From Blautia sp. Marseille-P3201T (GTDB lineage: Bacteria; Bacillota; Clostridia; Lachnospirales; Lachnospiraceae), in contig NZ_LT635468.1 of NCBI RefSeq assembly GCF_900120295.1, positions 124,001 through 188,000 on the forward strand: a DNA stretch of 64,000 nucleotides, written 5' to 3'. Both the position numbers and the translations under genes were made by a program. A model generated the notes under the pieces. That model did no database searches. It was not told the DNA's origin and saw nothing but the letters and a program-made list of their open reading frames with translations. Positions 1-64,000 of the stretch are shown here, in pieces; position 1 is the first letter of the stretch; each line of letters starts with the position of its first letter.

Positions 1-2523
1 GCTTGTATTGCCATGAATTTTTCTCTTCAGATTACCGAACTGTACTTCAAAGGTTGCCTCATCTGAGTGAATATTTACAGGGAAGTGAACCTTCAGTAAG
101 TGCTGATGCTCTTTCCAATCTACCCATGTAGAGAAGTCAATTCTTCTGCTGTCTGCATAGAAATGAATTTGCTGTTTAATTACAGAATTGCTGATTGTGC
201 GCTGAATTTCCAGAGTAGCACGTACAGGGCCTTCTTCTGTCCACTGGATTTTATCTGCTTTTTCCGCATCCCAGTATTTTTCAGAATAGTACATATCAAT
301 ATCCCAGCAGTCATAGTGCATTGGTTTATCTTCATACATACGAAGGAGATTTCCTTTTGCTCCATCCTGTAATACTTCACGGTCGCACTCTTTATCATAA
401 ATAGAAGTAAACAGACCGTTTTCATCAATAGAAATACGATAGAACGGAGTTTCCACACCGTTTTCTGTAATCTGAATGTCGGAAGCTTCTTTTTCTGCTG
501 TTTCTAAAATACGGAAAGTTCTTCCGCCTTTTGCAGGAATGTCTGTAATATAAGCAACTGCCCCATCTGCTGTTTCCTGTACCGGATAAATCTTACCGCT
601 TTCATCTGTCAATGCCGCTGCATGGCAGTCGCCTAAGTTTACAACGTCATTTCTCTCAAATCCCAATGTATTAAATACGCTGACTTTGTCCTCTCCGTCA
701 ACAGTAAGAAGATTTAATTTTTCTGCAATCATTTCTGCCAGACGGCTTTCAATCTCTGCATATTCTTTCTTTGTTACTTCATATACCTCTGCAATAGAAG
801 AACCCGGTAAAATATCGTGGAACTGGTTCAGAAGCACGGTTCTCCAGATTTTATCCATTTCCTCTTTTTCGCTTGTTCCTGTGAGCACTTCCAATAATTC
901 TGTATCCATTAAAAGCTGCTCACATCTGCGGTTAGAACGTTTATTTCTTCCCATAGAAGTGTAAGTTCCTCTGTGGTATTCAAAATACAGCTCACCTTCC
1001 CATACAGGCAGGCTCTTGTTTCCTTCCACACGCTCCTCAAGCTCTTCAAAGTATTTACCTGCAAACTCCTGACGTACTTTTGGAATTCCACGAATACCTT
1101 TTTCCATACGTTTGGAGGTTTCCAGCATTTCTCTTGTAGGACCGCCGCCTCCGTCACCGTATCCGAAGGCAATAAGAATATCGTTGTTAATATCTTTATT
1201 CTGATAACGATGCCAACCGCCCAGAATTGCATCAGGATGCAGCATACCGTTATAAGTTGTGAAGAAGTCAGCTTCACTCTGTCCTACGCCTAAAGTAGTA
1301 ATCAGGTGAGTGAAAATCTCACTTCCGTCAATTCCCCTCCACATCATAGTATCGTAAGGAACTTTATTAACCTGGTTCCATGCCAGTTTTGTGGTCATAA
1401 AATATTTAATACCACTTTTCTTCATAATCTGAGGCAAAGCTCCTGAATATCCGAATACGTCAGGAAGCCATAAGATACGGCTGTCGATACCAAATTCTTC
1501 CTTGAAGAACTGTTTTCCGTAAAGGAACTGACGCACCAGTGACTCGCCGCTTGTGAGATTACAGTCAGCTTCCACCCACATTCCGCCTTCCGGTTCCCAT
1601 CTGCCTTCTTTTACACGCTCTTTAATCTTTTCATAAGTTTCCGGATATCTTTCTTTCAGGAACTGATACAGCGCCGGCTGGCTGGACATAAATTTATATT
1701 CCGGATATTCTTCCATATATTTCAGTACCGTTGAAAAACTTCTTGCAACCTTTTCTCTTGTCTGTGCCACTGTCCAAAGCCATGCCACATCAATGTGCGT
1801 ATGTCCGATACAGGAAGCAATAACATCTTCATATCCGCTCATGTCTTCATACAGTGCCTTTTGAATATAGTTATGAGCTTCTTCTATAGACTGATAAAAA
1901 CTGTCAGAATATGGTGTACGCAAATCCAGAAGATTAATGGTATTATTCAATATTGTACGCAAATCTTTTCTTACCTTATCATCTTCCTGCATTCTGGAAA
2001 ATCCCTGAAGGGGAACAACAATATCGTAGTAAATCTCATTGATTTTCTCATCTACTTCTACTGCTTCCATTGTAAATGTCAGTTCCGCGAACATAACACC
2101 TGTGTATCCCTGCAAATCAATAGTGTAAGTTTCACCCTCTTTTGCACATTTTTCCAGCATTACTGTCTGGTGATTAAGATCCATTCCCTGTGTCATCTGT
2201 CCATTTACAAACAGTAAAAACTGTGGATTTTTTGCATAGTCCCAGTGGTCTACCTGTGTTGCTACCTTGAGGTAAAGAGTTTTTCCATCCATACTCTTTG
2301 GAATGGTATACTCTGCTCTAAACCAGTAATGCTTATCCGGACCATACCAGTGCATGGTCTTGCTGTCAAATTCCTCCCAAGGTTCTGCGGACTGGTCTGC
2401 TTCCTGTGGATAAAAATATAAACCTTTCTTATAAACAACTCCATTTACCGGTTCTTTTTTTACAAAAGCTAATTCTTTTAATTCATTGCATATTACGGAA
2501 ATTCTGTCTTCAATAAATCTCAT
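1..2523 (-). CDS. GH38 alpha-mannosidase, C-terminus beyond window edge
   Basis: This gene runs off the left edge; 841 residues are visible, against about 1,000-1,050 in full-length bacterial GH38 enzymes. The family hydrolyses terminal alpha-mannosides with a zinc-bound retaining mechanism. A beta-sandwich-like N-terminal region is followed by the zinc motif GHTHIDVAW near residues 240-248 and the nucleophile motif LPDVFGYS near residue 351, then a DGGGG-containing loop and the typical beta-rich C-terminal half. The ATG at 2523 follows AAGGAG at a normal distance. It is the last visible gene of the LacI-ABC-GH130 operon, separated from GH130 by a palindromic repeat and a terminator-like hairpin, so its expression may be lower than the upstream genes. 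Cytoplasmic location is inferred from the lack of a signal peptide. The exact linkage specificity is not visible. Confidence 0.93.
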   Translation of the reverse strand, partial: MRFIEDRISVICNELKELAFVKKEPVNGVVYKKGLYFYPQEADQSAEPWEEFDSKTMHWYGPDKHYWFRAEYTIPKSMDGKTLYLKVATQVDHWDYAKNPQFLLFVNGQMTQGMDLNHQTVMLEKCAKEGETYTIDLQGYTGVMFAELTFTMEAVEVDEKINEIYYDIVVPLQGFSRMQEDDKVRKDLRTILNNTINLLDLRTPYSDSFYQSIEEAHNYIQKALYEDMSGYEDVIASCIGHTHIDVAWLWTVAQTREKVARSFSTVLKYMEEYPEYKFMSSQPALYQFLKERYPETYEKIKERVKEGRWEPEGGMWVEADCNLTSGESLVRQFLYGKQFFKEEFGIDSRILWLPDVFGYSGALPQIMKKSGIKYFMTTKLAWNQVNKVPYDTMMWRGIDGSEIFTHLITTLGVGQSEADFFTTYNGMLHPDAILGGWHRYQNKDINNDILIAFGYGDGGGGPTREMLETSKRMEKGIRGIPKVRQEFAGKYFEELEERVEGNKSLPVWEGELYFEYHRGTYTSMGRNKRSNRRCEQLLMDTELLEVLTGTSEKEEMDKIWRTVLLNQFHDILPGSSIAEVYEVTKKEYAEIESRLAEMIAEKLNLLTVDGEDKVSVFNTLGFERNDVVNLGDCHAAALTDESGKIYPVQETADGAVAYITDIPAKGGRTFRILETAEKEASDIQITENGVETPFYRISIDENGLFTSIYDKECDREVLQDGAKGNLLRMYEDKPMHYDCWDIDMYYSEKYWDAEKADKIQWTEEGPVRATLEIQRTISNSVIKQQIHFYADSRRIDFSTWVDWKEHQHLLKVHFPVNIHSDEATFEVQFGNLKRKIHGNTS

Positions 2524-2576
2524 GCTATCGCATCACTCCTTATATACTATTTTATTTCTTCTTAGAGATTATTTGT

Positions 2577-2727
2577 TATACGACTGTCACTTCAAATAGT
2601 AGCTTGTGATATTGATATATTTTGAGCGAATTCGTCGAGCACGCTTTGAGATTACAAGCTCAAAGCAAGCGCAGACTGAGCGTAAAATATATCGATATCT
2701 GCAAGCTACACTTTGATACAATCGTAT
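2577..2727. repeat. long imperfect palindrome, copy A
   Basis: An inverted repeat of about 150 bp lies between the GH130 and GH38 genes. Outer arms start TATACGA at 2577 and end TCGTATA at 2727, with matching TAGCTT/AAGCTA and GATATATTTT/AAAATATATC blocks. The core at about 2625-2684 (GCACGCTTTGAG, ATTACAAG, CTCAAAG) is shared with copies at 24999-25091 and 42122-42253. Same orientation as the copy at 42122. Confidence 0.85.
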
Positions 2728-2732
2728 AAGTG

Positions 2733-2769
2733 AAAATGCTCCCAGATGCATCTAATGCACCTGGGAGCA
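2733..2769 (-). terminator. terminator-like hairpin after GH130
   Basis: Read on the minus strand, TGCTCCCAG pairs with CTGGGAGCA (arms 2761-2769 and 2737-2745) and is followed by TTTT. A second small stem, CCTGTTG/CAACAGG at 2774-2797, lies just after the GH130 stop. This could end or attenuate transcription before the GH38 gene. Confidence 0.7.
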
Positions 2770-2801
2770 CTTTCCTGTTGAGAAACTCTCCAACAGGTTC
2801 A

Positions 2802-3788
2802 TTAAAAAGCATTTTCTTTAATATATTTTAACATATCATCAACAGTTGTAAAGGCAAGACCTGTAACTGTATCTGCACAACCATAATAAATGGCAATTCT
2901 TCCTGTATCAGCATCTGTAAGAGTTGCACATGGGAATACTACGTTCGGTACATCTCCTACACATTCATATAATTCGTAAGGTCCTAATACATAAGCTTTA
3001 GAACGTGCAATTACTTTCCATGGCTCATTTAAGTCTAAAAGTGCTGCACCCATACGATATACAAATCCGTTACATGTGTTGATAACACCATGGTAAATCA
3101 ATAACCATCCTTCATCTGTCTCAATCGGAACAGGACCCGGACCAATCTTTGTAGACTGCCATGCAGAGATATCGCCTTTTTCTGTGGACATTACATGTCT
3201 GTGGTGTCCCCAGTATTCCAAATCAGGGCTCTGACTGCAGAAGATATCACCGAATGGTGTATGTCCTGTATCACTTGGTCTGCTCAGCATCATATAGTTT
3301 CCATTGATTTTTCTTGGAAAAAGCACACCATTTCTATTATATGGTAAAAATGCATTTTCCAGCTGATGGAAAGTCTTGAAGTCAAAAGTATAAGCTACAC
3401 CAATTGTCGGTCCGTGATATCCGTTACACCATGTAATGTAATATCTGTCTTCAATAAAGCAAACACGTGGGTCATAGCGATATTCTCTCTTTGTAACCTC
3501 AGCATCACCTTCAAAAGTAATTGGTTCATGGTTAATTTCCCAGTTGATACCATCTTTTGAAAATCCTGCAAAGATATCCATGCTTACACATTTGCTGTCA
3601 CATCTGAACACACCTGCAAAACCATCTTTAAAAGGTACAACAGCGCTATTGAAAATACTGTTGGAACTTGGAATATCATTGCGATTGATAATCGGGTTCT
3701 GTGTGTATCTCCAGATAGGCATATTGTAATTTTCTGGTTTATCCTGCCACGGAATGTTTTTTAATGGATTTCCAATAATTTTTGACAT
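2802..3788 (-). CDS. GH130 beta-mannoside phosphorylase
   Basis: A 328-residue five-bladed beta-propeller enzyme of family GH130, which splits beta-mannosides with phosphate to give alpha-mannose 1-phosphate. The length fits the shorter subfamily (beta-1,4-mannooligosaccharide or mannosyl-GlcNAc phosphorylases), not the roughly 390-residue mannosylglucose phosphorylases. Supporting motifs are [15 protein letters not shown] near residues 105-120 and GPGPVP followed by WLLIYHG near residues 218-235. No signal peptide, so it acts in the cytoplasm on imported sugar. The start follows GGAGG at a good spacing. It sits between the ABC binding protein and a GH38 alpha-mannosidase, which would suit breakdown of N-glycan core or mannan fragments. 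The acceptor sugar (mannose, glucose or GlcNAc) cannot be decided from sequence alone. Confidence 0.9.
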
Positions 3789-3809
3789 TTTTCCTCCTTG
3801 TCAGGAATA

Positions 3810-3839
3810 GGGGCATTCTCTATTTTAGAAAATGTCCCC
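3810..3839 (-). other. intra-operon stem-loop after binding-protein gene
   Basis: GGGGCATT...AATGTCCCC forms a near-perfect stem between the solute-binding-protein stop and the GH130 start. There is no T-run after it on the minus strand, so it looks more like a 3'-stabilising or partial-termination structure than a full terminator. Confidence 0.65.
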
Positions 3840-3883
3840 ACTCCTCTATTACACAATTTAATGGTAATCGTTATTTACAATTA

Positions 3884-5335
3884 TTATTTTGTAGCGTCAA
3901 TCTGTTTCTGTGCTTCTGCACGAATTGTTTCCCAACCTGCTGTTTCCAGTTCACTTTCAATTGTTTTGATCAGTTCTCTTGGATCCTGAGCGCCTGTAAA
4001 GAATTCTGAATAATATTTTTCATATACGGCACGGCAGTTTGCAAGTTCTGTTTCAATCTTGGATGTGTCAAGGTTAAATCCAAGTAATACAGATGGTTTT
4101 GCATTTTCATTTAATTCTTTAACTTCATCCCACTGATTGAATGTTTCAATTGCCTGCTGAGTTACATTAAAGAATGTACCCTGTGTATAACCAGCCATAC
4201 CCCAGTCTGTTGTCAGTCTATTAACTTTTCCGTCTTCTGTGTATTCGAAGTCAGAACCTTCTACACCATAGTAGAATAAGTCACGAACTTTAGAGTCTGT
4301 ATTAACTAAGTTTAATAACTGTAAAGCTTTTTCCGGATGTTTAGATCCAGAGTAAATACCATTGATAGAACCACGTACTGTTGTGTTGGAAACTACAGTA
4401 TCGCCATATTTTACTGCTACACAGTTTTCAATACCATTGTTTGGTCCCCATGTAGTAGTTGCAGCGCCACTCCATCCCTGTGCTGTAAAGAATGTTCTGT
4501 ATTTGTTAGAGTCATCAGCTGTTGGTGCATCACCATTAATAAGACCTTCTTTGTACATTTTGTGTACGATATCCAGGTTTGCTAAAACTTCTTCGTCTGC
4601 TAATGGGTTTACTACTGTTTTGCTTTCATCTGTGTATTTAACACCTAATACAGGTAAACTTGCACTTAAATCATCAAATCCAAGGTTTACAAGGAAGTTT
4701 GCACCATTTTTAGACATATAATATGGAGCTGTTCCTTCGCCTTCTTTGATTGTCTTTAAAGCTTCATACAGAGAATTGAAGTCTGTGATTGCATTGATAT
4801 CAATGCTGTATTTGTCTGCCATATCCTGATCCCAAACAAAGTATTCAGAAAGAGAACTGTCTTTGTAAGATGGAACACCATAAATCTTGTCATCAACTTT
4901 CATTGCTGTCCAGTAATCTTCTGGAATCATTTCGTACAGTTCAGGCGCTTCTTTTGGTAACATTTCTGTTAAATCCAGTAAAGAACCATTTGCAATTTCT
5001 GCATTATAACGTGTCTGGTCTGTGAAAAGAATATCGAAGTATTCGCCGGAGTTTGTGATAACACTTCTTCTGTTATCCCAGTCACCCCATGGAACGATTT
5101 CCATGTCTACGTTTACACCAATTTTTTCTTCAAGGTATGGATTGATCTGTTTCAGCCATTCGTCGTAGTTCTTAGGCATACCATTTCCTACCTGAATCCA
5201 TTTTAATGTTACAACATCATCTTTACCTTCGCCTTTGCCGGCATCAGCTTTTTTACCTTCTGAGCCACATCCTGCTAAGAGTCCCATACTCATTGCAGCT
5301 ACAAGTCCTAAAGCAATAACTTGTCTTTTTTTCAT
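3884..5335 (-). CDS. sugar ABC transporter solute-binding lipoprotein
   Basis: A 483-residue family 1 extracellular solute-binding protein that captures an oligosaccharide for the adjacent permeases. It begins MKKRQ, has a hydrophobic signal segment and a lipobox LLAGC with the acylated Cys at residue 23, followed by a charged linker and the typical mixed alpha/beta body. The ATG follows AAAGGAGG. Size and partner permeases match the LplA/YtcQ-type systems for complex oligosaccharides. No ATPase gene is in the operon, so the permeases probably share a general MsmX-like ATPase encoded elsewhere (established for this transporter class; inferred here). Hairpins flank the gene on both sides, which would favour higher mRNA levels for this component. 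Ligand is inferred to be a mannose-containing glycan from the neighbours. Confidence 0.92.
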   Translation of the reverse strand: MKKRQVIALGLVAAMSMGLLAGCGSEGKKADAGKGEGKDDVVTLKWIQVGNGMPKNYDEWLKQINPYLEEKIGVNVDMEIVPWGDWDNRRSVITNSGEYFDILFTDQTRYNAEIANGSLLDLTEMLPKEAPELYEMIPEDYWTAMKVDDKIYGVPSYKDSSLSEYFVWDQDMADKYSIDINAITDFNSLYEALKTIKEGEGTAPYYMSKNGANFLVNLGFDDLSASLPVLGVKYTDESKTVVNPLADEEVLANLDIVHKMYKEGLINGDAPTADDSNKYRTFFTAQGWSGAATTTWGPNNGIENCVAVKYGDTVVSNTTVRGSINGIYSGSKHPEKALQLLNLVNTDSKVRDLFYYGVEGSDFEYTEDGKVNRLTTDWGMAGYTQGTFFNVTQQAIETFNQWDEVKELNENAKPSVLLGFNLDTSKIETELANCRAVYEKYYSEFFTGAQDPRELIKTIESELETAGWETIRAEAQKQIDATK

Positions 5336-5377
5336 TGTAAAATATCCTCCTTTAGATTTTTATAATTTTTAATTTCA

Positions 5378-5401
5378 CCGGAAGCCGGATATTGCTTCCG
5401 G
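5378..5401 (-). other. intra-operon stem-loop before binding-protein gene
   Basis: CCGGAAGC and GCTTCCGG form a perfect 8-bp stem with an 8-base loop in the short gap between permease and binding-protein genes. No T-run follows. Likely an mRNA processing or stability element. Confidence 0.65.
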
Positions 5402-5420
5402 AAAATATCGTTGGGTTGTA

Positions 5421-6353
5421 TCAGCCCTTTACAGCTCCGACTGTAAGACCTGAAATAAAGTATTTCTGGAAGAACGGATAGCAGCACGCAATCGGAACGA
5501 TAATAATTACTGCCATCGCCATTCTGGCGCCTTCCTTCGGCATGGAATTGATGTAGTCAGTCATGCTGACACCAAGCGCCGGATTGCTTAACATTGCCTG
5601 CATATTTCTTTCGAAATGATCCAGCAGAGCCTGTAAGGAATACAGAGATGAGTCTGTAATGTACAGGGATGACTGGAACCAGTCGTTCCAATAACCAAAT
5701 GTAAGGAACAAAGCGATTGTTGCCAACAGAGGTTTTGACAGTGGCAAAGCAATCTTTCCGAAAATCTGGAACTGTGTAGCGCCGTCAATCTGAGCGGACT
5801 CAATAACAGACTCCGGTATATTCGTTCTAAAGAACGTCTTACAAATTACTACGTTGAATGAAGATACACACAGCGGAAGTATCAGTGCCCACATAGTATC
5901 TTTCAAGTGCATGAACTGTGTATTTACTACATAAGATGAAATCATACCACCATTGAAAACCATAGGAATGAAAACTAACATAGTAAAGAAATTGTTCAAT
6001 TTATAACTGCGTCTGGAAATTACATATCCCATTAAAGTTGTCAAAGCAACACCTAATGCAGTACCTACTGCCGTTACGATTACGGAAACTCCCAGAGCAT
6101 CAATAATCATGGAAATTTCACGACCTAAGAATTTATAGGCATCCAGCGAAAATACTTCCGGAATAAAACGGTAACCGTTTTGTGCAATGGACTCTTCAGA
6201 TGAAATAGAAATCATGAAGACAAAAAATACCGGAATAATACAAATCAATGCCAATAGGATGAATATAATGTTAAAAATCGCGTTGGTTCCACCGGAAATT
6301 CTATTCAATTTTGAAGAATCTGCAAGATCTAAATCTTTTTTATTTTTCGCCAT
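5421..6353 (-). CDS. carbohydrate ABC transporter permease (MalG/YtcP-type)
   Basis: A 310-residue inner-membrane permease with about six transmembrane segments, the first at about residues 27-50. The EAA-type cytoplasmic loop that docks the ATPase is visible as ESAQIDGATQFQIFGKIALP near residues 185-204. It ends with a short tail, GLTVGAVKG, as in LplC/YtcP family members. The start follows AGGAGG. It partners with the permease encoded immediately upstream (11-bp gap) and the binding lipoprotein downstream. Confidence 0.93.
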   Translation of the reverse strand: MAKNKKDLDLADSSKLNRISGGTNAIFNIIFILLALICIIPVFFVFMISISSEESIAQNGYRFIPEVFSLDAYKFLGREISMIIDALGVSVIVTAVGTALGVALTTLMGYVISRRSYKLNNFFTMLVFIPMVFNGGMISSYVVNTQFMHLKDTMWALILPLCVSSFNVVICKTFFRTNIPESVIESAQIDGATQFQIFGKIALPLSKPLLATIALFLTFGYWNDWFQSSLYITDSSLYSLQALLDHFERNMQAMLSNPALGVSMTDYINSMPKEGARMAMAVIIIVPIACCYPFFQKYFISGLTVGAVKG

Positions 6354-6364
6354 TTTTACACCTC

Positions 6365-7318
6365 CTATATAATTGCACTGTCTTCATCTACTTTTCGCAC
6401 AATTGCATTAGCAACTAAAATAGTAATACAACATGCTACTGACTGGAAGAAGGTTACTGCTGAAGTCATACCAATTGGTGCTGAAGACTGCAGCATGTTA
6501 AATACCTGAGTATCAATGGTTGCTGTTGTATTAAAGATAGAACCGGTTGCACCCTGAGACAACTGGAAAAATAATCCAAAGTCTGAATAGAAAATCTTAC
6601 CTACGTTCAGGATAAACATCATAATAATAACGTTTTTCAGACAAGGCAGTGTAATGTATCTTACCTGCTGACGCTTATTAGCGCCGTCCATAACAGCCGC
6701 TTCGTATAAAGTAGTATCAATTCCCGAGATACTGGATAAATAAATAACCATGTTATATCCCGTACTTTTCCACAGATACATAAATATCAAAATAGCCGGC
6801 CAAACGCTTGCTTTCATATACCACTGAACCGGTTCGTTGCCTCCATCACGGAGCATGGTGTTAATCAAACCATTGTCCTGATTTAAAAAGGCATCCAGGA
6901 AATAAGATGCTACTACCCATGACATAAAGTATGGGAAGAACATTAATGTCTGGTATACTTTAGAAGCTCTTTTGTTGTGCAGTAAGCTAATCATAATAGC
7001 AAAGCCTACAGAAAGAATCATTCCAATTACAATAAATGCCAGGTTATAAAGAATTGTGTTTCTTAAAATAACAAACAAGTCATTGGACTTTATTAAGAAT
7101 TCGAAGTTTTTAAAACCTGACCAGTCGCTGTGGAAAACATTGTAAATGAAGCTTTCTCCGGCAGTTACTCTGTAATTCTTAAACGCAATGATTAAACCGA
7201 ACATTGGCAGAAAACAGAATAATATGTACCAGACTGCTGTTGGAAGCGCCAGAATGGTCAGCTCCGTATCGTTTTTGGTCCAACGATTTCTTTTTCTGAG
7301 TTTTTTTTCTTTCTTCAA
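6365..7318 (-). CDS. carbohydrate ABC transporter permease (LplB/UgpA-type)
   Basis: A 317-residue permease with six predicted transmembrane segments and an EAA loop, YEAAVMDGANKRQQVRYITL, near residues 205-225. A basic cytoplasmic N-terminus (KKEKKLRKRNRW) precedes the first membrane helix. The start codon is TTG at 7318, chosen because GGAGG lies just upstream and the reading begins there. It is the first transporter gene after the LacI regulator (12-bp gap) and forms a heterodimer with the downstream MalG-type permease. Confidence 0.92.
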   Translation of the reverse strand: MKKEKKLRKRNRWTKNDTELTILALPTAVWYILFCFLPMFGLIIAFKNYRVTAGESFIYNVFHSDWSGFKNFEFLIKSNDLFVILRNTILYNLAFIVIGMILSVGFAIMISLLHNKRASKVYQTLMFFPYFMSWVVASYFLDAFLNQDNGLINTMLRDGGNEPVQWYMKASVWPAILIFMYLWKSTGYNMVIYLSSISGIDTTLYEAAVMDGANKRQQVRYITLPCLKNVIIMMFILNVGKIFYSDFGLFFQLSQGATGSIFNTTATIDTQVFNMLQSSAPIGMTSAVTFFQSVACCITILVANAIVRKVDEDSAII

Positions 7319-7330
7319 ATCCGTTCCTCC

Positions 7331-8365
7331 TTATCTTTCAGTTTCTGATTTCTGTTCCTCTTCTTTTATATTGCGAACAGACTCCCGGTATATAACCTTG
7401 CCGGGAATTCGGAATACACCTCCGCCCTTTTTCGTAGGGTTGTTCATGTGTTTTATCATACGCCGCGCTGCAAGTTTACCTATTTCTTCAATATCAACTG
7501 CCACTGTGGTAAGCGGCGGACTGCAAACCTGTGCGTAAATAGAGTTATCAAATCCTGCTACGGAAATGTCCTCCGGTATATGATAACCTTTTGCTGTTAA
7601 TTCCTTAACCAGCCGAAATGCCGTTTCATCACAGTTACATACAAATGCAGTAGGCATTTTTTTCGGAAGTTCTAAAGGAATTGCCTCACCTTCCTGACTG
7701 CGGTCCAGAATATTCCATACATCCTGGGGAGTAATATTATTTTCCATCATACTTCTTACATACCCCAAATAACGGTCTGTGATACTGGTAGTAGCTCCTA
7801 GTGTACCTACAAACCCGATTTCTGTATGTCCCTGATGTATCAGATAGTTTGTAATTTCATAACAGCTGTAAATATTTTCTGTTACTACGGAGTCTGATTT
7901 ATGTGTTTCATCATAGACGTCTACATATATCTTCGGAAGGTCAACAGCATCTAATCGTTTTTTTACTTCCCAGTCCAGTATTCCGAGAAATATCAGGCCA
8001 TCAAACATTCCCGACGATTTAATAGTCTGCAAATCTCCGGCAAGACTATTTCGGTTGGGTGATATCATCATGCTGGTGCAGGAGGATTTCTGAAGTTCAC
8101 TGATAATTTTTTCGTACATTGCCATGTAGAACTTGCCTTCGTCTCCTGAATTAAAACGATCGCTCATAATAATTCCGACTTTTTTTGTCTTCCTATTACC
8201 ATAATTCGGAAGTACATATCCCGATTTCTCTGCAAGTTCAGCAATTCGTTTTTTCAGGGCTTCGCCTACTCCTTCCTTGCCGTTTAACGCTTTGGAAACA
8301 GTAACCTTACTTATACCCAATTCGTCAGCTATATCTTGCATTGAAACTGCCTTTTTCTCAGCCAT
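7331..8365 (-). CDS. LacI-family transcriptional regulator
   Basis: A 344-residue repressor. Residues 8-28 (MQDIADELGISKVTVSKALN) form the classic LacI helix-turn-helix and hinge, followed by a periplasmic-binding-protein-like effector domain. It is first in the ABC-GH130-GH38 operon and probably regulates it in response to the imported sugar. Start ATG follows AGGGGG. The stop is 12 bp before the permease start, so one transcript is likely. The effector (mannose, mannobiose or a glycan fragment) is inferred only from the neighbours. Confidence 0.93.
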   Translation of the reverse strand: MAEKKAVSMQDIADELGISKVTVSKALNGKEGVGEALKKRIAELAEKSGYVLPNYGNRKTKKVGIIMSDRFNSGDEGKFYMAMYEKIISELQKSSCTSMMISPNRNSLAGDLQTIKSSGMFDGLIFLGILDWEVKKRLDAVDLPKIYVDVYDETHKSDSVVTENIYSCYEITNYLIHQGHTEIGFVGTLGATTSITDRYLGYVRSMMENNITPQDVWNILDRSQEGEAIPLELPKKMPTAFVCNCDETAFRLVKELTAKGYHIPEDISVAGFDNSIYAQVCSPPLTTVAVDIEEIGKLAARRMIKHMNNPTKKGGGVFRIPGKVIYRESVRNIKEEEQKSETER

Positions 8366-8398
8366 AACATCCCCCTTTTCCCTAACATTTCTATAATA

Positions 8399-8427
8399 AA
8401 TCTATCACTTTTTGGAGGTTTCGTCAA
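8399..8427 (-). promoter_or_regulatory. probable promoter of the LacI-ABC operon
   Basis: On the minus strand TTGACG (8422-8427) is followed after 17 bp by TAGATT (8399-8404), about 34 bp before the regulator ATG. The -35 is strong and the -10 moderate. Confidence 0.6.
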
Positions 8428-8545
8428 TAACTTTTAGCCTTTTCATATATAATGCACACTTTTACTAAATACTTTTTGTATATAATTGCTAATTTTAGGA
8501 GGGTTACTTTTAACTTTACAATTCTTTTTATTACTTAACACTTGT

Positions 8546-11149
8546 TTACAAAACTGTAAACTCATCTCTAAATATTATGTTTTCTGCATTATCTCCGAGA
8601 AACACTTCAAATTTTCCCGGCTCCACAGACCAGCCATATTCAGGACTTAGCGTTCTCATCTCCTTTGGTCCGATAATTATTTCCACAGTACGGGTTTCTT
8701 TTGGTTCAAGCTCCACTTTTGCAAATCCTGCCAGCGCATAATATGGTTTTACTGTAGAGCTGACTTGATCCCTTAAATAAATCTGGGGAACTGCAGCTCC
8801 TTTTCGGCTGCCTGTATTCACAATCGTAACCGATACTATAATACTCTCCCCTTGATGAATTTCTTTTTTGGAAAGTGTCATATCTGTAAATGAAAATGTG
8901 GTATATGTCTGTCCATATCCAAAAGGATAGAGAGGCAGCCAGTTCATTTCCACATATCGTTTCCCACCTCCGGGGCGACGACTGTAGTGACAGGGAATTT
9001 GACCTACATGTTTTGGAAAGGTCATAGGCAGACGACCTGAAGGCGCACAATCTCCAAAAAGAACCTCAGCTATAGCATAACCGCCCTGTTCCCCCGGAAA
9101 CCACGCTTCTAAAATTGCCGGGATATGCTCCTGCTCCCAGACAGCTGTAACCGGGCGCCCACTTTGCATCACCAATACAACAGGGGTTCCTGTTGCATAT
9201 ACCGCTTTTACGAAATCAAGCTGTCGCCCTGGCAGATCCAGACTCACCCTGTCAAAATTCTCTCCACTGGTTTCAATATTGTCCCCTACGCAGACAACTG
9301 CCACATCTGCCTTTTTCGCTGCTTCAACGGCCTTTGTGAAATCCTCTTTTCCGCTGTTATATCCAAAGATAACTCTGGCAGCACGGCGATCATTGGTAAA
9401 TACAATGCGAACCTTATAAGCCTTTCCTTCCTCGAAATGGAATTCTGCCATCTGATTGGCATCATGGTTTTCCCCCCAGCCGTCAATTAAAAGTTCCTCA
9501 TCTATATATAACTGCATACTGTCCTGCGTACTGAAGCCAATACAACCTTCCAACTCATACGGCATTTTCACGTACCCTGTCCAAACTACACTAAAAGCTG
9601 CCGCATCAAGATCCGGATGTGGTTTTGCAAAAATCCAGTTAAAGTTAATCATTGAGTCTGTTCTGACACATACCGGTTCTCCTTTTGGTGTTCTTCCGTT
9701 ATAATAGCGTCCTGTAAGCCCCGGCTTTCCCTCTTCATCTAATAGCATCCCCGGATGAAAAGGTGTTACCATATCTCCCAGAAAACTACAGCCCTTTTCA
9801 TATAAAACTTTTGTTTCTTCTGATACTGTATTGCGAATACCTTCCAATACAGATACTGCATAAGGCACTCCTGACTCTACACAATAATCTCCCAGTACCG
9901 GTGTCGCTGCCGCAGGTCCTAACACAGCAATACTCTTAATATCCTTTTTCAGTGGAAGAATTTCTCCTTCATTTTTCAAAAGACAAATGCTTTCTGCCGC
10001 AATCTGTTTTGCTAAATCCAAATGTTCTGTACAGCGATGCGTTTTTTCCTCTCTGTCCTCCTGTGTATAAGGATTATCAAAAAGACCTGTCAGAAATTTC
10101 ACTCTCAGTACACGGCGGCACGCCTGATTAATCACTTCTTCTGACAGTCTTCCTGTTTCTACCAGTTCTTTCAGTCCTTCCTGCCACTCCTCATGTGGAT
10201 AATCATATAACTGTAAATCTACACCGGCTTCCAGTCCCATAGCCATTGCTTCTTTACGGCTGTCGGCTACATAGTGTTCATCATACAAGCGGACAATAGC
10301 TGTAAGATCTGAACGAACAAAACCACGCATTCCATACTGATTTCTCAGTACTTCCGTCAACAACTCATAGTCTGAGGAAACAGGATTTCCATCAATAGAA
10401 TTATAGGAACACATCGTGTCTACTGCCTTTCCCTCTGCAAATGCAGCTTCAAAAACAGGCAGACATTCTGCAAACACATCATGACGCCCCATAGAAGAAG
10501 GGGCACAGTTTAAGCCTCCTACCGGACTTCCGTAACCCACATAATGTTTTGGTTCTGCAGCCACGGCATCCGGCGCTGCCAGATCATCCCCCTGCATTCC
10601 AAGCACTGTTTCTCTGGCAAACTGAGCACTTAAATGTACATCTTCCCCATAAGACTCTTCTGTTCTTCCATAACGGGGATCACGGCTTAAGTCCATAACA
10701 GGACTATAAGTTTCATGTATACCTACTGCTCTGGCTTCTGTAGCTATCGCATGTCCCATTTTTCGCCCAAGCTCCGGATGAAAAGTGGCTGCAAGTCCTA
10801 TCTGCTGCGGAAAGCAGGTCGCTCCGTTACGGAAAATACCATGTAAAGCCTCTTCACTAAACAAAAAAGGAATTCCCAGTCTTGTATTTTCTACTGCGTA
10901 GCGTTGCAGCTCATTTGTCTGGCAGGCATTCATCCCTCTTGTCTGAATACTCCCTACACTATTTCCTTTTAATAATTCTTCTACAGTATTCATGAACAGC
11001 TCTGTCACATTTCCATCTACATCCCATTTTGTAAAATCATGAGAATAATACTGATCTGTCTGAAGAATTTTTTCTTCCAGTGTCATTCTGGATATTAAAT
11101 CATCCAGTCGTTCTTCTATTGATAAATCTTTATTTTTATACGGATACAT
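8546..11149 (-). CDS. GH3 beta-glycosidase with PA14 insert
   Basis: An 867-residue family 3 glycoside hydrolase. The N-terminal barrel carries the nucleophile motif GFVRSDL (Asp near residue 281) and the substrate motif KHYVGYG near 201-207. The second domain carries the acid/base region GENFDR. A PA14-like insertion lies about residues 470-620 and a fibronectin-III-like domain closes the protein. Cytoplasmic: no signal peptide. The open frame extends 50 codons further upstream into the MFS gene, but the ATG at 11149 is preceded by AGAGGG and begins the family sequence (MYPYKNKDLS). Last gene of the ROK-GntR-PMI operon. Usual substrates are beta-glucosides, but the family also removes beta-GlcNAc, xylose and others; the neighbours hint at glycan work. 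Confidence 0.92.
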   Translation of the reverse strand: MYPYKNKDLSIEERLDDLISRMTLEEKILQTDQYYSHDFTKWDVDGNVTELFMNTVEELLKGNSVGSIQTRGMNACQTNELQRYAVENTRLGIPFLFSEEALHGIFRNGATCFPQQIGLAATFHPELGRKMGHAIATEARAVGIHETYSPVMDLSRDPRYGRTEESYGEDVHLSAQFARETVLGMQGDDLAAPDAVAAEPKHYVGYGSPVGGLNCAPSSMGRHDVFAECLPVFEAAFAEGKAVDTMCSYNSIDGNPVSSDYELLTEVLRNQYGMRGFVRSDLTAIVRLYDEHYVADSRKEAMAMGLEAGVDLQLYDYPHEEWQEGLKELVETGRLSEEVINQACRRVLRVKFLTGLFDNPYTQEDREEKTHRCTEHLDLAKQIAAESICLLKNEGEILPLKKDIKSIAVLGPAAATPVLGDYCVESGVPYAVSVLEGIRNTVSEETKVLYEKGCSFLGDMVTPFHPGMLLDEEGKPGLTGRYYNGRTPKGEPVCVRTDSMINFNWIFAKPHPDLDAAAFSVVWTGYVKMPYELEGCIGFSTQDSMQLYIDEELLIDGWGENHDANQMAEFHFEEGKAYKVRIVFTNDRRAARVIFGYNSGKEDFTKAVEAAKKADVAVVCVGDNIETSGENFDRVSLDLPGRQLDFVKAVYATGTPVVLVMQSGRPVTAVWEQEHIPAILEAWFPGEQGGYAIAEVLFGDCAPSGRLPMTFPKHVGQIPCHYSRRPGGGKRYVEMNWLPLYPFGYGQTYTTFSFTDMTLSKKEIHQGESIIVSVTIVNTGSRKGAAVPQIYLRDQVSSTVKPYYALAGFAKVELEPKETRTVEIIIGPKEMRTLSPEYGWSVEPGKFEVFLGDNAENIIFRDEFTVL

Positions 11150-11168
11150 ATTTTCCCTCTTTCTAACT

Positions 11169-12449
11169 CTATTTAATATGCGGCAGTTTTCGGCCATTGA
11201 TGAAAAGATTGATAAGACCTCCCACACCGGACAGCAAAAACAATACAGAAATACTCTTATATCCCAGCGACTCCTCGAAAACAGACTGTAAAGACGCACT
11301 GCATGCTGTTGTCAGACATCCTGCAATACTGATAATTGCTGCAGTAACTCCCAGGTATAACGTCTTTCCTGTAGCAGGGCTGGCTGAATACTGTAAGTTT
11401 GTATTGGCAATAACGGTTCCTGAATTACATGCTGTTGTAATTATCATTAAAATAGGCGCTATAAAAAATGCACTTTCAGGGGTGACAAACGCCCAGGACA
11501 CTGTACATAAAAATCCAATGGCGGCTGAACGGTGAATGGTCCAGTCCCATGTATGTCTGTCCGAAAACCGTCCCCACAAATAACTGCCTGCCATTCCTGC
11601 TATAGCTGCCACAATTCCCGCACTTGCCAGAAACGTATGACTCAGTCCCAAAACTCGAAGCTGGTATACAATTAAAAACGGAGTTGCAATGCCGCTGGCA
11701 ACACTGGACAAAATATTATATAAAAGCAACGGACGATAACTTTTGTCTTTCAATGGCAAAAAGACATCTGACAATTGAATATGTGCAGTTTCTTCCACCG
11801 GACGCTCACATACATTCAGTAAAAGCACTGCGTCTAACAAAGCTAACACCAGACATACAAGTCCTACGGTCTGGTATCCCTCACTGTCTCGTCCCAGTGC
11901 CATAAGTTTGTCCAAATGACGACTGAGTAAAAAAGTCGCAATACTGTTTACTCCTACTGCCAGAATATCCTTCTTCGCCATATAGACTCCCCGTTCACTT
12001 ACATCTACAAGGCTTATAGTCCACTGCTGAAGGCCCGGTGTTACGATACCGGCGCTGGCAAAAGCGACAATGTACAATGCAACTGCTGTTCCTACTTGAA
12101 GCTTCGCACCTGACAAAAGCAGGGGAAGCAAAAACATTGCTGCTGCGGAAAAACGATAAATCACACATAAAATCCATATAATCGGTTTTCTGTAACGAAA
12201 TCTCTCAAATAAAAACGGAGAGAAAAACTGCAAAATACAGCCCAGTTGGGGAATTAAGGCAATGGAGGCACATGCAGCAACTGATGCCCCCAGGTAGCCA
12301 AGATACCCCGTCATAATATTATTTGTTGCAGCTGCATAAATAACTGATGCAACTGCACCTTCTATCATAATACCGCGAGTTCCAATCAAAAGTTCACGTT
12401 CTGTGGGATTTTGATCAGGAATAAATTTCTGTCTCAACTTAACATTCAT
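11169..12449 (-). CDS. MFS transporter
   Basis: A major-facilitator membrane protein of about 426 residues with about 12 hydrophobic segments in two halves. The loop DKLMALGRDSE between segments and the AAIAGMAGSYLWGRFSDRH stretch at the start of the second half are MFS-like. The frame could begin at a TTG at 12536 (455 residues), but that start has no ribosome site and overlaps the upstream gene. ATG at 12449 with AAAGAG close by is the better choice, although its spacing is poor. Located between a GH38-like enzyme and a GH3 glycosidase, it probably moves a sugar or oligosaccharide; direction is unknown. Confidence 0.85.
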   Translation of the reverse strand: MNVKLRQKFIPDQNPTERELLIGTRGIMIEGAVASVIYAAATNNIMTGYLGYLGASVAACASIALIPQLGCILQFFSPFLFERFRYRKPIIWILCVIYRFSAAAMFLLPLLLSGAKLQVGTAVALYIVAFASAGIVTPGLQQWTISLVDVSERGVYMAKKDILAVGVNSIATFLLSRHLDKLMALGRDSEGYQTVGLVCLVLALLDAVLLLNVCERPVEETAHIQLSDVFLPLKDKSYRPLLLYNILSSVASGIATPFLIVYQLRVLGLSHTFLASAGIVAAIAGMAGSYLWGRFSDRHTWDWTIHRSAAIGFLCTVSWAFVTPESAFFIAPILMIITTACNSGTVIANTNLQYSASPATGKTLYLGVTAAIISIAGCLTTACSASLQSVFEESLGYKSISVLFLLSGVGGLINLFINGRKLPHIK

Positions 12450-12525
12450 CTCTTTATTTATATACCTTTCAAAATCATCAGATATTGCTGCAGATGTGCC
12501 TCCATCTGCAAATATTATAAAATTT

Positions 12526-14919
12526 TTATTCAACAATCAGTACATGTGGTGCATAAGCAGCCTCTCTTAACTGATCCATCATTTTTTCAGGATTTTGCTC
12601 TTCACTAAGCCAAAGGCTGTATTTAAACTCACTAAATCCTGATAAATCCATTTTAAAGTTTGTCTCCCAGATATTATTCATAACCCAGGAATAAACAGGA
12701 CGATGATTATCCGCTTCGCAGCCTTCACACAATCTGATAGGATGATGTTCCATTTCTCCCATATAAACAAGTGGTGTGTCATGCATAGCAATCATAGCGC
12801 CACCCTGTGGTGATACATAACCAAGTCCCTCATCAGACATATAAAATTCCATACAAGTACCTGGTACCTGATCTACACCTGGACGGAAGGCTTCTTTTCC
12901 TTTTCTCAGATACAGACTGCTGTCCTCAAAGGCAAGTTCCAGTGGAAGATATACACTTTCAATATCAGAAGAAATTGTTTTGCCAAGCTCAAGGCTGAAA
13001 TCAACACGTGGGATTTCATTGTAAAATTTCAGTACTACTTCTGTATGCACAGAACCTTCCATATTGTAGCGAAGACGAAGAATTGTAAATACCGGTCCTC
13101 TCTCCTGGCGGATCACTTCCTCCAGACATCCTACATAAAGCTGGGCATGTTCACCACGCATATTTCTGCCCATAATTCTTCTTTCTGTTTCTTCCGGACA
13201 TCCTGCCTGCTTTCCGTTTAATATCTTTGTAACTTCATACATAGGTGTGAAAATAGGTGCAACACCTTTTCCCAGCATTTCTTTTCCTGTTCTCTTATCA
13301 ATAAATGATGTAATTCCTTCATGACGACGATAAGATAAACGGAAAAATTTATTCTCGAAATAATATGGCAGATGATATGTCTCCGGATCGTATTCATTTA
13401 CAATATCACGAACACGCTCTGAACCTGCATAGCACTGACGTGTATTCAGTGTCTCCACTGCCGCTTTTTTACTGTGGTATGTATATGTCTTTTCTTCTCC
13501 CGGAAGGAAAGTATCTACAAAACTGATATTTCTTCCTCTTGGATGAGGAGATACCTGACAGGCAATTACTTCACCTTTTTCATTTCTTATCTCTGCATCA
13601 GGCAGCATCATTGTTTCAATGTAAAATTCTACAAGCTTAGGTCCTTCTGTTTTTGACACGTTACAGACCTTAATCTTTCCGTTTGTATTATAATAACGAA
13701 GCACATCGCCCTTTTCTTTGATAATCTGGTTTAACATTCTGGCAGATGCCTCATGTGCTTTGGAAGCATAACTGTTTTTACGCATATCCAAGTTTAACAC
13801 CATAGTGTCATAAGGATTTGTAATGGTTGAGGAATGTCCCCATGTATGTTCTGCGTAGAGCAAAAGGTTGTCCTGAGCTGTTCTATATAAATCAGGATAT
13901 TTTTTCTCTGCCTCCGGATCCAATCGTTTACATAAGTGATAATAATGCTGGGCTTCGCGATAGTGCTTTACTGCATAAGGTGTACTTCCCACACCATTTG
14001 CCCACCAGTCCGTTAAATCACCATGACATACCGGCGCATCTGCAAGTTCATCTTTAATAGCTTCATACAGTTCCTGAAGAGAAACCATCTTTATTGCTAC
14101 TTCATTTCCGTAACGACGATTATGTTCCTCAATCGTTTCCAAAATTTCCACTTCCGGCGGAGCATTATCGCTAAATACACCGGATACAGAAGAGATAATA
14201 AAGTTATAAGCATATCCCTGTTCTTCACATTCATCTAAATAACGAAGTAAATTCTGATGCAGCTCTTCTACCGGACCTTCTGCCTCCTGCTTGCCGCCCA
14301 GATAACTGTCCTGCATAAAGTTCGTAACATAATTTGGTTTAAATCCCAGTACGTTTCCCAAATTGTAATGTTCACCATTCCATACCAACAGGCGTTTTCC
14401 CTCTGCATTTTCCCACCAATATGCATTCTGGTTCTGGCGCAGAGGATACATACCATGATGGCAGTGGATATTTGTATATAAAAATTCCACTCCATTATCT
14501 AACATCGCATCACGGCATCCCATAGAAATACCATTAATATCCGCAAACATCGCTGTTTTCATTGTGATGCCCTTTTTCTGGAAATATTCTTTCCATTCCT
14601 GCAAACGCTCGTTATAAACTTCACTGTCTAATAAGTCATTAAAGTTCAGATAATTTGCAGAAAGTCCCAATTTCCCTTCTGCTGTTAATTTGCAGAATTC
14701 TTCTTTTTCTTCTTCGGAAGCTGTTTTGAAAAACTCTTCCACACAGAAAAGCGTTTCACAATTCCAGCGGAAGTTCTGATACTCCGGTTTTTTCATAAGA
14801 GACAACACTGTGCGAATATAATCTGTCTGATTGTCAATTACACGCTCCTGTAAGTCTGTATACCCAATATCTGTATGAGAATGATGAATTACATATACTG
14901 TCTGAATTTTGTGTGACAT
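12526..14919 (-). CDS. GH38-like glycosidase (DUF5054-type)
   Basis: A 797-residue protein with a GH38-type N-terminal domain. Residues 11-19 (IHHSHTDIG) match the zinc-binding HxHxD motif of alpha-mannosidases, and FADINGIS near residue 124 stands at the place of the nucleophile loop. The C-terminal half is beta-rich, as in GH38 C-terminal domains. It is shorter and more divergent than the GH38 at the left edge, so a different linkage or sugar is possible. Start ATG follows AAAGGAG. Its stop is 77 bp before the MFS start and 15 bp separate it from the isomerase-like gene upstream, all in one operon with ROK and GntR genes. Function as an alpha-mannosidase is inferred. Confidence 0.82.
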   Translation of the reverse strand: MSHKIQTVYVIHHSHTDIGYTDLQERVIDNQTDYIRTVLSLMKKPEYQNFRWNCETLFCVEEFFKTASEEEKEEFCKLTAEGKLGLSANYLNFNDLLDSEVYNERLQEWKEYFQKKGITMKTAMFADINGISMGCRDAMLDNGVEFLYTNIHCHHGMYPLRQNQNAYWWENAEGKRLLVWNGEHYNLGNVLGFKPNYVTNFMQDSYLGGKQEAEGPVEELHQNLLRYLDECEEQGYAYNFIISSVSGVFSDNAPPEVEILETIEEHNRRYGNEVAIKMVSLQELYEAIKDELADAPVCHGDLTDWWANGVGSTPYAVKHYREAQHYYHLCKRLDPEAEKKYPDLYRTAQDNLLLYAEHTWGHSSTITNPYDTMVLNLDMRKNSYASKAHEASARMLNQIIKEKGDVLRYYNTNGKIKVCNVSKTEGPKLVEFYIETMMLPDAEIRNEKGEVIACQVSPHPRGRNISFVDTFLPGEEKTYTYHSKKAAVETLNTRQCYAGSERVRDIVNEYDPETYHLPYYFENKFFRLSYRRHEGITSFIDKRTGKEMLGKGVAPIFTPMYEVTKILNGKQAGCPEETERRIMGRNMRGEHAQLYVGCLEEVIRQERGPVFTILRLRYNMEGSVHTEVVLKFYNEIPRVDFSLELGKTISSDIESVYLPLELAFEDSSLYLRKGKEAFRPGVDQVPGTCMEFYMSDEGLGYVSPQGGAMIAMHDTPLVYMGEMEHHPIRLCEGCEADNHRPVYSWVMNNIWETNFKMDLSGFSEFKYSLWLSEEQNPEKMMDQLREAAYAPHVLIVE

Positions 14920-14933
14920 TGTAGTCTCCTTTC

Positions 14934-16694
14934 TTATTTGCGTACAGTAGCTACGATTAATTTAATTTCTTCGTTTTCAGGTACAATTCTGTACTGACCT
15001 GCTGCTGCCGGTACAATAGCTGTTTCTGCGTAATGAATTTCAAATGGCTCAAAACTTCCATCCACACTTTCAATAAGTGCATGACTTCCGTCTACTAAAT
15101 TCATTACATTCACAGAGTCTTCTGTACTTACTGTATAAGGTTCTGTCAAAGTATATCGAAAAGTATCTATAAATTCCCTGTTATGAAGACCGGTTCTTTC
15201 CACTTCATAACCATCCCCTTTTTCAAGGGTTTTCTGCTGTCCTACAACATTTTCATAAATCCATTTCGTATCTCTGTCCCACTGAATATTTTTCATTCCG
15301 TGGTCTACATGAATTGGTCTTGGCAGTCCATCCAGACCTACTCTGCCCCAATCCCAGAGTTTAAAAGTAAAAATATATGGGGTAGCACTGATTTCCAGTA
15401 CCATAGTATCCTTTCCTGAGCAATGCACAGTACCTGCGGGAATTAAAATATGATCATGCTTTTTCACGGGCACCTTATTTACATATTTCTCCGCCGGAAA
15501 CTCTATCTCTCCCTTTTCTGCGGCCCTTAAATCTCTTTCCATTGCTTTCGGATCCACATCTTCTTTTACTCCAAGATATACATAGGTTTCCTCTGATTGG
15601 TCTGCATCTAAAAGATAATAACTTTCGTCCTGTGTATAGTGCATTCCAAATGTATCCTGTATGTATTCTGTCAGCGGATGTACCTGTAAGGACAGATTTC
15701 CTCCGCCCATAGTGTCCAGCAAGTCGAAGCGAATAGGGAATTCTGCTCCAAATCTTCCATGTACACGCTCTCCTAAAAGCTCGTGAGGTGCATAAAGTCC
15801 TAAATCAATGGCCGGAATTTTTAAAATATGTTCTCCCATTTTCAGGTTTAAACTGTTTTCTTCCGGTACTCCATCAAAACTCCATGCAAAATTTTCCCTG
15901 TTTTTATCCAGACCAAAGTTTTCTTTCATCCACTGACCGCCCCATACGCCGGGATCAAAATACGGCTCCATACGGAATGGTTTTTTACTTACCTGTTTAA
16001 GTCCTTCCCGAAATGCATCACCGGAAGCTAAAACAGGATGCCCTTTTACTTCTGTATCAAGAACATAATCAAATCTTTCATAACGCTGCTTTTTGTATCT
16101 GTCTGCCAGACGCCATTCAATGAAAAATCCTCGTTTATATTTTGCCAGAACCGGTGCATCTGTATTTGTACAGTGCCAGTTCGGCATACCTTTACGATAT
16201 CTCAACTGAATTTCCCATCGGGTAATATTGCAATACACATAAATATCACCCTCTGATAGAAATCCTGCTCCAAGACCTGCGATTACAACAATTCCTTCCT
16301 GAATATCGTCCAGCTCTTCTGCTGCTTCTCTTAACTTCTCCTGGTTAAAAAAGTCTTCCAGTTTTTTATGGCAGATAATTCCGAATACTCTGTCATCTGT
16401 GATGTATTCGTAAAACTCCCTATTAAGTTCTTCTTCTGATTTGGCATAAGCTTCCATGTCAAACACTTTAACCGGAGCTAAGCCTTTCACAATATCCAGA
16501 ATGTCTTCCTTCTCTACCCCCGGATACATATCCATACATACAACAACCTTTTTATTCGCTTTAAGAAGTTTCCCCACTCTTTCTTTCAGCTCATCTGTTA
16601 CATTTTCCTTTCCATCCCAAATACAATTGTCAAAACCTTTGACCACTGTAGCCGGATGTAAATCGTAATTGTTGTATTTACTTACAATATCCAT
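14934..16694 (-). CDS. class I mannose-6-phosphate isomerase-like protein with extra N-terminal domain
   Basis: A 586-residue protein. About residues 250-586 resemble class I (cupin) phosphomannose isomerase: a metal-site stretch LSLQVHPL near residue 335, then HILIPAGTVHCSG near residue 418. This enzyme would turn mannose 6-phosphate into fructose 6-phosphate. The N-terminal 220 residues (starting MDIVSKYNNYDLHP) are not part of ordinary ManA and look like a nucleotide-kinase-like fold without a clear P-loop, so they may be regulatory or bind the substrate. Ordinary ManA proteins are 310-390 residues. It lies in the operon with a ROK kinase, which could supply the sugar phosphate. Start ATG follows GAGAG. 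Confidence 0.82.
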   Translation of the reverse strand: MDIVSKYNNYDLHPATVVKGFDNCIWDGKENVTDELKERVGKLLKANKKVVVCMDMYPGVEKEDILDIVKGLAPVKVFDMEAYAKSEEELNREFYEYITDDRVFGIICHKKLEDFFNQEKLREAAEELDDIQEGIVVIAGLGAGFLSEGDIYVYCNITRWEIQLRYRKGMPNWHCTNTDAPVLAKYKRGFFIEWRLADRYKKQRYERFDYVLDTEVKGHPVLASGDAFREGLKQVSKKPFRMEPYFDPGVWGGQWMKENFGLDKNRENFAWSFDGVPEENSLNLKMGEHILKIPAIDLGLYAPHELLGERVHGRFGAEFPIRFDLLDTMGGGNLSLQVHPLTEYIQDTFGMHYTQDESYYLLDADQSEETYVYLGVKEDVDPKAMERDLRAAEKGEIEFPAEKYVNKVPVKKHDHILIPAGTVHCSGKDTMVLEISATPYIFTFKLWDWGRVGLDGLPRPIHVDHGMKNIQWDRDTKWIYENVVGQQKTLEKGDGYEVERTGLHNREFIDTFRYTLTEPYTVSTEDSVNVMNLVDGSHALIESVDGSFEPFEIHYAETAIVPAAAGQYRIVPENEEIKLIVATVRK

Positions 16695-16708
16695 TATTCT
16701 GTTCTCTC

Positions 16709-17428
16709 CTATAAATCTACTGTATATTTATATCTGTTGCCAGGATAATAGCATCTGGAATATTCATAAGTCTCCCCGCTGGACAGAAACGTCTGTCGGG
16801 TTCTTATAAAAATAGGCATTTGTGCTTCTATTTCCAAATACTTTTGTACTTCCGGAGACGGTAATGCCGCTTCTAATGTATCTTTTCCTGACTCAATCCA
16901 TATACCATGACTTTCCCGTAGATACTGGTATAAAGATTTTGTATAATAATGACTATCCAACGGAAGTTCTTTAATCTTTTTTAAATATGTAATCGTGTAA
17001 ACGATAGGCTTTCCATCCACATTTCTGACTCTTTTCAGACAATAACATTTCTCTGTCAAAGGAATTTGCAGGTTTTTCGCCACCTGTTCACCGGGCTTTA
17101 CTAATTCCATATTACAGTATGAGGTCTCCATAAAGATATTATGTTTTCGCATTTCCTCTGTAAAACTGATAACACCCTCTATCTGCTCCTCAATTTTATC
17201 GTATACAACATCCGTACCGATACCTCTGCGAATTCTTATATAACCTGTCTGTACCAGCCTTGCCATTGCCTGGCGTACTGTCACACGGGAAACCTGATAA
17301 GTTTCCATAAGCTCCTTTTCTGTAGGAAATAAATCGCCTTTACTATATTCACCCTGTTCAATTTTCTTTCTTAAAACCATCTCCAGCTGTATATACAGTG
17401 GAATGGCTCCCTTCTCTCTATCTAACAT
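16709..17428 (-). CDS. GntR/HutC-family regulator
   Basis: A 239-residue regulator with an N-terminal winged helix (residues 8-75; motif FPTEKELMETYQVSRVTVRQ is the recognition region) and a C-terminal UTRA ligand domain (about 95-235). HutC-type proteins of this size sense sugar phosphates such as GlcNAc-6-P or fructose-6-P. Start ATG follows GAGG. It is second in the operon, 2 bp after the ROK stop, and so likely autoregulates the ROK-PMI-GH38-MFS-GH3 transcript through palindromes upstream of ROK. Confidence 0.92.
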   Translation of the reverse strand: MLDREKGAIPLYIQLEMVLRKKIEQGEYSKGDLFPTEKELMETYQVSRVTVRQAMARLVQTGYIRIRRGIGTDVVYDKIEEQIEGVISFTEEMRKHNIFMETSYCNMELVKPGEQVAKNLQIPLTEKCYCLKRVRNVDGKPIVYTITYLKKIKELPLDSHYYTKSLYQYLRESHGIWIESGKDTLEAALPSPEVQKYLEIEAQMPIFIRTRQTFLSSGETYEYSRCYYPGNRYKYTVDL

Positions 17429-17430
17429 CT

Positions 17431-18327
17431 TTATCCTCTTGTCATTTTTACAAACAACCCTTGCATGGCTTTCTCAGAAGTTTCTGTCTGCACATGAATT
17501 TTAATATTTCTCTTTTCACATTCTTTTGCAAAGTCTTTACCAAAATAAGAAAAGCTCTTTGAAATCTGACCGCCGAAAATAATTGCATCAGGATGAAAAT
17601 CTTCAATAACAGGAAGAATTGCTGCTATAATCTCATCTCCAAATTTTTTCCATGCTTCCAGAGCAGCTTTATCATTATTCTGACATAAATCGTAAAGCTC
17701 TTTTCCACTCTTAGGTTCTCCAAATACTTCCTTACAAATTCGTTCCAATCCTCTTACAGAAATATAATCGTCAATAATAGAGTCTTTATATGGAAGCCAG
17801 TACAGCCATCCGCATTCCGGCACGCCTTCCCCTGATTTCTGTGGAACTCTGTCCTTTAAAAATGCTGTTCCTGTACCAGTTCCAATGCAAAGACACACGA
17901 TTTTTGATTCGTTCTGCATTTCACCGAACCATGCTTCTCCAACTGCAAATGCCTCAATATCATGTAAATAACCAAATTTGGCATTTTCAATTTCAGGAAT
18001 TCTCTTTTTCATTTCAGGTTCTAAAGCTCTTCCATAAATGCTATCGTATTTATTTAATCCCTGGATCTGACAAATTCCCTTTTCATAGTCAAAAGGTCCC
18101 GGAAACGCCATACCAACTCCTATTATTTCTGCCTGAGGATTTGTATTCATTAACTCTCTTAAAATAAAAGCAAAATTATCAAGAATAATATCTGCGCTTT
18201 CTCTGGATTTTGATGGATAGGAAAAAATATCTGTTTTTCTGTTTCCTTCCTCATCAAACATAGCACCTTTAATCTGAGTTCCTCCTACATCAAGAAGTAA
18301 ATACGCTTTTTCTGTGTAATTTGTCAT
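17431..18327 (-). CDS. ROK-family sugar kinase
   Basis: A ROK protein of 298 residues (300 if the ATG at 18333 is used). The N-terminal phosphate loop LLLDVGGTQIKG and the catalytic Asp in YLHDIEAFAVGE are present, with the second phosphate motif CIGTGTGTAF. The usual zinc-binding cysteine cluster of ROK kinases is absent: only PECGWLYW is seen at that position. Two start codons are possible; the second (18327) has AAAGGA at an 8-base distance, the first is too close. First gene in the operon, so its product probably phosphorylates mannose, ManNAc or glucose for the isomerase-like protein. No helix-turn-helix is present, so it is an enzyme and not a ROK repressor. Confidence 0.88.
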   Translation of the reverse strand: MTNYTEKAYLLLDVGGTQIKGAMFDEEGNRKTDIFSYPSKSRESADIILDNFAFILRELMNTNPQAEIIGVGMAFPGPFDYEKGICQIQGLNKYDSIYGRALEPEMKKRIPEIENAKFGYLHDIEAFAVGEAWFGEMQNESKIVCLCIGTGTGTAFLKDRVPQKSGEGVPECGWLYWLPYKDSIIDDYISVRGLERICKEVFGEPKSGKELYDLCQNNDKAALEAWKKFGDEIIAAILPVIEDFHPDAIIFGGQISKSFSYFGKDFAKECEKRNIKIHVQTETSEKAMQGLFVKMTRG

Positions 18328-18342
18328 AGTCATTTTCCTTTC

Positions 18343-18354
18343 AATACTAGTATT
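18343..18354. promoter_or_regulatory. candidate GntR operator palindrome
   Basis: AATACTAGTATT is a perfect 12-bp palindrome directly before the ribosome site of the ROK gene. GntR/HutC operators often have a TACTAGTA-like core. A second palindrome, ATAACGTTAT, lies at 18373-18382. Binding is inferred. Confidence 0.55.
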
Positions 18355-18389
18355 TCTACGTTTGTAGTAATCATAACGTTATAACCTTT

Positions 18390-18417
18390 ATATTATCCAA
18401 TTTTTTTTGTTTTTCAA
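18390..18417 (-). promoter_or_regulatory. probable promoter of the ROK-GntR operon
   Basis: On the minus strand TTGAAA (18412-18417), a 16-bp A-rich spacer, then TAATAT (18390-18395). The two palindromes at 18373-18382 and 18343-18354 lie downstream, where a bound repressor would block elongation or initiation. Confidence 0.6.
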
Positions 18418-18509
18418 GTTCTTTTTTTTATTTTTCTAATTTTGTTAAATATTTCTAATACCTTTTGTATAAATATACTACATATCTATGGACAGACTTT
18501 TTGCTCATC

Positions 18510-19505
18510 CTATAAATTTTCTTCTAAAAATCTTTTCACATTTCCATAAAATATTTTTTCAATCTGATGATATCTAAGTCCTTCTCTCTCCATTGTTTCT
18601 GCTAAAATCCCCAGTTCTCCGGCATTTTGCATTTCCATAGGAACCTCTTCAATTCCGTCAAAATCACTTCCCAATCCTATACAGTCTTCACCTCCTATAT
18701 GAATAATATATTTTATTTGTCTTATCAATTCTGATAATAAAGCGCCTTCTTCTCCTGGTCTCCAGTTCTCTCTTACAAAAGATACACAAAAATTCAATCC
18801 CATAACTCCACCTTTTTCTGCTAAAATACGAATCATGTCATCTGTAAGATTGCGGGCGGCCCTTGGTGTAATACCTCTGGCATTTGAATGTGATGCCAAA
18901 AATGGGCGTTTTGCATACTTTGCCACATCATAAAATCCCCCATCTGAAAGATGAGAAACGTCTACAATAATACCTAGAGACTCCATCTCCTCTAACATTT
19001 CAAACCCTTTTGCTTTCAATCCTGCTGTCTCGCCTGTACTCCACACATCTCTTTCCAAAGGATTATAAAATTGATTAGGATATCCCAAAGTATTTTCGTA
19101 ATTCCATGTCAGAGTTGCCATGCGAACACCCTGTTCATAAAATTTATGGAGCATTTCGGGATTTTTTTCATAGCTGGCCCCTTCTTCTAAAGACAAAAGA
19201 GCAGAAATCTTTCCTATTTTTTCGTTTTCTTCTATATCTTTATAAGTAAATACCTGGGAAATTTCCTTACTGTTTTTTGCCATTTCCTCCCGAAACAGTT
19301 TTAACATTTCCTGTGCTGTACAAAAGCAATCATCCTCTGCATCTCGGTCTACAAAAAGGGCAAAAGTCTGAAGCCCATAGTTGCCTTTTTTCATCTTTTC
19401 TATATCTAAATGCAGATTATTTTTTCTCAGCTCTGCCATTTCGTTGCGCCTTCTTTTTTCATAGAGAGCGCTAATCGTATCACAATGCATATCAAAAACT
19501 TTCAT
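18510..19505 (-). CDS. M19 membrane dipeptidase (renal dipeptidase-like)
   Basis: A 331-residue zinc dipeptidase of family M19. The start is MKVFDMHCDTIS, with the metal-binding HxD (HCD) near residues 7-9. Further motifs are SHSNARGITP after residue 200 and GLGSDFDGIE near 295. The open frame has 14 more codons, but ATG at 19505 has GAAAGG upstream and starts the family sequence. It begins 5 bp after the stop of the Ig-repeat protein and so is probably the third gene of the kinase operon. M19 enzymes cleave dipeptides, often with one D residue; a role in recycling cell-wall or peptide fragments is inferred. Confidence 0.92.
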   Translation of the reverse strand: MKVFDMHCDTISALYEKRRRNEMAELRKNNLHLDIEKMKKGNYGLQTFALFVDRDAEDDCFCTAQEMLKLFREEMAKNSKEISQVFTYKDIEENEKIGKISALLSLEEGASYEKNPEMLHKFYEQGVRMATLTWNYENTLGYPNQFYNPLERDVWSTGETAGLKAKGFEMLEEMESLGIIVDVSHLSDGGFYDVAKYAKRPFLASHSNARGITPRAARNLTDDMIRILAEKGGVMGLNFCVSFVRENWRPGEEGALLSELIRQIKYIIHIGGEDCIGLGSDFDGIEEVPMEMQNAGELGILAETMEREGLRYHQIEKIFYGNVKRFLEENL

Positions 19506-19510
19506 TTTTC

Positions 19511-22500
19511 TCAGCCTTTCTTTCTTTTTACGTTCAGTATAAAACAACTCCTTTTCTTTTTCCAGACAAACAAAAATCCCCCTGCTGCTATTATCCCAAA
19601 AATAATCTCAAAATTTTTTTTCGGTTCTTCCCTTATAAAAGAATTTGGCATTATAAGCACTTTCATCTTTTCCATTTTCGTTATATTATCTGCCGCATCC
19701 TTTGCAATAACTTCTATATTCTGCCATTCATCTTTACTCAAAACTACCTCTTTTATAATCCCATCCTGTGCCTTTAATTCCTCCCTTCCATAAGTCGTTT
19801 CCCTGTCACCGATTTTCACAACTGTCTCCTCCAAAGCTAAATTGTCTTTGATATCAATTACAATATCCTTTTTTAAGGTCTGATATCTCCTGTCTCCTTC
19901 TATTCCTGAAAGAATAATTGTAGGGGGTGTTTTATCTACTGTAAAAGAAATAGGCAATACTTCTGCATTATTCATAATATTATCTGCCATATCCCGGGAA
20001 TTTAAAATAATTGTATAATTCCCCTCCTGACGGAAATTTTCTGCCTTTATTTTATAATAATTCTTCTCCCATTTTCCTTCTTTCCCCAGTTCTTCCACTG
20101 TATAATCAATTCCCGCTTTTAAATTTTTAAGTTCACCATCTCGATTAATGGTAAGTGTTCTTTCTTTAATTAAATCTATATTATACTCCAGAATACCTAT
20201 GTCCTTTCCTTCCCTTATATAAGTATGATTTTTCCCATCTGTAGACAGCCAGCTTTGAGTGTCTAAATCCGGCATATAAATAGAACCACAGCGGTTTACA
20301 GAAAATTCAATCACTTTCTTTGCCCAATTCCCGGCTTTATCCACAGCCGTTACAGAAAGTTTATAAATATCATCTGCCTTTGCCTCTCGAGGAAAATCTG
20401 CAATCTGTATACTCTCTCCCTGTTTCGTCCTCTTCACCGTTTTCTTCACATCTAATTTCTTATTATTGCTTCCTGTAATATCTATGGCAAACCCACCCAT
20501 TTGATAATTTAAATCTCTGATTTGAATGAAAGGCGCTACTGTATCTCTATTTGCAGACTTATCTCTCAAGTTTAAAATTATGATTTCCGGGATATCTAAA
20601 TCCACACAAAATTTTTCAGATTGAAACTCCTCAGACTGATTTCCGGCTCGATCTGTACATGAAATATTCAAGATATATTCTCCGCTTTCTTGATAACAAA
20701 TCTTGGCTTTGTGCAGATCTTTTTCTGTAGAAAACTCTGTAAGTACAGGTCCTTTTCCATCACCTTCTGTTAATATCTTTACCTGATTTTCATCAAAATT
20801 TTTTTCTTTAATTACAACAGTTGCAACTCTTTCTCTATTAAAATATTTTTCAGTGCCTGTAACATCATAATTATAAGATACTTCTATAACCGGTCTCATC
20901 CTGTCTATCACAAAGCTTTCTGTCTTCTCATATTTTTTTACATTCCCTGCACCATCCATACAAGATACCGAAAATTGATATTCCCCATCTTCTTCAAAAA
21001 TAATACGGCATTTATTTCTCCATCCGTCTGCCTTCCATTTTCCTATTCTGGCATTTCCCTTTATATCAAACTTCACACCAGTCGCATCAAAGTTTCTGTC
21101 TTTAACCTCTACCTCTGCTGTTCTCCGGATATTATAATATCCCTTCCCTTGCGGTTTCTCTGTATCCCACTTCACTGAAATCTCAGGATAGTCCGTATCA
21201 ATTTTAAAATATATCATTTTTTCCGCTTCATTTCCGGCATAGTCCAAAACTGTAACTCTCACACAGACATCATTACTGTTATTCTTTTGCGCATTAATTT
21301 TATAAGAAAGTATAATTTTTTCACTTTCTTCCCTTTCTTCTAAAGACCATTGACGGAAAAGTGTTTCCTTTCCGGTTTCTTCTCCTTCACTGGTAACACA
21401 GACTTCCACTTTTGCTACAGCAGACTGTCTGTCTTGCACAGAAATATTTAACTCTATATCCTCTCCATAAATTCCGGTTTTCGGAATTTTCTGCCGGTCG
21501 TCTACCTTAATTTCTATTTCAGGTCTATGCCGGTCTGTCATAATCCCATCAGAAACATAAATTTTCGTATGTCCTAAATTATCTTCCGCTTTTATAAAAA
21601 TAATATAATTCTTTTCCGCTTTTGGAAGTTCTATACATCCATTTAATTCTGCATCTCCCTTTTTCCAGTCTTCTGCTTTTATTTCTTCAGTAATATATTT
21701 TCTAATTTCTTCCTTTGTAAATTTCCCTTTTTTCCCCATAACATGATAAAACCATCTCTTAACACCACTTCCTTCTTTATCTTCTAATTGAAACTCCTCC
21801 TTTACCCTATCCTGTGAATAAAATTTATGAAATATAATCTTTTCCGGCATTTTCTCATAATCGTACATATTATCACTGACTGTATTTTTAACTATTTGGG
21901 GAGCACAGCAATCTATAAAAACTGAAATTTCAAAGGTCTGAGATTTCGCTTTATTATTGCGGTTATAAAGATAAACAGAAAGTTTTCGCTCTTCTCCCTC
22001 CTGAAAATTCTCTCTTGAAAAATCTAACCCTTCTCCATTTTGGCTGATAATTTCACCTGTTTCCGTACATACATCTGTGTAGAAACCGGCTCTTATATTT
22101 TCCTTTAGCAATACACGGAACTCCTCTATTTCTCCATCAACCCAGAGTTTATGAGGATTTTCACTAATGTACACCTGTGTTTTATTTGTTTCAAAATCGA
22201 CATACTGAGAACTTTCCTTAATCTCCTCTTCCCTGATCACCAAATTTCCACAGGAAACTCCCTCATAATTAAAATAATAGTTGGCTCCTGCATCACCATT
22301 CCGATTTACTGTAATTCTATCTTCCCATTCTCCCAATGGGTAATCCGGCATATTTTCTTTTTCAATTTCTTTTTCACAAGGAGTAGGATATAGCACCTGT
22401 TCATTTTCCAGCAATCCTTCTGTTTCATTGTTAACATAACTTTCCCGATCTTCCTGCACAGGTGTATCTGTTTCATAGGTAATTTCATTATAATGCCCGT

Positions 22501-23083
22501 ATTCCCTTGTTCCTCCTTCTATTTTCAAATTTATTTTTCTCTTTTTTATTGTAATACTCCCATTCAATCGTACTTTTTCATTTTCTAAATCCACCCTATA
22601 TTTCTGTGCATCTTTTCCTTCTAATTCCACCTTTGTAAGAATTATAGAAACCTTCTCACCCTCGGTTACATCTTTTACGCTGTCTTCCATAATCCCTTCT
22701 ATTTCTTTTATAAATACTTCATCCTGCTTCTCAATTCCCAAAATCTGTATATCATTTATATTTTCTATCTCATCTTCTGTCTCAGGATTGTGAAACACGC
22801 GAAAGTCATTTCCATCATATATTTTAGAGTATTTCAACATTTCTCCGTCCTTCATTTTAAGAATTACAGGTATTCTCTCATCTGTAAACCCCTGAACACA
22901 CTCCTGCTGCATAAAACAGCCTGCTATGAGAAACAGACCGAGTACAGAAATTATCCTCCATTTTTCATTTCTTTTTATCCTAAAAAACATCCAGATTGTA
23001 ATTGCCAGACATAAAATGCAAAAACTAAAACAACCTTTTTCAAGGTACTGATACAGACAAATCTGCTTTTGTATTTCCGCCAT
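19511..23083 (-). CDS. large Ig-like-repeat surface protein
   Basis: A 1190-residue protein with two hydrophobic N-terminal segments (about residues 15-34 and 42-58), a long extracellular region and a C-terminal membrane anchor (about 1157-1175) followed by a basic tail. From about residue 520 the sequence repeats an Ig-like pattern: a D-x-x-x-P-x-I opening (DRHRPEIEI, DTDYPEISV, DRMRPVIEV, DLDIPEIII, DKTPPTIIL), then beta strands ending in a D-x-A-G-N turn. At least five such units are visible. Start ATG follows GGAGG and overlaps the last 44 bases of the kinase gene, so expression is tied to the kinase. I do not recognise a named family. It is probably an exported, membrane-anchored sensor or adhesin whose cytoplasmic parts could contact the kinase. 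Confidence 0.8.
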   Translation of the reverse strand: MAEIQKQICLYQYLEKGCFSFCILCLAITIWMFFRIKRNEKWRIISVLGLFLIAGCFMQQECVQGFTDERIPVILKMKDGEMLKYSKIYDGNDFRVFHNPETEDEIENINDIQILGIEKQDEVFIKEIEGIMEDSVKDVTEGEKVSIILTKVELEGKDAQKYRVDLENEKVRLNGSITIKKRKINLKIEGGTREYGHYNEITYETDTPVQEDRESYVNNETEGLLENEQVLYPTPCEKEIEKENMPDYPLGEWEDRITVNRNGDAGANYYFNYEGVSCGNLVIREEEIKESSQYVDFETNKTQVYISENPHKLWVDGEIEEFRVLLKENIRAGFYTDVCTETGEIISQNGEGLDFSRENFQEGEERKLSVYLYNRNNKAKSQTFEISVFIDCCAPQIVKNTVSDNMYDYEKMPEKIIFHKFYSQDRVKEEFQLEDKEGSGVKRWFYHVMGKKGKFTKEEIRKYITEEIKAEDWKKGDAELNGCIELPKAEKNYIIFIKAEDNLGHTKIYVSDGIMTDRHRPEIEIKVDDRQKIPKTGIYGEDIELNISVQDRQSAVAKVEVCVTSEGEETGKETLFRQWSLEEREESEKIILSYKINAQKNNSNDVCVRVTVLDYAGNEAEKMIYFKIDTDYPEISVKWDTEKPQGKGYYNIRRTAEVEVKDRNFDATGVKFDIKGNARIGKWKADGWRNKCRIIFEEDGEYQFSVSCMDGAGNVKKYEKTESFVIDRMRPVIEVSYNYDVTGTEKYFNRERVATVVIKEKNFDENQVKILTEGDGKGPVLTEFSTEKDLHKAKICYQESGEYILNISCTDRAGNQSEEFQSEKFCVDLDIPEIIILNLRDKSANRDTVAPFIQIRDLNYQMGGFAIDITGSNNKKLDVKKTVKRTKQGESIQIADFPREAKADDIYKLSVTAVDKAGNWAKKVIEFSVNRCGSIYMPDLDTQSWLSTDGKNHTYIREGKDIGILEYNIDLIKERTLTINRDGELKNLKAGIDYTVEELGKEGKWEKNYYKIKAENFRQEGNYTIILNSRDMADNIMNNAEVLPISFTVDKTPPTIILSGIEGDRRYQTLKKDIVIDIKDNLALEETVVKIGDRETTYGREELKAQDGIIKEVVLSKDEWQNIEVIAKDAADNITKMEKMKVLIMPNSFIREEPKKNFEIIFGIIAAGGFLFVWKKKRSCFILNVKRKKG

Positions 23084-24854
23084 TTTTTACACCTCCATCT
23101 GCAAAGGCAGCCTCCACACTCCTATGCGCTGCTAAAAGATTTTCACATAAGGTTTCTTTCATTTCTATTTCATAAGCAGCATTTATTGTGCTTTCTTCTA
23201 TCTTCATCTTTGATAAACTCTTCTCCATTTCTTTTAATTGCTCTTCCATTTCTGTTTCCGATACGCCTGCTTTTCTAAACTCCGAAGCACAGGTAATCAT
23301 TTGAGATAATAGCTCCTTATAACTTAATAACATATTTGACCTGTTCGCTCCACGAAGTCTGTCATCCTCTGCAATTTCTACCAAATCCGCCCAGTAATCT
23401 TTATAAGAAATCTCCGTATTTCCACCCTGATGATAAACACCTAGGTTCTCATAATAGGATGCAATCTTATAAAGTTTCTGTGCTCTGGTAATGTCTTTTT
23501 GTTCTAATTCTTCTGATGGTTTTCCCTCCCCTGCTATTTTCAGCCATTTCTGAGCCGCCCCTTTGTTTCCAACCCCATTGTAGGAATAAAAATATGCCAA
23601 TCCCAGATTATATGCAAAACTCTCATATTCTTTTTTGCATGCCTTTAAATATTCTTCATTTCTCTTTTTCTCTTCTCCTGTAACTCCCAGCATTTTTCGA
23701 ATAAATTCTTCCTCTTCCTTTGAAAAAAAGCATACAGCATATCCCTTAATCCGGTTTTGTCCCTGATTATCTATCCAAAGAAAAGTATTCAAAAGCTCTT
23801 TGTAACCTCTGCTGTCTTGAGGATTAAAAGTAATTGCCATCTGATAATATTGCCGATATTCTTGCCCTTCTACTGCACGCTGTGCTTCGTACAGACAATC
23901 TTCATATACATCTGTTCTAAAGTCCTTTTCTGTTTTATAAAAAACAAAACTCAAAGATCCGAAAGCAATTGTCAGAATTGCAAAACAGGAAAAAATAACT
24001 TTTCGCAGTTTTTGAACATTTCGGTACTCCATATCAAAGTCATAATAGTGAAAAAGATCTTGTTTCAATTCTTCACAGCTTTGATATCTGTCAGAAGGAT
24101 TTTTTCTCGTACACTTCAGAATAATAGTTTCAATGCCCGAAGATAAATTTACATTCCAATAGCGAATAGGATAAATTTCATAAGGTTGTTTCGCTGGATT
24201 ATGACCTGTAAGAAGATAGTATAAAGTTACTCCCAAACAATAAATGTCTGTTCGCACATCCGTCTGGCCACATCCTCCGTACTGTTCCGGTGCAGCATAT
24301 CCCTGTGTTCCCAGATAAGTCGTATCTTCTTTTTCCATCTCCTTAAATTCCCTGGCCGTTCCAAAATCAATCAGCATCACCCTTCCGTCTGCCTGCAACA
24401 TAATGTTTGATGGTTTCATATCACGATAAATAATCGGAGGTTGTTGTGAATGTAAATAACTCAAAACATCACATAATTGTTTTCCCCACTCCACAACATC
24501 CTCCTGCTTCTGTGGGCCAAACTCCTGTACAATATTTTCTAACTGTCTTCCTTCGATATAGTCCATCACAAGCAAAAAAGTCTCTTCCCCTTCGATAATA
24601 TCCACAATATCAGGCAGGTTTGGATGATGAAGTCTTTTGAGCAAATCTGCCTCTGCCAGAAGTCCTTGCCGGACAATTTCAAAATCTTTCACTCCTTCCT
24701 TTTTTACTTCTTTAATCGCCCAATATCGGTTTACTTTTTCATTTACAGCCAGATATACAACACTCATTCCCCCTTCACCTAATTTTTTTAAAATTCGATA
24801 TCGGCCATCAATAAGTTCACCTGTTTGCCGCGTAGTATCACCTTCCTTTTGCAA
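23040..24854 (-). CDS. membrane Ser/Thr protein kinase (PknB-type)
   Basis: A 604-residue Hanks-type kinase. The kinase domain is complete: glycine loop GEGGMS at 27-31, Lys48 in WAIKEV, catalytic Asp145 in YRDMKPSN, DFG at 163-165, and APE in GYAAPEQYG near 188-190. A membrane helix is at about 286-306. The outer part is helical and TPR/Sel1-like (LGLAYFYSYNG, AAQKWLKIAGEG) and not the PASTA repeats of the wall-sensing PrkC group. The start is a TTG at 24854 with a poor ribosome site; no in-frame ATG or GTG lies before the kinase fold. It is followed by the Ig-repeat protein (overlap) and an M19 dipeptidase. Target and signal are unknown. Confidence 0.9.
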   Translation of the reverse strand: MQKEGDTTRQTGELIDGRYRILKKLGEGGMSVVYLAVNEKVNRYWAIKEVKKEGVKDFEIVRQGLLAEADLLKRLHHPNLPDIVDIIEGEETFLLVMDYIEGRQLENIVQEFGPQKQEDVVEWGKQLCDVLSYLHSQQPPIIYRDMKPSNIMLQADGRVMLIDFGTAREFKEMEKEDTTYLGTQGYAAPEQYGGCGQTDVRTDIYCLGVTLYYLLTGHNPAKQPYEIYPIRYWNVNLSSGIETIILKCTRKNPSDRYQSCEELKQDLFHYYDFDMEYRNVQKLRKVIFSCFAILTIAFGSLSFVFYKTEKDFRTDVYEDCLYEAQRAVEGQEYRQYYQMAITFNPQDSRGYKELLNTFLWIDNQGQNRIKGYAVCFFSKEEEEFIRKMLGVTGEEKKRNEEYLKACKKEYESFAYNLGLAYFYSYNGVGNKGAAQKWLKIAGEGKPSEELEQKDITRAQKLYKIASYYENLGVYHQGGNTEISYKDYWADLVEIAEDDRLRGANRSNMLLSYKELLSQMITCASEFRKAGVSETEMEEQLKEMEKSLSKMKIEESTINAAYEIEMKETLCENLLAAHRSVEAAFADGGVKNGGNTKADLSVSVP

Positions 24855-24897
24855 ATAAAGTACCAGCTAATACCTGAAAATAATTACATGGAATTTC

Positions 24898-24915
24898 TTT
24901 GACAGAACTGTCAAA
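24898..24915. promoter_or_regulatory. 18-bp perfect palindrome before the kinase gene
   Basis: TTTGACAG, AA, CTGTCAAA is an 18-base inverted repeat 43 bp upstream of the kinase start. It also contains TTGACA, a consensus -35. It could be an operator overlapping a promoter, or a short hairpin in the leader. No named regulator can be assigned. Confidence 0.6.
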
Positions 24916-24998
24916 AAGATTTCTTAGAATTGAATTTCTTTGTGAACATGAGAATATCATAATTTCTTTGCATTTGCAATTAGCAATATTGCCAAAAA

Positions 24999-25091
24999 AA
25001 ATATTTATACATTTTACGCTCAGTCTGCGCTCACTTTGAGTTTATAATCTTAAAGCGTGCTTGACAAATTTGCTAAAATGTATAAATATTT
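24999..25091. repeat. long imperfect palindrome, copy B
   Basis: Arms AAATATTTATACATTTTA and TAAAATGTATAAATATTT are perfectly complementary. The core (GCGCTCACTTTGAG, TTATAATC, TTAAAGCGTGC) is the same family as copies at 2577-2727 and 42122-42253 but in the opposite orientation. It lies between the kinase start and the glgB stop. Confidence 0.88.
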
Positions 25092-25110
25092 CTTATATCT
25101 CTTTTATAAT

Positions 25111-27015
25111 TTAAAATTTAAATACAGCAACTCCATAAGCAGGCAACGGATACGCAAAAGAATAAGGTCTTCCGTCACATTCTTTTTTCACTGCTTTGTA
25201 GTCTACAACTTCTTTATGTACATCACCGCCAAATTCCGGCTCTTTACTGTTTAAAATCAACTTATACTGCTTCCGTTTCGGCACTCCTACACGGTAATCA
25301 TCCCTTGCTACAGGCGTATAATTAATTACAAATAACAAATTGTTTCTGCCTGTAGGAGACCAGCGCACAAAGCTGTAAATACTTCTGGCAGCATCATCTG
25401 CATTAATCCATTCCAGTCCCTGATAATTACTGTCATTCGCATATAATGCCGGATATTTTTTGTACATTTTCAGCAATTCCTTCACATAATTTTGAAGCTG
25501 CTGATGGTTTTGTTCTCCCAGCAAATACCAGTCTAATTCCCGTTCTTCGCTCCATTCCTGATACTGTCCGAAATCTTGTCCCATAAACAATAATTTCTTG
25601 CCCGGATGTCCAATCATATAGGAATATCCTGCCTTTAAATTCTCAAACTTATCCTGACCAAGTCCCGGCATTTTATTGATCATAGAACATTTCAGATGCA
25701 CTACTTCATCATGAGAAAGCACTAACACATATCTTTCGCTGTAAGCATAAGAAGTTGAAAATGTCATTTTATGATGATTGTATTTTCTAAAATACGGATC
25801 CAGCTTCATATATTCCAAAAAGTCGTGCATCCATCCCATGTTCCACTTCAGAGAAAATCCCAGTCCACCATCTTCTGGTTTTCCTGTCACCATAGGCCAT
25901 GCTGTAGACTCTTCGGCAATCATTACAACACCTTTATGTTTATTCAAAACAATGGAATTCAAATGACGGAAAAATTCAATAGCTTCTAAGTTCTTATTTT
26001 CACCATATTGATTTGGAACCCATTCCCCATCTCTGCGTCCATAATCCAAGTACAACATAGACGCAACTGCATCGACACGTAATCCGTCAATGTGAAATTC
26101 TTCCAGCCAGAACAGTGCATTTGCTATCAGGAAATTTTTAACCTCATTTTTGCCATAGTCAAACACCTTTGTTCCCCAGTCCGGATGCTCTCCTTTTCTG
26201 GGATCTGCGTACTCATAAGTAGGCGCACCGTCAAAATCTGCCAGTCCATGAGCATCCTTTGGAAAATGTGCCGGTACCCAGTCCAAAATAACACCAATTT
26301 TATTTTTATGCAGATAATTAACAAAGTAACGAAAGTCCTCTGGCGTACCATAGCGGGAAGTAGGCGCATAGTATCCTGTTACCTGATATCCCCATGAGCC
26401 ATCAAAAGGATGTTCCGCAATTCCCATAAGTTCTACGTGAGTATAGCCCATTTCTTTCACATATTTTGTCAATTCATGAGCCAGCTCCCGATAATTATAA
26501 AAGCCCGGATCATCTTCTCCCTGCGCCGGATGTTTTTTCCATGAACCCGGATGAACCTCATAAATAGACATGGCATCCTTGTCCACATCAAATTCCTCTC
26601 TCTTTTTCATCCAGACACTGTCTGACCATTTATAACCTGTTAAGTCCACTACTCTTGAAGCATTACCCGGTCGAAGCTCCGAATAATTTGCATAGGGATC
26701 TGCTTTATACAATAAGTCACCTTTCTGAGTAGTAATGCAGAATTTATACAAATCCCCTTCTCGCACCTTAGGAATAAAAAGCTGATAAAGTCCCATATTA
26801 TTATCACACTTCATAATGTCTGCCTGCGGATCCCAGTCATTAAAATTTCCAACCACAGAAACTGCTTTGGCATGTGGCGCCCAGACAGCAAAGAAAACAC
26901 CTTGTCGCTTTCTGTTCACCCCCACATGTGCCCCCAGCAGCTTATAAATTTCATAATGAGTTCCTTCCCCAAACAAATATCGGTCCAACTCCGTAATTTT
27001 CATATTAACACCCAT
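25111..27015 (-). CDS. glgB: 1,4-alpha-glucan branching enzyme
   Basis: A 634-residue GH13 branching enzyme that cuts alpha-1,4-glucan and rejoins the piece through an alpha-1,6 bond, making glycogen. A CBM48-type N-terminal domain (about 15-120, with VGNFNDWDP) precedes the barrel, which has GLRVDAVASML (nucleophile Asp), MIAEEST (acid/base Glu) and LSHDEVVH (third acid). A GH13 C-terminal beta domain follows. Length is usual for Clostridia. Start MGVNMKI has GGAGG at a good distance. It is preceded by a TetR regulator (15-bp gap) and no other glycogen gene is near, so it is an isolated glgB. Confidence 0.96.
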   Translation of the reverse strand: MGVNMKITELDRYLFGEGTHYEIYKLLGAHVGVNRKRQGVFFAVWAPHAKAVSVVGNFNDWDPQADIMKCDNNMGLYQLFIPKVREGDLYKFCITTQKGDLLYKADPYANYSELRPGNASRVVDLTGYKWSDSVWMKKREEFDVDKDAMSIYEVHPGSWKKHPAQGEDDPGFYNYRELAHELTKYVKEMGYTHVELMGIAEHPFDGSWGYQVTGYYAPTSRYGTPEDFRYFVNYLHKNKIGVILDWVPAHFPKDAHGLADFDGAPTYEYADPRKGEHPDWGTKVFDYGKNEVKNFLIANALFWLEEFHIDGLRVDAVASMLYLDYGRRDGEWVPNQYGENKNLEAIEFFRHLNSIVLNKHKGVVMIAEESTAWPMVTGKPEDGGLGFSLKWNMGWMHDFLEYMKLDPYFRKYNHHKMTFSTSYAYSERYVLVLSHDEVVHLKCSMINKMPGLGQDKFENLKAGYSYMIGHPGKKLLFMGQDFGQYQEWSEERELDWYLLGEQNHQQLQNYVKELLKMYKKYPALYANDSNYQGLEWINADDAARSIYSFVRWSPTGRNNLLFVINYTPVARDDYRVGVPKRKQYKLILNSKEPEFGGDVHKEVVDYKAVKKECDGRPYSFAYPLPAYGVAVFKF

Positions 27016-27030
27016 AAAAATCTCCTCCTT

Positions 27031-27609
27031 CTATGAATAAATTCCATACAGAAACTGGCGGATAACTTCCCGCGTTGTTTCATCAGAAATTTCAAACATT
27101 TCGTTCTCCAGCAATCCATAACTGGCAGTCATAATATGATGATTTAAAACACCCGTAAATCCCACCGCATACATTTTCCTCTGTCTTGTATCTCCTCTCA
27201 AAGAAGTATCTCTTTCAAAGACATCCGCAATGTATCCGTAATAATTTTCTATAAAGGGAAGCACCATTTGAAACGCCTCATTTTCTCTTCCGGAAAAGAA
27301 AAGTGACAGCATAAACAAATAGAATTTCTCGTGAGCTGATGCGAAATTAAAAAATCTTCTGGCAATCTGATATAAAACCTCCGGCAGTTCAGCCTCTACC
27401 TTTACAACCTCCTCAATATCTTTCTGCAAAATTTTATATCCACTTTCCAAAAGATATTGCAAAAGTCCTTTTTTACTTCCAAAGTAATAATATAATGTAG
27501 GTTTGGTCACTCCGGCTTTATCCACAATTTCCTGTATTCCCACCGCATCGTATCCTTTTGCATGAAACAAATCAAGTGCTACTCGCAAAAGCACCTCTTT
27601 GTTGTCCAT
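27031..27609 (-). CDS. TetR/AcrR-family regulator
   Basis: A 192-residue regulator. The N-terminal helix-turn-helix (GIQEIVDKAGVTKPTLYYYFGSK, residues about 24-46) is canonical TetR, with a helical ligand domain behind. The frame extends 18 codons upstream, but the MDNKEVLL start at 27609 has AAGGG upstream and matches normal TetR length. It is transcribed directly into glgB. The effector is unknown; control of glgB or of itself is inferred. Confidence 0.88.
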   Translation of the reverse strand: MDNKEVLLRVALDLFHAKGYDAVGIQEIVDKAGVTKPTLYYYFGSKKGLLQYLLESGYKILQKDIEEVVKVEAELPEVLYQIARRFFNFASAHEKFYLFMLSLFFSGRENEAFQMVLPFIENYYGYIADVFERDTSLRGDTRQRKMYAVGFTGVLNHHIMTASYGLLENEMFEISDETTREVIRQFLYGIYS

Positions 27610-27733
27610 TCTCGTCACCGCCCTTCTATCTTCAATTATACTTATCGGTATATAAAAAATCAACTGTTCATTTTTTTATTTTCTTTTTTCATACAAATGG
27701 ATTAAAAGACCACCTTGCACATATTGGATACAA

Positions 27734-27823
27734 AAAAGGAGAAACCCACTACCTTCAAAGTCTCAACAGTAAAATCAATTACATACTTTATGTCAATCCC
27801 TTGGACAGTGAATTTCTCCTTTT
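27734..27823. other. inverted repeat with 68-base loop
   Basis: AAAAGGAGAAA (27734-27744) and TTTCTCCTTTT (27813-27823) are exact complements in the gap between the TatD stop and the TetR gene. The right arm is T-rich on the plus strand. It may be part of a small transcript or a terminator; nothing coding is convincing inside. Confidence 0.35.
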
Positions 27824-27873
27824 AAAGAAAGAACTTTCTACTTTCCTTCCTAATACCAAATAAATCTGCCGTA

Positions 27874-28638
27874 TTACACTCCAAATAACCTTCTGGCATT
27901 TTCTCTGGTTACTTCCGCAACTTTGTCAAAGGAAACTCCTTTTATTCTGGAGATTTCATCCATGACAAAGCCAAGATGAAGAGAGTTATTCCTTTTACCT
28001 CTGCGTGGTACAGGTGATAAATATGGGGCATCTGTTTCCAAAAGCAGATAGTCTAACGGCGCATACTCTACCACTTCTTTTAATCTCTTTGCATCCGGAA
28101 AGGTAATCACACCGCCAATCCCCAGATAATATCCCATATTCATGTATTCTTTTGCATGTTCTTTGGAATAAGCATAGCAGTGAATAACTCCTGATAAATT
28201 CTCAGCCTTTTCCGCCTTCATAATATCTAAGGTATCCTTGGCGGCATCACGGCTGTGAACAATAATCGGCAGTTTTGTTTCTTTTGCCAGATCCATCTGC
28301 CTTACAAACCATTTTTTCTGTGTTTCATGGTCTTCCTTATTCCAATGATAATCCAATCCGATTTCCCCTACGGCAACTGTTTTTTCCTCATCACACAGTT
28401 GTCGGAGTCTGCACATTTTTTCTTCATCCAGTTCACCTACCTCATCCGGATGAATACCTACTGCCGCATAAATAAACGGATATTTCTTTGCCAACTTCAC
28501 AGAGTCCTCTGCTCCCTTAAAAGAAGCGCCCACATTTATAATTTTTTCAACTCCGTTGGCAGTTACATATTCCAGCATTTTCTCGCGGTCCTTATCAAAT
28601 GTCTTATCATCATAATGTGCATGGGTATCAAATATCAT
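27874..28638 (-). CDS. tatD: TatD-family metal-dependent hydrolase
   Basis: A 254-residue TIM-barrel hydrolase with the HAHYDD metal motif at residues 5-10, GEIGLDYHW near 92-100, IVHSRDA near 125-131, HCYAYS and LETDAPYL near 200. TatD enzymes act as DNase or deacylase-like housekeeping hydrolases. It starts inside the last 11 bases of the AI-2E transporter gene, with GGAGAG as ribosome site, so translation is coupled. Confidence 0.95.
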   Translation of the reverse strand: MIFDTHAHYDDKTFDKDREKMLEYVTANGVEKIINVGASFKGAEDSVKLAKKYPFIYAAVGIHPDEVGELDEEKMCRLRQLCDEEKTVAVGEIGLDYHWNKEDHETQKKWFVRQMDLAKETKLPIIVHSRDAAKDTLDIMKAEKAENLSGVIHCYAYSKEHAKEYMNMGYYLGIGGVITFPDAKRLKEVVEYAPLDYLLLETDAPYLSPVPRRGKRNNSLHLGFVMDEISRIKGVSFDKVAEVTRENARRLFGV

Positions 28639-29767
28639 GAATTCCTCTCTCCTTTAACCTTTTATATACCATTTCCCGAAACAGTGCATATACCACGGAA
28701 GAAATCGGGATGAATACCAGCATACCTACAATTCCCATTAAACTTCCACCTACAGTAACAGCAACCAACACCCAGATAGACGGCAATCCCACAGAACCGC
28801 CTACCACATGAGGATAAATCAGATTACCCTCAACCTGCTGCAGTACAAGGAACAAAATCACAAAAGCAATTGCCTTCATAGGATCTGCCACCAGGATTAA
28901 GAAGGTTCCCAAAAAGCAGCCAATAAAAGCTCCAAAAATAGGAATTAAAGCAGTAAATGCAATCAAAACTCCAACTAAAAGCGCATAGGGAAATCTCAAA
29001 ATACTCATGGAAATAAAAAACATAGTTCCCAGAATAACTGCTTCGCAACACTGTCCTGTAACAAAATTGGCAAAAGTTCTATAACTCAAAGATGCAATTT
29101 CCAACACTTTTTCCACTACTTTCTTAGAGAAAAAGGCATATAAAATCTTTCGGATCTGCGTGGCAAGCTTCTCTTTCTGAAGGAGGATATAACAGGCAAA
29201 TACAAAAGCCACACAAAAATTCATAACTGAATTAATAAGCGTCTTTGCTACAGTTACGGTGGAATTTAAGACATTTCCGGCTCCATTTTTCAGAAATCCA
29301 AAGGCTGTCTGAATAATCCCATCCCAATCAAACTGCAAACTGGCAATCCAAACTTCAATCTGTTGATTATCTTCAAAAATATCCATTGCCCATCTCTGAA
29401 GTTTAATCAGCGCTGCTTCTATATTAGCACTAAGACTGGTAACTGTACTTGCCACCTCAGGAATGACTACTAAGATTACAATCCATAAAATAGCAATTAC
29501 AAACAGAATAGACAGTGCAAGGCTGACAGGTCGTTTCAGCTTTTTCACATTTCCCTTTGCCTTAGAAAACAATGTTTTTTCCATAAAGCTCATAGGAACA
29601 TTTAAAATAAATGCCATAGCGGCTCCCAAAAGAAAAGGGAAAACAATGCTGACTACAAAGGAAATACCTGCTGCCACACTTTCAATTCGCTGCACCCCTA
29701 CATAGAATAAAACAGCAAATATAATCAACAGCATAATGTTTTTCATGTTTTTCTTGTTCAAATCCAT
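28628..29767 (-). CDS. AI-2E family transporter
   Basis: A 379-residue membrane protein with about eight hydrophobic segments and a long amphipathic region near residues 110-160, as in the AI-2E/PerM/YtvI family (Pfam AI-2E_transport). The family covers exporters of autoinducer-2 and Na+/H+ antiport; which applies is not visible. Start ATG follows GGAGG. It forms a two-gene unit with tatD. Confidence 0.92.
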   Translation of the reverse strand: MDLNKKNMKNIMLLIIFAVLFYVGVQRIESVAAGISFVVSIVFPFLLGAAMAFILNVPMSFMEKTLFSKAKGNVKKLKRPVSLALSILFVIAILWIVILVVIPEVASTVTSLSANIEAALIKLQRWAMDIFEDNQQIEVWIASLQFDWDGIIQTAFGFLKNGAGNVLNSTVTVAKTLINSVMNFCVAFVFACYILLQKEKLATQIRKILYAFFSKKVVEKVLEIASLSYRTFANFVTGQCCEAVILGTMFFISMSILRFPYALLVGVLIAFTALIPIFGAFIGCFLGTFLILVADPMKAIAFVILFLVLQQVEGNLIYPHVVGGSVGLPSIWVLVAVTVGGSLMGIVGMLVFIPISSVVYALFREMVYKRLKERGIHDI

Positions 29768-29787
29768 ACATATCCTCCAAAAATCAT

Positions 29788-32394
29788 TTATTTACCGATT
29801 TTTGTACGTATCCATTTAATAAACTGGATAATCGGAAGGTTTGCCAATGACAGACCAAACATAATCAGAAGCTGTGTCAAATTTAATGTCTGTACCTGGA
29901 AAATGCTGTGCAGTGCCGGAATTAACATAACTGCGGTAATCAATGCAAGCCCCAGTACAAAAGCGCCAATCAAGTAAATATTATTGAAAAATCTCTTAGT
30001 AAACAATACCGGTTCGGAAGATTTGCAGTTAAATCCATGTACCAGACGAGAAGTACATAAGGTTCCGAATGCCAATGTAGAAGCTAAAAGTGGACTTTCC
30101 TGATATCCGATATAGAAAGCAACCATTGTCATAATACCAATTACAAGGCCTTCAATTCCAATTCTGGAAAGAAAATCTTTTGTTAAAATAGATTCGTTCA
30201 TTGGTCTTGGTTTCTCATTCATAACACTTTCTGTGTGTGGCTCAAGTCCAAGAGCAATAGCCGGTAAACTATCTGTAAGTAAGTTGATAAACAGAAGATG
30301 AACAGGAGCAAACGGAACCGGAAGTCCTGCAATAGAAGCATACAGCACCGCCAGAATTCCGGCAAAGTTACCTGACAGCAGGAACTGAATTGCACTCTTA
30401 ATGTTTCGATATACATTACGTCCATTTTCTACTGCTTTAACAATAGTCGCAAAATTGTCATCTGTCAATATCATAGATGCAGCATCTTTTGATACTTCTG
30501 TTCCGGTAATACCCATAGCAACACCGATGTCTGCCTGTTTTAAAGCAGGTGCATCATTCACTCCGTCACCTGTCATGGAAACAATATTTCCTTTGTCCTG
30601 CCATGCTTTAACAATTCTGATTTTGTGTTCCGGTGAAACTCGTGCATATACAGAAATACCTTCTACAAAATCCATCAGTTCTTCGTCAGACATATTTTCA
30701 ATAACAGCACCTTCACATGCTTCTGACTCGTCTTTTAAAATACCGATACGTTTTGCAATAGCAGCTGCAGTCACTTTGTGGTCGCCGGTAATCATAATCG
30801 GTTTAATGCCTGCTTTAATACATTCTTCAACAGCAGCTTTTGACTCTTCACGCGGCGGATCCATCATAGCAATCAGACCTAAGAAGGTCATATCTTTTTC
30901 ATCTTCCACAGTAAGAATTGTTCCTTCCGGCACACTCTTATACGCAAAAGCAAGGACACGAAGACCGCCCTGCGAAAATTTCTGGTTCTGTGCTTCGATT
31001 TCCTGAACATCGTCTTGTGTAATCGGAACAATTTCACCATTTTTCTGGATATGTGTCACACGTCCCAAAAGAACATCTACAGCTCCCTTTGTCACCATAG
31101 TAGAGCCTTCTTTTAAATTATGAAGGGTTGACATCATCTTTCTGTCACTGTCAAACGGAACTTCACTGTGTCTTGGATATTTCTGTCTCACTACTTCTGC
31201 AGGAGAACCAAGCTTATCACCCTGATTAATCAGAGCTGTTTCTGTAGGATCACCGATTTCTTCACCATTTTTATTTGTAGAGTCATTACATAAGATACTG
31301 TGGCGAAGCAGCTGTTTCTGTGCTTTATCACCTAAGTCAATGGCTTCCGCCGGAATTTCTTTTCCTTCTACATAATAATATTCTACTGTCATTTTATTCT
31401 GTGTCAGAGTTCCTGTTTTATCTGAACAGATAATAGAAACGCTTCCCAGACCTTCTACTGCCTGAAGCTTTCTTACAATGGCATGTTCTTTCGCCATTTT
31501 CTGTGTACCAAAGGAAAGTACAATAGTAACAATAGAGCTTAACGCTTCCGGAATAGCCGCTACTGCAAGAGCAACTGCAAAGAGGAATGCATCTCCGATG
31601 CTTTCTCCACGAAATACGCTGATACCAAATAAAATGGCACAAAATACAAGAATTAAAATGGACAATTTCTGACCGAAATTATCTAAGTTCATCTGAAGAG
31701 GTGTTTTCTTCTCGGAAGTTGTTTTTAAAAGTTTTGCAATCTTTCCAACTTCTGTTTCCATACCAATTCCTGTTACAAGGAAGGAACCACGTCCATAAGA
31801 AACAAAACTTCCGGAATATACCATGTTGGTTCTGTCCCCTAAAGGAACTTCACCTTCAATTTCTTCTTCCTTCTTCTCTACACCGAGGCTTTCACCGGTA
31901 AGTGCACTTTCATCAACCTTCAAGCTGGCATTTTCAAGAATACGTCCATCAGCCGGAACATAATCACCGGCTTCCAGCATAACAATATCACCTACTGTTA
32001 CCTGATCAGAGGGAACTTTCATTACCTCTCCGTTTCTGAAAACTTTTGCCTCAGGGGCTGACATGGCTTTTAAAGAGTCCAATGACTGTTCTGCTTTAAT
32101 AGTCTGGACTGTACCTAAAATAGCATTCATGGTAATTACCACCAGAATAACAATGGCACTTTCTGTTTCTCCCAGTAATCCTGACACGATTGCTGCTACA
32201 ATCAGTATAATAACCAGAAAGTCTTTATACTGTTCTAAAAAAATCTGCAGAATGGACTTCTTCTTTTCTTCTACTAAAGCATTTGGTCCATACTTTTCCT
32301 GATTTTTCTTAATCTGCTCCTCACTGAGAGGATGAGTACTGCCATTTACAGCTTTTTGGGCTTCTGTTCTTGACATTTGATAATACTCTTTCAT
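29788..32394 (-). CDS. P2-type cation ATPase, likely Mn2+/Ca2+ exporter
   Basis: An 868-residue P2-type ATPase: a cation-ATPase N-terminal domain (1-75), the phosphorylation motif CSDKTGTLTQ near residue 330, a nucleotide-binding domain, TGDGVNDAPALK, and a C-terminal six-helix domain. The membrane motif is VAAIPEALSSIV where SERCA has PEGLP. The leader has a yybP-ykoY manganese riboswitch with an overlapping terminator, which in related bacteria controls Mn2+ exporters. Manganese efflux is therefore likelier than calcium alone. Start follows GGAGG. Confidence 0.93.
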   Translation of the reverse strand: MKEYYQMSRTEAQKAVNGSTHPLSEEQIKKNQEKYGPNALVEEKKKSILQIFLEQYKDFLVIILIVAAIVSGLLGETESAIVILVVITMNAILGTVQTIKAEQSLDSLKAMSAPEAKVFRNGEVMKVPSDQVTVGDIVMLEAGDYVPADGRILENASLKVDESALTGESLGVEKKEEEIEGEVPLGDRTNMVYSGSFVSYGRGSFLVTGIGMETEVGKIAKLLKTTSEKKTPLQMNLDNFGQKLSILILVFCAILFGISVFRGESIGDAFLFAVALAVAAIPEALSSIVTIVLSFGTQKMAKEHAIVRKLQAVEGLGSVSIICSDKTGTLTQNKMTVEYYYVEGKEIPAEAIDLGDKAQKQLLRHSILCNDSTNKNGEEIGDPTETALINQGDKLGSPAEVVRQKYPRHSEVPFDSDRKMMSTLHNLKEGSTMVTKGAVDVLLGRVTHIQKNGEIVPITQDDVQEIEAQNQKFSQGGLRVLAFAYKSVPEGTILTVEDEKDMTFLGLIAMMDPPREESKAAVEECIKAGIKPIMITGDHKVTAAAIAKRIGILKDESEACEGAVIENMSDEELMDFVEGISVYARVSPEHKIRIVKAWQDKGNIVSMTGDGVNDAPALKQADIGVAMGITGTEVSKDAASMILTDDNFATIVKAVENGRNVYRNIKSAIQFLLSGNFAGILAVLYASIAGLPVPFAPVHLLFINLLTDSLPAIALGLEPHTESVMNEKPRPMNESILTKDFLSRIGIEGLVIGIMTMVAFYIGYQESPLLASTLAFGTLCTSRLVHGFNCKSSEPVLFTKRFFNNIYLIGAFVLGLALITAVMLIPALHSIFQVQTLNLTQLLIMFGLSLANLPIIQFIKWIRTKIGK

Positions 32395-32461
32395 GCTTTT
32401 TCCTCCTGATTTTTATTGTGCATTGTAAAAGTCCCTTTGCTTTTCATGTGAAACAGAAAAA

Positions 32462-32505
32462 GGCAAGACTCCTACTGCACTTTTTCATGCAATAAAAGTC
32501 TTGCC
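32462..32505 (-). terminator. riboswitch-controlled terminator
   Basis: On the minus strand GGCAAGACT (32497-32505) pairs with AGTCTTGCC (32462-32470), followed by TTTTT. The 5' strand of this stem is the conserved GGCAAGACT of the riboswitch. Ligand binding should keep that segment in the aptamer and prevent the terminator. Confidence 0.88.
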
Positions 32506-32588
32506 ATTTCATCACGACGCGGACGGAAATCTTTCCATCGAGATTGACGTCATCGCGAACACCTATAGGTGCCAGCTACTCCCTTTTA
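32494..32588 (-). ncRNA. yybP-ykoY manganese riboswitch
   Basis: The minus strand begins AAAAGGGAGTAGC and ends GGCAAGACTTTT, the paired ends of the yybP-ykoY (Mn2+) aptamer, with an inner stem GATGACGTC and GCGTCGTGATG. In known members these conserved loops clasp Mn2+ between the GGGAGUAG and the opposing helix. It sits 100 bp before the ATPase start, with its own promoter and a terminator overlapping its 3' strand, so transcription should rise when manganese is high. Confidence 0.93.
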
Positions 32589-32597
32589 TTAAAGAGA

Positions 32598-32626
32598 ACT
32601 ATAAACGATATGGCTGACGCTGTCAA
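32598..32626 (-). promoter_or_regulatory. promoter of the Mn riboswitch/ATPase
   Basis: TTGACA (32621-32626), 17-bp spacer, TATAGT (32598-32603), about 10 bp before the aptamer. It lies at the very end of metG, so the ATPase has its own promoter. Confidence 0.85.
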
Positions 32627-32635
32627 CCCCCTTTT

Positions 32636-34600
32636 TTAACAGATTTCCGCACCTGCAGGCATATCCTTATCAGGAGTCATCAGAGCAAGCTCGCCATCCA
32701 GCCCTTCTGCACATAAAATCATACCTTCTGAAACAACACCGGCTAACTTGGCAGGTTTTAAGTTTACTAAAACCATAACCTTCTTGCCAACCATATCTTC
32801 CGGTTTGTAGTTGGATTTAATTCCTGATACAATCTGTTTTACCTGACTTCCAATTTTTACCTGAGAGCAAAGAAGTTTTTTGGATTTTTTCACTTCTTCA
32901 CAGGCAATAATCTCACCCACCTGGAACTGCATTTTCATAAAATCATCAAAAGTAACTTCTTCTTTTGCTTCAATATCCACAACAGGAGCTTCTTCCTTTT
33001 CTTCTGCTGCTTCTTCCGTTTTTTCTGCTTCTTTCATAGCTTCCACTTTTTCCAGCACTTCTTTTACATCCAGACGCGCAAATAAGATTTCCGGTTTTTC
33101 TGTAACTTTGTTTCCAGAAGGATATAAACCAAAGGTTTCTAATTCTTCATATTCACGTTTTGGCGCATTTAACTGTGCCAGAATTTTTCCTGTTGTTTCA
33201 GGCATAAAGGACTCTAATAAAGATGCTCCAATACAAATTCCCTCTACCAGATTATAGAGAACAGTTGCAAGACGGTCTTGCTTATCTTCCTCTTTTGCCA
33301 AAGCCCATGGCATTGTTTCATCAATATATTTGTTGCAGCGTTTGAATAAAGTAAAGATTTCTGTAATAGCATCTGCCACACGAAGTTCTTCCATTTTTGC
33401 TGCTACTTTTGCTTTTGTTCCCAGTACAACTGCCTTTAATTCTTCATCTACAGGCTCACATACATTGGTATTTTTCACTTCTCCGCCAAAGTATTTATTA
33501 GACATGGAGATTGTTCTGTTTACCAGATTTCCTAAAGTATTTGCAAGTTCGGAATTTAAACGCTCTACCATCAGCTCCCATGTAATCACACCGTCATTTT
33601 CAAATGGCATTTCGTGAAGAACAAAGTAGCGCACTGCGTCTACGCCAAAGAAATCTACTAACTGGTCTGCATAGAGCACATTTCCCTTTGATTTACTCAT
33701 TTTTCCGTCACCCTGTAAAAGCCATGGATGTCCGAAAATCTGTTTTGGCAACGGTAAATCAAGAGCCATCAGGAAGATTGGCCAGTAAATTGTATGGAAA
33801 CGAATAATATCTTTTCCGATTAAGTGTAAATCTGCCGGCCAGTCTTTTTTAAACTGCTCTGTATTCTCGCCGTCACAGTCATATCCGATACCTGTAATGT
33901 AGTTTGTCAGCGCATCCAGCCACACATATACTACGTGTTTCGGGTCAAAATCTACCGGAATTCCCCATTTAAAGGATGTTCTGGATACACATAAATCCTG
34001 AAGTCCCGGAAGAAGGAAGTTGTTCATCATCTCATTCTTTCTGGATACAGGCTGAATAAATTCAGGATGTGTGTTGATATGGTCAATCAGTCTCTGTGCA
34101 TATTTGCTCATTCTGAAGAAGTATGCTTCTTCCTTTGCAGGTGTTACAGGACGTCCGCAGTCCGGACATTTGCCGTCTACCAGCTGGGACTCTGTAAAGA
34201 AAGACTCACATGGTGTACAGTACATACCTTCGTAATATCCTTTGTAAATATCACCCTGGTCATACAGCTTTTTAAAGATTTTCTGTACCTGTTTTTCATG
34301 ATAATCATCTGTTGTACGGATAAATTTATCATAGGAAGTATTCATTAAATCCCAGATATTTTTAATTTCTCCTGCTACATTATCTACAAATTCTTTACAG
34401 GTAACACCGGCTTCTGCTGCCTTTAATTCAATTTTCTGACCGTGTTCATCTGTTCCTGTCTGGAAAAACACATCATATCCCTGCTGTCTTTTAAATCTGG
34501 CAATACTATCCGCAAGAATTGCTTCGTAAGTATTTCCAATATGTGGTTTGCCTGATGTATAGGCAATCGCTGTTGTAATATAATATTTTTTCTTATCCAA
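32636..34600 (-). CDS. metG: methionyl-tRNA synthetase
   Basis: A 654-residue class I synthetase that charges tRNA-Met. The HIGH box appears as PHIGNTYE near residues 19-26, the zinc site as CTPC...CPDC near 127-145, and KMSKS as GKMSKSKGN in the catalytic core. A C-terminal EMAP/OB-fold tRNA-binding domain (about 548-654) completes it. The true start is TTG at 34600 (MDKKKYY), with GGAGG upstream; the open frame runs 16 codons further but that part overlaps the leader. Controlled by the T-box upstream. Confidence 0.97.
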   Translation of the reverse strand: MDKKKYYITTAIAYTSGKPHIGNTYEAILADSIARFKRQQGYDVFFQTGTDEHGQKIELKAAEAGVTCKEFVDNVAGEIKNIWDLMNTSYDKFIRTTDDYHEKQVQKIFKKLYDQGDIYKGYYEGMYCTPCESFFTESQLVDGKCPDCGRPVTPAKEEAYFFRMSKYAQRLIDHINTHPEFIQPVSRKNEMMNNFLLPGLQDLCVSRTSFKWGIPVDFDPKHVVYVWLDALTNYITGIGYDCDGENTEQFKKDWPADLHLIGKDIIRFHTIYWPIFLMALDLPLPKQIFGHPWLLQGDGKMSKSKGNVLYADQLVDFFGVDAVRYFVLHEMPFENDGVITWELMVERLNSELANTLGNLVNRTISMSNKYFGGEVKNTNVCEPVDEELKAVVLGTKAKVAAKMEELRVADAITEIFTLFKRCNKYIDETMPWALAKEEDKQDRLATVLYNLVEGICIGASLLESFMPETTGKILAQLNAPKREYEELETFGLYPSGNKVTEKPEILFARLDVKEVLEKVEAMKEAEKTEEAAEEKEEAPVVDIEAKEEVTFDDFMKMQFQVGEIIACEEVKKSKKLLCSQVKIGSQVKQIVSGIKSNYKPEDMVGKKVMVLVNLKPAKLAGVVSEGMILCAEGLDGELALMTPDKDMPAGAEIC

Positions 34601-34627
34601 TTTTCTTTCCTCCTTGTATACGCTCAC

Positions 34628-34890
34628 AAAAAAAGACTCACCTTCCATATTAAGAAGGCGAGCCTATAACCCACGTTACCACTTCTGTTTATCTGTACCT
34701 CGCAGTACAAACCTCAACGGGTATCTGTTTAATACCCTGCCGCTATAACAGGCGGACCCTGTCGCAGCCTTGGCAATTCTGCTTCGGTGCGCCTCTCAGG
34801 AGCCATCTTCCATATACTCTCATTTATTCCTCTCAGCCTATGGGAATTTCTCTGTAAAATGTTAAATATATGTACTCTCTCCGTCACTGT
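34628..34890 (-). ncRNA. T-box leader (Met)
   Basis: The minus strand carries a long structured leader, a T-box sequence AACAGAAGTGGTAACGTGG near 34670-34689, and a terminator GGCTCGCCTTC...GAAGGTGAGTC followed by TTTTTTT (34628-34664). The TGGT inside the T-box would pair with the ACCA end of uncharged tRNA-Met. An ATG in GTATATGGAAG near 34810 is a good candidate specifier codon for Met. Confidence 0.92.
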
Positions 34891-34907
34891 GTTTACATAT
34901 ATGAATT

Positions 34908-34936
34908 ATGCTAACATATTCAGGAATATTTGTAAA
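34908..34936 (-). promoter_or_regulatory. promoter of T-box/metG
   Basis: TTTACA (34931-34936), 17 bp, TAGCAT (34908-34913) on the minus strand just before the leader. It sits in the 56-bp region after the symporter stop. Confidence 0.65.
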
Positions 34937-34946
34937 CACTCTTTTT

Positions 34947-36290
34947 CTACATAAATTCATGCTCCTTACTGAGCTTCTTCACAATCTTAACAGATGCCAA
35001 AATCGCAATCAGGTTCGGAATTACCATAAGTCCGTTAAACATATCAGACATATTCCATACCAAATCAACCTTTAAAGTAGAACCTACCAAAACGCAGATA
35101 ACTACCAGAAAAGCATAAATCTTCACTGCTTTTGAACCAAAAAGGCTACGCACATTTACTTCCCCAAAGTAGTACCATCCGATAATTGTCGTAAATGCAA
35201 AGAATAACATACAAATAGCAATAAAAATCTTACCGAAAGAACCAAAGGCAGCGTCAAACGCAATCTGTGCCAACGCCGAGCCTGTCTCTCCGCTTGATAA
35301 TGCTCCTGTGGAAAGAATTACGAGAGCCGTTAAAGTCAAAATTACAAAAGTATCAATAAATACTCCCATCATGGCAATCACGCCCTGCTCACCCGGATGT
35401 TTTACATCTGCTGTTGCATGAGCATGAGGTGTAGAACCCATACCTGCTTCGTTAGAAAAAAGACCTCTTGCCACACCAAAACGCATTGCTTTCTGTACGG
35501 TAACGCCAAGAGCGCCGCCAAGAACAGCTTCCGGTGCAAATGCTGCCACAAAAATATCGTGGAATGCAGTACCTACTCCGCTTCCGTTCATAAACAAAAT
35601 AATCAGACATCCGATAATATAAATAAGCGCCATCAAAGGAACAACCTTTTCTGTAACTCTTGCAATTCGGTTAATGCCTCCAAGAAAAATAAATGCCGCT
35701 ACAATAGCTACTAAAATTCCCACATGGAACGGTTTAATTCCAAAGGCATTATAGAAAGAGCTTCCGATAGAATTGGACTGTACCATGTTTCCCATAAATC
35801 CCAGCGCTAAAATAATTGCAACAGAGAAAAATCCTGCAAGGAACTTTCCGAATTTGCCTTTAAAAATATATTTAATATAGTAAACAGGTCCTCCCACAAC
35901 AACACCGTTTTCTTTTACTCTGGTATGCTGTGCCATAACTGCTTCTGCGTAAATGGTTGCCATTCCAAAGAAGGCGCTTACCCACATCCAGAAAATAGCT
36001 CCCGGACCTCCGGATGCAATGGCTGTTGCCGCACCGGCAATATTTCCCGTACCTACCTGTGCCGCAATAGCTGTTGCCAATGCCTGAAAGGAGCTTAGTC
36101 CGTTTTCACTGCTTTTTCCGTGAAGTGAAAAACCGCCGAACATCTTCTTCATTCCCGCACCGAATTTCCTCACCTGAATAAATTTCAGTGTAAAGGTATA
36201 AAAAATACCTGTACCTAAAAGCAGGATTAAAAGTGCATAATCCCACAAAAACTTGTTTACCAGCTCTACAATAGACGCTATCATTTCCAT
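34947..36290 (-). CDS. AGCS-family Na+/alanine-glycine symporter
   Basis: A 447-residue amino-acid:sodium symporter (AlsT/AgcS family) with about 11 transmembrane helices. Family motifs include ATAIAAQVGTGNIAGAATAI near residues 72-90 and RGLFSNEAGMGSTPHAHA near 275-292. The upstream glycine riboswitch makes glycine or alanine the likely substrate. Start ATG follows GGGAG. Confidence 0.93.
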   Translation of the reverse strand: MEMIASIVELVNKFLWDYALLILLLGTGIFYTFTLKFIQVRKFGAGMKKMFGGFSLHGKSSENGLSSFQALATAIAAQVGTGNIAGAATAIASGGPGAIFWMWVSAFFGMATIYAEAVMAQHTRVKENGVVVGGPVYYIKYIFKGKFGKFLAGFFSVAIILALGFMGNMVQSNSIGSSFYNAFGIKPFHVGILVAIVAAFIFLGGINRIARVTEKVVPLMALIYIIGCLIILFMNGSGVGTAFHDIFVAAFAPEAVLGGALGVTVQKAMRFGVARGLFSNEAGMGSTPHAHATADVKHPGEQGVIAMMGVFIDTFVILTLTALVILSTGALSSGETGSALAQIAFDAAFGSFGKIFIAICMLFFAFTTIIGWYYFGEVNVRSLFGSKAVKIYAFLVVICVLVGSTLKVDLVWNMSDMFNGLMVIPNLIAILASVKIVKKLSKEHEFM

Positions 36291-36386
36291 TTTTTTCTCT
36301 CCCTTTTCTTTTCATTCTATTTGCCTATTGTTGTCTGAAATTTATGTTTTTGTTTCACAGAACATCATTTCCTCTAAAACAAAAAA

Positions 36387-36413
36387 TCCGTGGGATTACG
36401 AAAATCCCACGGA
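36387..36413 (-). terminator. attenuator terminator after glycine riboswitch
   Basis: TCCGTGGGATT and AATCCCACGGA form a strong stem followed on the minus strand by TTTTTT. It lies between the aptamers and the symporter start, so it is the expression platform. Confidence 0.85.
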
Positions 36414-36486
36414 CTAAAGTTCTTTCCAAGCGCAACTGCGTTCAAACATAAACATAGCGCCCAAAAGCACTACCTTTACGAAAAAC

Positions 36487-36652
36487 TTCACTGTCCTTTT
36501 GCCTGAGAGATTCACAGACCATGTCTGCTTACACCTTCGGCACCCTTTTCGGGATTCTCCAGAGAGCCATCCAGATGCAGTCCTGCTTTTTTCAAAGCCC
36601 CTGAGAGTATTACTCCTTCGGTGGGCAATTTTGCCTCTTTCCTGCAACCTTC
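36487..36652 (-). ncRNA. tandem glycine riboswitch
   Basis: Two glycine aptamers are visible on the minus strand. Aptamer 1 (about 36573-36652) holds CCGAAGG and ACTCTCAGGGGC. Aptamer 2 (about 36487-36572) holds GCCGAAGGTG and CTCTCAGGCAAAAGGACAG. Both motifs are conserved in the gcvT class. A terminator follows at 36387-36413, with the symporter gene next. Confidence 0.95.
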
Positions 36653-36681
36653 TATTGGCACAATATGCAAATAACGATTTT

Positions 36682-36709
36682 ATTATAGCACCCGTTTTCC
36701 ATTTGTCAA
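36682..36709 (-). promoter_or_regulatory. promoter of the glycine riboswitch
   Basis: TTGACA (36704-36709), 16 bp, TATAAT (36682-36687): both elements are perfect consensus on the minus strand, about 30 bp before the first aptamer. Confidence 0.9.
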
Positions 36710-36749
36710 TCCCCTTTGTGAAGACAAATGTGTTTTTCTCAAATACATT

Positions 36750-37433
36750 TTATTTTTTTCTGATATAGCAAATATTACTAACCAGCGAACAACTGTATTT
36801 TTTCACATAATTCTGATATTCATAAAAATTAACATAATATTCCCTTCCCCATGAAGAAATACGCAGCCATTGTCCTTCAAATCCTGTAATCACAACGAAA
36901 TGTGCTGCTGCTTCCGCTATCTTCTCATATCCTTCCTCTATCTTTTCATAAAAAGCCAATTTGTGTTTTCTCACAGGAAGGGGGAAATTCGGTCCTATTG
37001 CCAGTATAACCGGTATGTCATGCGCCAGCATTGCTTTTATCCTGTTTGGTATATTTCTGCTTCTTACACCAAAAGTTGCTTTTAAAGGAATTCTGTTCTT
37101 TATAAAATAGCGATTTATCTCCATTCCTAAAAGCCAGCCCGGAATTCCTAATGAAGGAATAACCGGAAAATATTTTTTTCGCATTGCTTCTGCACACCTT
37201 TGATAGGTTTCAATGTCCACAATCCCACTTTTTATATCTTCTTCCTGAAAGTCCTTTCCCTTACAATATTCCTTATGTAAATCTAAATAGAAAAGAATAT
37301 CCGTTGCCGCAATCACACCGCAGCCGTAGCCTGCCATGATTTTTCTTCTCCACCATTCCTGACTTCCTCCGTAAGACAGACTGCCGTCCTTCATAATTGC
37401 TATATAAGGCTCTTTTAGCTTCCCTTGCTTCAT
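36750..37433 (-). CDS. papain/C39-like fold protein
   Basis: A 227-residue protein with a cysteine-peptidase-like triad: Cys38 in GYGCGVIAA, His178 in AAHFVVITGF, and SSWG at 193-196. The layout matches C39-like and papain-fold peptidases. No signal peptide or membrane segment is visible. Its start overlaps the last bases of the DapF-like gene (ATGA), so the two are co-translated. The substrate is unknown. Confidence 0.72.
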   Translation of the reverse strand: MKQGKLKEPYIAIMKDGSLSYGGSQEWWRRKIMAGYGCGVIAATDILFYLDLHKEYCKGKDFQEEDIKSGIVDIETYQRCAEAMRKKYFPVIPSLGIPGWLLGMEINRYFIKNRIPLKATFGVRSRNIPNRIKAMLAHDIPVILAIGPNFPLPVRKHKLAFYEKIEEGYEKIAEAAAHFVVITGFEGQWLRISSWGREYYVNFYEYQNYVKKYSCSLVSNICYIRKK

Positions 37434-38209
37434 CTTATGTCAACCTTCATTTCTTCTGATATTGTTACCGGTCCTCCCATTTTACAGGATATTACCTTGC
37501 CCTCTTCTTTTTTTACATACGCTTCTATCATGCCGCCCGGCTGGTAAAGCTCATATACAAATTCTCCTGTATCTGCATCCTTAGACAGATATACAGCAGC
37601 TCCCATGCTGCCGCTTCCGCAGCTGCTTTCCCATACCATAGAAGCTGTGCTCTCTACATATACCACAGGCGTCATCTGATTTCCTTCTAAAAACATAACG
37701 CCATAGGCATCACAGGGACATACTTTCTTCGCCTCCCCAATAAGCTCATCTACAAATTCCTGAGCTTTTGGCGCACTTTTTACAATAATATGGCAAATCC
37801 CCTCAAAGACTACCATAGAAAAAACTTCCCCTTTTACGGAAATCTCTTTTATCTCCAGCGGAAGGGGCATTTCTGTCCTTGCAGTGCCTTTTTCCATATC
37901 CACTGCCACCTTCAATTTCTTCTGAGAACCGCTGACATCCACCCACACTTCCTCTGCCTTTTCCTGTGAAAGCATATTCAGCAGATAGCCAAAGCTTCTG
38001 GTTGCGTTGCCACAGAATTCTCCGCCCATCATCTGCATGTGAAAATTTCCGTCCTGTGCTTCTTCCACAAAGCCTACCTGCTCGCCATGAAGCTCCTCCA
38101 TGCACAAAAGTTCTCTGGAAATTGCTGCGTACTCCTCTCTTTTTGCCGGACTCATTACAAAAATCGTTACATTTCCTGCCGGATTTGCTACTCGAATTTT
38201 TAATTCCAT
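37430..38209 (-). CDS. DapF-like amino-acid racemase (CntK-like)
   Basis: A 259-residue member of the diaminopimelate epimerase fold. Both catalytic cysteines are kept: Cys66 in GGEFCGNATRSFG and Cys197 in ESSCGSGSMGAA. The sequence is divergent from DapF proper and closer in style to the CntK/histidine-racemase branch, so a two-base epimerisation of another amino acid is likely. The frame extends 20 codons upstream, but ATG at 38209 has GGGAGG at 7 bases. It overlaps the C39-like gene by four bases. No other lysine or metallophore genes are near. Confidence 0.75.
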   Translation of the reverse strand: MELKIRVANPAGNVTIFVMSPAKREEYAAISRELLCMEELHGEQVGFVEEAQDGNFHMQMMGGEFCGNATRSFGYLLNMLSQEKAEEVWVDVSGSQKKLKVAVDMEKGTARTEMPLPLEIKEISVKGEVFSMVVFEGICHIIVKSAPKAQEFVDELIGEAKKVCPCDAYGVMFLEGNQMTPVVYVESTASMVWESSCGSGSMGAAVYLSKDADTGEFVYELYQPGGMIEAYVKKEEGKVISCKMGGPVTISEEMKVDIR

Positions 38210-38290
38210 ATACTCATACCTCCCAAATATTTTCGTTCCCCAATATATTTTAATCATATCACATTCCACATCAAAAAATAATAAAATTTA

Positions 38291-38319
38291 TCGACATTTG
38301 TAAAAAGCTGTGATATATA
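38291..38319 (+). promoter_or_regulatory. probable promoter of the MATE/GH20 unit
   Basis: TCGACA (38291-38296), 17 bp, TATATA (38314-38319), 38 bp before the TTG start of the MATE gene. Confidence 0.55.
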
Positions 38320-38356
38320 TTGAGTATAGGATTTCATAAAAAAGGGGGGACTTTTA

Positions 38357-39721
38357 TTGAAGACAAAAAATACTTCTGTGAACCAAATTACAGAGGGTGT
38401 TATATGGAAACAACTCCTGCTTTTCTTCTTCCCGATTATGCTGGGAACGCTGTTTCAGCAGCTCTACAATACGGCTGATGCAGTTGTTGTGGGACGTTTT
38501 GTGGGGACACAGGCGTTGGCTGCCGTAGGAGGCTCTACCGGACAGATGGTTAATCTGATTGTAGGCTTTTTTGTAGGTCTTTCTTCCGGCGCTACGGTAA
38601 TTATCGCCCGCTATTACGGAGCAAAAAACAAAAAGGAGTTAAACGACACTCTGCATACAGCCGCTGCTCTTTCTGTTGCAGGCGGCATTATTATCACCAT
38701 TGCCGGTATTGCTTTAACACCTTTCATGTTAAAGCTTATGAACACTCCAAAGGACGTTTTGCAGGACTCCTCCACTTATCTGAGAATTTATTTTGCAGGC
38801 ATTATTTTTGTGTTTATCTATAATGTAGGCTCTGCAATTTTAAGAGCTGTGGGAGACTCTACACGCCCTCTTTATTTCCTGATTGTATGCTGCTTTATTA
38901 ACATCTTTCTGGATATTCTTCTGGTAGTGGGGTTTGATATGGGTGTTGCCGGCGCTGCTCTCGCCACGGTAATTTCTCAGGCAGTCAGCGCTATTTTAGT
39001 AATTTATGCCCTGATGAAATCCAAGGATATGTATTGTCTGAAGCCAAAGGAAATTCATTTTCACAAGTTCCTTTTGCTGTCCATTGTTACCATTGGGCTT
39101 CCTGCGGGCATTCAGTCTGTCATGTATAATGTTTCCAATATGATTATTCAGACTTCTCTTAATGATTTGGGGACAAGTACCATGGCAGCTTACACTGCTT
39201 TTGGAAAGATTGATGCTATTTACTGGATGATTTCCGGCGCTTTCAGCGTGGCAATTACAACCTTTATCGGGCAGAATTACGGTGCTGGAAAATATCACCG
39301 TATGAAAAAGAGCGTTGCAGTCTGTCTGTTTATGGATTTTATTGCTTCTGTGCTGGTAAGTATTCTTTTACTTTCTCTGGGAGAATATCTCCTGCGAATG
39401 TTTACCACTGACCCGGAGGTGATTAAAATCGGTATGAAAATTATTCATGTGATTGCGCCCTCTTACGTGCTGTTTATTTTTATTGAAATTTTATCCAGCG
39501 CCCTTCGAGGAGTGGGAAATGTATTAGTTCCCATGCTTATGACTTGTACCGGCGTATGCTTGCTTCGTATTATCTGGATTTTCCTTGTAATACCGGAAAA
39601 ACCAAGCATTTCTGACATTTTGCTGTGTTATCCCATCTCATGGGGATTGACAGCAGCCCTGTTTGTTATTTACTATTACTTTGACCAGAAAAAATTCTAT
39701 AAAACACATATAGAACATTAA
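38357..39721 (+). CDS. MATE-family efflux transporter
   Basis: A 454-residue multidrug/toxin extrusion protein with 12 hydrophobic segments in two repeats of six. Family motifs LGTLFQQLYNTADAVVVGRF (near residues 33-52) and IGQNYGAGKY (near 306-315) are clear. Start is TTG, with GGGGGGA 7 bases upstream. It exports a cation-coupled substrate that cannot be named. The GH20 gene follows by 23 bp. Confidence 0.93.
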   Translation: MKTKNTSVNQITEGVIWKQLLLFFFPIMLGTLFQQLYNTADAVVVGRFVGTQALAAVGGSTGQMVNLIVGFFVGLSSGATVIIARYYGAKNKKELNDTLHTAAALSVAGGIIITIAGIALTPFMLKLMNTPKDVLQDSSTYLRIYFAGIIFVFIYNVGSAILRAVGDSTRPLYFLIVCCFINIFLDILLVVGFDMGVAGAALATVISQAVSAILVIYALMKSKDMYCLKPKEIHFHKFLLLSIVTIGLPAGIQSVMYNVSNMIIQTSLNDLGTSTMAAYTAFGKIDAIYWMISGAFSVAITTFIGQNYGAGKYHRMKKSVAVCLFMDFIASVLVSILLLSLGEYLLRMFTTDPEVIKIGMKIIHVIAPSYVLFIFIEILSSALRGVGNVLVPMLMTCTGVCLLRIIWIFLVIPEKPSISDILLCYPISWGLTAALFVIYYYFDQKKFYKTHIEH

Positions 39722-39744
39722 AACAATGAAAGGAAGCTATTATT

Positions 39745-41664
39745 ATGACTTTTTCTTATTCCAACGCACCTTCCTCTCTGGAGCTTGCACTGATTGAGGA
39801 AAGCACACAGATACTTTTAAATGAATACAGCAAGCAGTGTGCAGACGCAGAACGGCTCTGTGTAAACGTCACTTTTACTTCATCCGGAAACACTTTAAGG
39901 GTTTCTAAAAAAGGAGAACAGTGCACCATTACCTGCCATGAACCGGCTCATTATTTCCGCTGTCTCAATTACCTTATTCATCACTTGGATGAGGATTTTG
40001 ACTTTGAAGAAACGGGCTTTTTCGAGAAAAACGGTTTTATGCTGGACTGTTCCAGAAATGCCGTTTCTACTGTAAATACAGTTAAAAAATTAATTCGTAT
40101 TATGGCAAAGCTGGGACTTAATCAGTTACTTTTATATACAGAGGATACTTATGAGGTTCCGGGACTTCCTTACTTCGGTACTTACAGAGGCCGTTACTCA
40201 CAGGAAGAGCTTCGCCAGTTAGATGACTATGCTTACCAATTCGGAATTGAGCTCGTTCCCTGTATCCAGACACTCGCTCATTTAAGAAATGCCCTGAAAT
40301 GGCCTATGGGACAGGACTTAAAGGACAGCGCCGATATTTTGCTGGTAGGTTCTGAAAAAGTCTACGATTTTATCAGACAGCTTTTAACCTCTGTAAAAAG
40401 CTGCTTCCGTTCTGAAAATATTCATATCGGTATGGATGAGGCTGTTATGCTGGGACTTGGAAATTATCTGCACCAGAACGGCTACAAGAAAAGCTCTGAG
40501 CTGCTTTTAGAGCATACCGACCGTGTTCTGGAAATTTGCAGAGAATTGAACTTAAAGCCTATGATGTGGAGTGATATGTTTATTTCCTCCAACGCCGGAA
40601 CATGGTATTACAATGTTGACGAAAACGTTGATACTACAAGCTGGACAAAACCGGCAGATGATTTGGCTTTGGTATATTGGGATTACTATAATACAGACAG
40701 AAGCGTATATCGCAAGATGCTTCGTATTCATAACGAAATCGCTAAAAGAACGGTATTTGCCGGCGGTATCTGGAACTGGAACGGTATTGCGCCAAACTAC
40801 GGCAGAACAATCAACTGCACAATTCCTGCCCTTTTAGAATGTCAGGCACAGAATGTGAAAGAGGTATTTGCTACCGGCTGGATGGACAACGGAGCGGAAA
40901 CTCCGATTGACGCTATTTATCCGGGACTTGTGGCATTTGCTACCCTTTGCTTCCACTCTGATTTAGATGAAGCCGTTTTAAAACAGAACTTTGCTGACTG
41001 CGTAGATGCAGCTTGGGAAGATTTTGAGCTTTTGGACAGATTTGACTCTCTTTTCCAAGGAGACGGAAATAACATTTCTGCCGATAATCCTTCCAAATAT
41101 TTGCTGTATCAGGACGCTATGCTGGGTATGTTTGACTACCACATTCAAGGAGTAGATACAAAGTCCTATTATAAAGATTTAGCTGACAAGCTGGACAAAT
41201 GTGCAAACGAAAATTCTTGCTACAAAACATTATTTAATTTCTATAAATATTTTGCCCTTGTACTGTCTGAAAAAGCGGATTTGGGAATTCGTTTAAAAGA
41301 AGCTTATGATAAAAACGATTTGTCCACATTAGAAGAATTAAACGCAAAAGTTATCCCCAATATTCTGGAGAATTTACAACTTATGCACCAATTCCGTGAG
41401 GAGTTATGGATGAAAGATGCAAAGCCTTTTGGTTACGAGCTTATGGATATTAAACTTGGCGGAGTTTCTGCACGTTTAAAAGCCTGCCAGAGACGTATTG
41501 CTTCTTATCTTGCCAAGGAAGTGGATAAATTAGAAGAATTAGAGCAGGAACGCCTGCCTTACTGGACAGTGGAAAATAAATATCCACATGATATGAAGGT
41601 AGAACTTCGTGAAAATATCTGGAGCAGAATTGTCAGTGGATGTGATTTAATCGATACGATTTAA
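39745..41664 (+). CDS. GH20 beta-N-acetylhexosaminidase (GcnA-like)
   Basis: A 639-residue family 20 enzyme in the size class of streptococcal GcnA (GH20C). The Asp-Glu catalytic pair is in HIGMDEA near residue 230. The barrel starts near residue 94 (FMLDCSRNAVS), with QTLAHLRNALKW near 175 forming the substrate loop. It removes terminal beta-GlcNAc or GalNAc; no signal peptide, so it is probably cytoplasmic and acts on imported glycans. That complements the mannosidase locus at the left. Start ATG follows AAAGGAAG, and it is co-transcribed with MATE. Confidence 0.9.
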   Translation: MTFSYSNAPSSLELALIEESTQILLNEYSKQCADAERLCVNVTFTSSGNTLRVSKKGEQCTITCHEPAHYFRCLNYLIHHLDEDFDFEETGFFEKNGFMLDCSRNAVSTVNTVKKLIRIMAKLGLNQLLLYTEDTYEVPGLPYFGTYRGRYSQEELRQLDDYAYQFGIELVPCIQTLAHLRNALKWPMGQDLKDSADILLVGSEKVYDFIRQLLTSVKSCFRSENIHIGMDEAVMLGLGNYLHQNGYKKSSELLLEHTDRVLEICRELNLKPMMWSDMFISSNAGTWYYNVDENVDTTSWTKPADDLALVYWDYYNTDRSVYRKMLRIHNEIAKRTVFAGGIWNWNGIAPNYGRTINCTIPALLECQAQNVKEVFATGWMDNGAETPIDAIYPGLVAFATLCFHSDLDEAVLKQNFADCVDAAWEDFELLDRFDSLFQGDGNNISADNPSKYLLYQDAMLGMFDYHIQGVDTKSYYKDLADKLDKCANENSCYKTLFNFYKYFALVLSEKADLGIRLKEAYDKNDLSTLEELNAKVIPNILENLQLMHQFREELWMKDAKPFGYELMDIKLGGVSARLKACQRRIASYLAKEVDKLEELEQERLPYWTVENKYPHDMKVELRENIWSRIVSGCDLIDTI

Positions 41665-41740
41665 GAGATTTTAAAGGTTTCCTCTTTTATTTCCATCATT
41701 TTATGATACACTATAAGGAAATAAAGGAGGAAATACTTTT

Positions 41741-42112
41741 ATGGAAGAACACACATTACCCCATCAGCACGGAGAACATGGGGAACATTTAATAGAACAT
41801 ATACCTGACACAGAAAAATTTCAAATTGTTGCTTCTATCTTCAAACAGCTCAGTGATACCACACGTATTCGCATTTTTTGGATTTTATGCCACTGCGAAG
41901 AATGCGTAATCAATATCTCTGCCTTAATGGATATGAGCAGTCCTGCGGTAGCACATCATTTACGGCTCTTAAAAAGCAGCGGTCTGGTAGAAACCCGCAG
42001 AGAAGGAAAGGAAACTTATTATAAAGCCAGTTCATCAGAAAAAGCACAGTCTCTTCATCACATGATTGAACAGATGATGGATATTTCCTGTCTATCGGCA
42101 TCTAAAAAATAA
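41741..42112 (+). CDS. ArsR/SmtB-family metal-sensing repressor
   Basis: A 123-residue winged-helix protein with a His-rich N-terminus (HQHGEHGEH) and a cysteine pair in CHCEEC, then the DNA-recognition helix MSSPAVAHHLRLLKSSG near residues 67-83. This fits zinc or cadmium sensors of the SmtB/CzrA/CadC type. It has its own ribosome site (AAAGGAGG) and a short palindrome ATCATTTTATGAT at 41695-41707 in its leader. The Zn/Cd-type P-ATPase genes are 2.6 kb away, so it may regulate them. Confidence 0.9.
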   Translation: MEEHTLPHQHGEHGEHLIEHIPDTEKFQIVASIFKQLSDTTRIRIFWILCHCEECVINISALMDMSSPAVAHHLRLLKSSGLVETRREGKETYYKASSSEKAQSLHHMIEQMMDISCLSASKK

Positions 42113-42121
42113 AGAGTCAGA

Positions 42122-42253
42122 GCTTTAAATATCATTCCGAAATATTTATACACTTTTAGCGAATTTGTCGAGCACGCTTTGAGATTACAAGCTCAAAGTG
42201 AGCGCAGGCTGAGCATAAAATGTATAAATATTCTGGAGATGTACCTAAAGCGC
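42122..42253. repeat. long imperfect palindrome, copy C
   Basis: Same core as the copies at 2577 and 24999 (GAGCACGCTTTGAG, ATTACAAG, CTCAAAGTGAGCGCAG). Arms AATATTTATACAC / TGTATAAATATT extend outward to GCTTTA / TAAAGC. It lies between the converging ArsR and feoB stops, so it could act in both directions. Confidence 0.86.
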
Positions 42254-42273
42254 CAACTCCTTATTTTTTTAAT

Positions 42274-44604
42274 TTAGAGTAACATTGCAATATGATAAAC
42301 TGCAAATGCTACAATCCATGCAATGACGCACTGCCCGATTACCATAGCTGTTGCCCATTTTCCCCCAAGCTCACGTTTTACAGATGCAATTGCTGCCACA
42401 CATGGAGTATAAAGAAGGCAGAATACCAGTAACGCTGCTGCTCCCGGTATACTTATACTGCTCTGTAAAGCAGCTGTACTTCCAAATAATACAGTAAGAG
42501 AAGATACCACGCTTTCTTTTGCCAAAAAGCCTGAAATCAAGGCTGTCACAATTCTCCAGTCTCCAAATCCCATTGGTGCAAAAACAGGTGCCAATACACC
42601 GGCAACTAACGCCAAAATACTGTTCTGTGAATTTGTCGTCATATTCAGACTTGTATCAAAGTTCTGTAAGAACCAGATTACAATAGTTGCAATAAAGATA
42701 ACAGTAAAAGCTCTCTGAAGGAAATCTTTTGCTTTATCCCACAGCAGATGTCCTACATTTTTCAGTCCAGGCATACGATAATTGGGAAGCTCCATAACAA
42801 AAGGAACTGCCTCCCCTTTAAACGCCGTCTTCTTGAAAATCAATGCCATAATAATTCCCATAACAATTCCGAAAACGTACAGAGAAATCATCACCAGAGC
42901 TCCGTGTTTTGGGAAAAATGCTGCTGTGAAAAACGCATAAATAGGAAGCTTTGCGGTACAGCTCATAAACGGCGTAAGAAGGATTGTCATCTTTCTGTCT
43001 CGCTCAGAAGGAAGGGTACGGCTTGCCATAACACCCGGAACAGTACATCCAAATCCTATCAGCATAGGCACAATACTTCTTCCGGAAAGTCCCAGCTTTC
43101 GAAGCAGCTTATCCATAATAAATGCCACACGCGCCATATAACCGCTGTCTTCCAAAAGGGACAGGAAGAAAAACAAGGTTACAATAATCGGCAGAAAGCT
43201 CAAGACACCGCCTACACCGTTAAAAATACCATCAATGACAAGAGAATGCAGCACACCTGATACATGTGCTTCCTGCATTGCCATATCCGCCAGTTCTGTA
43301 AGATAGGTAATACCGGACTCTAAAAGCCCCTGAAGAAAAGCTCCTACCACACTGAAGGTAAGCCAGAATACAATTCCCATAATTCCGATAAACGCAGGAA
43401 TTCCTGTATACTTTCCCGTAAGAAAACGGTCAATACTTCTGCTTCTGATATGCTCCTTGCTTTCTTTTGGCTTTACCACAGCTTCTCCGCAGACATCTTC
43501 AATATACTGGAAACGCATCTGGGCAATTCCTGCCGCTCTGTCAAGACCTGTCTCCTCCTCCGTCTGTTTTGCAATTTGCTCTAAAATATTCTGTTCATTT
43601 TCTGTAAGCTCCAGTTGTTCTAAAATTTTTCTGTCACCTTCCATCACCTTGCTGGCTGCAAAGCGCACCGGAATTCCTGTCTTCTGTGCATGGTCTTCAA
43701 TAAGGTGCATGACTGCATGAATTCCTCTGTGAATTCCTTCCTCTTTTCGGCAAAAATCTGTTTCCATCGGTGTTTCCTGATATTTTGCCACGTGAAGGGC
43801 ATGCTGGATAAGCTCTTCAATCCCTTCCCCCTTTGCTGCCGAAATAGGCACAACAGGCACACCAAGAGCTGCCTCCATCTCATTTACCAGAACAGAACCT
43901 CCGTTTTCCCGAAGCTCATCCATCATATTTAAAGCCACTACCATAGGAAATCCCAGCTCCAAAAGCTGCATGGTAAGATACATATTTCTTTCAATATTGG
44001 TAGCGTCTACAATGTTGATAATTCCCTTTGGTCTTTCACGGATAACAAACTCTCTTGTGACAATTTCCTCACTGCTGTAAGGTGACATAGAGTAAATTCC
44101 CGGCAAGTCTGTTATCAATGTGTTATTATGACCTTTAATCACACCATCCTTGCGGTCTACGGTAACACCGGGGAAGTTCCCCACATGCTGCTTCGAGCCT
44201 GTAAGCTGATTGAATAAAGTTGTTTTTCCGCAGTTCTGGTTTCCCACCAGCGCAAAGGTTAAGGTTTCACTGTCCGGTAATGGATTTTCACTTTTTCTGT
44301 CATGAAATTTTCCACCCTCACCATATCCGGGGTGCAGCTTTTCCTGTCTGTTCTTCTTCTTTTCCTTATCTTTCGGTCGATGTTCTTTGCTGATTTCAAT
44401 GTTTTCTGCATCTTCTAAACGAATAGTCAGTTCATATCCGTGGATACGCAGCTCAATCGGGTCTCCCATCGGCGCATATTTTACTACGGTTACTTCTGTT
44501 CCCTGTATCAAACCCATATCCAGAAAATGCTGACGTAAAGCGCCGCTTCCTCCTACGGAAAGAATAGTGGCTGTGCTTCCTATCTGTAATTCACTTAGCT
44601 TCAT
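42274..44604 (-). CDS. feoB: ferrous iron transporter FeoB with fused FeoA
   Basis: A 776-residue fusion. Residues 1-75 are a FeoA (SH3-like) domain, a charged linker follows to about 105, then the FeoB G domain with G1 (GNQNCGKTT, 121-129), DLPG and NMMD, and finally the Gate/FeoB_C membrane region with about 8-10 helices (from about residue 385). It takes up Fe2+. The start follows GAAGG. A promoter is at 44698-44726. No separate feoA is next to it because it is fused. Confidence 0.95.
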   Translation of the reverse strand: MKLSELQIGSTATILSVGGSGALRQHFLDMGLIQGTEVTVVKYAPMGDPIELRIHGYELTIRLEDAENIEISKEHRPKDKEKKKNRQEKLHPGYGEGGKFHDRKSENPLPDSETLTFALVGNQNCGKTTLFNQLTGSKQHVGNFPGVTVDRKDGVIKGHNNTLITDLPGIYSMSPYSSEEIVTREFVIRERPKGIINIVDATNIERNMYLTMQLLELGFPMVVALNMMDELRENGGSVLVNEMEAALGVPVVPISAAKGEGIEELIQHALHVAKYQETPMETDFCRKEEGIHRGIHAVMHLIEDHAQKTGIPVRFAASKVMEGDRKILEQLELTENEQNILEQIAKQTEEETGLDRAAGIAQMRFQYIEDVCGEAVVKPKESKEHIRSRSIDRFLTGKYTGIPAFIGIMGIVFWLTFSVVGAFLQGLLESGITYLTELADMAMQEAHVSGVLHSLVIDGIFNGVGGVLSFLPIIVTLFFFLSLLEDSGYMARVAFIMDKLLRKLGLSGRSIVPMLIGFGCTVPGVMASRTLPSERDRKMTILLTPFMSCTAKLPIYAFFTAAFFPKHGALVMISLYVFGIVMGIIMALIFKKTAFKGEAVPFVMELPNYRMPGLKNVGHLLWDKAKDFLQRAFTVIFIATIVIWFLQNFDTSLNMTTNSQNSILALVAGVLAPVFAPMGFGDWRIVTALISGFLAKESVVSSLTVLFGSTAALQSSISIPGAAALLVFCLLYTPCVAAIASVKRELGGKWATAMVIGQCVIAWIVAFAVYHIAMLL

Positions 44605-44697
44605 CTTCTGCCTTCTTTCTTATTAGTTTCATCTAACTCATCTTGTAAGGATTGGAGCTGCTCTATATAACAGCTCCTTAAAATCTTTTCCTTATAC

Positions 44698-44726
44698 AGT
44701 ATACGTTCTTATCCCTGTAAAAGCAA
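44698..44726 (-). promoter_or_regulatory. probable feoB promoter
   Basis: TTGCTT (44721-44726), 17 bp, TATACT (44698-44703) on the minus strand, 94 bp before the feoAB start. A 24-base hairpin (GGAGCTG/CAGCTCC) lies in the leader at about 44654-44677. Confidence 0.6.
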
Positions 44727-44745
44727 CTGTTTCTTACAGTAACTT

Positions 44746-46632
44746 TTATAAATTTTGTACTCTGAGAGCACGAATTGCATTTAAAACAGCAATAATCATA
44801 ACACCCACATCTGCGAAAATCGCAAACCACATGTTGGCAACGCCTACTGCTCCAAGCGCCAGACAACCGAATTTAATCACTAATGCAAAAACAATATTCT
44901 GATATACAATGCCAAGGCATTTTCTGGAAATTCCAATGGCTTTAGAAATTTTCAGCGGGTCGTCATCCATCAGAACCACATCTGCCGCCTCAATGGCTGC
45001 ATCCGAGCCCATAGCGCCCATGGCAATTCCAATATCTGCACGGGTAAGAACCGGCGCATCATTAATGCCGTCACCTACAAATGCCAGTTTTTCCTTTTCA
45101 GATTTTGCCAAAAGTAATTCCTCGACTTTTGTTACCTTATCTCCCGGAAGTAATTCTGCATAAACCTCGTCAATCCCCAAAGACTGTGCAACCTGCTCTG
45201 CCACAGTTTTTGCATCTCCGGTAAGCATAATCGTTTTCTTTACTCCAGCCTTTTTCAGCCGTGCAATGGCTTCTTTGGAATGTTCCTTTACAAGGTCAGA
45301 AATTACAATATGTCCTTCATATTTGCCGTCTATTGCCACATGGATAATCGTTCCCACTTTGTGGCAATCCTGATATTCCACGTTTAATTTCTTCATCAGC
45401 TTACTGTTTCCTGCTACAACTTCTCTTCCGTCTACTTTTGCAATTATTCCATGACCGCTGATTTCCTGAATATCGGAAACTCTGTTTCTGTCAATTTCTT
45501 TACCGTAAGCTCTTTGAAGACTCTTACTGATTGGATGAGAAGAAGCACATTCCGCCAATGCAGCATATTCCAACAATTTCTTTTCTTCCATTTCATTATG
45601 ATGAACACCGCTTACCTCAAAGACACCCTGTGTTAAAGTACCTGTCTTATCAAAGACCACATATTTCGCCTGAGATAAGGTTTCCATATAGTTAGAGCCT
45701 TTAATTAAGACGCCTTCCTTGCTTGCCCCGCCAATTCCTGCAAAAAAGCTGAGCGGAATACTGATAACAAGAGCACAAGGACAACTGATAACAAGGAATG
45801 TCAATGCACGATAAATCCATACGCCCCACTGGGCTGTCTGTCCCAAAAACAACATCTGTACCAGAGGCGGAAGGATTGCCAGTGCCAAGGCACTATAACA
45901 AACTGCCGGTGTATATACTTTTGCAAATTTGGAAATAAAGTTTTCGGATTTGGACTTTCTGGAACTGGAATTTTCCACAAGCTCTAAAATCTTCGATACC
46001 GTAGACTCTCCAAATTCCTTTGTTGTCCTGATTTTCAGCACACCGTTTAGATTGATACATCCGCTGATAATCTCATCTCCCTGCTTTACATCACGGGGAA
46101 GGCTTTCACCTGTCAAAGCGCTGGTATTTAGACTGGAACTCCCTTCCGTAACAATCCCGTCTAAAGGAACCTTTTCTCCCGGCTGTACTACAATAATACT
46201 GTCAATTTCCACTTCGTCCGGGTCTACTTTTTCCAGCTTTCCGTCTCGCTCTACATTGGCATAATCAGGACGGATATCCATCAATGCACTGATATTTCTG
46301 CGGCTTTTTCCCACTGCATAGCTCTGGAACAGCTCGCCTATTTGGTAAAACAACATAACCGCAATGGCTTCATTATAATCTCCGCTCTTGGAATAAATTG
46401 CCAAAACAAAAGCTCCCACAGTAGCCACTGCCATTAAGAAGTTCTCATCAAAAACACGCCTGTTCAGGATACCCCGTCCGGCTTTTCTTAAAATATCATA
46501 TCCGATAATCAGATAAGCTGCCAAATAAAGGGCTAACTGTAATATTCCTGTTGCAGGTATCAAATTCAGCGCAATCACCATCACTGTTGTAATGATAATT
46601 CTAATCAACATCTTCTTCTGCTTTTTGTTCAA
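44746..46632 (-). CDS. Zn2+/Cd2+-type P1B ATPase
   Basis: A 628-residue heavy-metal ATPase with CPC in SCPCALVISIP, the phosphorylation motif FDKTGTLTQG, the SSHPISK motif of the nucleotide domain, and TGDAKTVAEQVAQ plus GDGINDAPVL. The N-terminal metal-binding domain usual for this group is absent; the HMA domain is the separate small protein upstream. TTG at 46632 is chosen because AAGGAAGG is 8 bases before it; an earlier ATG has no ribosome site. It exports zinc, cadmium or related ions. Confidence 0.92.
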   Translation of the reverse strand: MNKKQKKMLIRIIITTVMVIALNLIPATGILQLALYLAAYLIIGYDILRKAGRGILNRRVFDENFLMAVATVGAFVLAIYSKSGDYNEAIAVMLFYQIGELFQSYAVGKSRRNISALMDIRPDYANVERDGKLEKVDPDEVEIDSIIVVQPGEKVPLDGIVTEGSSSLNTSALTGESLPRDVKQGDEIISGCINLNGVLKIRTTKEFGESTVSKILELVENSSSRKSKSENFISKFAKVYTPAVCYSALALAILPPLVQMLFLGQTAQWGVWIYRALTFLVISCPCALVISIPLSFFAGIGGASKEGVLIKGSNYMETLSQAKYVVFDKTGTLTQGVFEVSGVHHNEMEEKKLLEYAALAECASSHPISKSLQRAYGKEIDRNRVSDIQEISGHGIIAKVDGREVVAGNSKLMKKLNVEYQDCHKVGTIIHVAIDGKYEGHIVISDLVKEHSKEAIARLKKAGVKKTIMLTGDAKTVAEQVAQSLGIDEVYAELLPGDKVTKVEELLLAKSEKEKLAFVGDGINDAPVLTRADIGIAMGAMGSDAAIEAADVVLMDDDPLKISKAIGISRKCLGIVYQNIVFALVIKFGCLALGAVGVANMWFAIFADVGVMIIAVLNAIRALRVQNL

Positions 46633-46661
46633 AACTGCCACCTTCCTTCTGCTATAAATTT

Positions 46662-46691
46662 GCACCCCTTTTGCGGTTACCGCCGGGGTGC
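46662..46691 (-). other. stem-loop between HMA protein and ATPase genes
   Basis: GCACCCC and GGGGTGC pair with a GGCGGTAACCGC inner loop. No proper T-run follows, so it probably tunes mRNA stability between the two genes and does not end transcription. Confidence 0.6.
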
Positions 46692-46697
46692 TGATTT

Positions 46698-46916
46698 TTA
46701 AAGCTCAATTTCACAATCGGACTCTACTTTTTTACAAGCCTTTAAAACATTTTTCATGACCTTTTTCGGGTCCTGTCCTTCTTCAAATTCCACAATCATT
46801 TTCTGAGTCATGAAATTCACAGTGGCAGAAGCAACGCCCTCTGTTTTTCTTGTTGCATCTTCCATTAAGTTTGCACAGTTTGCACAGTCTACTTCAATAT
46901 TGTAAGTCTTCTTCAT
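46698..46916 (-). CDS. HMA domain protein (CopZ/ZntA-type)
   Basis: A 72-residue ferredoxin-like metal-binding domain with the DCANCAN motif (CxxC) at residues 10-16. That motif is typical of the metal-binding domain of ZntA/CadA exporters. It presumably delivers metal to the downstream P1B ATPase, which lacks its own domain. Start ATG follows AGAGAGG. Promoter and possible operator are just upstream. Confidence 0.9.
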   Translation of the reverse strand: MKKTYNIEVDCANCANLMEDATRKTEGVASATVNFMTQKMIVEFEEGQDPKKVMKNVLKACKKVESDCEIEL

Positions 46917-46956
46917 AATAAAATACCTCTCTTTTCAATATAATGTTTTCTTAATG

Positions 46957-46974
46957 ATTAAATATATGTTTAAT
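46957..46974. promoter_or_regulatory. candidate metal-repressor operator
   Basis: ATTAAATATATGTTTAAT is an 18-base inverted repeat between promoter and start of the HMA gene. SmtB/ArsR operators are AT-rich inverted repeats of this kind, so the ArsR protein at 41741 might bind; this is inferred. Confidence 0.5.
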
Positions 46975-46986
46975 TGTTATATCTAT

Positions 46987-47015
46987 ACTATAAAGCAGAG
47001 AGATAAAAAAGTCAA
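46987..47015 (-). promoter_or_regulatory. promoter of HMA/ATPase operon
   Basis: TTGACT (47010-47015), 17 bp, TATAGT (46987-46992), about 75 bp before the HMA start. Strong match. Confidence 0.8.
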
Positions 47016-47029
47016 TAGAAAAATAAAGT

Positions 47030-49222
47030 TTACATCAGTTTTGTTTCTTCCAGCTTTTCCGCAAACATTTCATTTAACCGAATAACAGGCTTACGAAGCA
47101 CCAATCCCAAAAGTAGGGATAAAATCAGAAACACACTCAAAATCCCCAACTCTCTTACATAAGCATTTCCGTATAAGCCGGCTATTGCCTCCCTCATTGC
47201 TCCCATACTGTGAGTGAAAGGAAGGAACTGATATATCTTCTGAAAGACTGACGGCGTCATCTCAATCGGAAAAGTTCCGCCTGAACCAGCCACCTGAATT
47301 ACTAGCAAAACAACACAGATTGCTTTTCCCACATCTCCGAAAGAAACCGTCAGTGTGTAAATAATATTTACATACACAATACTGGTAATCCAGCCTGACA
47401 ATACAAATAAAAACGGATGCTCACACTGAATTCCCAAGAAAAATAAATCCCCCAGACAAATTAAACCGCTTTGAATAAGCCCCATAATAAGAAACAGCAA
47501 ATATCTGCCAAAATAAATCTGATAATTTTTCACATTATTAAGATTTTTCTTTCTATCCTCTGACAGCGTTACTTTCATCATAGCAACCAATATAATACCG
47601 CCAACCCAGATAGACAAGGTGGAATAAAACGGCGCCATGGCAGAACCGTAATTCTCTATCGGATAGATACTTTTTGTCTCCATTTTCACAGGTGAGGCAA
47701 GAAAAGTGCTTACCGTATCAGGACCATTTCCCAAAACTTCTTTTAAGGTTTCCAAATTTCCGTTTTCTGCCGCTTCGGAAAGCCTCTGTAAAACATCATT
47801 CATTTTGCCGGATGCTTCATCTAACAAGGAAGCAGAGGTATCTAAAGCTGCTTTTAATTTTCCCAAATCAGAAGATGCAGAGCCTGACAAGTCTTCAATT
47901 CCCTGTGCTCCCTCCTCTAATTTTGATAAAATCAAGGATACGTCCTTGTTGGTGTTGCCCAGCGTCTGAAACAGCTGGTCTAAATTTCCCTTTACATTTT
48001 TCTCATAATCTGCCTGCACGTCTTGAATTTGCTGAGCGCTTTGTTTTGCAAGCTCTTTTAATTCACTCTGATAATTACCTGCATCTGAAACGGACTGAGA
48101 AATTTTGTCAGCTGCCTCGTTTAACTTATCTCTCACAGCCTCCTGCTGTGCAATAGAAGCATTTAATTTTCCGATAACAGTACCAAGCTGTTCCTTTATA
48201 TGTGGAAAAACCTCCGGCAAGGAGTCGCTAATTCCCTGCAAACTGTCACGAAATGAAGTATATCGGTCAATGATTGTCTGTACCTGCCCTGCCAGCCCAT
48301 TTAAGCTCTGTCCTGCTGCTGCGGCATCCTGTGACAGAGAGGAAAAGGTCTTGTCCACCTGTTCTGATACTGCACGGTAAACATCACTGCCTGCATCCAG
48401 CACATCATTTACACTGTCCGTAGTACCTGATAAAGCTTCTCTTAAACTCTGAAAACTTTTTCCCGTGTCTGTAAGAAGAGACAAATTAGTGTCAGCATTG
48501 CTTCCTGTCTGCTCCAAAAAGGAAGCCGTAGACTCCAGAGTATTTCCCATAGAGTCTGTCATATTAGAAAACGCCTTAATCGTTCCTGAAGCAGCGGAAA
48601 GATTATCTGCAATTTCTGCTATGTTTTCGTGTACTCTGCCAATCATTTCTTTAGAGTCTTCCTCGCTTAACATAGAAGACAAACTGTCCATAAGCTGTAA
48701 TCCTACCTGAGAAATGGTTTTCGTAAACAATTCTGCAATCTGCTTACGAACAGCTCCTGCACCTTTGTCTGTTACCTTGGGTGCAATGGCGTTTTCCTTT
48801 TCGTTTAAATAATATAAAATATCAGAATGTTCCACATCATCTGAAAAAAGACTCATCATATCATTACTGAAGGTTTCCGGTATCACAATCGCTGCATAAT
48901 ATTTTCCTGATTTTACACCTTCTACTGCTTTTTTCTGATTTGTAAATACCCAATCCAACTGATTGTTCTCACGCAGACCCGACACCACCTGCTCACCCAG
49001 ATTGATGTTGAGAGGAAGCAATTCTCCTTCATACCCTGCGTCTACATTGGCAACTGCCACCTTTAAGCTGCCTGTATTGCTGTAAGGGTCCCAGCTGGCA
49101 GCAATATTAAACCACGCATAAAGAGAAGGAACAACACTAAGTCCCAGAATAACAATCCATGCAATGGCATTTTTTTTGATTTTCTTCAGGTCTCCCATGA
49201 AAATTTTCCATATATTTCTCAT
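47030..49222 (-). CDS. YhgE/Pip-domain membrane protein (shorter paralogue)
   Basis: A 730-residue protein with an N-terminal membrane helix (about 22-42), a long extracellular region rich in coiled-coil segments (about 180-520), and five to six C-terminal helices of the ABC-2 type. The family includes phage-infection protein Pip and YhgE, and some members belong to type VII secretion loci. Start ATG overlaps the stop of the paralogue upstream, so the pair is translated together and may form a heteromer. Confidence 0.9.
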   Translation of the reverse strand: MRNIWKIFMGDLKKIKKNAIAWIVILGLSVVPSLYAWFNIAASWDPYSNTGSLKVAVANVDAGYEGELLPLNINLGEQVVSGLRENNQLDWVFTNQKKAVEGVKSGKYYAAIVIPETFSNDMMSLFSDDVEHSDILYYLNEKENAIAPKVTDKGAGAVRKQIAELFTKTISQVGLQLMDSLSSMLSEEDSKEMIGRVHENIAEIADNLSAASGTIKAFSNMTDSMGNTLESTASFLEQTGSNADTNLSLLTDTGKSFQSLREALSGTTDSVNDVLDAGSDVYRAVSEQVDKTFSSLSQDAAAAGQSLNGLAGQVQTIIDRYTSFRDSLQGISDSLPEVFPHIKEQLGTVIGKLNASIAQQEAVRDKLNEAADKISQSVSDAGNYQSELKELAKQSAQQIQDVQADYEKNVKGNLDQLFQTLGNTNKDVSLILSKLEEGAQGIEDLSGSASSDLGKLKAALDTSASLLDEASGKMNDVLQRLSEAAENGNLETLKEVLGNGPDTVSTFLASPVKMETKSIYPIENYGSAMAPFYSTLSIWVGGIILVAMMKVTLSEDRKKNLNNVKNYQIYFGRYLLFLIMGLIQSGLICLGDLFFLGIQCEHPFLFVLSGWITSIVYVNIIYTLTVSFGDVGKAICVVLLVIQVAGSGGTFPIEMTPSVFQKIYQFLPFTHSMGAMREAIAGLYGNAYVRELGILSVFLILSLLLGLVLRKPVIRLNEMFAEKLEETKLM

Positions 49223-51762
49223 TGCTCCTTTTCTCCCTTCTGTGCATTTTCTCTTACTTTTTTCAAAAGAACCTCATCTGACATTTCACTTAGACGCTTC
49301 TTTCCCTTCAGGCTTTCATGAATATATTCCACTACAATTAAATATAAAGCGATTAGTATAATAGAAGCTATCCACAACACCAAAAATACCATTTTCGAGT
49401 CAATGCTGAACATCAGTATGAGGAAAATAACAGGGATAACCAGAATGGCAAGAAATCCCCTGCGTATTCTTTTCTGATAACCGGACTCAAATTTTTCAAT
49501 TTTATCGTTTAAAGCTTTACGAAATTCATCCTGTCCTGCCAAAATTTTCACTGCTGTTGATAAACTGATTTTTTCTCTTTTCATTCCCTCTTCTTCGCAA
49601 ATCATCAAATCGGTTTCAGCCAGTTTGCGGTCAAATAAATAATTTAAATTTAAAAGGCGTGGCCTTAAAAGAAGCCCTATTCCCAAAGCAATAGGCAAAA
49701 ATATTGCCAAACAAAGCAGGTTTTTCCAGTAGTGCATTCCGTAAATTCCTGCAATCGCTTCCCTCATAGCATTAATTCCGTATGTAAAGGGCAAAAGTGG
49801 ATGTACGAACCGGAAAAATGCCGGTGTCATTTCAATAGGATACGTTCCTGCTGAACCCGGAATTTGCAGGATAACCAAAATCACGCTCAATGCCTTTCCG
49901 ATATGTTTAAAGGTAATGGATAACGCATAAATCAAATTCACATACACAAAAGAGGCAAATAGCCCTGCAAATATAAAGGCGGCAGGATTTTTACATTGTA
50001 TTTTCAAAAGATAGATATCCCCAAGGCAGATAATAAGCGCTTGTATCAGACCTGTTGTCACATACAAAAGCCATCTTCCAAAATATCCCTGTGTTACCGT
50101 AAAGCTTTTAATCTTGTCATCCTTGTCTACTTCCAGCTTAAAAATAGCAATTAAAACAATTCCGCCTACCCAGATTGCCAAATTTGTGTAAAAAGGAGTC
50201 ATGGCTGAACCGTAATTCTCTACATGATAAAAACTCTCTGTTTTCAGCTGTACCGGAGAATACATAAACTCAGCTACCTCTTCTGCATTCTTTTTTGTAA
50301 GCTCTGTTAAGCTTTGATAAATATCCGAGCTTTGTAATGTTCCCAAATCTGCAATAGCTGTATTCAGCTTTTTCTGTACCTCTTCAAGAGCCTTTTGGCT
50401 GCTCTCCATTGCTGCTTTTGTGTCGCTTAATGTCTGTTTCAAATCCCCGGTTACATTTTTAAGCTGTTCTGCGGAAGGCTCTACTCCTGTAAGAATTCCC
50501 GAAACCCTTCCTGAAAGCTGTGCAAAAGAGTCTAAAGATTGATTTAAGGAAGGAAGCACATTCTGCTCAAAAGACTTTCTGGAGGTCTGTAAGTTTTTCT
50601 GTCCGTCACCAATAGCTGCGGCAATCTGGTTTAATCCCTGAACAGAAGTATTTACGGCATTTCCTATACTGGCATTTCCTGTCTGAAGATTTTTCAAAAT
50701 TTCTTGATGCCTCTGATTTTCTGCTTCCAGCTTTCCGATAATATCAGACAGCGGACTTCCGGGAACCTGATTATCCAACTCCCGAAGAACAGCCAAAATT
50801 TCCTCGTTCTGTGCGATTAAGTCCTGCACAGATGTAATGGCATTTCCAAGCTTTTCATTTACATTCTGAACCTTCTCATTCAGCTTTCCCAGGTCTGTCC
50901 CCACTGCGCTGCTGATACCTGACAGTGTATCCGCTCCCTGTGTAAGCCCCTCAGATAAACCTGTGCTTAACGCACCTACGCTGTTTCGTACAGACGATAA
51001 AATATCTGTTCCCTGATTAATAGACTTTGCACCGGATGATGCTGCACTTTTGAGAGTATCCAGTGTTTCCTGAGTTCCACTGATTAAATCGCCACTTCCG
51101 TCAATGGTTTTATTGAGATTTTCTAAAACCGCTTGATATTCCTCCAGATTTCTCTCTACTGTCTGCATCTTCGTAATGAGATTTTCCTGTGCCTTGTCAA
51201 CCTGTGTGCCCATTTGCTCTGCTGTCTGTCCCAGTATCTTAGAAACAGAGCCTGCCGCTGCCGCAATAAATTCTTCATTTACCTGCTCCTGAATTGTGGA
51301 GGCGCCGGTATCCGTCACTTTGGGGGCAATGGCATTTTTCTTTTCATTTAAGTAGTATTCAAACTGAGGCTGCTTCATATCTCCGGAGAGGATGCTCACT
51401 AGAGAAGCGCTGAAGTCCTCCGGTATTACAATGGCAGCATAATATTTTCCTGACTTTACACCCTCCACTGCCTTTTTCTTATCCGTAAATTTCCAGCCTA
51501 AGTCTTTATTTTCCTTTAAGTTCTGAACAATCTCTTCTCCCGCATTCAAGTCTCCTATTAACTCATTTTCTGTACCTTTGTCTGCATTTGCCACTGCAAT
51601 CTTAATATTTCCGGTATTTGCATACGGATCATAATTTGCGGCAATATTAAACCATGCGTATAGAGATGGTATCAGACATACACCAATTGTAACAATCATT
51701 GCCACCATGTTGTGGGACAACCGATTTACATCTCTTCTAAAAATTTCAAACGCCCGTTTCAT
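49219..51762 (-). CDS. YhgE/Pip-domain membrane protein (longer paralogue)
   Basis: An 847-residue YhgE/Pip protein with the same layout: membrane helix near residues 20-40, coiled-coil extracellular domain, ABC-2-like C-terminal helices, and an additional cytoplasmic tail with two more hydrophobic helices (about 770-820). The frame runs 63 codons further upstream, but ATG at 51762 with GAGGG is the family start (MKRAFEIFRRD). It pairs with the shorter paralogue (ATGA overlap). A promoter lies at 51821-51848. Confidence 0.9.
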   Translation of the reverse strand: MKRAFEIFRRDVNRLSHNMVAMIVTIGVCLIPSLYAWFNIAANYDPYANTGNIKIAVANADKGTENELIGDLNAGEEIVQNLKENKDLGWKFTDKKKAVEGVKSGKYYAAIVIPEDFSASLVSILSGDMKQPQFEYYLNEKKNAIAPKVTDTGASTIQEQVNEEFIAAAAGSVSKILGQTAEQMGTQVDKAQENLITKMQTVERNLEEYQAVLENLNKTIDGSGDLISGTQETLDTLKSAASSGAKSINQGTDILSSVRNSVGALSTGLSEGLTQGADTLSGISSAVGTDLGKLNEKVQNVNEKLGNAITSVQDLIAQNEEILAVLRELDNQVPGSPLSDIIGKLEAENQRHQEILKNLQTGNASIGNAVNTSVQGLNQIAAAIGDGQKNLQTSRKSFEQNVLPSLNQSLDSFAQLSGRVSGILTGVEPSAEQLKNVTGDLKQTLSDTKAAMESSQKALEEVQKKLNTAIADLGTLQSSDIYQSLTELTKKNAEEVAEFMYSPVQLKTESFYHVENYGSAMTPFYTNLAIWVGGIVLIAIFKLEVDKDDKIKSFTVTQGYFGRWLLYVTTGLIQALIICLGDIYLLKIQCKNPAAFIFAGLFASFVYVNLIYALSITFKHIGKALSVILVILQIPGSAGTYPIEMTPAFFRFVHPLLPFTYGINAMREAIAGIYGMHYWKNLLCLAIFLPIALGIGLLLRPRLLNLNYLFDRKLAETDLMICEEEGMKREKISLSTAVKILAGQDEFRKALNDKIEKFESGYQKRIRRGFLAILVIPVIFLILMFSIDSKMVFLVLWIASIILIALYLIVVEYIHESLKGKKRLSEMSDEVLLKKVRENAQKGEKEQ

Positions 51763-51820
51763 GCTTTTCCCTCGCTTTTCTATAATCTTGTCATGTAAGC
51801 ATATTGTCTGCAATTCGTAT

Positions 51821-51848
51821 ATTTTATCACCAGAATTTGAGATGTCAA
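51821..51848 (-). promoter_or_regulatory. promoter of the YhgE/Pip pair
   Basis: TTGACA (51843-51848), 16 bp, TAAAAT (51821-51826) on the minus strand, about 60 bp before the ATG. Confidence 0.7.
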
Positions 51849-51918
51849 TAATTTCGGAGAAAAAATATGACTTTAAGTCAATTTTATTGTCTGATATCAT
51901 TCTTATACAACAAAATAA

Positions 51919-51953
51919 AGGTGAAAAACTGATTTTACTCAAGCTTTTCACCT
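51919..51953 (-). terminator. terminator after the GH13 gene
   Basis: AGGTGAAAA and TTTTCACCT form a 9-bp stem with a 17-base loop, followed on the minus strand by TTATTTT. It separates the GH13 gene from the YhgE pair. Confidence 0.75.
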
Positions 51954-51976
51954 GTTATCATTATTTCCATATACTT

Positions 51977-53338
51977 CTATTCTTTAATTTCCACGAAAAC
52001 GCTTCCTGCCGCTTTCACAGAAAGACAAATTCTGCCGCCCTCCACAAGTATCTGTTCTTCTGTTTCCAGATTGATATACCTCTTATTCTCAAACGGAACC
52101 GGAATACTTATATTCACTTCCTGCTCATCATTGTTTACTGCCACAACAATTCCCTGCTCCTGCGTAAATCTGGCAAAGGCATATTGTCTGTTTGTCAGCA
52201 ACAGCTCTCGATATCTTCCGTAAGCAAGACAATCTGTATATTTCTTATGCAGATTTCCCAACCATTTCACATGCTGCATAATTTCAGAACTCTTTTCCTG
52301 ATTTAAGACCTCTTCAATATTCACTGCCGGACGCAGGGGATTGTCATTTCCGCCTTCCTTGCGTCCCTCAATTCCCCATTCAGAGCCATAATAAACAGAA
52401 GGAATTCCCGGAAGCGTAAATAACAGTGTATAAATAGGAAAAATATGGTCTTTTACCTGAATTTTGCTGATAATTCTGTCTACGTCATGATTGTCTACAA
52501 AGGAATATAATTTCATACCCTTGTAAATTCCACCGTTTTCATCAAATTCTCGGCGGATGGTATGGGCTATCTCAAAATAATTGTGGTCATTGTGTCCGGA
52601 ATAAAGCCCTTTATGCAGCTCATAATTTGTAACACTATGAAGCATTTTTTGCCCATCCTGAATATAACGGCTGTAATCTCCGTGGATGACCTCGCCCATA
52701 AGCCAGAAATCTGCCTTTTTCTCACCGGTTCTTCTTCTCATCTCTTCCATAAAAGAAAATTCCAGACAATCGGCGCAGTCCAATCGAATACCGTCAATAT
52801 CAAAAGTATCTATCCAGAAATCAATGACTCCAAGCAAATATTCCCGCACAGCCGGCTCCCATAAATTCAAATTCACCAGTTCAAAGCAATTTCTCCATGC
52901 TTCATAGCCAAATCCATCATTATAAGGACTGTTCCAGCCAAAATTAACACCTTTATACCAGCTGCAATACGGTGACTGCTCTCTGTTTTTCTGTATATCC
53001 TGAAAAGCAAAGAATTCCCTACCCGTATGATTAAATACACCGTCTACCACAACTCTGATGCCTGCCTCGTGAGCCTTTCGGACAAAACGTTTGAAATCCT
53101 CGTTGTCTCCCAATCTGCGGTCCACAATTTTATAATCTTTAGTGTCATATCCGTGTGTGCTGGACTCAAATAATGGTCCTATATAAATAGCAGTACAGCC
53201 TATGTCCGCAATATGAGGAAGCCATTTATCCAGTTCTTCAAACCTGTGTACAACCTCTTCTCCCTTATTTTCTCTGGGCGCACCTGTCATGCCAATAGGA
53301 TACATGTGGTAAAACACTGCCTCTTCATACCATGCCAT
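51977..53338 (-). CDS. GH13 alpha-amylase family protein
   Basis: A 453-residue GH13 barrel. The catalytic set is Asp187 (GIRLDCAD), Glu216 (LMGEVIHG) and Asp285 (VDNHD). Short domain B and a C-terminal beta domain match the alpha-glucosidase/maltodextrin group. No signal peptide, so it is cytoplasmic and acts on imported maltodextrins or glycogen. Start ATG follows GGAGG. Neighbours do not narrow the substrate. Confidence 0.92.
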   Translation of the reverse strand: MAWYEEAVFYHMYPIGMTGAPRENKGEEVVHRFEELDKWLPHIADIGCTAIYIGPLFESSTHGYDTKDYKIVDRRLGDNEDFKRFVRKAHEAGIRVVVDGVFNHTGREFFAFQDIQKNREQSPYCSWYKGVNFGWNSPYNDGFGYEAWRNCFELVNLNLWEPAVREYLLGVIDFWIDTFDIDGIRLDCADCLEFSFMEEMRRRTGEKKADFWLMGEVIHGDYSRYIQDGQKMLHSVTNYELHKGLYSGHNDHNYFEIAHTIRREFDENGGIYKGMKLYSFVDNHDVDRIISKIQVKDHIFPIYTLLFTLPGIPSVYYGSEWGIEGRKEGGNDNPLRPAVNIEEVLNQEKSSEIMQHVKWLGNLHKKYTDCLAYGRYRELLLTNRQYAFARFTQEQGIVVAVNNDEQEVNISIPVPFENKRYINLETEEQILVEGGRICLSVKAAGSVFVEIKE

Positions 53339-53410
53339 AATAACTCCTCCTCTGATTATACGTTTTTTCGTTCTGCACTTATAATCCCCTTTTTCAATTC
53401 CTCTCTATTA

Positions 53411-53752
53411 TCAGGCAACGACTTCCACCCCCTCATTTTGAATATTTCTATAATAAGGTAAGTCTTTTTTATATTTCTCATATTCTGCAAATGGAATAAC
53501 CGTTGGAGATATAATAATACCATACTCCAGTTCTAAATCCGATGAAATATCCCATACTTTTTTCAACTCTTGCTGAAGGCCTTCTCGTTCTCCCTGCACA
53601 ATAGCGACAATATCTATGTCTGAATTGTTTTGATAATCACCTCTGGCATAAGAACCGTACAAAATAATTTTTACAATATTTTCCCCATAAACTGCTTGAT
53701 ATGCCTGAGCCATTGATTTCAGTATTAAACTCAATTCATTTCGTGTACACAT
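53411..53752 (-). CDS. MNT-type nucleotidyltransferase, no HEPN partner
   Basis: A 113-residue minimal nucleotidyltransferase. The GSYARGD motif lies at 33-39 and the metal-binding Asp pair at 45 and 47 in SDID. Such proteins usually act as antitoxins that AMPylate an HEPN RNase. No HEPN gene follows, and only a 72-bp gap precedes the GH13 gene. The open frame is 72 codons longer, but ATG at 53752 with GGAG is the domain start. It resembles the MNT at 60218. Confidence 0.88.
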   Translation of the reverse strand: MCTRNELSLILKSMAQAYQAVYGENIVKIILYGSYARGDYQNNSDIDIVAIVQGEREGLQQELKKVWDISSDLELEYGIIISPTVIPFAEYEKYKKDLPYYRNIQNEGVEVVA

Positions 53753-53861
53753 TTTTTCACGCTCCTTTGTATTATTATACTGCATTTTTTCCAAAAATAA
53801 AACACTCGCTATACAATACAAGATTTTGCTTTTAACATTACATAATAGAACGAATTTTATT

Positions 53862-54647
53862 TCAAAAACAAAATTTCTGACAATATTCCTCCAATGTAAT
53901 CTGCTTATCATAAATATATTTTGCCGCTTCCTTCCCCACATATCGGTAATGCCACGGCTCATAAACAATTCCCGTTATATCCGCCTTATCCTCAGGATAA
54001 CGCAGGATAAATCCGTATTTCCAGCAATTCTTCATGAGCCACTGTTGTACAGGCTGTTCCTCCATTCCGCTGACTATTTTTTGTTCCGCAATATCTGTTA
54101 TATCCACAGCAAGACCTAACTCATGTTCACTTGTTCCGGGAACTGCAACTGATTTTGCTGTTTTTGCTTCTGCCTTCTGCCTGTCCATCCCATCATTCAT
54201 ATACACCTGAACCTGCTGGTTAAAGAGTTCCTGTTGTTTTTCATGCGTCCGATAGGATGAACAAATAATTGGTGAGTAACCCTGTGCACGGCAGTCATCC
54301 ATCATCTGCTGCAATTCAGGATAACATCTGGAGTCAATGCTTTGTCCGTTTTTAAGCTGTGTAAGAGGAATACTTTCAACATAAGACTTGTCTAACTTAT
54401 GTGAACTGTTTACCAAAATCAGGTTCCACTCTGTATCTTTATCTGTTGATGGAGCATTTTTCAAATTATCGTTATCTCGATTAATTTTTTTAGAATTATT
54501 GTGTTCATATAAATTTTTTGCCTCTGTCGAAACACTTGTCCTGATAATTCCTGTTACAATTATCAGAAAAATCACACATGCCAAAATTTCGGTTATAAGC
54601 ACACGTCTCCTTCTTTGTCTTGTTTTTATCTTAGTCACAAAATGCAC
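53862..54647 (-). CDS. M15B D-Ala-D-Ala carboxypeptidase (VanY-like)
   Basis: A 261-residue enzyme with a membrane anchor (17-37) and an M15B domain: zinc ligands His175 and Asp182 in SEHELGLAVD, Glu230 and His233 in EPWHYRYVG. It trims the terminal D-Ala from peptidoglycan stems. Start is GTG at 54647 with GGAAAG upstream. It is the last gene after a VanR/VanS-like pair and an unknown membrane protein, so it is probably regulated by them. The VanY name is by fold and context. Confidence 0.9.
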   Translation of the reverse strand: MHFVTKIKTRQRRRRVLITEILACVIFLIIVTGIIRTSVSTEAKNLYEHNNSKKINRDNDNLKNAPSTDKDTEWNLILVNSSHKLDKSYVESIPLTQLKNGQSIDSRCYPELQQMMDDCRAQGYSPIICSSYRTHEKQQELFNQQVQVYMNDGMDRQKAEAKTAKSVAVPGTSEHELGLAVDITDIAEQKIVSGMEEQPVQQWLMKNCWKYGFILRYPEDKADITGIVYEPWHYRYVGKEAAKYIYDKQITLEEYCQKFCF

Positions 54648-54718
54648 CTCACTTTCCTTTTTCTAAAGGATAGCGCGGTGCATTTTCAAAATATATTCAT
54701 TTCGCCCTCTATTTGGCA

Positions 54719-55420
54719 TCATTCAAATGGTATTAATTCAAGCCCGTCATAATAAAAATATACGGACATCAAAATTTCGTCTTTATTCTTATCAACCAAT
54801 TTGATTATGTCACAACTATCATCTTCCAATTCTGTTCTAAGTCCATAATAATCTTCCAAATATAAAGTTAAAGCATCCCTGACATACACACTATTTTTAT
54901 CATCACTGCAATAAGCTGCTGAATTCCCATCGTCAGCTATAACATTGCAATACATCTGGATAACTTTTTTATTCTTATCATCCACATACAGTATCATTTC
55001 ATTGCCTGTTGAACACTTCACTTTTACTGTCCATATTACGGCGGAAACAGATGAGTCTTTTATAACCAGCAGGCTGCATTTTGCATCCATACTTTCCTTA
55101 TCAATCTCTAGCTGTGCGTAACCCCATTCCTCTAACTGCATCCCTTGAAAAAAAGAATTGCAGACCTCTGCCAGCTCTTCCCTTGATAAATTTGCCATAT
55201 CTTCCTGATAATCAAACTCATAATCCTTGTAATACACAGCTCTCATAGCTTCTATAATGCTATTAGAATGGGTAATTTCTATGGGGTTCACCTGATATTT
55301 TTCCACCTGTCCCAGATTTTCATTTAAAACATTTGAAAAAACAATATTCGGAAAAAACAGTCCAAAACCAATACATAAAAGCATTATAAATATTCCAAAT
55401 ACCCATGAATACTTTCTCAT
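54719..55420 (-). CDS. unknown membrane-anchored protein
   Basis: A 233-residue protein with one N-terminal membrane helix (about 6-26) and an extracellular domain without a motif I recognise. It overlaps the histidine kinase stop by four bases. It may act as an accessory sensor for that kinase, but no function can be named. Confidence 0.75.
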   Translation of the reverse strand: MRKYSWVFGIFIMLLCIGFGLFFPNIVFSNVLNENLGQVEKYQVNPIEITHSNSIIEAMRAVYYKDYEFDYQEDMANLSREELAEVCNSFFQGMQLEEWGYAQLEIDKESMDAKCSLLVIKDSSVSAVIWTVKVKCSTGNEMILYVDDKNKKVIQMYCNVIADDGNSAAYCSDDKNSVYVRDALTLYLEDYYGLRTELEDDSCDIIKLVDKNKDEILMSVYFYYDGLELIPFE

Positions 55421-56814
55421 TTTCTGCCTCCCCGTATCTGCACTTTCACCGATGTTCCAATCCCCACTTCACTTTCTACTGAAAGGCTTCCATTATGGAT
55501 TTTGGCTATCCGATCACAAAGTGACAGTCCCAGCCCTGCCCCGCCAAAGCTGCGGCTTCGGGCTTTATCAATGCGATAAAATGCTTCTGTCAGATGTACA
55601 AGTTTATCTTTTGGGATGCCGCATCCGGTGTCCTGAATGAGCAGGTCACAACCTTCTTCTGTCATGGAAAGCATAATTTTAATAACGCCGCCATTTTCCA
55701 TAGCACGTCTGGCGTTTTCCAGCAAATTTATAACAAGGGAAACAAAAAGGTCCGGTTCCAGCATACAATTACCAGCCTCGCATTTTTTCTCTATCTCTAT
55801 CCCATTTTCTTTGAAATATGATATGGAATGCTTTACCACACTGTCTATCAAATATGCCGGATTTTGAACAGTCAGTTCCTGATTTTTATTGTCTGCTGCA
55901 ATAAGTTCAAGAAGCTTGATAGACAGCCTCTCCAATCGCTTACTTTCAGAATAAATATAGTTTGCTGCATCTATCTGCTCCTCCAGACTTAAGTTCTGAC
56001 GCCTCAGTAAATCTGCATAGCCAATCATGGATGTCATCGGAGTTTTCAGCTCGTGGGTAAAATTTGCAATAAACTGGTTCTGTCTGTCCACCGCATTATT
56101 TAATTCCTCCATCTTATCAACAAGCGTATCCGTCATCTGATTAAACTCTGCTGAAAGTTCTTCTATCTCATCATTTGTATGGATATCACTTCTCAAATCA
56201 TAGTTTCCTTGTGTAATGCTGGAAACGATTTTCTTCAGCCTGCTTATGGGTTTTGTTAAAAAATAGGACAAAATATAGGAAAGAACCGCACTGCATGTTA
56301 CCACCAGAAGAAAAACCGCTATGTAAAGTCTTTGCAATTCCTCTCTTTGCTCGTATACTTTGGTTACGTCATATAAAGCATCTATGTATAAATCTACATT
56401 TTCTGCTTTAATCACCGAACAAAGCTGAATATAGGAGTTATTTTCACTACGGATAATCTTATATGCCACATTTCCGTAATCTGCTTTATCGCCCATTTCT
56501 TCCATGTTATTCACGAAATCACTGCTTTTATATATAAGTTCTTTGTCTTTATGCAGACTTATGGCAGCAAACAAATCATTTTGTTCCACTATCTTCCCAA
56601 AATCATTGGAAATCTCACTTGCTGTTGTCCATGCAGTCTCCTGACTCAGTAAAGAAAATGTATGAAGAACCATGTCAAATGTTTTTATTGCAGCCATCTT
56701 TTCACGGTTTATAGAGCTTTGAAAGGAACTGTATAAAAGAAATGTACCGCCTATTCCAAAAATAAACGCAATCATGGAAATCATACATAAGGTTACTTTA
56801 TATCGAAACTTCAT
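55417..56814 (-). CDS. sensor histidine kinase (VanS-like)
   Basis: A 465-residue two-membrane-segment kinase (helices about 8-28 and 164-184) with an extracellular sensor domain, HAMP (185-237), and HisKA with His254 in FTHELKTPM. The ATPase motifs are NLLENARRA, DTGCGIP and GAGLGLSL. Overlaps the response regulator by four bases. It probably senses a cell-wall signal, given the VanY-like gene downstream. Confidence 0.93.
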   Translation of the reverse strand: MKFRYKVTLCMISMIAFIFGIGGTFLLYSSFQSSINREKMAAIKTFDMVLHTFSLLSQETAWTTASEISNDFGKIVEQNDLFAAISLHKDKELIYKSSDFVNNMEEMGDKADYGNVAYKIIRSENNSYIQLCSVIKAENVDLYIDALYDVTKVYEQREELQRLYIAVFLLVVTCSAVLSYILSYFLTKPISRLKKIVSSITQGNYDLRSDIHTNDEIEELSAEFNQMTDTLVDKMEELNNAVDRQNQFIANFTHELKTPMTSMIGYADLLRRQNLSLEEQIDAANYIYSESKRLERLSIKLLELIAADNKNQELTVQNPAYLIDSVVKHSISYFKENGIEIEKKCEAGNCMLEPDLFVSLVINLLENARRAMENGGVIKIMLSMTEEGCDLLIQDTGCGIPKDKLVHLTEAFYRIDKARSRSFGGAGLGLSLCDRIAKIHNGSLSVESEVGIGTSVKVQIRGGRK

Positions 56815-57473
56815 GTCTTCATCTCCAATCGATATCCTACTTTATTGACTGCTTTTATCATATTTTCTATATGAGCCTTTTTTCGTAGTCTTTGCACATG
56901 CAAGTCCACAGTCTTACCGGTACATTCCAGATTGCCTCCCCAGACTCGCTCATATATGGTCTCTCTGTATAATGCCACGTTTGGATTTTGTGCAAAAAGC
57001 ACGAGCAAATCATACTCTTTCGGTGTTAGCGCTATTTCCTGTTCCTCATATCTGACCACATGCTGTTTCAGGTTGATTGTGAGCTTATCACCAATCCAAA
57101 TAATATCCGAGGTCTTATGAAATCTTCTGAGCACTACCTCAACCCTTGCCAGAAGTTCTACAACCTCAAAGGGTTTTACAATGTAATCCTCTGCTCCCAT
57201 TTTTAAGCCTTTTACCCTATCCTTTGTCGAATTCATTGCCGTGATAAAAATAACCGGAATATCGAAAGGTTTGATATATTCTAACAGTTCAAATCCGTCA
57301 ATATATGGTATCATAATATCCAGAAGGATTAAATCATATCTGTTTTCCTCAATCATATCAGCCGCAGTCTCACCATCATACGCACAAGAACAAAAATATC
57401 CCGCTCCTTTCAGCGACAGCTTTATCAAATCAGAAATAGGTTTTTCATCCTCAACAATTAAAATATTTACCAT
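56811..57473 (-). CDS. OmpR-family response regulator (VanR-like)
   Basis: A 220-residue response regulator with a receiver domain (phospho-acceptor Asp52 in LLDIMIP, Lys in FIVKPFE region) and a winged-helix output domain (about 125-218). Start ATG follows AGGGGGA. First gene of the group that includes the kinase, the unknown protein and the carboxypeptidase. Confidence 0.95.
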   Translation of the reverse strand: MVNILIVEDEKPISDLIKLSLKGAGYFCSCAYDGETAADMIEENRYDLILLDIMIPYIDGFELLEYIKPFDIPVIFITAMNSTKDRVKGLKMGAEDYIVKPFEVVELLARVEVVLRRFHKTSDIIWIGDKLTINLKQHVVRYEEQEIALTPKEYDLLVLFAQNPNVALYRETIYERVWGGNLECTGKTVDLHVQRLRKKAHIENMIKAVNKVGYRLEMKT

Positions 57474-57542
57474 AGCTTTCCCCCTGTCTATATCCTGCGG
57501 CTATTATATATCATAACGGCATCCTTTTGGCATCAAAAAATC

Positions 57543-57824
57543 TTATCTTACGTGAAAGCCTTTTTCATGCTGCTCCTTGGGAAGTGGTTTTCTATCCAGC
57601 CATGAAATCTGAATATACGGGCTTTGATTAATCATCTTCAAAACCCTGTTAATCTGGTCCGCTGTCCCCTGCGCTTCCATCACAACACTGCCATCCCACT
57701 CGTTTGTTACCCATCCGGTAACTCCCGCACTGTCTGCTGCATGCTTTGCCCGATAGCGAAATCCCACGCCCTGTACCCTTCCTGTAAATGTCAGACGTTC
57801 ACGGATGATATTTTGTTCATTCAT
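57543..57824 (-). CDS. acyP: acylphosphatase
   Basis: A 93-residue acylphosphatase with the motif GRVQGVGFRYRAKHAA near residues 16-31, the phosphate-binding loop and its arginine, and Asn in WVTNEWDGSV. It hydrolyses acyl phosphates. Start ATG follows GGAGG. Confidence 0.96.
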   Translation of the reverse strand: MNEQNIIRERLTFTGRVQGVGFRYRAKHAADSAGVTGWVTNEWDGSVVMEAQGTADQINRVLKMINQSPYIQISWLDRKPLPKEQHEKGFHVR

Positions 57825-57883
57825 TTTATCGTTCCTCCTTCCCGTTATAAGAGGTAATTATCTTTTTTCATATTTCTCCATTA

Positions 57884-58969
57884 TCATGAAAACATAAATG
57901 CAGCCAAAATAAACACCGTCAAAAACAAGATATTTGCAGCTGTAAAGTACAAAATATACCTTCCTTTTCGGCTGGGGCCGGAGGCTACAATAAGCCGATA
58001 AGAAATTAAGCTTGCCATTGATGCAATCAGTGTTCCAAGCCCTCCGATATTTGTTCCCACAATCAAAGCTTCCCATTTCTCCGTAAATCCCGATAATAAC
58101 AGCGCAGCCGGAACATTGCTGATTACCTGTGAAGAAGCTACTGCTGTAAGTATCTCGTTGCCGCTGATAATTTCTTTTAAAAAGTCACAAAAAGCCGGAA
58201 TACGCCCCATATTTCCGATAAAAATAAAAAATCCTGCAAATGTAAGCAGCAAAGAATAGTCAATCACCTTTAACGTATCCCTGTCTGCCAAAAAAACAAC
58301 AAAAGCTGTCACAACAGTGACAAACCATACCGGCAATATCTGCGCCACACAGAGCAGACACAGCGCAAACAAAATCGCGTACATTACTTGCTTGTGATAT
58401 TTCTTAAAGGATATCTCCGAAGAAATCTGTAATGTGTGAAGCGGCTGTTTTTTTCGAATGACAATAGTCAAAAAAAGCAGCACCGCCGCAAGAATGGTGT
58501 ACGGAAGCATCAATGCAAGAAATTCTCCCATTTCCATTCCGGATTTCGAATACAAATAGAGATTTTGCGGATTTCCGATTGGAGTAAACATGCTTCCAAG
58601 ATTTGCCGCGATTGTCTGCAACACAACCACCCGAATAATACTCTCCCTCCGGTCAGACATCTCCAATACCTGAATTGCAAATGGCACAAATGTAATAAGC
58701 GCTACATCATTGGTAATCAGCATGCTGGATATAAAACATAAAAAAACAAGTATCAGCTCCAACTGGTGACTATTTTTTACTTTTGTAAGCAATTTATCGG
58801 CCGCCTGCCGAAATATGCCGAGACGATTTGCGCCTGCCATCACTGCCATCAGACAAAACAAAAGCCCAAGCGTATGAAAATCAATATAGCTTAAATATGC
58901 ACTATCCGGCGGAACCGCAAGCGCAGATATAAGTGCAAGTACCCATGCGATAATCAATACAATATTCAT
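57884..58969 (-). CDS. SLC13/ArsB-type anion permease
   Basis: A 361-residue membrane protein with about 10 helices. The motif MLITNDVALITFVPFA near residues 84-99 and a second GNPQNLYLYS near 137-146 identify the citrate transporter/ArsB/NhaD superfamily. The substrate is unknown. Start ATG follows AGAGG. Confidence 0.88.
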   Translation of the reverse strand: MNIVLIIAWVLALISALAVPPDSAYLSYIDFHTLGLLFCLMAVMAGANRLGIFRQAADKLLTKVKNSHQLELILVFLCFISSMLITNDVALITFVPFAIQVLEMSDRRESIIRVVVLQTIAANLGSMFTPIGNPQNLYLYSKSGMEMGEFLALMLPYTILAAVLLFLTIVIRKKQPLHTLQISSEISFKKYHKQVMYAILFALCLLCVAQILPVWFVTVVTAFVVFLADRDTLKVIDYSLLLTFAGFFIFIGNMGRIPAFCDFLKEIISGNEILTAVASSQVISNVPAALLLSGFTEKWEALIVGTNIGGLGTLIASMASLISYRLIVASGPSRKGRYILYFTAANILFLTVFILAAFMFS

Positions 58970-58992
58970 TCTTTTCCTCTTTCCGTTCTTTT

Positions 58993-59257
58993 CTACAAAT
59001 ATTTCCCTAACCGCTCTTTTACCCTCGCTTCAATCTCTTTCATGATATCCAGACATTTTTCTTTATTCATTCCTGCTGCTATGCCTACTGCAAGAATTTC
59101 TTTTTCTCCTGAATGGAAGAGAAAAGGGGCTAATTAAAAATCCTTTTTCAATACAGCTTTTACTATACTGAAACGCAATTTTACAACCGGCTGTCATCGC
59201 CAGCGTCCCGCCCAATCGTTCATTATAATATACTTGTAACGAATTATCTCGTTTCAT
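58993..59257 (-). pseudogene. hipA remnant (N- and C-terminal ends joined)
   Basis: Starting at ATG 59257, frame one reads MKRDNSLQVYYNERLGGTLA and IEKGFLISPFSLPF, the HipA N-terminal hallmark. Near 59112 the sequence jumps into a second frame, which ends with a HipA-like C-terminal helix (NKEKCLDIMKEIEARVKERL) at the stop 58993. Most of the kinase, about 300 residues, is missing. It overlaps the hipB fragment by 14 bases. Confidence 0.75.
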
Positions 59258-59462
59258 TAATAACCTCCTGAATATCCTTATATGGTACATTCGTGAATAT
59301 ACCTCTAAGCTCATCGGCAATATCCAAAGCCATTGCAATCTTCGTCAGTGAAAGTAAGGATATCTTTCCTGTCATTTCAAATCTCTTAATTGAACCATAG
59401 CTCACTCCACTCATAGAAGCCGGTTTTTCCTGTGAAATAGAACCTCTTTTCCTGATAATATA
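59244..59462 (-). pseudogene. hipB remnant (helix-turn-helix antitoxin)
   Basis: The minus-strand frame reads RKRGSISQEKPASMSGVSY..., an XRE helix-turn-helix ending in a HipB-like ALDIADELRGIF tail and a stop at 59244. The N-terminal residues and start codon are lost; the frame closes with a TAA at 59463-59465. The hipA remnant follows directly. Confidence 0.75.
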
Positions 59463-59602
59463 TTATCTATTTTTTATGACTTTCTAATATTTTATATAAT
59501 ATTTTATCCATTTTATTCTATCACACGTTTCTTGTGGTAACAATAATTTATAGCTTCCTTAACTGACTGCCAGTTCAAATGTCCACTTCTCTTTCTTTCA
59601 AA

Positions 59603-59632
59603 AATGGACAATCCCCCTTGGGACTGCCCATT
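59603..59632 (-). terminator. terminator, left duplicated copy
   Basis: AATGGACAATCCC and GGGACTGCCCATT pair and are followed by TTTTT on the minus strand. Nearly identical to the one at 61419-61448. Confidence 0.8.
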
Positions 59633-59645
59633 TAATTACATTTTA

Positions 59646-59770
59646 TTAATACAATTTTGCACCTGCGGGAATTTTATCATCAACCATAAAAATAGTTAAG
59701 CCTTCACCACCATCTTCTTCATGTACTGCTGAAATCAGCATACCACAGGAGTCAATTCCCATCACTTTTC
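59646..59770 (-). pseudogene. tail of a tRNA-binding-domain gene
   Basis: About 40 codons read VMGIDSCGMLISAVHEEDG...IPAGAKLY, the last part of the domain at 61466-61951. There is no start or 5' part. It and the following terminator are a second copy of the right-hand gene's end, about 1.8 kb away. Confidence 0.82.
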
Positions 59771-59832
59771 TTATTTACACCATCTAAGAACTTCATTGTC
59801 GGGAATAATAATATATTATTATACTAGCTCTT

Positions 59833-60231
59833 TCAATACATATTCTTCTTTTTTTCAACCAATTCTACTGCTGTGTCAATTTGTTCCTCTGCTTCTTCTC
59901 TAGTCGCTATATAGAAATCATCATAATCACTGGCATGTCTTATTTCTTCTGCCTCAGCAATCTTCCTTCCCAAAGTTCTTGGAAAAATTTCTGTCTTGAT
60001 ATAATTTTTATTAAAATTCGCAAGGGCATCTTTATGCCTCTTATATGCGTTTCCATCTAAAGCATGAATGGCTGAAATAGCATGATAAATTCCATAATAG
60101 GCTCTGTTATTCACTCCCCTGTATTCTCCTGCATCTAAAAGAATTTTTGCTGATTTTATATCACTTTTAGCAACTTCCAACCTATATAAAACCAAATCTC
60201 GCCTTGTACCCTTTTCATTATGCTGCGTCAA
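59833..60231 (-). CDS. HEPN-domain toxin-like protein
   Basis: A 132-residue helical HEPN protein with the RNase motif R43-x6-H50 in NNRAYYGIYHAISA. In this family the toxin cuts RNA and is neutralised by an MNT partner. The start is TTG at 60231, because GAGGGGG lies 8-9 bases upstream and no other start fits. It overlaps the MNT gene by 14 bases, so both are produced together. Confidence 0.9.
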   Translation of the reverse strand: MTQHNEKGTRRDLVLYRLEVAKSDIKSAKILLDAGEYRGVNNRAYYGIYHAISAIHALDGNAYKRHKDALANFNKNYIKTEIFPRTLGRKIAEAEEIRHASDYDDFYIATREEAEEQIDTAVELVEKKKNMY

Positions 60232-60553
60232 ATAATTTTACCCCCTCACTCGCCACATTTGAATAAAGCGGATACACTTCTACCCACTTATTAAAATGCT
60301 CTTGATTTTTTGCTATCGGCTTAATATCTACATCATAATCCATATTAAAATCATAGGTTATACCAGATAACTCATGACGATACTTTTTAATGTCTATATC
60401 ACTTAAATCCAAAAGCACCATAATATCTATATCCGAGTCCTTTGTATAATCGCCCCTTGCATAAGAACCGTACAAAATAACTGTCTTCAAATGTCTTCCG
60501 TATATTTTACAGAGTAATTCAACATATTGACTTATTAACTCTCTTGTTGTCAT
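60218..60553 (-). CDS. MNT-domain antitoxin-like nucleotidyltransferase
   Basis: A 111-residue minimal nucleotidyltransferase with GSYARGD at 29-35 and the Asp pair at 41 and 43. It pairs with the HEPN protein. Start ATG follows GGTGG. It is similar to the orphan MNT at 53411. Confidence 0.92.
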   Translation of the reverse strand: MTTRELISQYVELLCKIYGRHLKTVILYGSYARGDYTKDSDIDIMVLLDLSDIDIKKYRHELSGITYDFNMDYDVDIKPIAKNQEHFNKWVEVYPLYSNVASEGVKLFDAA

Positions 60554-60603
60554 AGATATACCACCTCATTTATCACTTCTCCAATACAATAGACGAAATT
60601 TCT

Positions 60604-60762
60604 TCATAATATCTCTGCCGACTCTGCCCACACCCCATTTTCTGTTTCCTGCAATGTCTTATACGTTTCAGCCTTATAGAATTTCAATGCGGCTTCCTCA
60701 AAACTGATATGAAAATACTTCTGTCTTTTTTCTATAATATTTATTATAAACGTATTATCCAT
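60604..60762 (-). CDS. small unknown protein (52 aa)
   Basis: A 52-residue frame reading MDNTFIINIIEKRQKYF...FEEAALKFYKAETYK and a stop. Its start is repeated at 61334-61372. The middle resembles short DUF3791-type proteins often found beside toxin-like genes, but this is weak. It may be a truncated gene. Confidence 0.5.
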   Translation of the reverse strand: MDNTFIINIIEKRQKYFHISFEEAALKFYKAETYKTLQETENGVWAESAEIL

Positions 60763-60779
60763 AAACGCGCAATGAGATT
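60741..60779. repeat. 39-bp direct repeat, left copy
   Basis: TTATTATAAACGTATTATCC then a variable part and CGCAATGAGATT; the copy at 61334-61372 is 36 of 39 identical. It covers the start of the 52-codon gene. Confidence 0.8.
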
Positions 60780-60840
60780 ACTTCTTCATTGAAATTTCTA
60801 CGCATAAACTCTTTCTTATTTCAATCTACCTTGATTGGAA

Positions 60841-61284
60841 TTACTTCTTGAATTTATATTTCCCTTTTCCGTGACCTGATACCGGTTCAATAATATCCGC
60901 TTGTACCAAATTGGAAAGAAATTTGGACGCACCTGAACCTTTCAGCTCAAGAAGTTCCATAACTGCACTTCTTCCAAATACTTCCTCAAAACCAAACTTT
61001 TCAAAAAGTCTATGGATATGAACAGTTGTTTTTATTGAGAAACCGTTTCCTTTTTCAAGAAATACACTTTCAATGTCCACTTTTTTGTCTTGAATGTCTA
61101 CTTTTTCATTAGCAATATCCACTTTCTTATTTCCAATGTCCACTTTTTTCTCATTCAAACATCCACTTATGTGTAGATTTCGATTGTGGAGCTCATTTTT
61201 CTCGTTCAAAAGTAGATTTCTGAGAAAGGCATGTTTATAAATTCCCTGAAAGAGTTTGCAATGGATAGAGATATTCGTCTGCAC
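60841..61284 (-). pseudogene. fragment with C-terminal winged helix (Fic- or COG2865-like)
   Basis: A 147-codon frame. The C-terminal 80 residues (HIHRLFEKFGFEEVFGRSAV, SGASKFLSNLVQ, IIEPVSGHGKGKYKF) form a winged helix like the tail of Fic-family or COG2865 ATP-binding proteins. The catalytic domain is missing, and the N-terminal part looks like a remnant. It holds four KVDI heptads from a 21-bp tandem repeat. Confidence 0.65.
61072..61155. repeat. four-unit 21-bp tandem repeat
   Basis: Four units of the form AATGTCCACTTTTTTnnnnnn, beginning at 61072, 61093, 61114 and 61135. On the minus strand each encodes K/E-K-V-D-I-x-x. Unit length is constant with a few base changes. Confidence 0.88.
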
Positions 61285-61333
61285 AATTTTAATATATCTC
61301 TAATCTGTATACAAACATTCATAGTGATGTCTT

Positions 61334-61372
61334 TTATTATAAACGTATTATCCACAAATACGCAATGAGATT
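61334..61372. repeat. 39-bp direct repeat, right copy
   Basis: Copy of 60741-60779 with three base changes. The frame here reads DNTFIIKDITMNV and does not continue as the left gene does. Confidence 0.8.
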
Positions 61373-61418
61373 GTTTCGACACAACAGGAAGATGCTTATT
61401 TCTTCTCTTTCTTCCAAA

Positions 61419-61448
61419 AATGGGCAATCCCCCTCGGGACTGCCCATT
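61419..61448 (-). terminator. terminator after the tRNA-binding-domain gene
   Basis: AATGGGCAATCCC and GGGACTGCCCATT pair and are followed by TTTTT on the minus strand. Duplicated at 59603-59632. Confidence 0.85.
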
Positions 61449-61465
61449 TAATTACATTTTATTTA

Positions 61466-61951
61466 TTAGTACAATTTTGCACCTGCCGGAATTCTGTCAT
61501 CTACCATCAACAGATTTAATCCTTCTTTTCCATCTTCCTCGTGTACTGCTGAAATCAGCATACCGCAGGAGTCAATTCCCATCATTGGTCTCGGCGGCAG
61601 ATTTGTGATTGCGATACAAGTCTTTCCAACCAGCTCTTCCGGTTCGTAATACTCATGAATACCGCTTAAAATCACTCTTTTTTCGTCTGTACCATCATCT
61701 AAAACAAATTTCAAAAGCTTCTTTGATCTCGGTACTGCTTCACATTTCAGAACCTTTACAGCTCTGAAATCAGATTTGCTGAATGTTTCAAAATCAACCA
61801 TTTCTTCAAACAATGGCTCAATTTTCACGTTAGAAAAATCAATTTTTTCTTCCACAACCGGAGTCGCTGCAACTGGTGCTGCTTTCTGTCCTGCATTGTG
61901 TGCTTCATTTTTAGAAGCTCCCTGTGACTTCATTGTGGGGAAAGATTTCAC
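61466..61951 (-). CDS. tRNA-binding (EMAP/OB-fold) domain protein
   Basis: A 161-residue protein whose C-terminal 110 residues (from about 51) form an EMAP-type tRNA-binding domain (KSDFRAVKVLKCEAVPRS, LVGKTCIAITNLPPR, MMGIDSCGMLISA), like the C-terminus of MetRS or Trbp111. The start is GTG at 61951 with a weak ribosome site; a later ATG at 61933 has none. Its 5' end is next to the element's edge. It may be an intact small protein or the 3' part of a longer MetRS-like gene cut by the element. Confidence 0.75.
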   Translation of the reverse strand: MKSFPTMKSQGASKNEAHNAGQKAAPVAATPVVEEKIDFSNVKIEPLFEEMVDFETFSKSDFRAVKVLKCEAVPRSKKLLKFVLDDGTDEKRVILSGIHEYYEPEELVGKTCIAITNLPPRPMMGIDSCGMLISAVHEEDGKEGLNLLMVDDRIPAGAKLY

Positions 61952-62107
61952 GTTTTCTTCATGATTCTTCGGGATGCGTCATTGTACTATATTGTCTAAA
62001 TTTATAAACCTTATAATCACTTCATTATTCGTCATTATTAAATTTACTTTGTTGTCAATTTGCTGTAAACCAAACAAATTGTTGTCATCCGTTATACTAA
62101 GCACTTC
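61952..62107. other. left edge of the integrative element
   Basis: 156 AT-rich bases between the tRNA-binding-domain gene and the integrase stop. The element end and attachment site should be in this stretch. I could not find its partner repeat in the window, so the right end must lie beyond. Confidence 0.5.
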
Positions 62108-63343
62108 TCAAAAAATATCTAATTTTGTTGCTAAATTCTCGAATGACTCTTGTTTCTTTTCTTCTGTTGCTTCCGCATAAATGTCCATCGTTGTTTCAAT
62201 GTTTCTATGTCCCATAATGGATTGAATAACTTTTAAATTTGTTTCATTTTCGCAAAGTCGTGTACAAAAAGTATGTCTCAGATGATGGCAAGAAAAATTA
62301 GGTAGTATAATAGGATCTCTTCGTTCTTTTTTAGCTCGCACCACTTCGTCTGCATTATAACTATTCGCTATACGCTTAATCGTATGATTGACTGTTTGTG
62401 GATTTGGAACCATTCCAAAACGATTACAAAAAATAAATCCTGACATTCCATCAATTTCTGATTCATTAAAACCATTTTCCAGTTGTTCTTCATAAAGCAT
62501 TTCAAAAGCATCTTTCACAATATCCAACATTGGAATTGTACGAATTCCCGCTTCCGTTTTGGGTTTGGATATTCTCAATACACTTTTGTTGCTTTCTGGT
62601 TTTTGATAATAACTCAAACTGTGATTGATACTGACTGTTCTTTTGTCATAATCTAGGTCTTGCCATCGAAGCCCTAATGCCTCACCAATTCTACATCCTG
62701 TTCCAAGCAACACCGTAAACATAGGCCACCAATGATAATATATCGGATGGTTCGCAATATATTCCATAAATGCTCTTTGCTGCTCTACTGTCAATGCATG
62801 TCTGATTCCTCTGTTCTTCCCGGATTCTTTGCTAATTTCTTTCATTACTCCATCAGTAGGATTATTTCGTATAATCTCATCCCGCACTGCCAACTGAAAT
62901 GTTGGATGAAGTAAACAATGAATAGTATCTAATGTTCCTAATGAAATTTTTACTTCATTAAGAAGATAATAATAAAACTGCAATACATCAGAATACTTTA
63001 TATCTGCAATCCGCTTTTTTCCAAAGGTGTCACGTACATAATGATCGTACGTATATAAATATGAACTTTTTGTAGATTCACGCAAATTATACTTCGTGGA
63101 CATATACCGATCAAACGTATCATTCACACTTGCCTTGCCAGCAACATAGAGATCCAATCCGTCCAACTGATCCTTCATCAGTTTAGATTCTTTCTCTCTT
63201 AGTTCTGCCAGATCGTTAGCATATATAAATTTACGTCTACCCATCGGATCTGTATAGGTGTACATGTATCTTTTATCTGATGATCTTTGTACTTCTCCTT
63301 TACGTAAAGTTCTTCCTCGCAAATCTTTTCTTACTTTCGCCAT
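62108..63343 (-). CDS. tyrosine recombinase/integrase of an integrative element
   Basis: A 411-residue integrase with an N-terminal arm-binding domain (to about 65), a core-binding domain (70-170) and a catalytic domain. The catalytic residues are Arg218 (GTGCRIGE), the His353-Leu-Arg356 box (HHLRHTFCTR), His379 (MGHRN) and Tyr389 (DIYAEAT). It resembles Tn916-type integrases. Start ATG follows GGAGG. Its stop faces the element's left edge; the rest of the element continues to the right. Confidence 0.95.
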   Translation of the reverse strand: MAKVRKDLRGRTLRKGEVQRSSDKRYMYTYTDPMGRRKFIYANDLAELREKESKLMKDQLDGLDLYVAGKASVNDTFDRYMSTKYNLRESTKSSYLYTYDHYVRDTFGKKRIADIKYSDVLQFYYYLLNEVKISLGTLDTIHCLLHPTFQLAVRDEIIRNNPTDGVMKEISKESGKNRGIRHALTVEQQRAFMEYIANHPIYYHWWPMFTVLLGTGCRIGEALGLRWQDLDYDKRTVSINHSLSYYQKPESNKSVLRISKPKTEAGIRTIPMLDIVKDAFEMLYEEQLENGFNESEIDGMSGFIFCNRFGMVPNPQTVNHTIKRIANSYNADEVVRAKKERRDPIILPNFSCHHLRHTFCTRLCENETNLKVIQSIMGHRNIETTMDIYAEATEEKKQESFENLATKLDIF

Positions 63344-63376
63344 AATAGTTTCCTCCTCTTAAGAGAGAAGCACTTA

Positions 63377-63550
63377 CTATTTTTTCTGCTCGGATAAAAG
63401 TATCTCTACCCCTTTTAGGACAATGTCCGTTGTATTCATTTTATGTTGTTCGGCGTATGCAAGCATCTGGGAATATAGCTGATCAGGAACACGAATGCTT
63501 AATACTTTCTTCTTTGCATTGTCTGATTTTGGTCTTCCCATCTTTTTCAT
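63377..63550 (-). CDS. ribbon-helix-helix-like small protein
   Basis: A 57-residue protein (MKKMGRPKSDNAKKKVLSIRVPDQ...) with a beta strand (KVLSIRV) and two helices, typical of CopG/MetJ DNA binders. The frame is 16 codons longer; the start at 63550 is chosen because the sequence begins to match the family, although the ribosome site GGAGG is 13 bases away. It lies 33 bp upstream of the integrase and probably regulates it. Confidence 0.7.
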   Translation of the reverse strand: MKKMGRPKSDNAKKKVLSIRVPDQLYSQMLAYAEQHKMNTTDIVLKGVEILLSEQKK

Positions 63551-63661
63551 TTCAGCTCTTATACCTCCTATACCAACATTATACTTTCTGTATGACATAA
63601 AGTCAATTAAAAATGCAGAAAACTATAGAAGTTCTTCTCTCTTATTTTCTCTCTTAAAATT

Positions 63662-63871
63662 TTAATACTCTCGGAATGTTTCCAAATATTTTTCAAATAT
63701 CTCACAATTTACTAAAGCTACTTTATCAATTTTATAGACTGCTTTCGCCTCTTTTGCTAATGCCTGAAATTTTGTCAATCCTAAACTATATTTCTCCGCA
63801 CCTTCTGGATATCTCACGAACTTCTTTTCCATTTTCTTAGTAGCTTCCACATCTTTTCTTGCAAAACCCAT
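63662..63871 (-). CDS. excisionase-like small protein
   Basis: A 69-residue protein with a winged-helix-like pattern (YSLGLTKFQALAKEAKAVYK...) like small excision proteins in Tn916-type and related elements (DUF6462-like). Start ATG at 63871 follows AAAGGAG. Its position upstream of the integrase supports a role in excision. I cannot assign it to Xis with certainty. Confidence 0.68.
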   Translation of the reverse strand: MGFARKDVEATKKMEKKFVRYPEGAEKYSLGLTKFQALAKEAKAVYKIDKVALVNCEIFEKYLETFREY

Positions 63872-64000
63872 TTCACAAAACTCCTTTCCATCTATAAATA
63901 AGAAAGAAAACAAATTTGTCTTCTCATATAACGAAAGGAAATCAATGAATTTTACAGGGTGATTATGAAAAAAAGTTTAAAAAAATAGTTGTCAAAGGAT

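Follow-up and report, generated by a model that had tools for sequence, protein, structure and literature searches.

We conclude that a membrane Ser/Thr kinase and a long Ig-repeat protein encoded by overlapping genes of Blautia sp. Marseille-P3201T are probably a T7SSe-type receptor-kinase pair, consisting of TseD and a TseH::TseI fusion, that lives without a secretion system. The genes lie in a 64,000-nucleotide stretch of contig NZ_LT635468.1, which was analyzed as a whole and is called the window here. The window ORF list recovered the kinase, the Ig protein, and an M19 dipeptidase, all on the minus strand (Table 1), and confirmed the three-gene layout of the original prediction, with a 44-bp overlap between the kinase ORF (24854..23040) and the Ig ORF (23083..19511) and 5 bp between the Ig stop codon and the M19 ATG. 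The M19 ORF is listed from a TTG at 19547; the 5-bp gap follows from taking the alternative ATG at 19505 as its start, which gives a protein of 331 aa whose Pfam match begins at residue 1. The true start of the kinase is uncertain, because an ACG (24833-24831) stands where two close relatives have an ATG start with the same ribosome site upstream. An ACG start may result in weak expression of the kinase in the window strain.

Table 1. Genes and protein regions of the kinase–Ig locus and its flanks (window coordinates)
Feature	Position	Strand	Basis or remark
TseD-like membrane Ser/Thr kinase, 604 aa	23040..24854	-	ORF start TTG 24854; aligned start codon ACG 24833-24831
Kinase: cytoplasmic kinase domain, residues 19-266	24057..24800	-	Pfam PF00069; Foldseek
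Kinase: membrane helix, residues 283-301	23952..24008	-	Hydropathy; long helix 270-326 in model
Kinase: outer all-helical TPR-like domain	23043..23951	-	Model; TPR profile match; no PASTA
Fused TseH::TseI-like Ig-repeat membrane protein, 1190 aa	19511..23083	-	
Ig protein: first membrane helix, apparent remnant of a separate TseH with lost cytoplasmic tail	22976..23083	-	TseH profile
Ig protein: second membrane helix, in the place of the signal/anchor of unfused TseI	22898..22954	-	Hydropathy; model; position in relatives
Ig protein: beta domain, residues 70-197, weak YDG-like match	22493..22876	-	Model; Pfam YDG E 0.045 only
Ig protein: array of Ig-like beta-sandwich units, residues about 440-1145	19649..21766	-	Pfam Big_13, Big_3_4, Big_3_3; model
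Ig protein: C-terminal membrane helix	19520..19621	-	Model; hydrophobic C-terminus in relatives
M19 dipeptidase gene, probably positional, non-core	18510..19505	-	PF01244 289 bits; distribution across genomes
glgB, upstream flank, used for tracing locus history	25111..27015	-	

The original prediction knew of no described system of this make-up. Instead, the kinase and Ig protein match TseD and TseI of the T7SSe and T7SSd systems in make-up and gene order, where TseD, TseH, and TseI are described as T7SSe components in the survey by Garrett, Higginson and Palmer (2024, PMC11217815). The membrane kinase with a helical outer part corresponds to TseD, the long Ig-like protein with a C-terminal membrane helix corresponds to TseI, and relatives of the window pair have a single-helix TseH and PP2C and DUF6382-FHA neighbors; this assignment was made from architecture, gene order, and EssC-bearing loci and was matched to the survey by description. 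Compared with T7SSe as described there, no EssC, WXG100, locus PP2C, or locus TseJ was found for the window pair, whose TseH has lost its tail and is fused by its helix to TseI, and an M19 gene lies downstream. The TsjD/TsjI proteins of T7SSj, as presented in the same survey, likewise combine a kinase bearing a TPR outer domain with a TsjI partner and have no separate TseH; in contrast, TseH is present in relatives of the window pair, and no T7SS was found in the window genome. The survey took EssC genes as its starting point, such that it could not reach EssC-less loci, and its authors suggested for the Ig protein a possible role as an export conduit or in target recognition. A search of one literature library, thin on subscription journals, turned up no previous account of such a pair outside a T7SS. 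A functional likeness exists to the T6SS PpkA-PppA-Fha threonine-phosphorylation pathway, as described for A. tumefaciens TssL in PMC3953482, where a membrane kinase places phosphothreonine on a membrane protein, an FHA protein reads this mark, and a phosphatase opposes it; however, we claim no family relation, and the window form is without a marked tail.

The predicted membrane helix, TPR-like outer part, and lack of a PASTA domain in the kinase were all borne out by Pfam, hydropathy, structure modeling, and profile comparison. Pkinase matched at 170 bits, a single membrane helix was present, and the outer part is all helical in the structure model and has a profile match to TPR proteins (window residues about 328-359). 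PASTA was absent from the kinase in a Pfam scan, and NCBIfam PknB_PASTA reached 213 of 450 bits over residues 12-272 only. The best Foldseek match of the kinase model was the kinase domain of M. tuberculosis PknB; since these matches are to kinase domains, they say nothing about the outer part. Thus, the window kinase resembles the PrkC/PknB PASTA kinases in its kinase domain and single membrane helix but lacks PASTA, and a separate PASTA kinase is encoded beside a PP2C gene in the same genome. Residues K48, D145, N150, and D163 are retained in 78/78 aligned kinases, and the reading of the protein as a pseudokinase was rejected because these catalytic residues are intact. The kinase tree has long branches. 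Among three reduced-form species-level genomes, dN/dS was 0.09-0.19 for the kinase and the Ig protein, with dS near saturation, and both proteins are under purifying selection.

The Ig protein was predicted to be a membrane-anchored Ig-repeat protein, and its length of 1190 aa and Ig-like array (Big_13/Big_3 families in Pfam) stand; the anchoring needs correction, in that two N-terminal membrane helices are present besides the C-terminal one. In the AlphaFold model (mean pLDDT 67), a hairpin of helices (2-35/40-58) is followed by a beta domain (70-197); residues 192-439 are poorly modeled, and a beta-sandwich run (about 440-1145) precedes a C-terminal helix (1155-1188), which in the window falls under the hydropathy threshold used. 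Foldseek with this model returned mostly generic beta-sandwich proteins, including SiiE and invasin.

The locus order in most relatives is PP2C–kinase–TseH–Ig. A TseH profile matched residues 1-66 of the window Ig protein at 21.9 bits, a score reached by 0/5000 layout-keeping shuffles (maximum 16.6). The match was weak (12.9 bits) for the fused Ig protein of G003 and was not significant over the whole G008 protein (-1.5 bits), whose best stretch scored 13.1 bits. In the window, the TseH tail is gone and the TseH membrane helix has become fused to the Ig protein. In 58 TseH tails, T-x-V/I-L occurs 101 times compared to 6.5 times in shuffles (maximum 13 of 300 shuffles), and S-x-V/I-L occurs 3 times compared to 5.1. 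This richness is the pattern expected for putative phosphothreonine sites of FHA domains, and T-x-V/I-L also stands ahead of the FHA domain in 5/5 TseJ proteins examined. Several copies of the motif are present in the tails of L149 and L052. The motif is absent from 16/58 TseH tails, and none was read by eye in the tail of Blautia hansenii (L236), where PP2C, kinase, TseH, and TseI are all present. The L236 TseH gene lies under an antisense ORF. At other loci, we observed a TseH-like helix whose short tail lacks T-x-V/I-L (L048), PP2C and TseH at a greater distance (L286), and kinase, PP2C, and TseH where TseI was not found (L297).

In the window genome, which is 99.7% complete, the T7SS ATPase EssC/TsxC was not found: the profile scored 111 bits compared to a cut-off of 778, the match was limited to an FtsK-like stretch (470-661), and there was no match at E 1e-50. 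WXG100 proteins (TseA/TseA2) likewise gave no match in this genome. Neither a PP2C/TseF gene nor a DUF6382-FHA TseJ gene is present at the window locus; the sole PP2C of the genome (PF13672 match) is directly beside the PASTA kinase, and its one DUF6382-FHA gene is elsewhere, in a T2SSE/T2SSF-type cluster. With a TseD outer domain, a linked TseI, and no EssC found, the window genome belongs with kinase–Ig pairs that lack a T7SS. Within its family, the kinase type occurs at >=100 bits in 66/396 genomes, and EssC is missing in 32 of these 66 genomes, as well as in 14/17 kinase-bearing Blautia genomes. Kinase and EssC presence are nonetheless associated (odds ratio 3.8, p 2.7e-6, Fisher; p values count related genomes as independent), so that many genomes do show a real connection with secretion. 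Complete loci containing kinase, PP2C, TseH, Ig, EssC, and WXG100 occur in G051 and, within Blautia, in G010. The Ig protein is encoded on the same strand <=4 kb from the kinase in 53/61 kinase loci, and TseI is <=4 kb from the kinase in 16/19 fetched loci of EssC-less genomes; the kinase and Ig protein are a real, conserved pair. Distances of the kinase outer domain and the Ig protein correlated weakly (partial r 0.13, from rough profile columns), a value reached by 0/2000 permutations; we do not count this correlation as evidence of co-evolution. The kinase of L291 was obscured in gene calling.

The findings of no EssC and no WXG100 led us to reject a working T7SS in the window genome. It is therefore highly improbable that the pair is a working T7SS part, in which the Ig protein serves as an envelope-spanning conduit or in target recognition, the roles put forward for TsdI, with secretion gated by the kinase. 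Its components are the same as those of T7SSe in PMC11217815, and G010 and G051 have the genes inside one T7SS locus, but this reading is contradicted for the window genome, and the frequency of missing EssC in Blautia and the family argues against it. We also find it hard to credit that the pair is a functionless, decaying relic of a lost T7SSe that has been kept by chance. The presence of full-length reading frames in five genomes at species level, the low dN/dS in three of these five, the kept catalytic residues, and the occurrence of EssC-less pairs across many genera all oppose decay, which would be consistent with the loss of PP2C, TseH tail, TseJ, EssC, and WXG100, the ACG at the aligned kinase start, and the long kinase branches.

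The M19 protein matches Peptidase_M19 (PF01244) at 289 bits in Pfam, has 3fdg as its best PDB match (E 3e-33), and has no membrane helix detected by hydropathy. Its metal ligands were judged only by eye, from their motifs. A true three-gene system, in which M19 is under the control of a kinase-Ig sensor or feeds it, thereby tying wall or peptide turnover to signaling, is unlikely. M19 is directly downstream in 5/5 reduced-form Blautia loci, with a 4-bp overlap in G006 and G018, and the reduced pair precedes M19 in two settings, after glgB (G000, G003, G008) and after another gene (G006, G018). Moreover, the G006 and G018 kinases group with that of the window (support 81/98, and 0.907 in another tree of 78 rows), and their M19 proteins group with M19 of their own clade (89/95) in a tree that is without G002 and G012, whose M19 genes were obscured in gene calling. 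However, M19 adjoins the pair in only these 5 of the 17 kinase-bearing Blautia genomes; it was not found in 6, some drafts being incomplete, and is elsewhere in 6, and it is adjacent in 0/6 full-form Blautia genomes having M19. Two further genomes have M19 without the kinase, and in the pair-less G005 and G009, M19 adjoins glgB. A whole T7SS stands between the pair and M19 in G010, no M19 occurs at six PP2C-less or TseH-less loci of other genera (L290, L300, L303, L304, L307, L308), and one further PP2C-less locus, L278, has an M19-like ORF at a distance of 5 kb. The lack of a detected membrane helix in M19 also speaks against a three-gene system. The original prediction had named homologues regularly found apart as evidence against itself, and for M19 as a regular partner this is what the Blautia counts revealed. 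Because M19 is not a regular partner, gene linkage gives no support outside one lineage to the proposed role in wall or peptide turnover. Based on distribution and trees, M19 was rejected as a core member in general, although it may be one in a single lineage, and it is probably the third gene chiefly by position, as an old chromosomal neighbor.

Returning to a T7SSe-type pair without a secretion system, we infer its sensing, phosphorylation, and output from the observed family homology, gene order, losses, fusion, motif excess, and selection. In the full form, as reconstructed from relatives, the membrane-held Ig rod would sense a surface event together with the kinase's TPR-like outer part, and the kinase would then phosphorylate T-x-V/I-L on the TseH tail and TseJ. 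FHA domains of TseJ and the EssC ATPase would dock on the phosphorylated motifs, and the PP2C phosphatase would reset the switch. The window lineage lacks the ATPase, WXG100, a PP2C and a TseJ at the locus, and the TseH tail, and has kept an active-site-intact kinase, its outer domain, the fused TseH helix, and the Ig rod. These losses and the retained core imply that direct action of the Ig protein on the kinase is most likely. The Ig protein would thus be the sensing partner of the kinase, whose output would pass to substrates at other places in the cell. These may be substrates that PrkC also uses, as the sole PP2C detected in the genome is the neighbor of PrkC. The predicted surface sensor signaling through the kinase is still the most likely use of the pair, and our results suggest that the pair can be a self-standing surface-sensing unit. 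More tentatively, and with some doubt, TseD-TseI could be at root a self-standing envelope-sensing kinase module that T7SSe borrowed as a trigger, where the Ig protein serves as a receptor rod rather than a conduit, the phospho-code is the TseH T-x-V/I-L repeat read by FHA domains, and the Blautia lineage has been stripped to the core, with an Ig receptor that bears the TseH helix and addresses the kinase directly.

New in this work are the EssC-less kinase–Ig loci, the T-x-V/I-L excess on TseH, the TseH::TseI fusion with loss of the TseH tail and the locus phosphatase, and the distribution of M19. If about half of the family's kinase genomes (32/66) are indeed without EssC, then the Ig protein cannot generally act as a conduit, and genomes free of the secretion system are a natural test of the role of the pair alone. 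T-x-V/I-L on TseH and TseJ would provide a concrete, testable phosphorylation code for the switching of these secretion systems, in a setting of common gut bacteria, Blautia hansenii among them.

The three genes named in the original prediction, encoding a membrane kinase, an Ig-repeat protein and an M19 dipeptidase, were found where it had placed them, all on the minus strand.

Positions of the three genes in the window
Feature	Coordinates	Strand	Source
Kinase	24854..23040	minus	ORF listing
Ig protein	23083..19511	minus	ORF listing
M19	19505..18510	minus	ORF listing

Pfam matched the kinase domain (Pkinase, 170 bits), several bacterial Ig families in the Ig protein, and the dipeptidase (M19, 289 bits); as had also been predicted, the scan detected no PASTA domain in the kinase. 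In AlphaFold models of the kinase and Ig protein, for which the window protein was combined with named relatives, the outer part of the kinase is all-helical (mean pLDDT 82.6), and the profile of this part matches TPR proteins. The Ig protein (mean pLDDT 67.3) is modeled, from N to C terminus, as a helix hairpin, a beta domain, a poorly modeled stretch, a beta-sandwich array, and a C-terminal helix. At window 24854-24831, an ACG codon stands at the aligned position where two relatives (G003 and G008) start the kinase with ATG; the same ribosome-binding site precedes it, and 7 codons upstream is an in-frame TTG. Elsewhere in the window, a tandem glycine riboswitch (two aptamers, Rfam RF00504) occupies 36488-36654 on the minus strand.

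The kinase and Ig protein are almost certainly homologous to a pair from T7SSe, a subtype of type VII secretion. A search of 80 relative genomes gave 22 matches to the Ig protein, and the outer part of the kinase was present in 17 of 20 Blautia genomes. Neighborhoods inspected out to 20 kb showed that the window version is cut down relative to the loci of relatives, where the usual order is PP2C phosphatase, kinase, small single-helix protein, and very long Ig protein; some genomes add a DUF6382-FHA protein, WXG100 proteins, and an EssC-type ATPase. The earlier statement that no described system has this make-up was not upheld, because these components match the T7SSe list (TseA, TseA2, TseB, TseC, TseD, TseF, TseH, TseI, TseJ, and TseK) as set out in PMC11217815. 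Therefore, the window kinase is assigned as the counterpart of TseD and the Ig protein as that of TseI, from their architecture, the order of the genes, and whole loci in other genomes (G051 and G010 among them). The G010 locus also encodes a second, TPR-bearing Ser/Thr kinase directly 3' of TseI, between it and the EssC gene (L041:13499-15397).

M19 matches occurred in 13 of the 20 Blautia genomes, 11 of which also carry the kinase. Among these 11, M19 adjoins the pair in five (the window genome G000, G003, G006, G008, and G018) and is present but not adjacent in six (G001, G002, G010, G012, G017, and G019). Six kinase-bearing Blautia genomes gave no M19 match, and two (G005 and G009) have M19 without the kinase, directly beyond glgB, which is the upstream neighbor of the window locus. 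Regular separation of the homologues, which the original prediction named as refuting it, thus applies to M19, and M19 as a regular partner of the pair is not supported. In G010, about 29 kb separates glgB from M19, in the order glgB, FHA protein, PP2C, kinase, TseH, TseI, second kinase, EssC, WXG100, M19. In the simplest history, T7SSe genes would once have stood between glgB and M19, and their loss would have put M19 beside the Ig gene. A functional link of M19 with the kinase-Ig pair in this lineage is possible, and G006 and G018 speak against a purely positional view, since there the reduced pair lies at a different chromosomal site and is again followed by M19, overlapping it by 4 bp. In trees, the kinases of these two genomes group with the window kinase (81/98), whereas M19 and glgB of both stay within the clade of their own genomes, implying that the kinase-Ig-M19 block was held through rearrangement or arose twice. 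Overall, the association of M19 is probably mainly positional.

In the reduced form, no PP2C was found beside the kinase in the window, G003, G006, or G008, and likewise none in G018, where only 1.2 kb of upstream sequence was available; the sole PP2C found in the window genome directly precedes a PASTA kinase. The TseH profile matched the first helix of the Ig protein with 21.9 bits in the window (reached by 0 of 5000 layout-keeping shuffles), 37.8 bits in G018, and 27.4 bits in G006. The match was weaker in G003 (12.9 bits) and not significant as a whole in G008 (-1.5 bits; best stretch 13.1), and both share the two-helix layout. TseH has therefore been reduced to a tailless helix that now forms the N-terminal end of TseI. 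Both the kinase and the Ig protein are under purifying selection (dN/dS 0.09-0.19 among G000, G003, and G008, with dS of 1.4-2.2, near saturation), and kinase residues are intact (78/78); simple decay of the reduced form is therefore unlikely.

We compared 61 kinase loci, each non-redundant and flanked by a minimum of 1.2 kb upstream and 2.5 kb downstream; the set leaves out duplicates, loci near contig ends, and 20 further loci. PP2C and TseH were both present at 48 loci, both absent at 8, and found singly at 2 (PP2C) and 3 (TseH). Of the 8 loci lacking both, three represent the reduced form of Blautia, one (L048) still has a TseH-like helix with a short tail, and at L286 PP2C and TseH lie at a greater distance, so that independent cases are few. 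This joint presence and absence fits a phosphatase acting on the TseH tail. In another genus (G383), L290:8862-12473 encodes a TseH-like helix fused to TseI, with two N-terminal helices (TseH profile, 11.4 bits) and no PP2C at the locus, apparently a fusion separate from that in Blautia. In a 78-row tree, the kinases of L303, L304, L307, and L290 (G207, G161, G407, and G383) cluster together (support 0.967), and no free-standing TseH was detected next to any of them; PP2C is absent at L290 and L303, and the L304 and L307 contigs end before its place.

In full forms, the motif T-x-V/I-L is probably a phosphorylation site. The tails of 58 distinct TseH proteins, which are related so that motifs are not independent events, contain 101 copies spread over 42 tails; 300 shuffles gave 6.5 on average and never more than 13. 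Neither the serine variant (3 observed, 5.1 expected) nor T-x-V/I-A (2 observed, 4.9 expected) is enriched. The remaining 16 of 58 tails lack the motif, and none occurs in TseH of B. hansenii. In TseJ, the motif precedes the FHA domain in 5 of 5 proteins examined. As outlined in PMC3953482, FHA domains recognize phosphothreonine with weight on position +3, and Fha binds a membrane protein once the PpkA kinase has marked it. The description of TsdH and TseK tails in PMC11217815 calls them short and unstructured and mentions no motif.

The window genome (99.72% complete) gave no EssC above cut-off in profile searches (best, an FtsK-like match of 111 bits) and no WXG100 match. EssC and WXG100 exceeded cut-offs in the same 3 of 20 Blautia genomes (G002, G004, and G010), and both were missing in 14 of 17 kinase-bearing ones, three of these 14 being <90% complete; G008 has one sub-threshold WXG100 match, inside a 580-aa frame. 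We searched 396 genomes of the family (Lachnospiraceae), filtered at 90% completeness, for the kinase outer domain and EssC. The former (E 1e-8) was found in 112, of which 66 with at least 100 bits were kept and 46 set aside; EssC (E 1e-50) was found in 106. EssC occurred anywhere in the genome in 34 of the 66 and was not detected in 32, and presence of the two was still associated (odds ratio 3.8). TseI lay within 4 kb of the kinase in 16 of 19 fetched loci from EssC-less genomes. Such loci are beyond the reach of the published T7SSe survey, because it was assembled, by the account in PMC11217815, from EssC neighborhoods. Of 80 relatives, 63 match DUF6382, whereas 15 have an EssC that exceeds its cut-off. 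In the window genome, a DUF6382-FHA gene (L143:9551-10795, contig C9) lies within a T2SSE/T2SSF-type (Tad-like) cluster beside a rhomboid gene, and its product is possibly a phosphothreonine reader without a T7SS.

At 53 of the 61 loci, the same strand encodes a TseI-type protein no more than 4 kb from the kinase. The exceptions were L252, L261, L270, L286, L257 (a TseI fragment 8.6 kb from the kinase), L234 and L238 (TseI cut by the contig end), and L297, where a different protein takes the place of TseI. This 946-aa surface-like protein (L297:7665-10505, G409) follows kinase, PP2C, and TseH, gives no match to the TseI profile, and is possibly a swap of the outer partner of the kinase. We conclude that the kinase and Ig protein form a pair, and we lean towards the Ig protein being a sensor rod that acts on the kinase.
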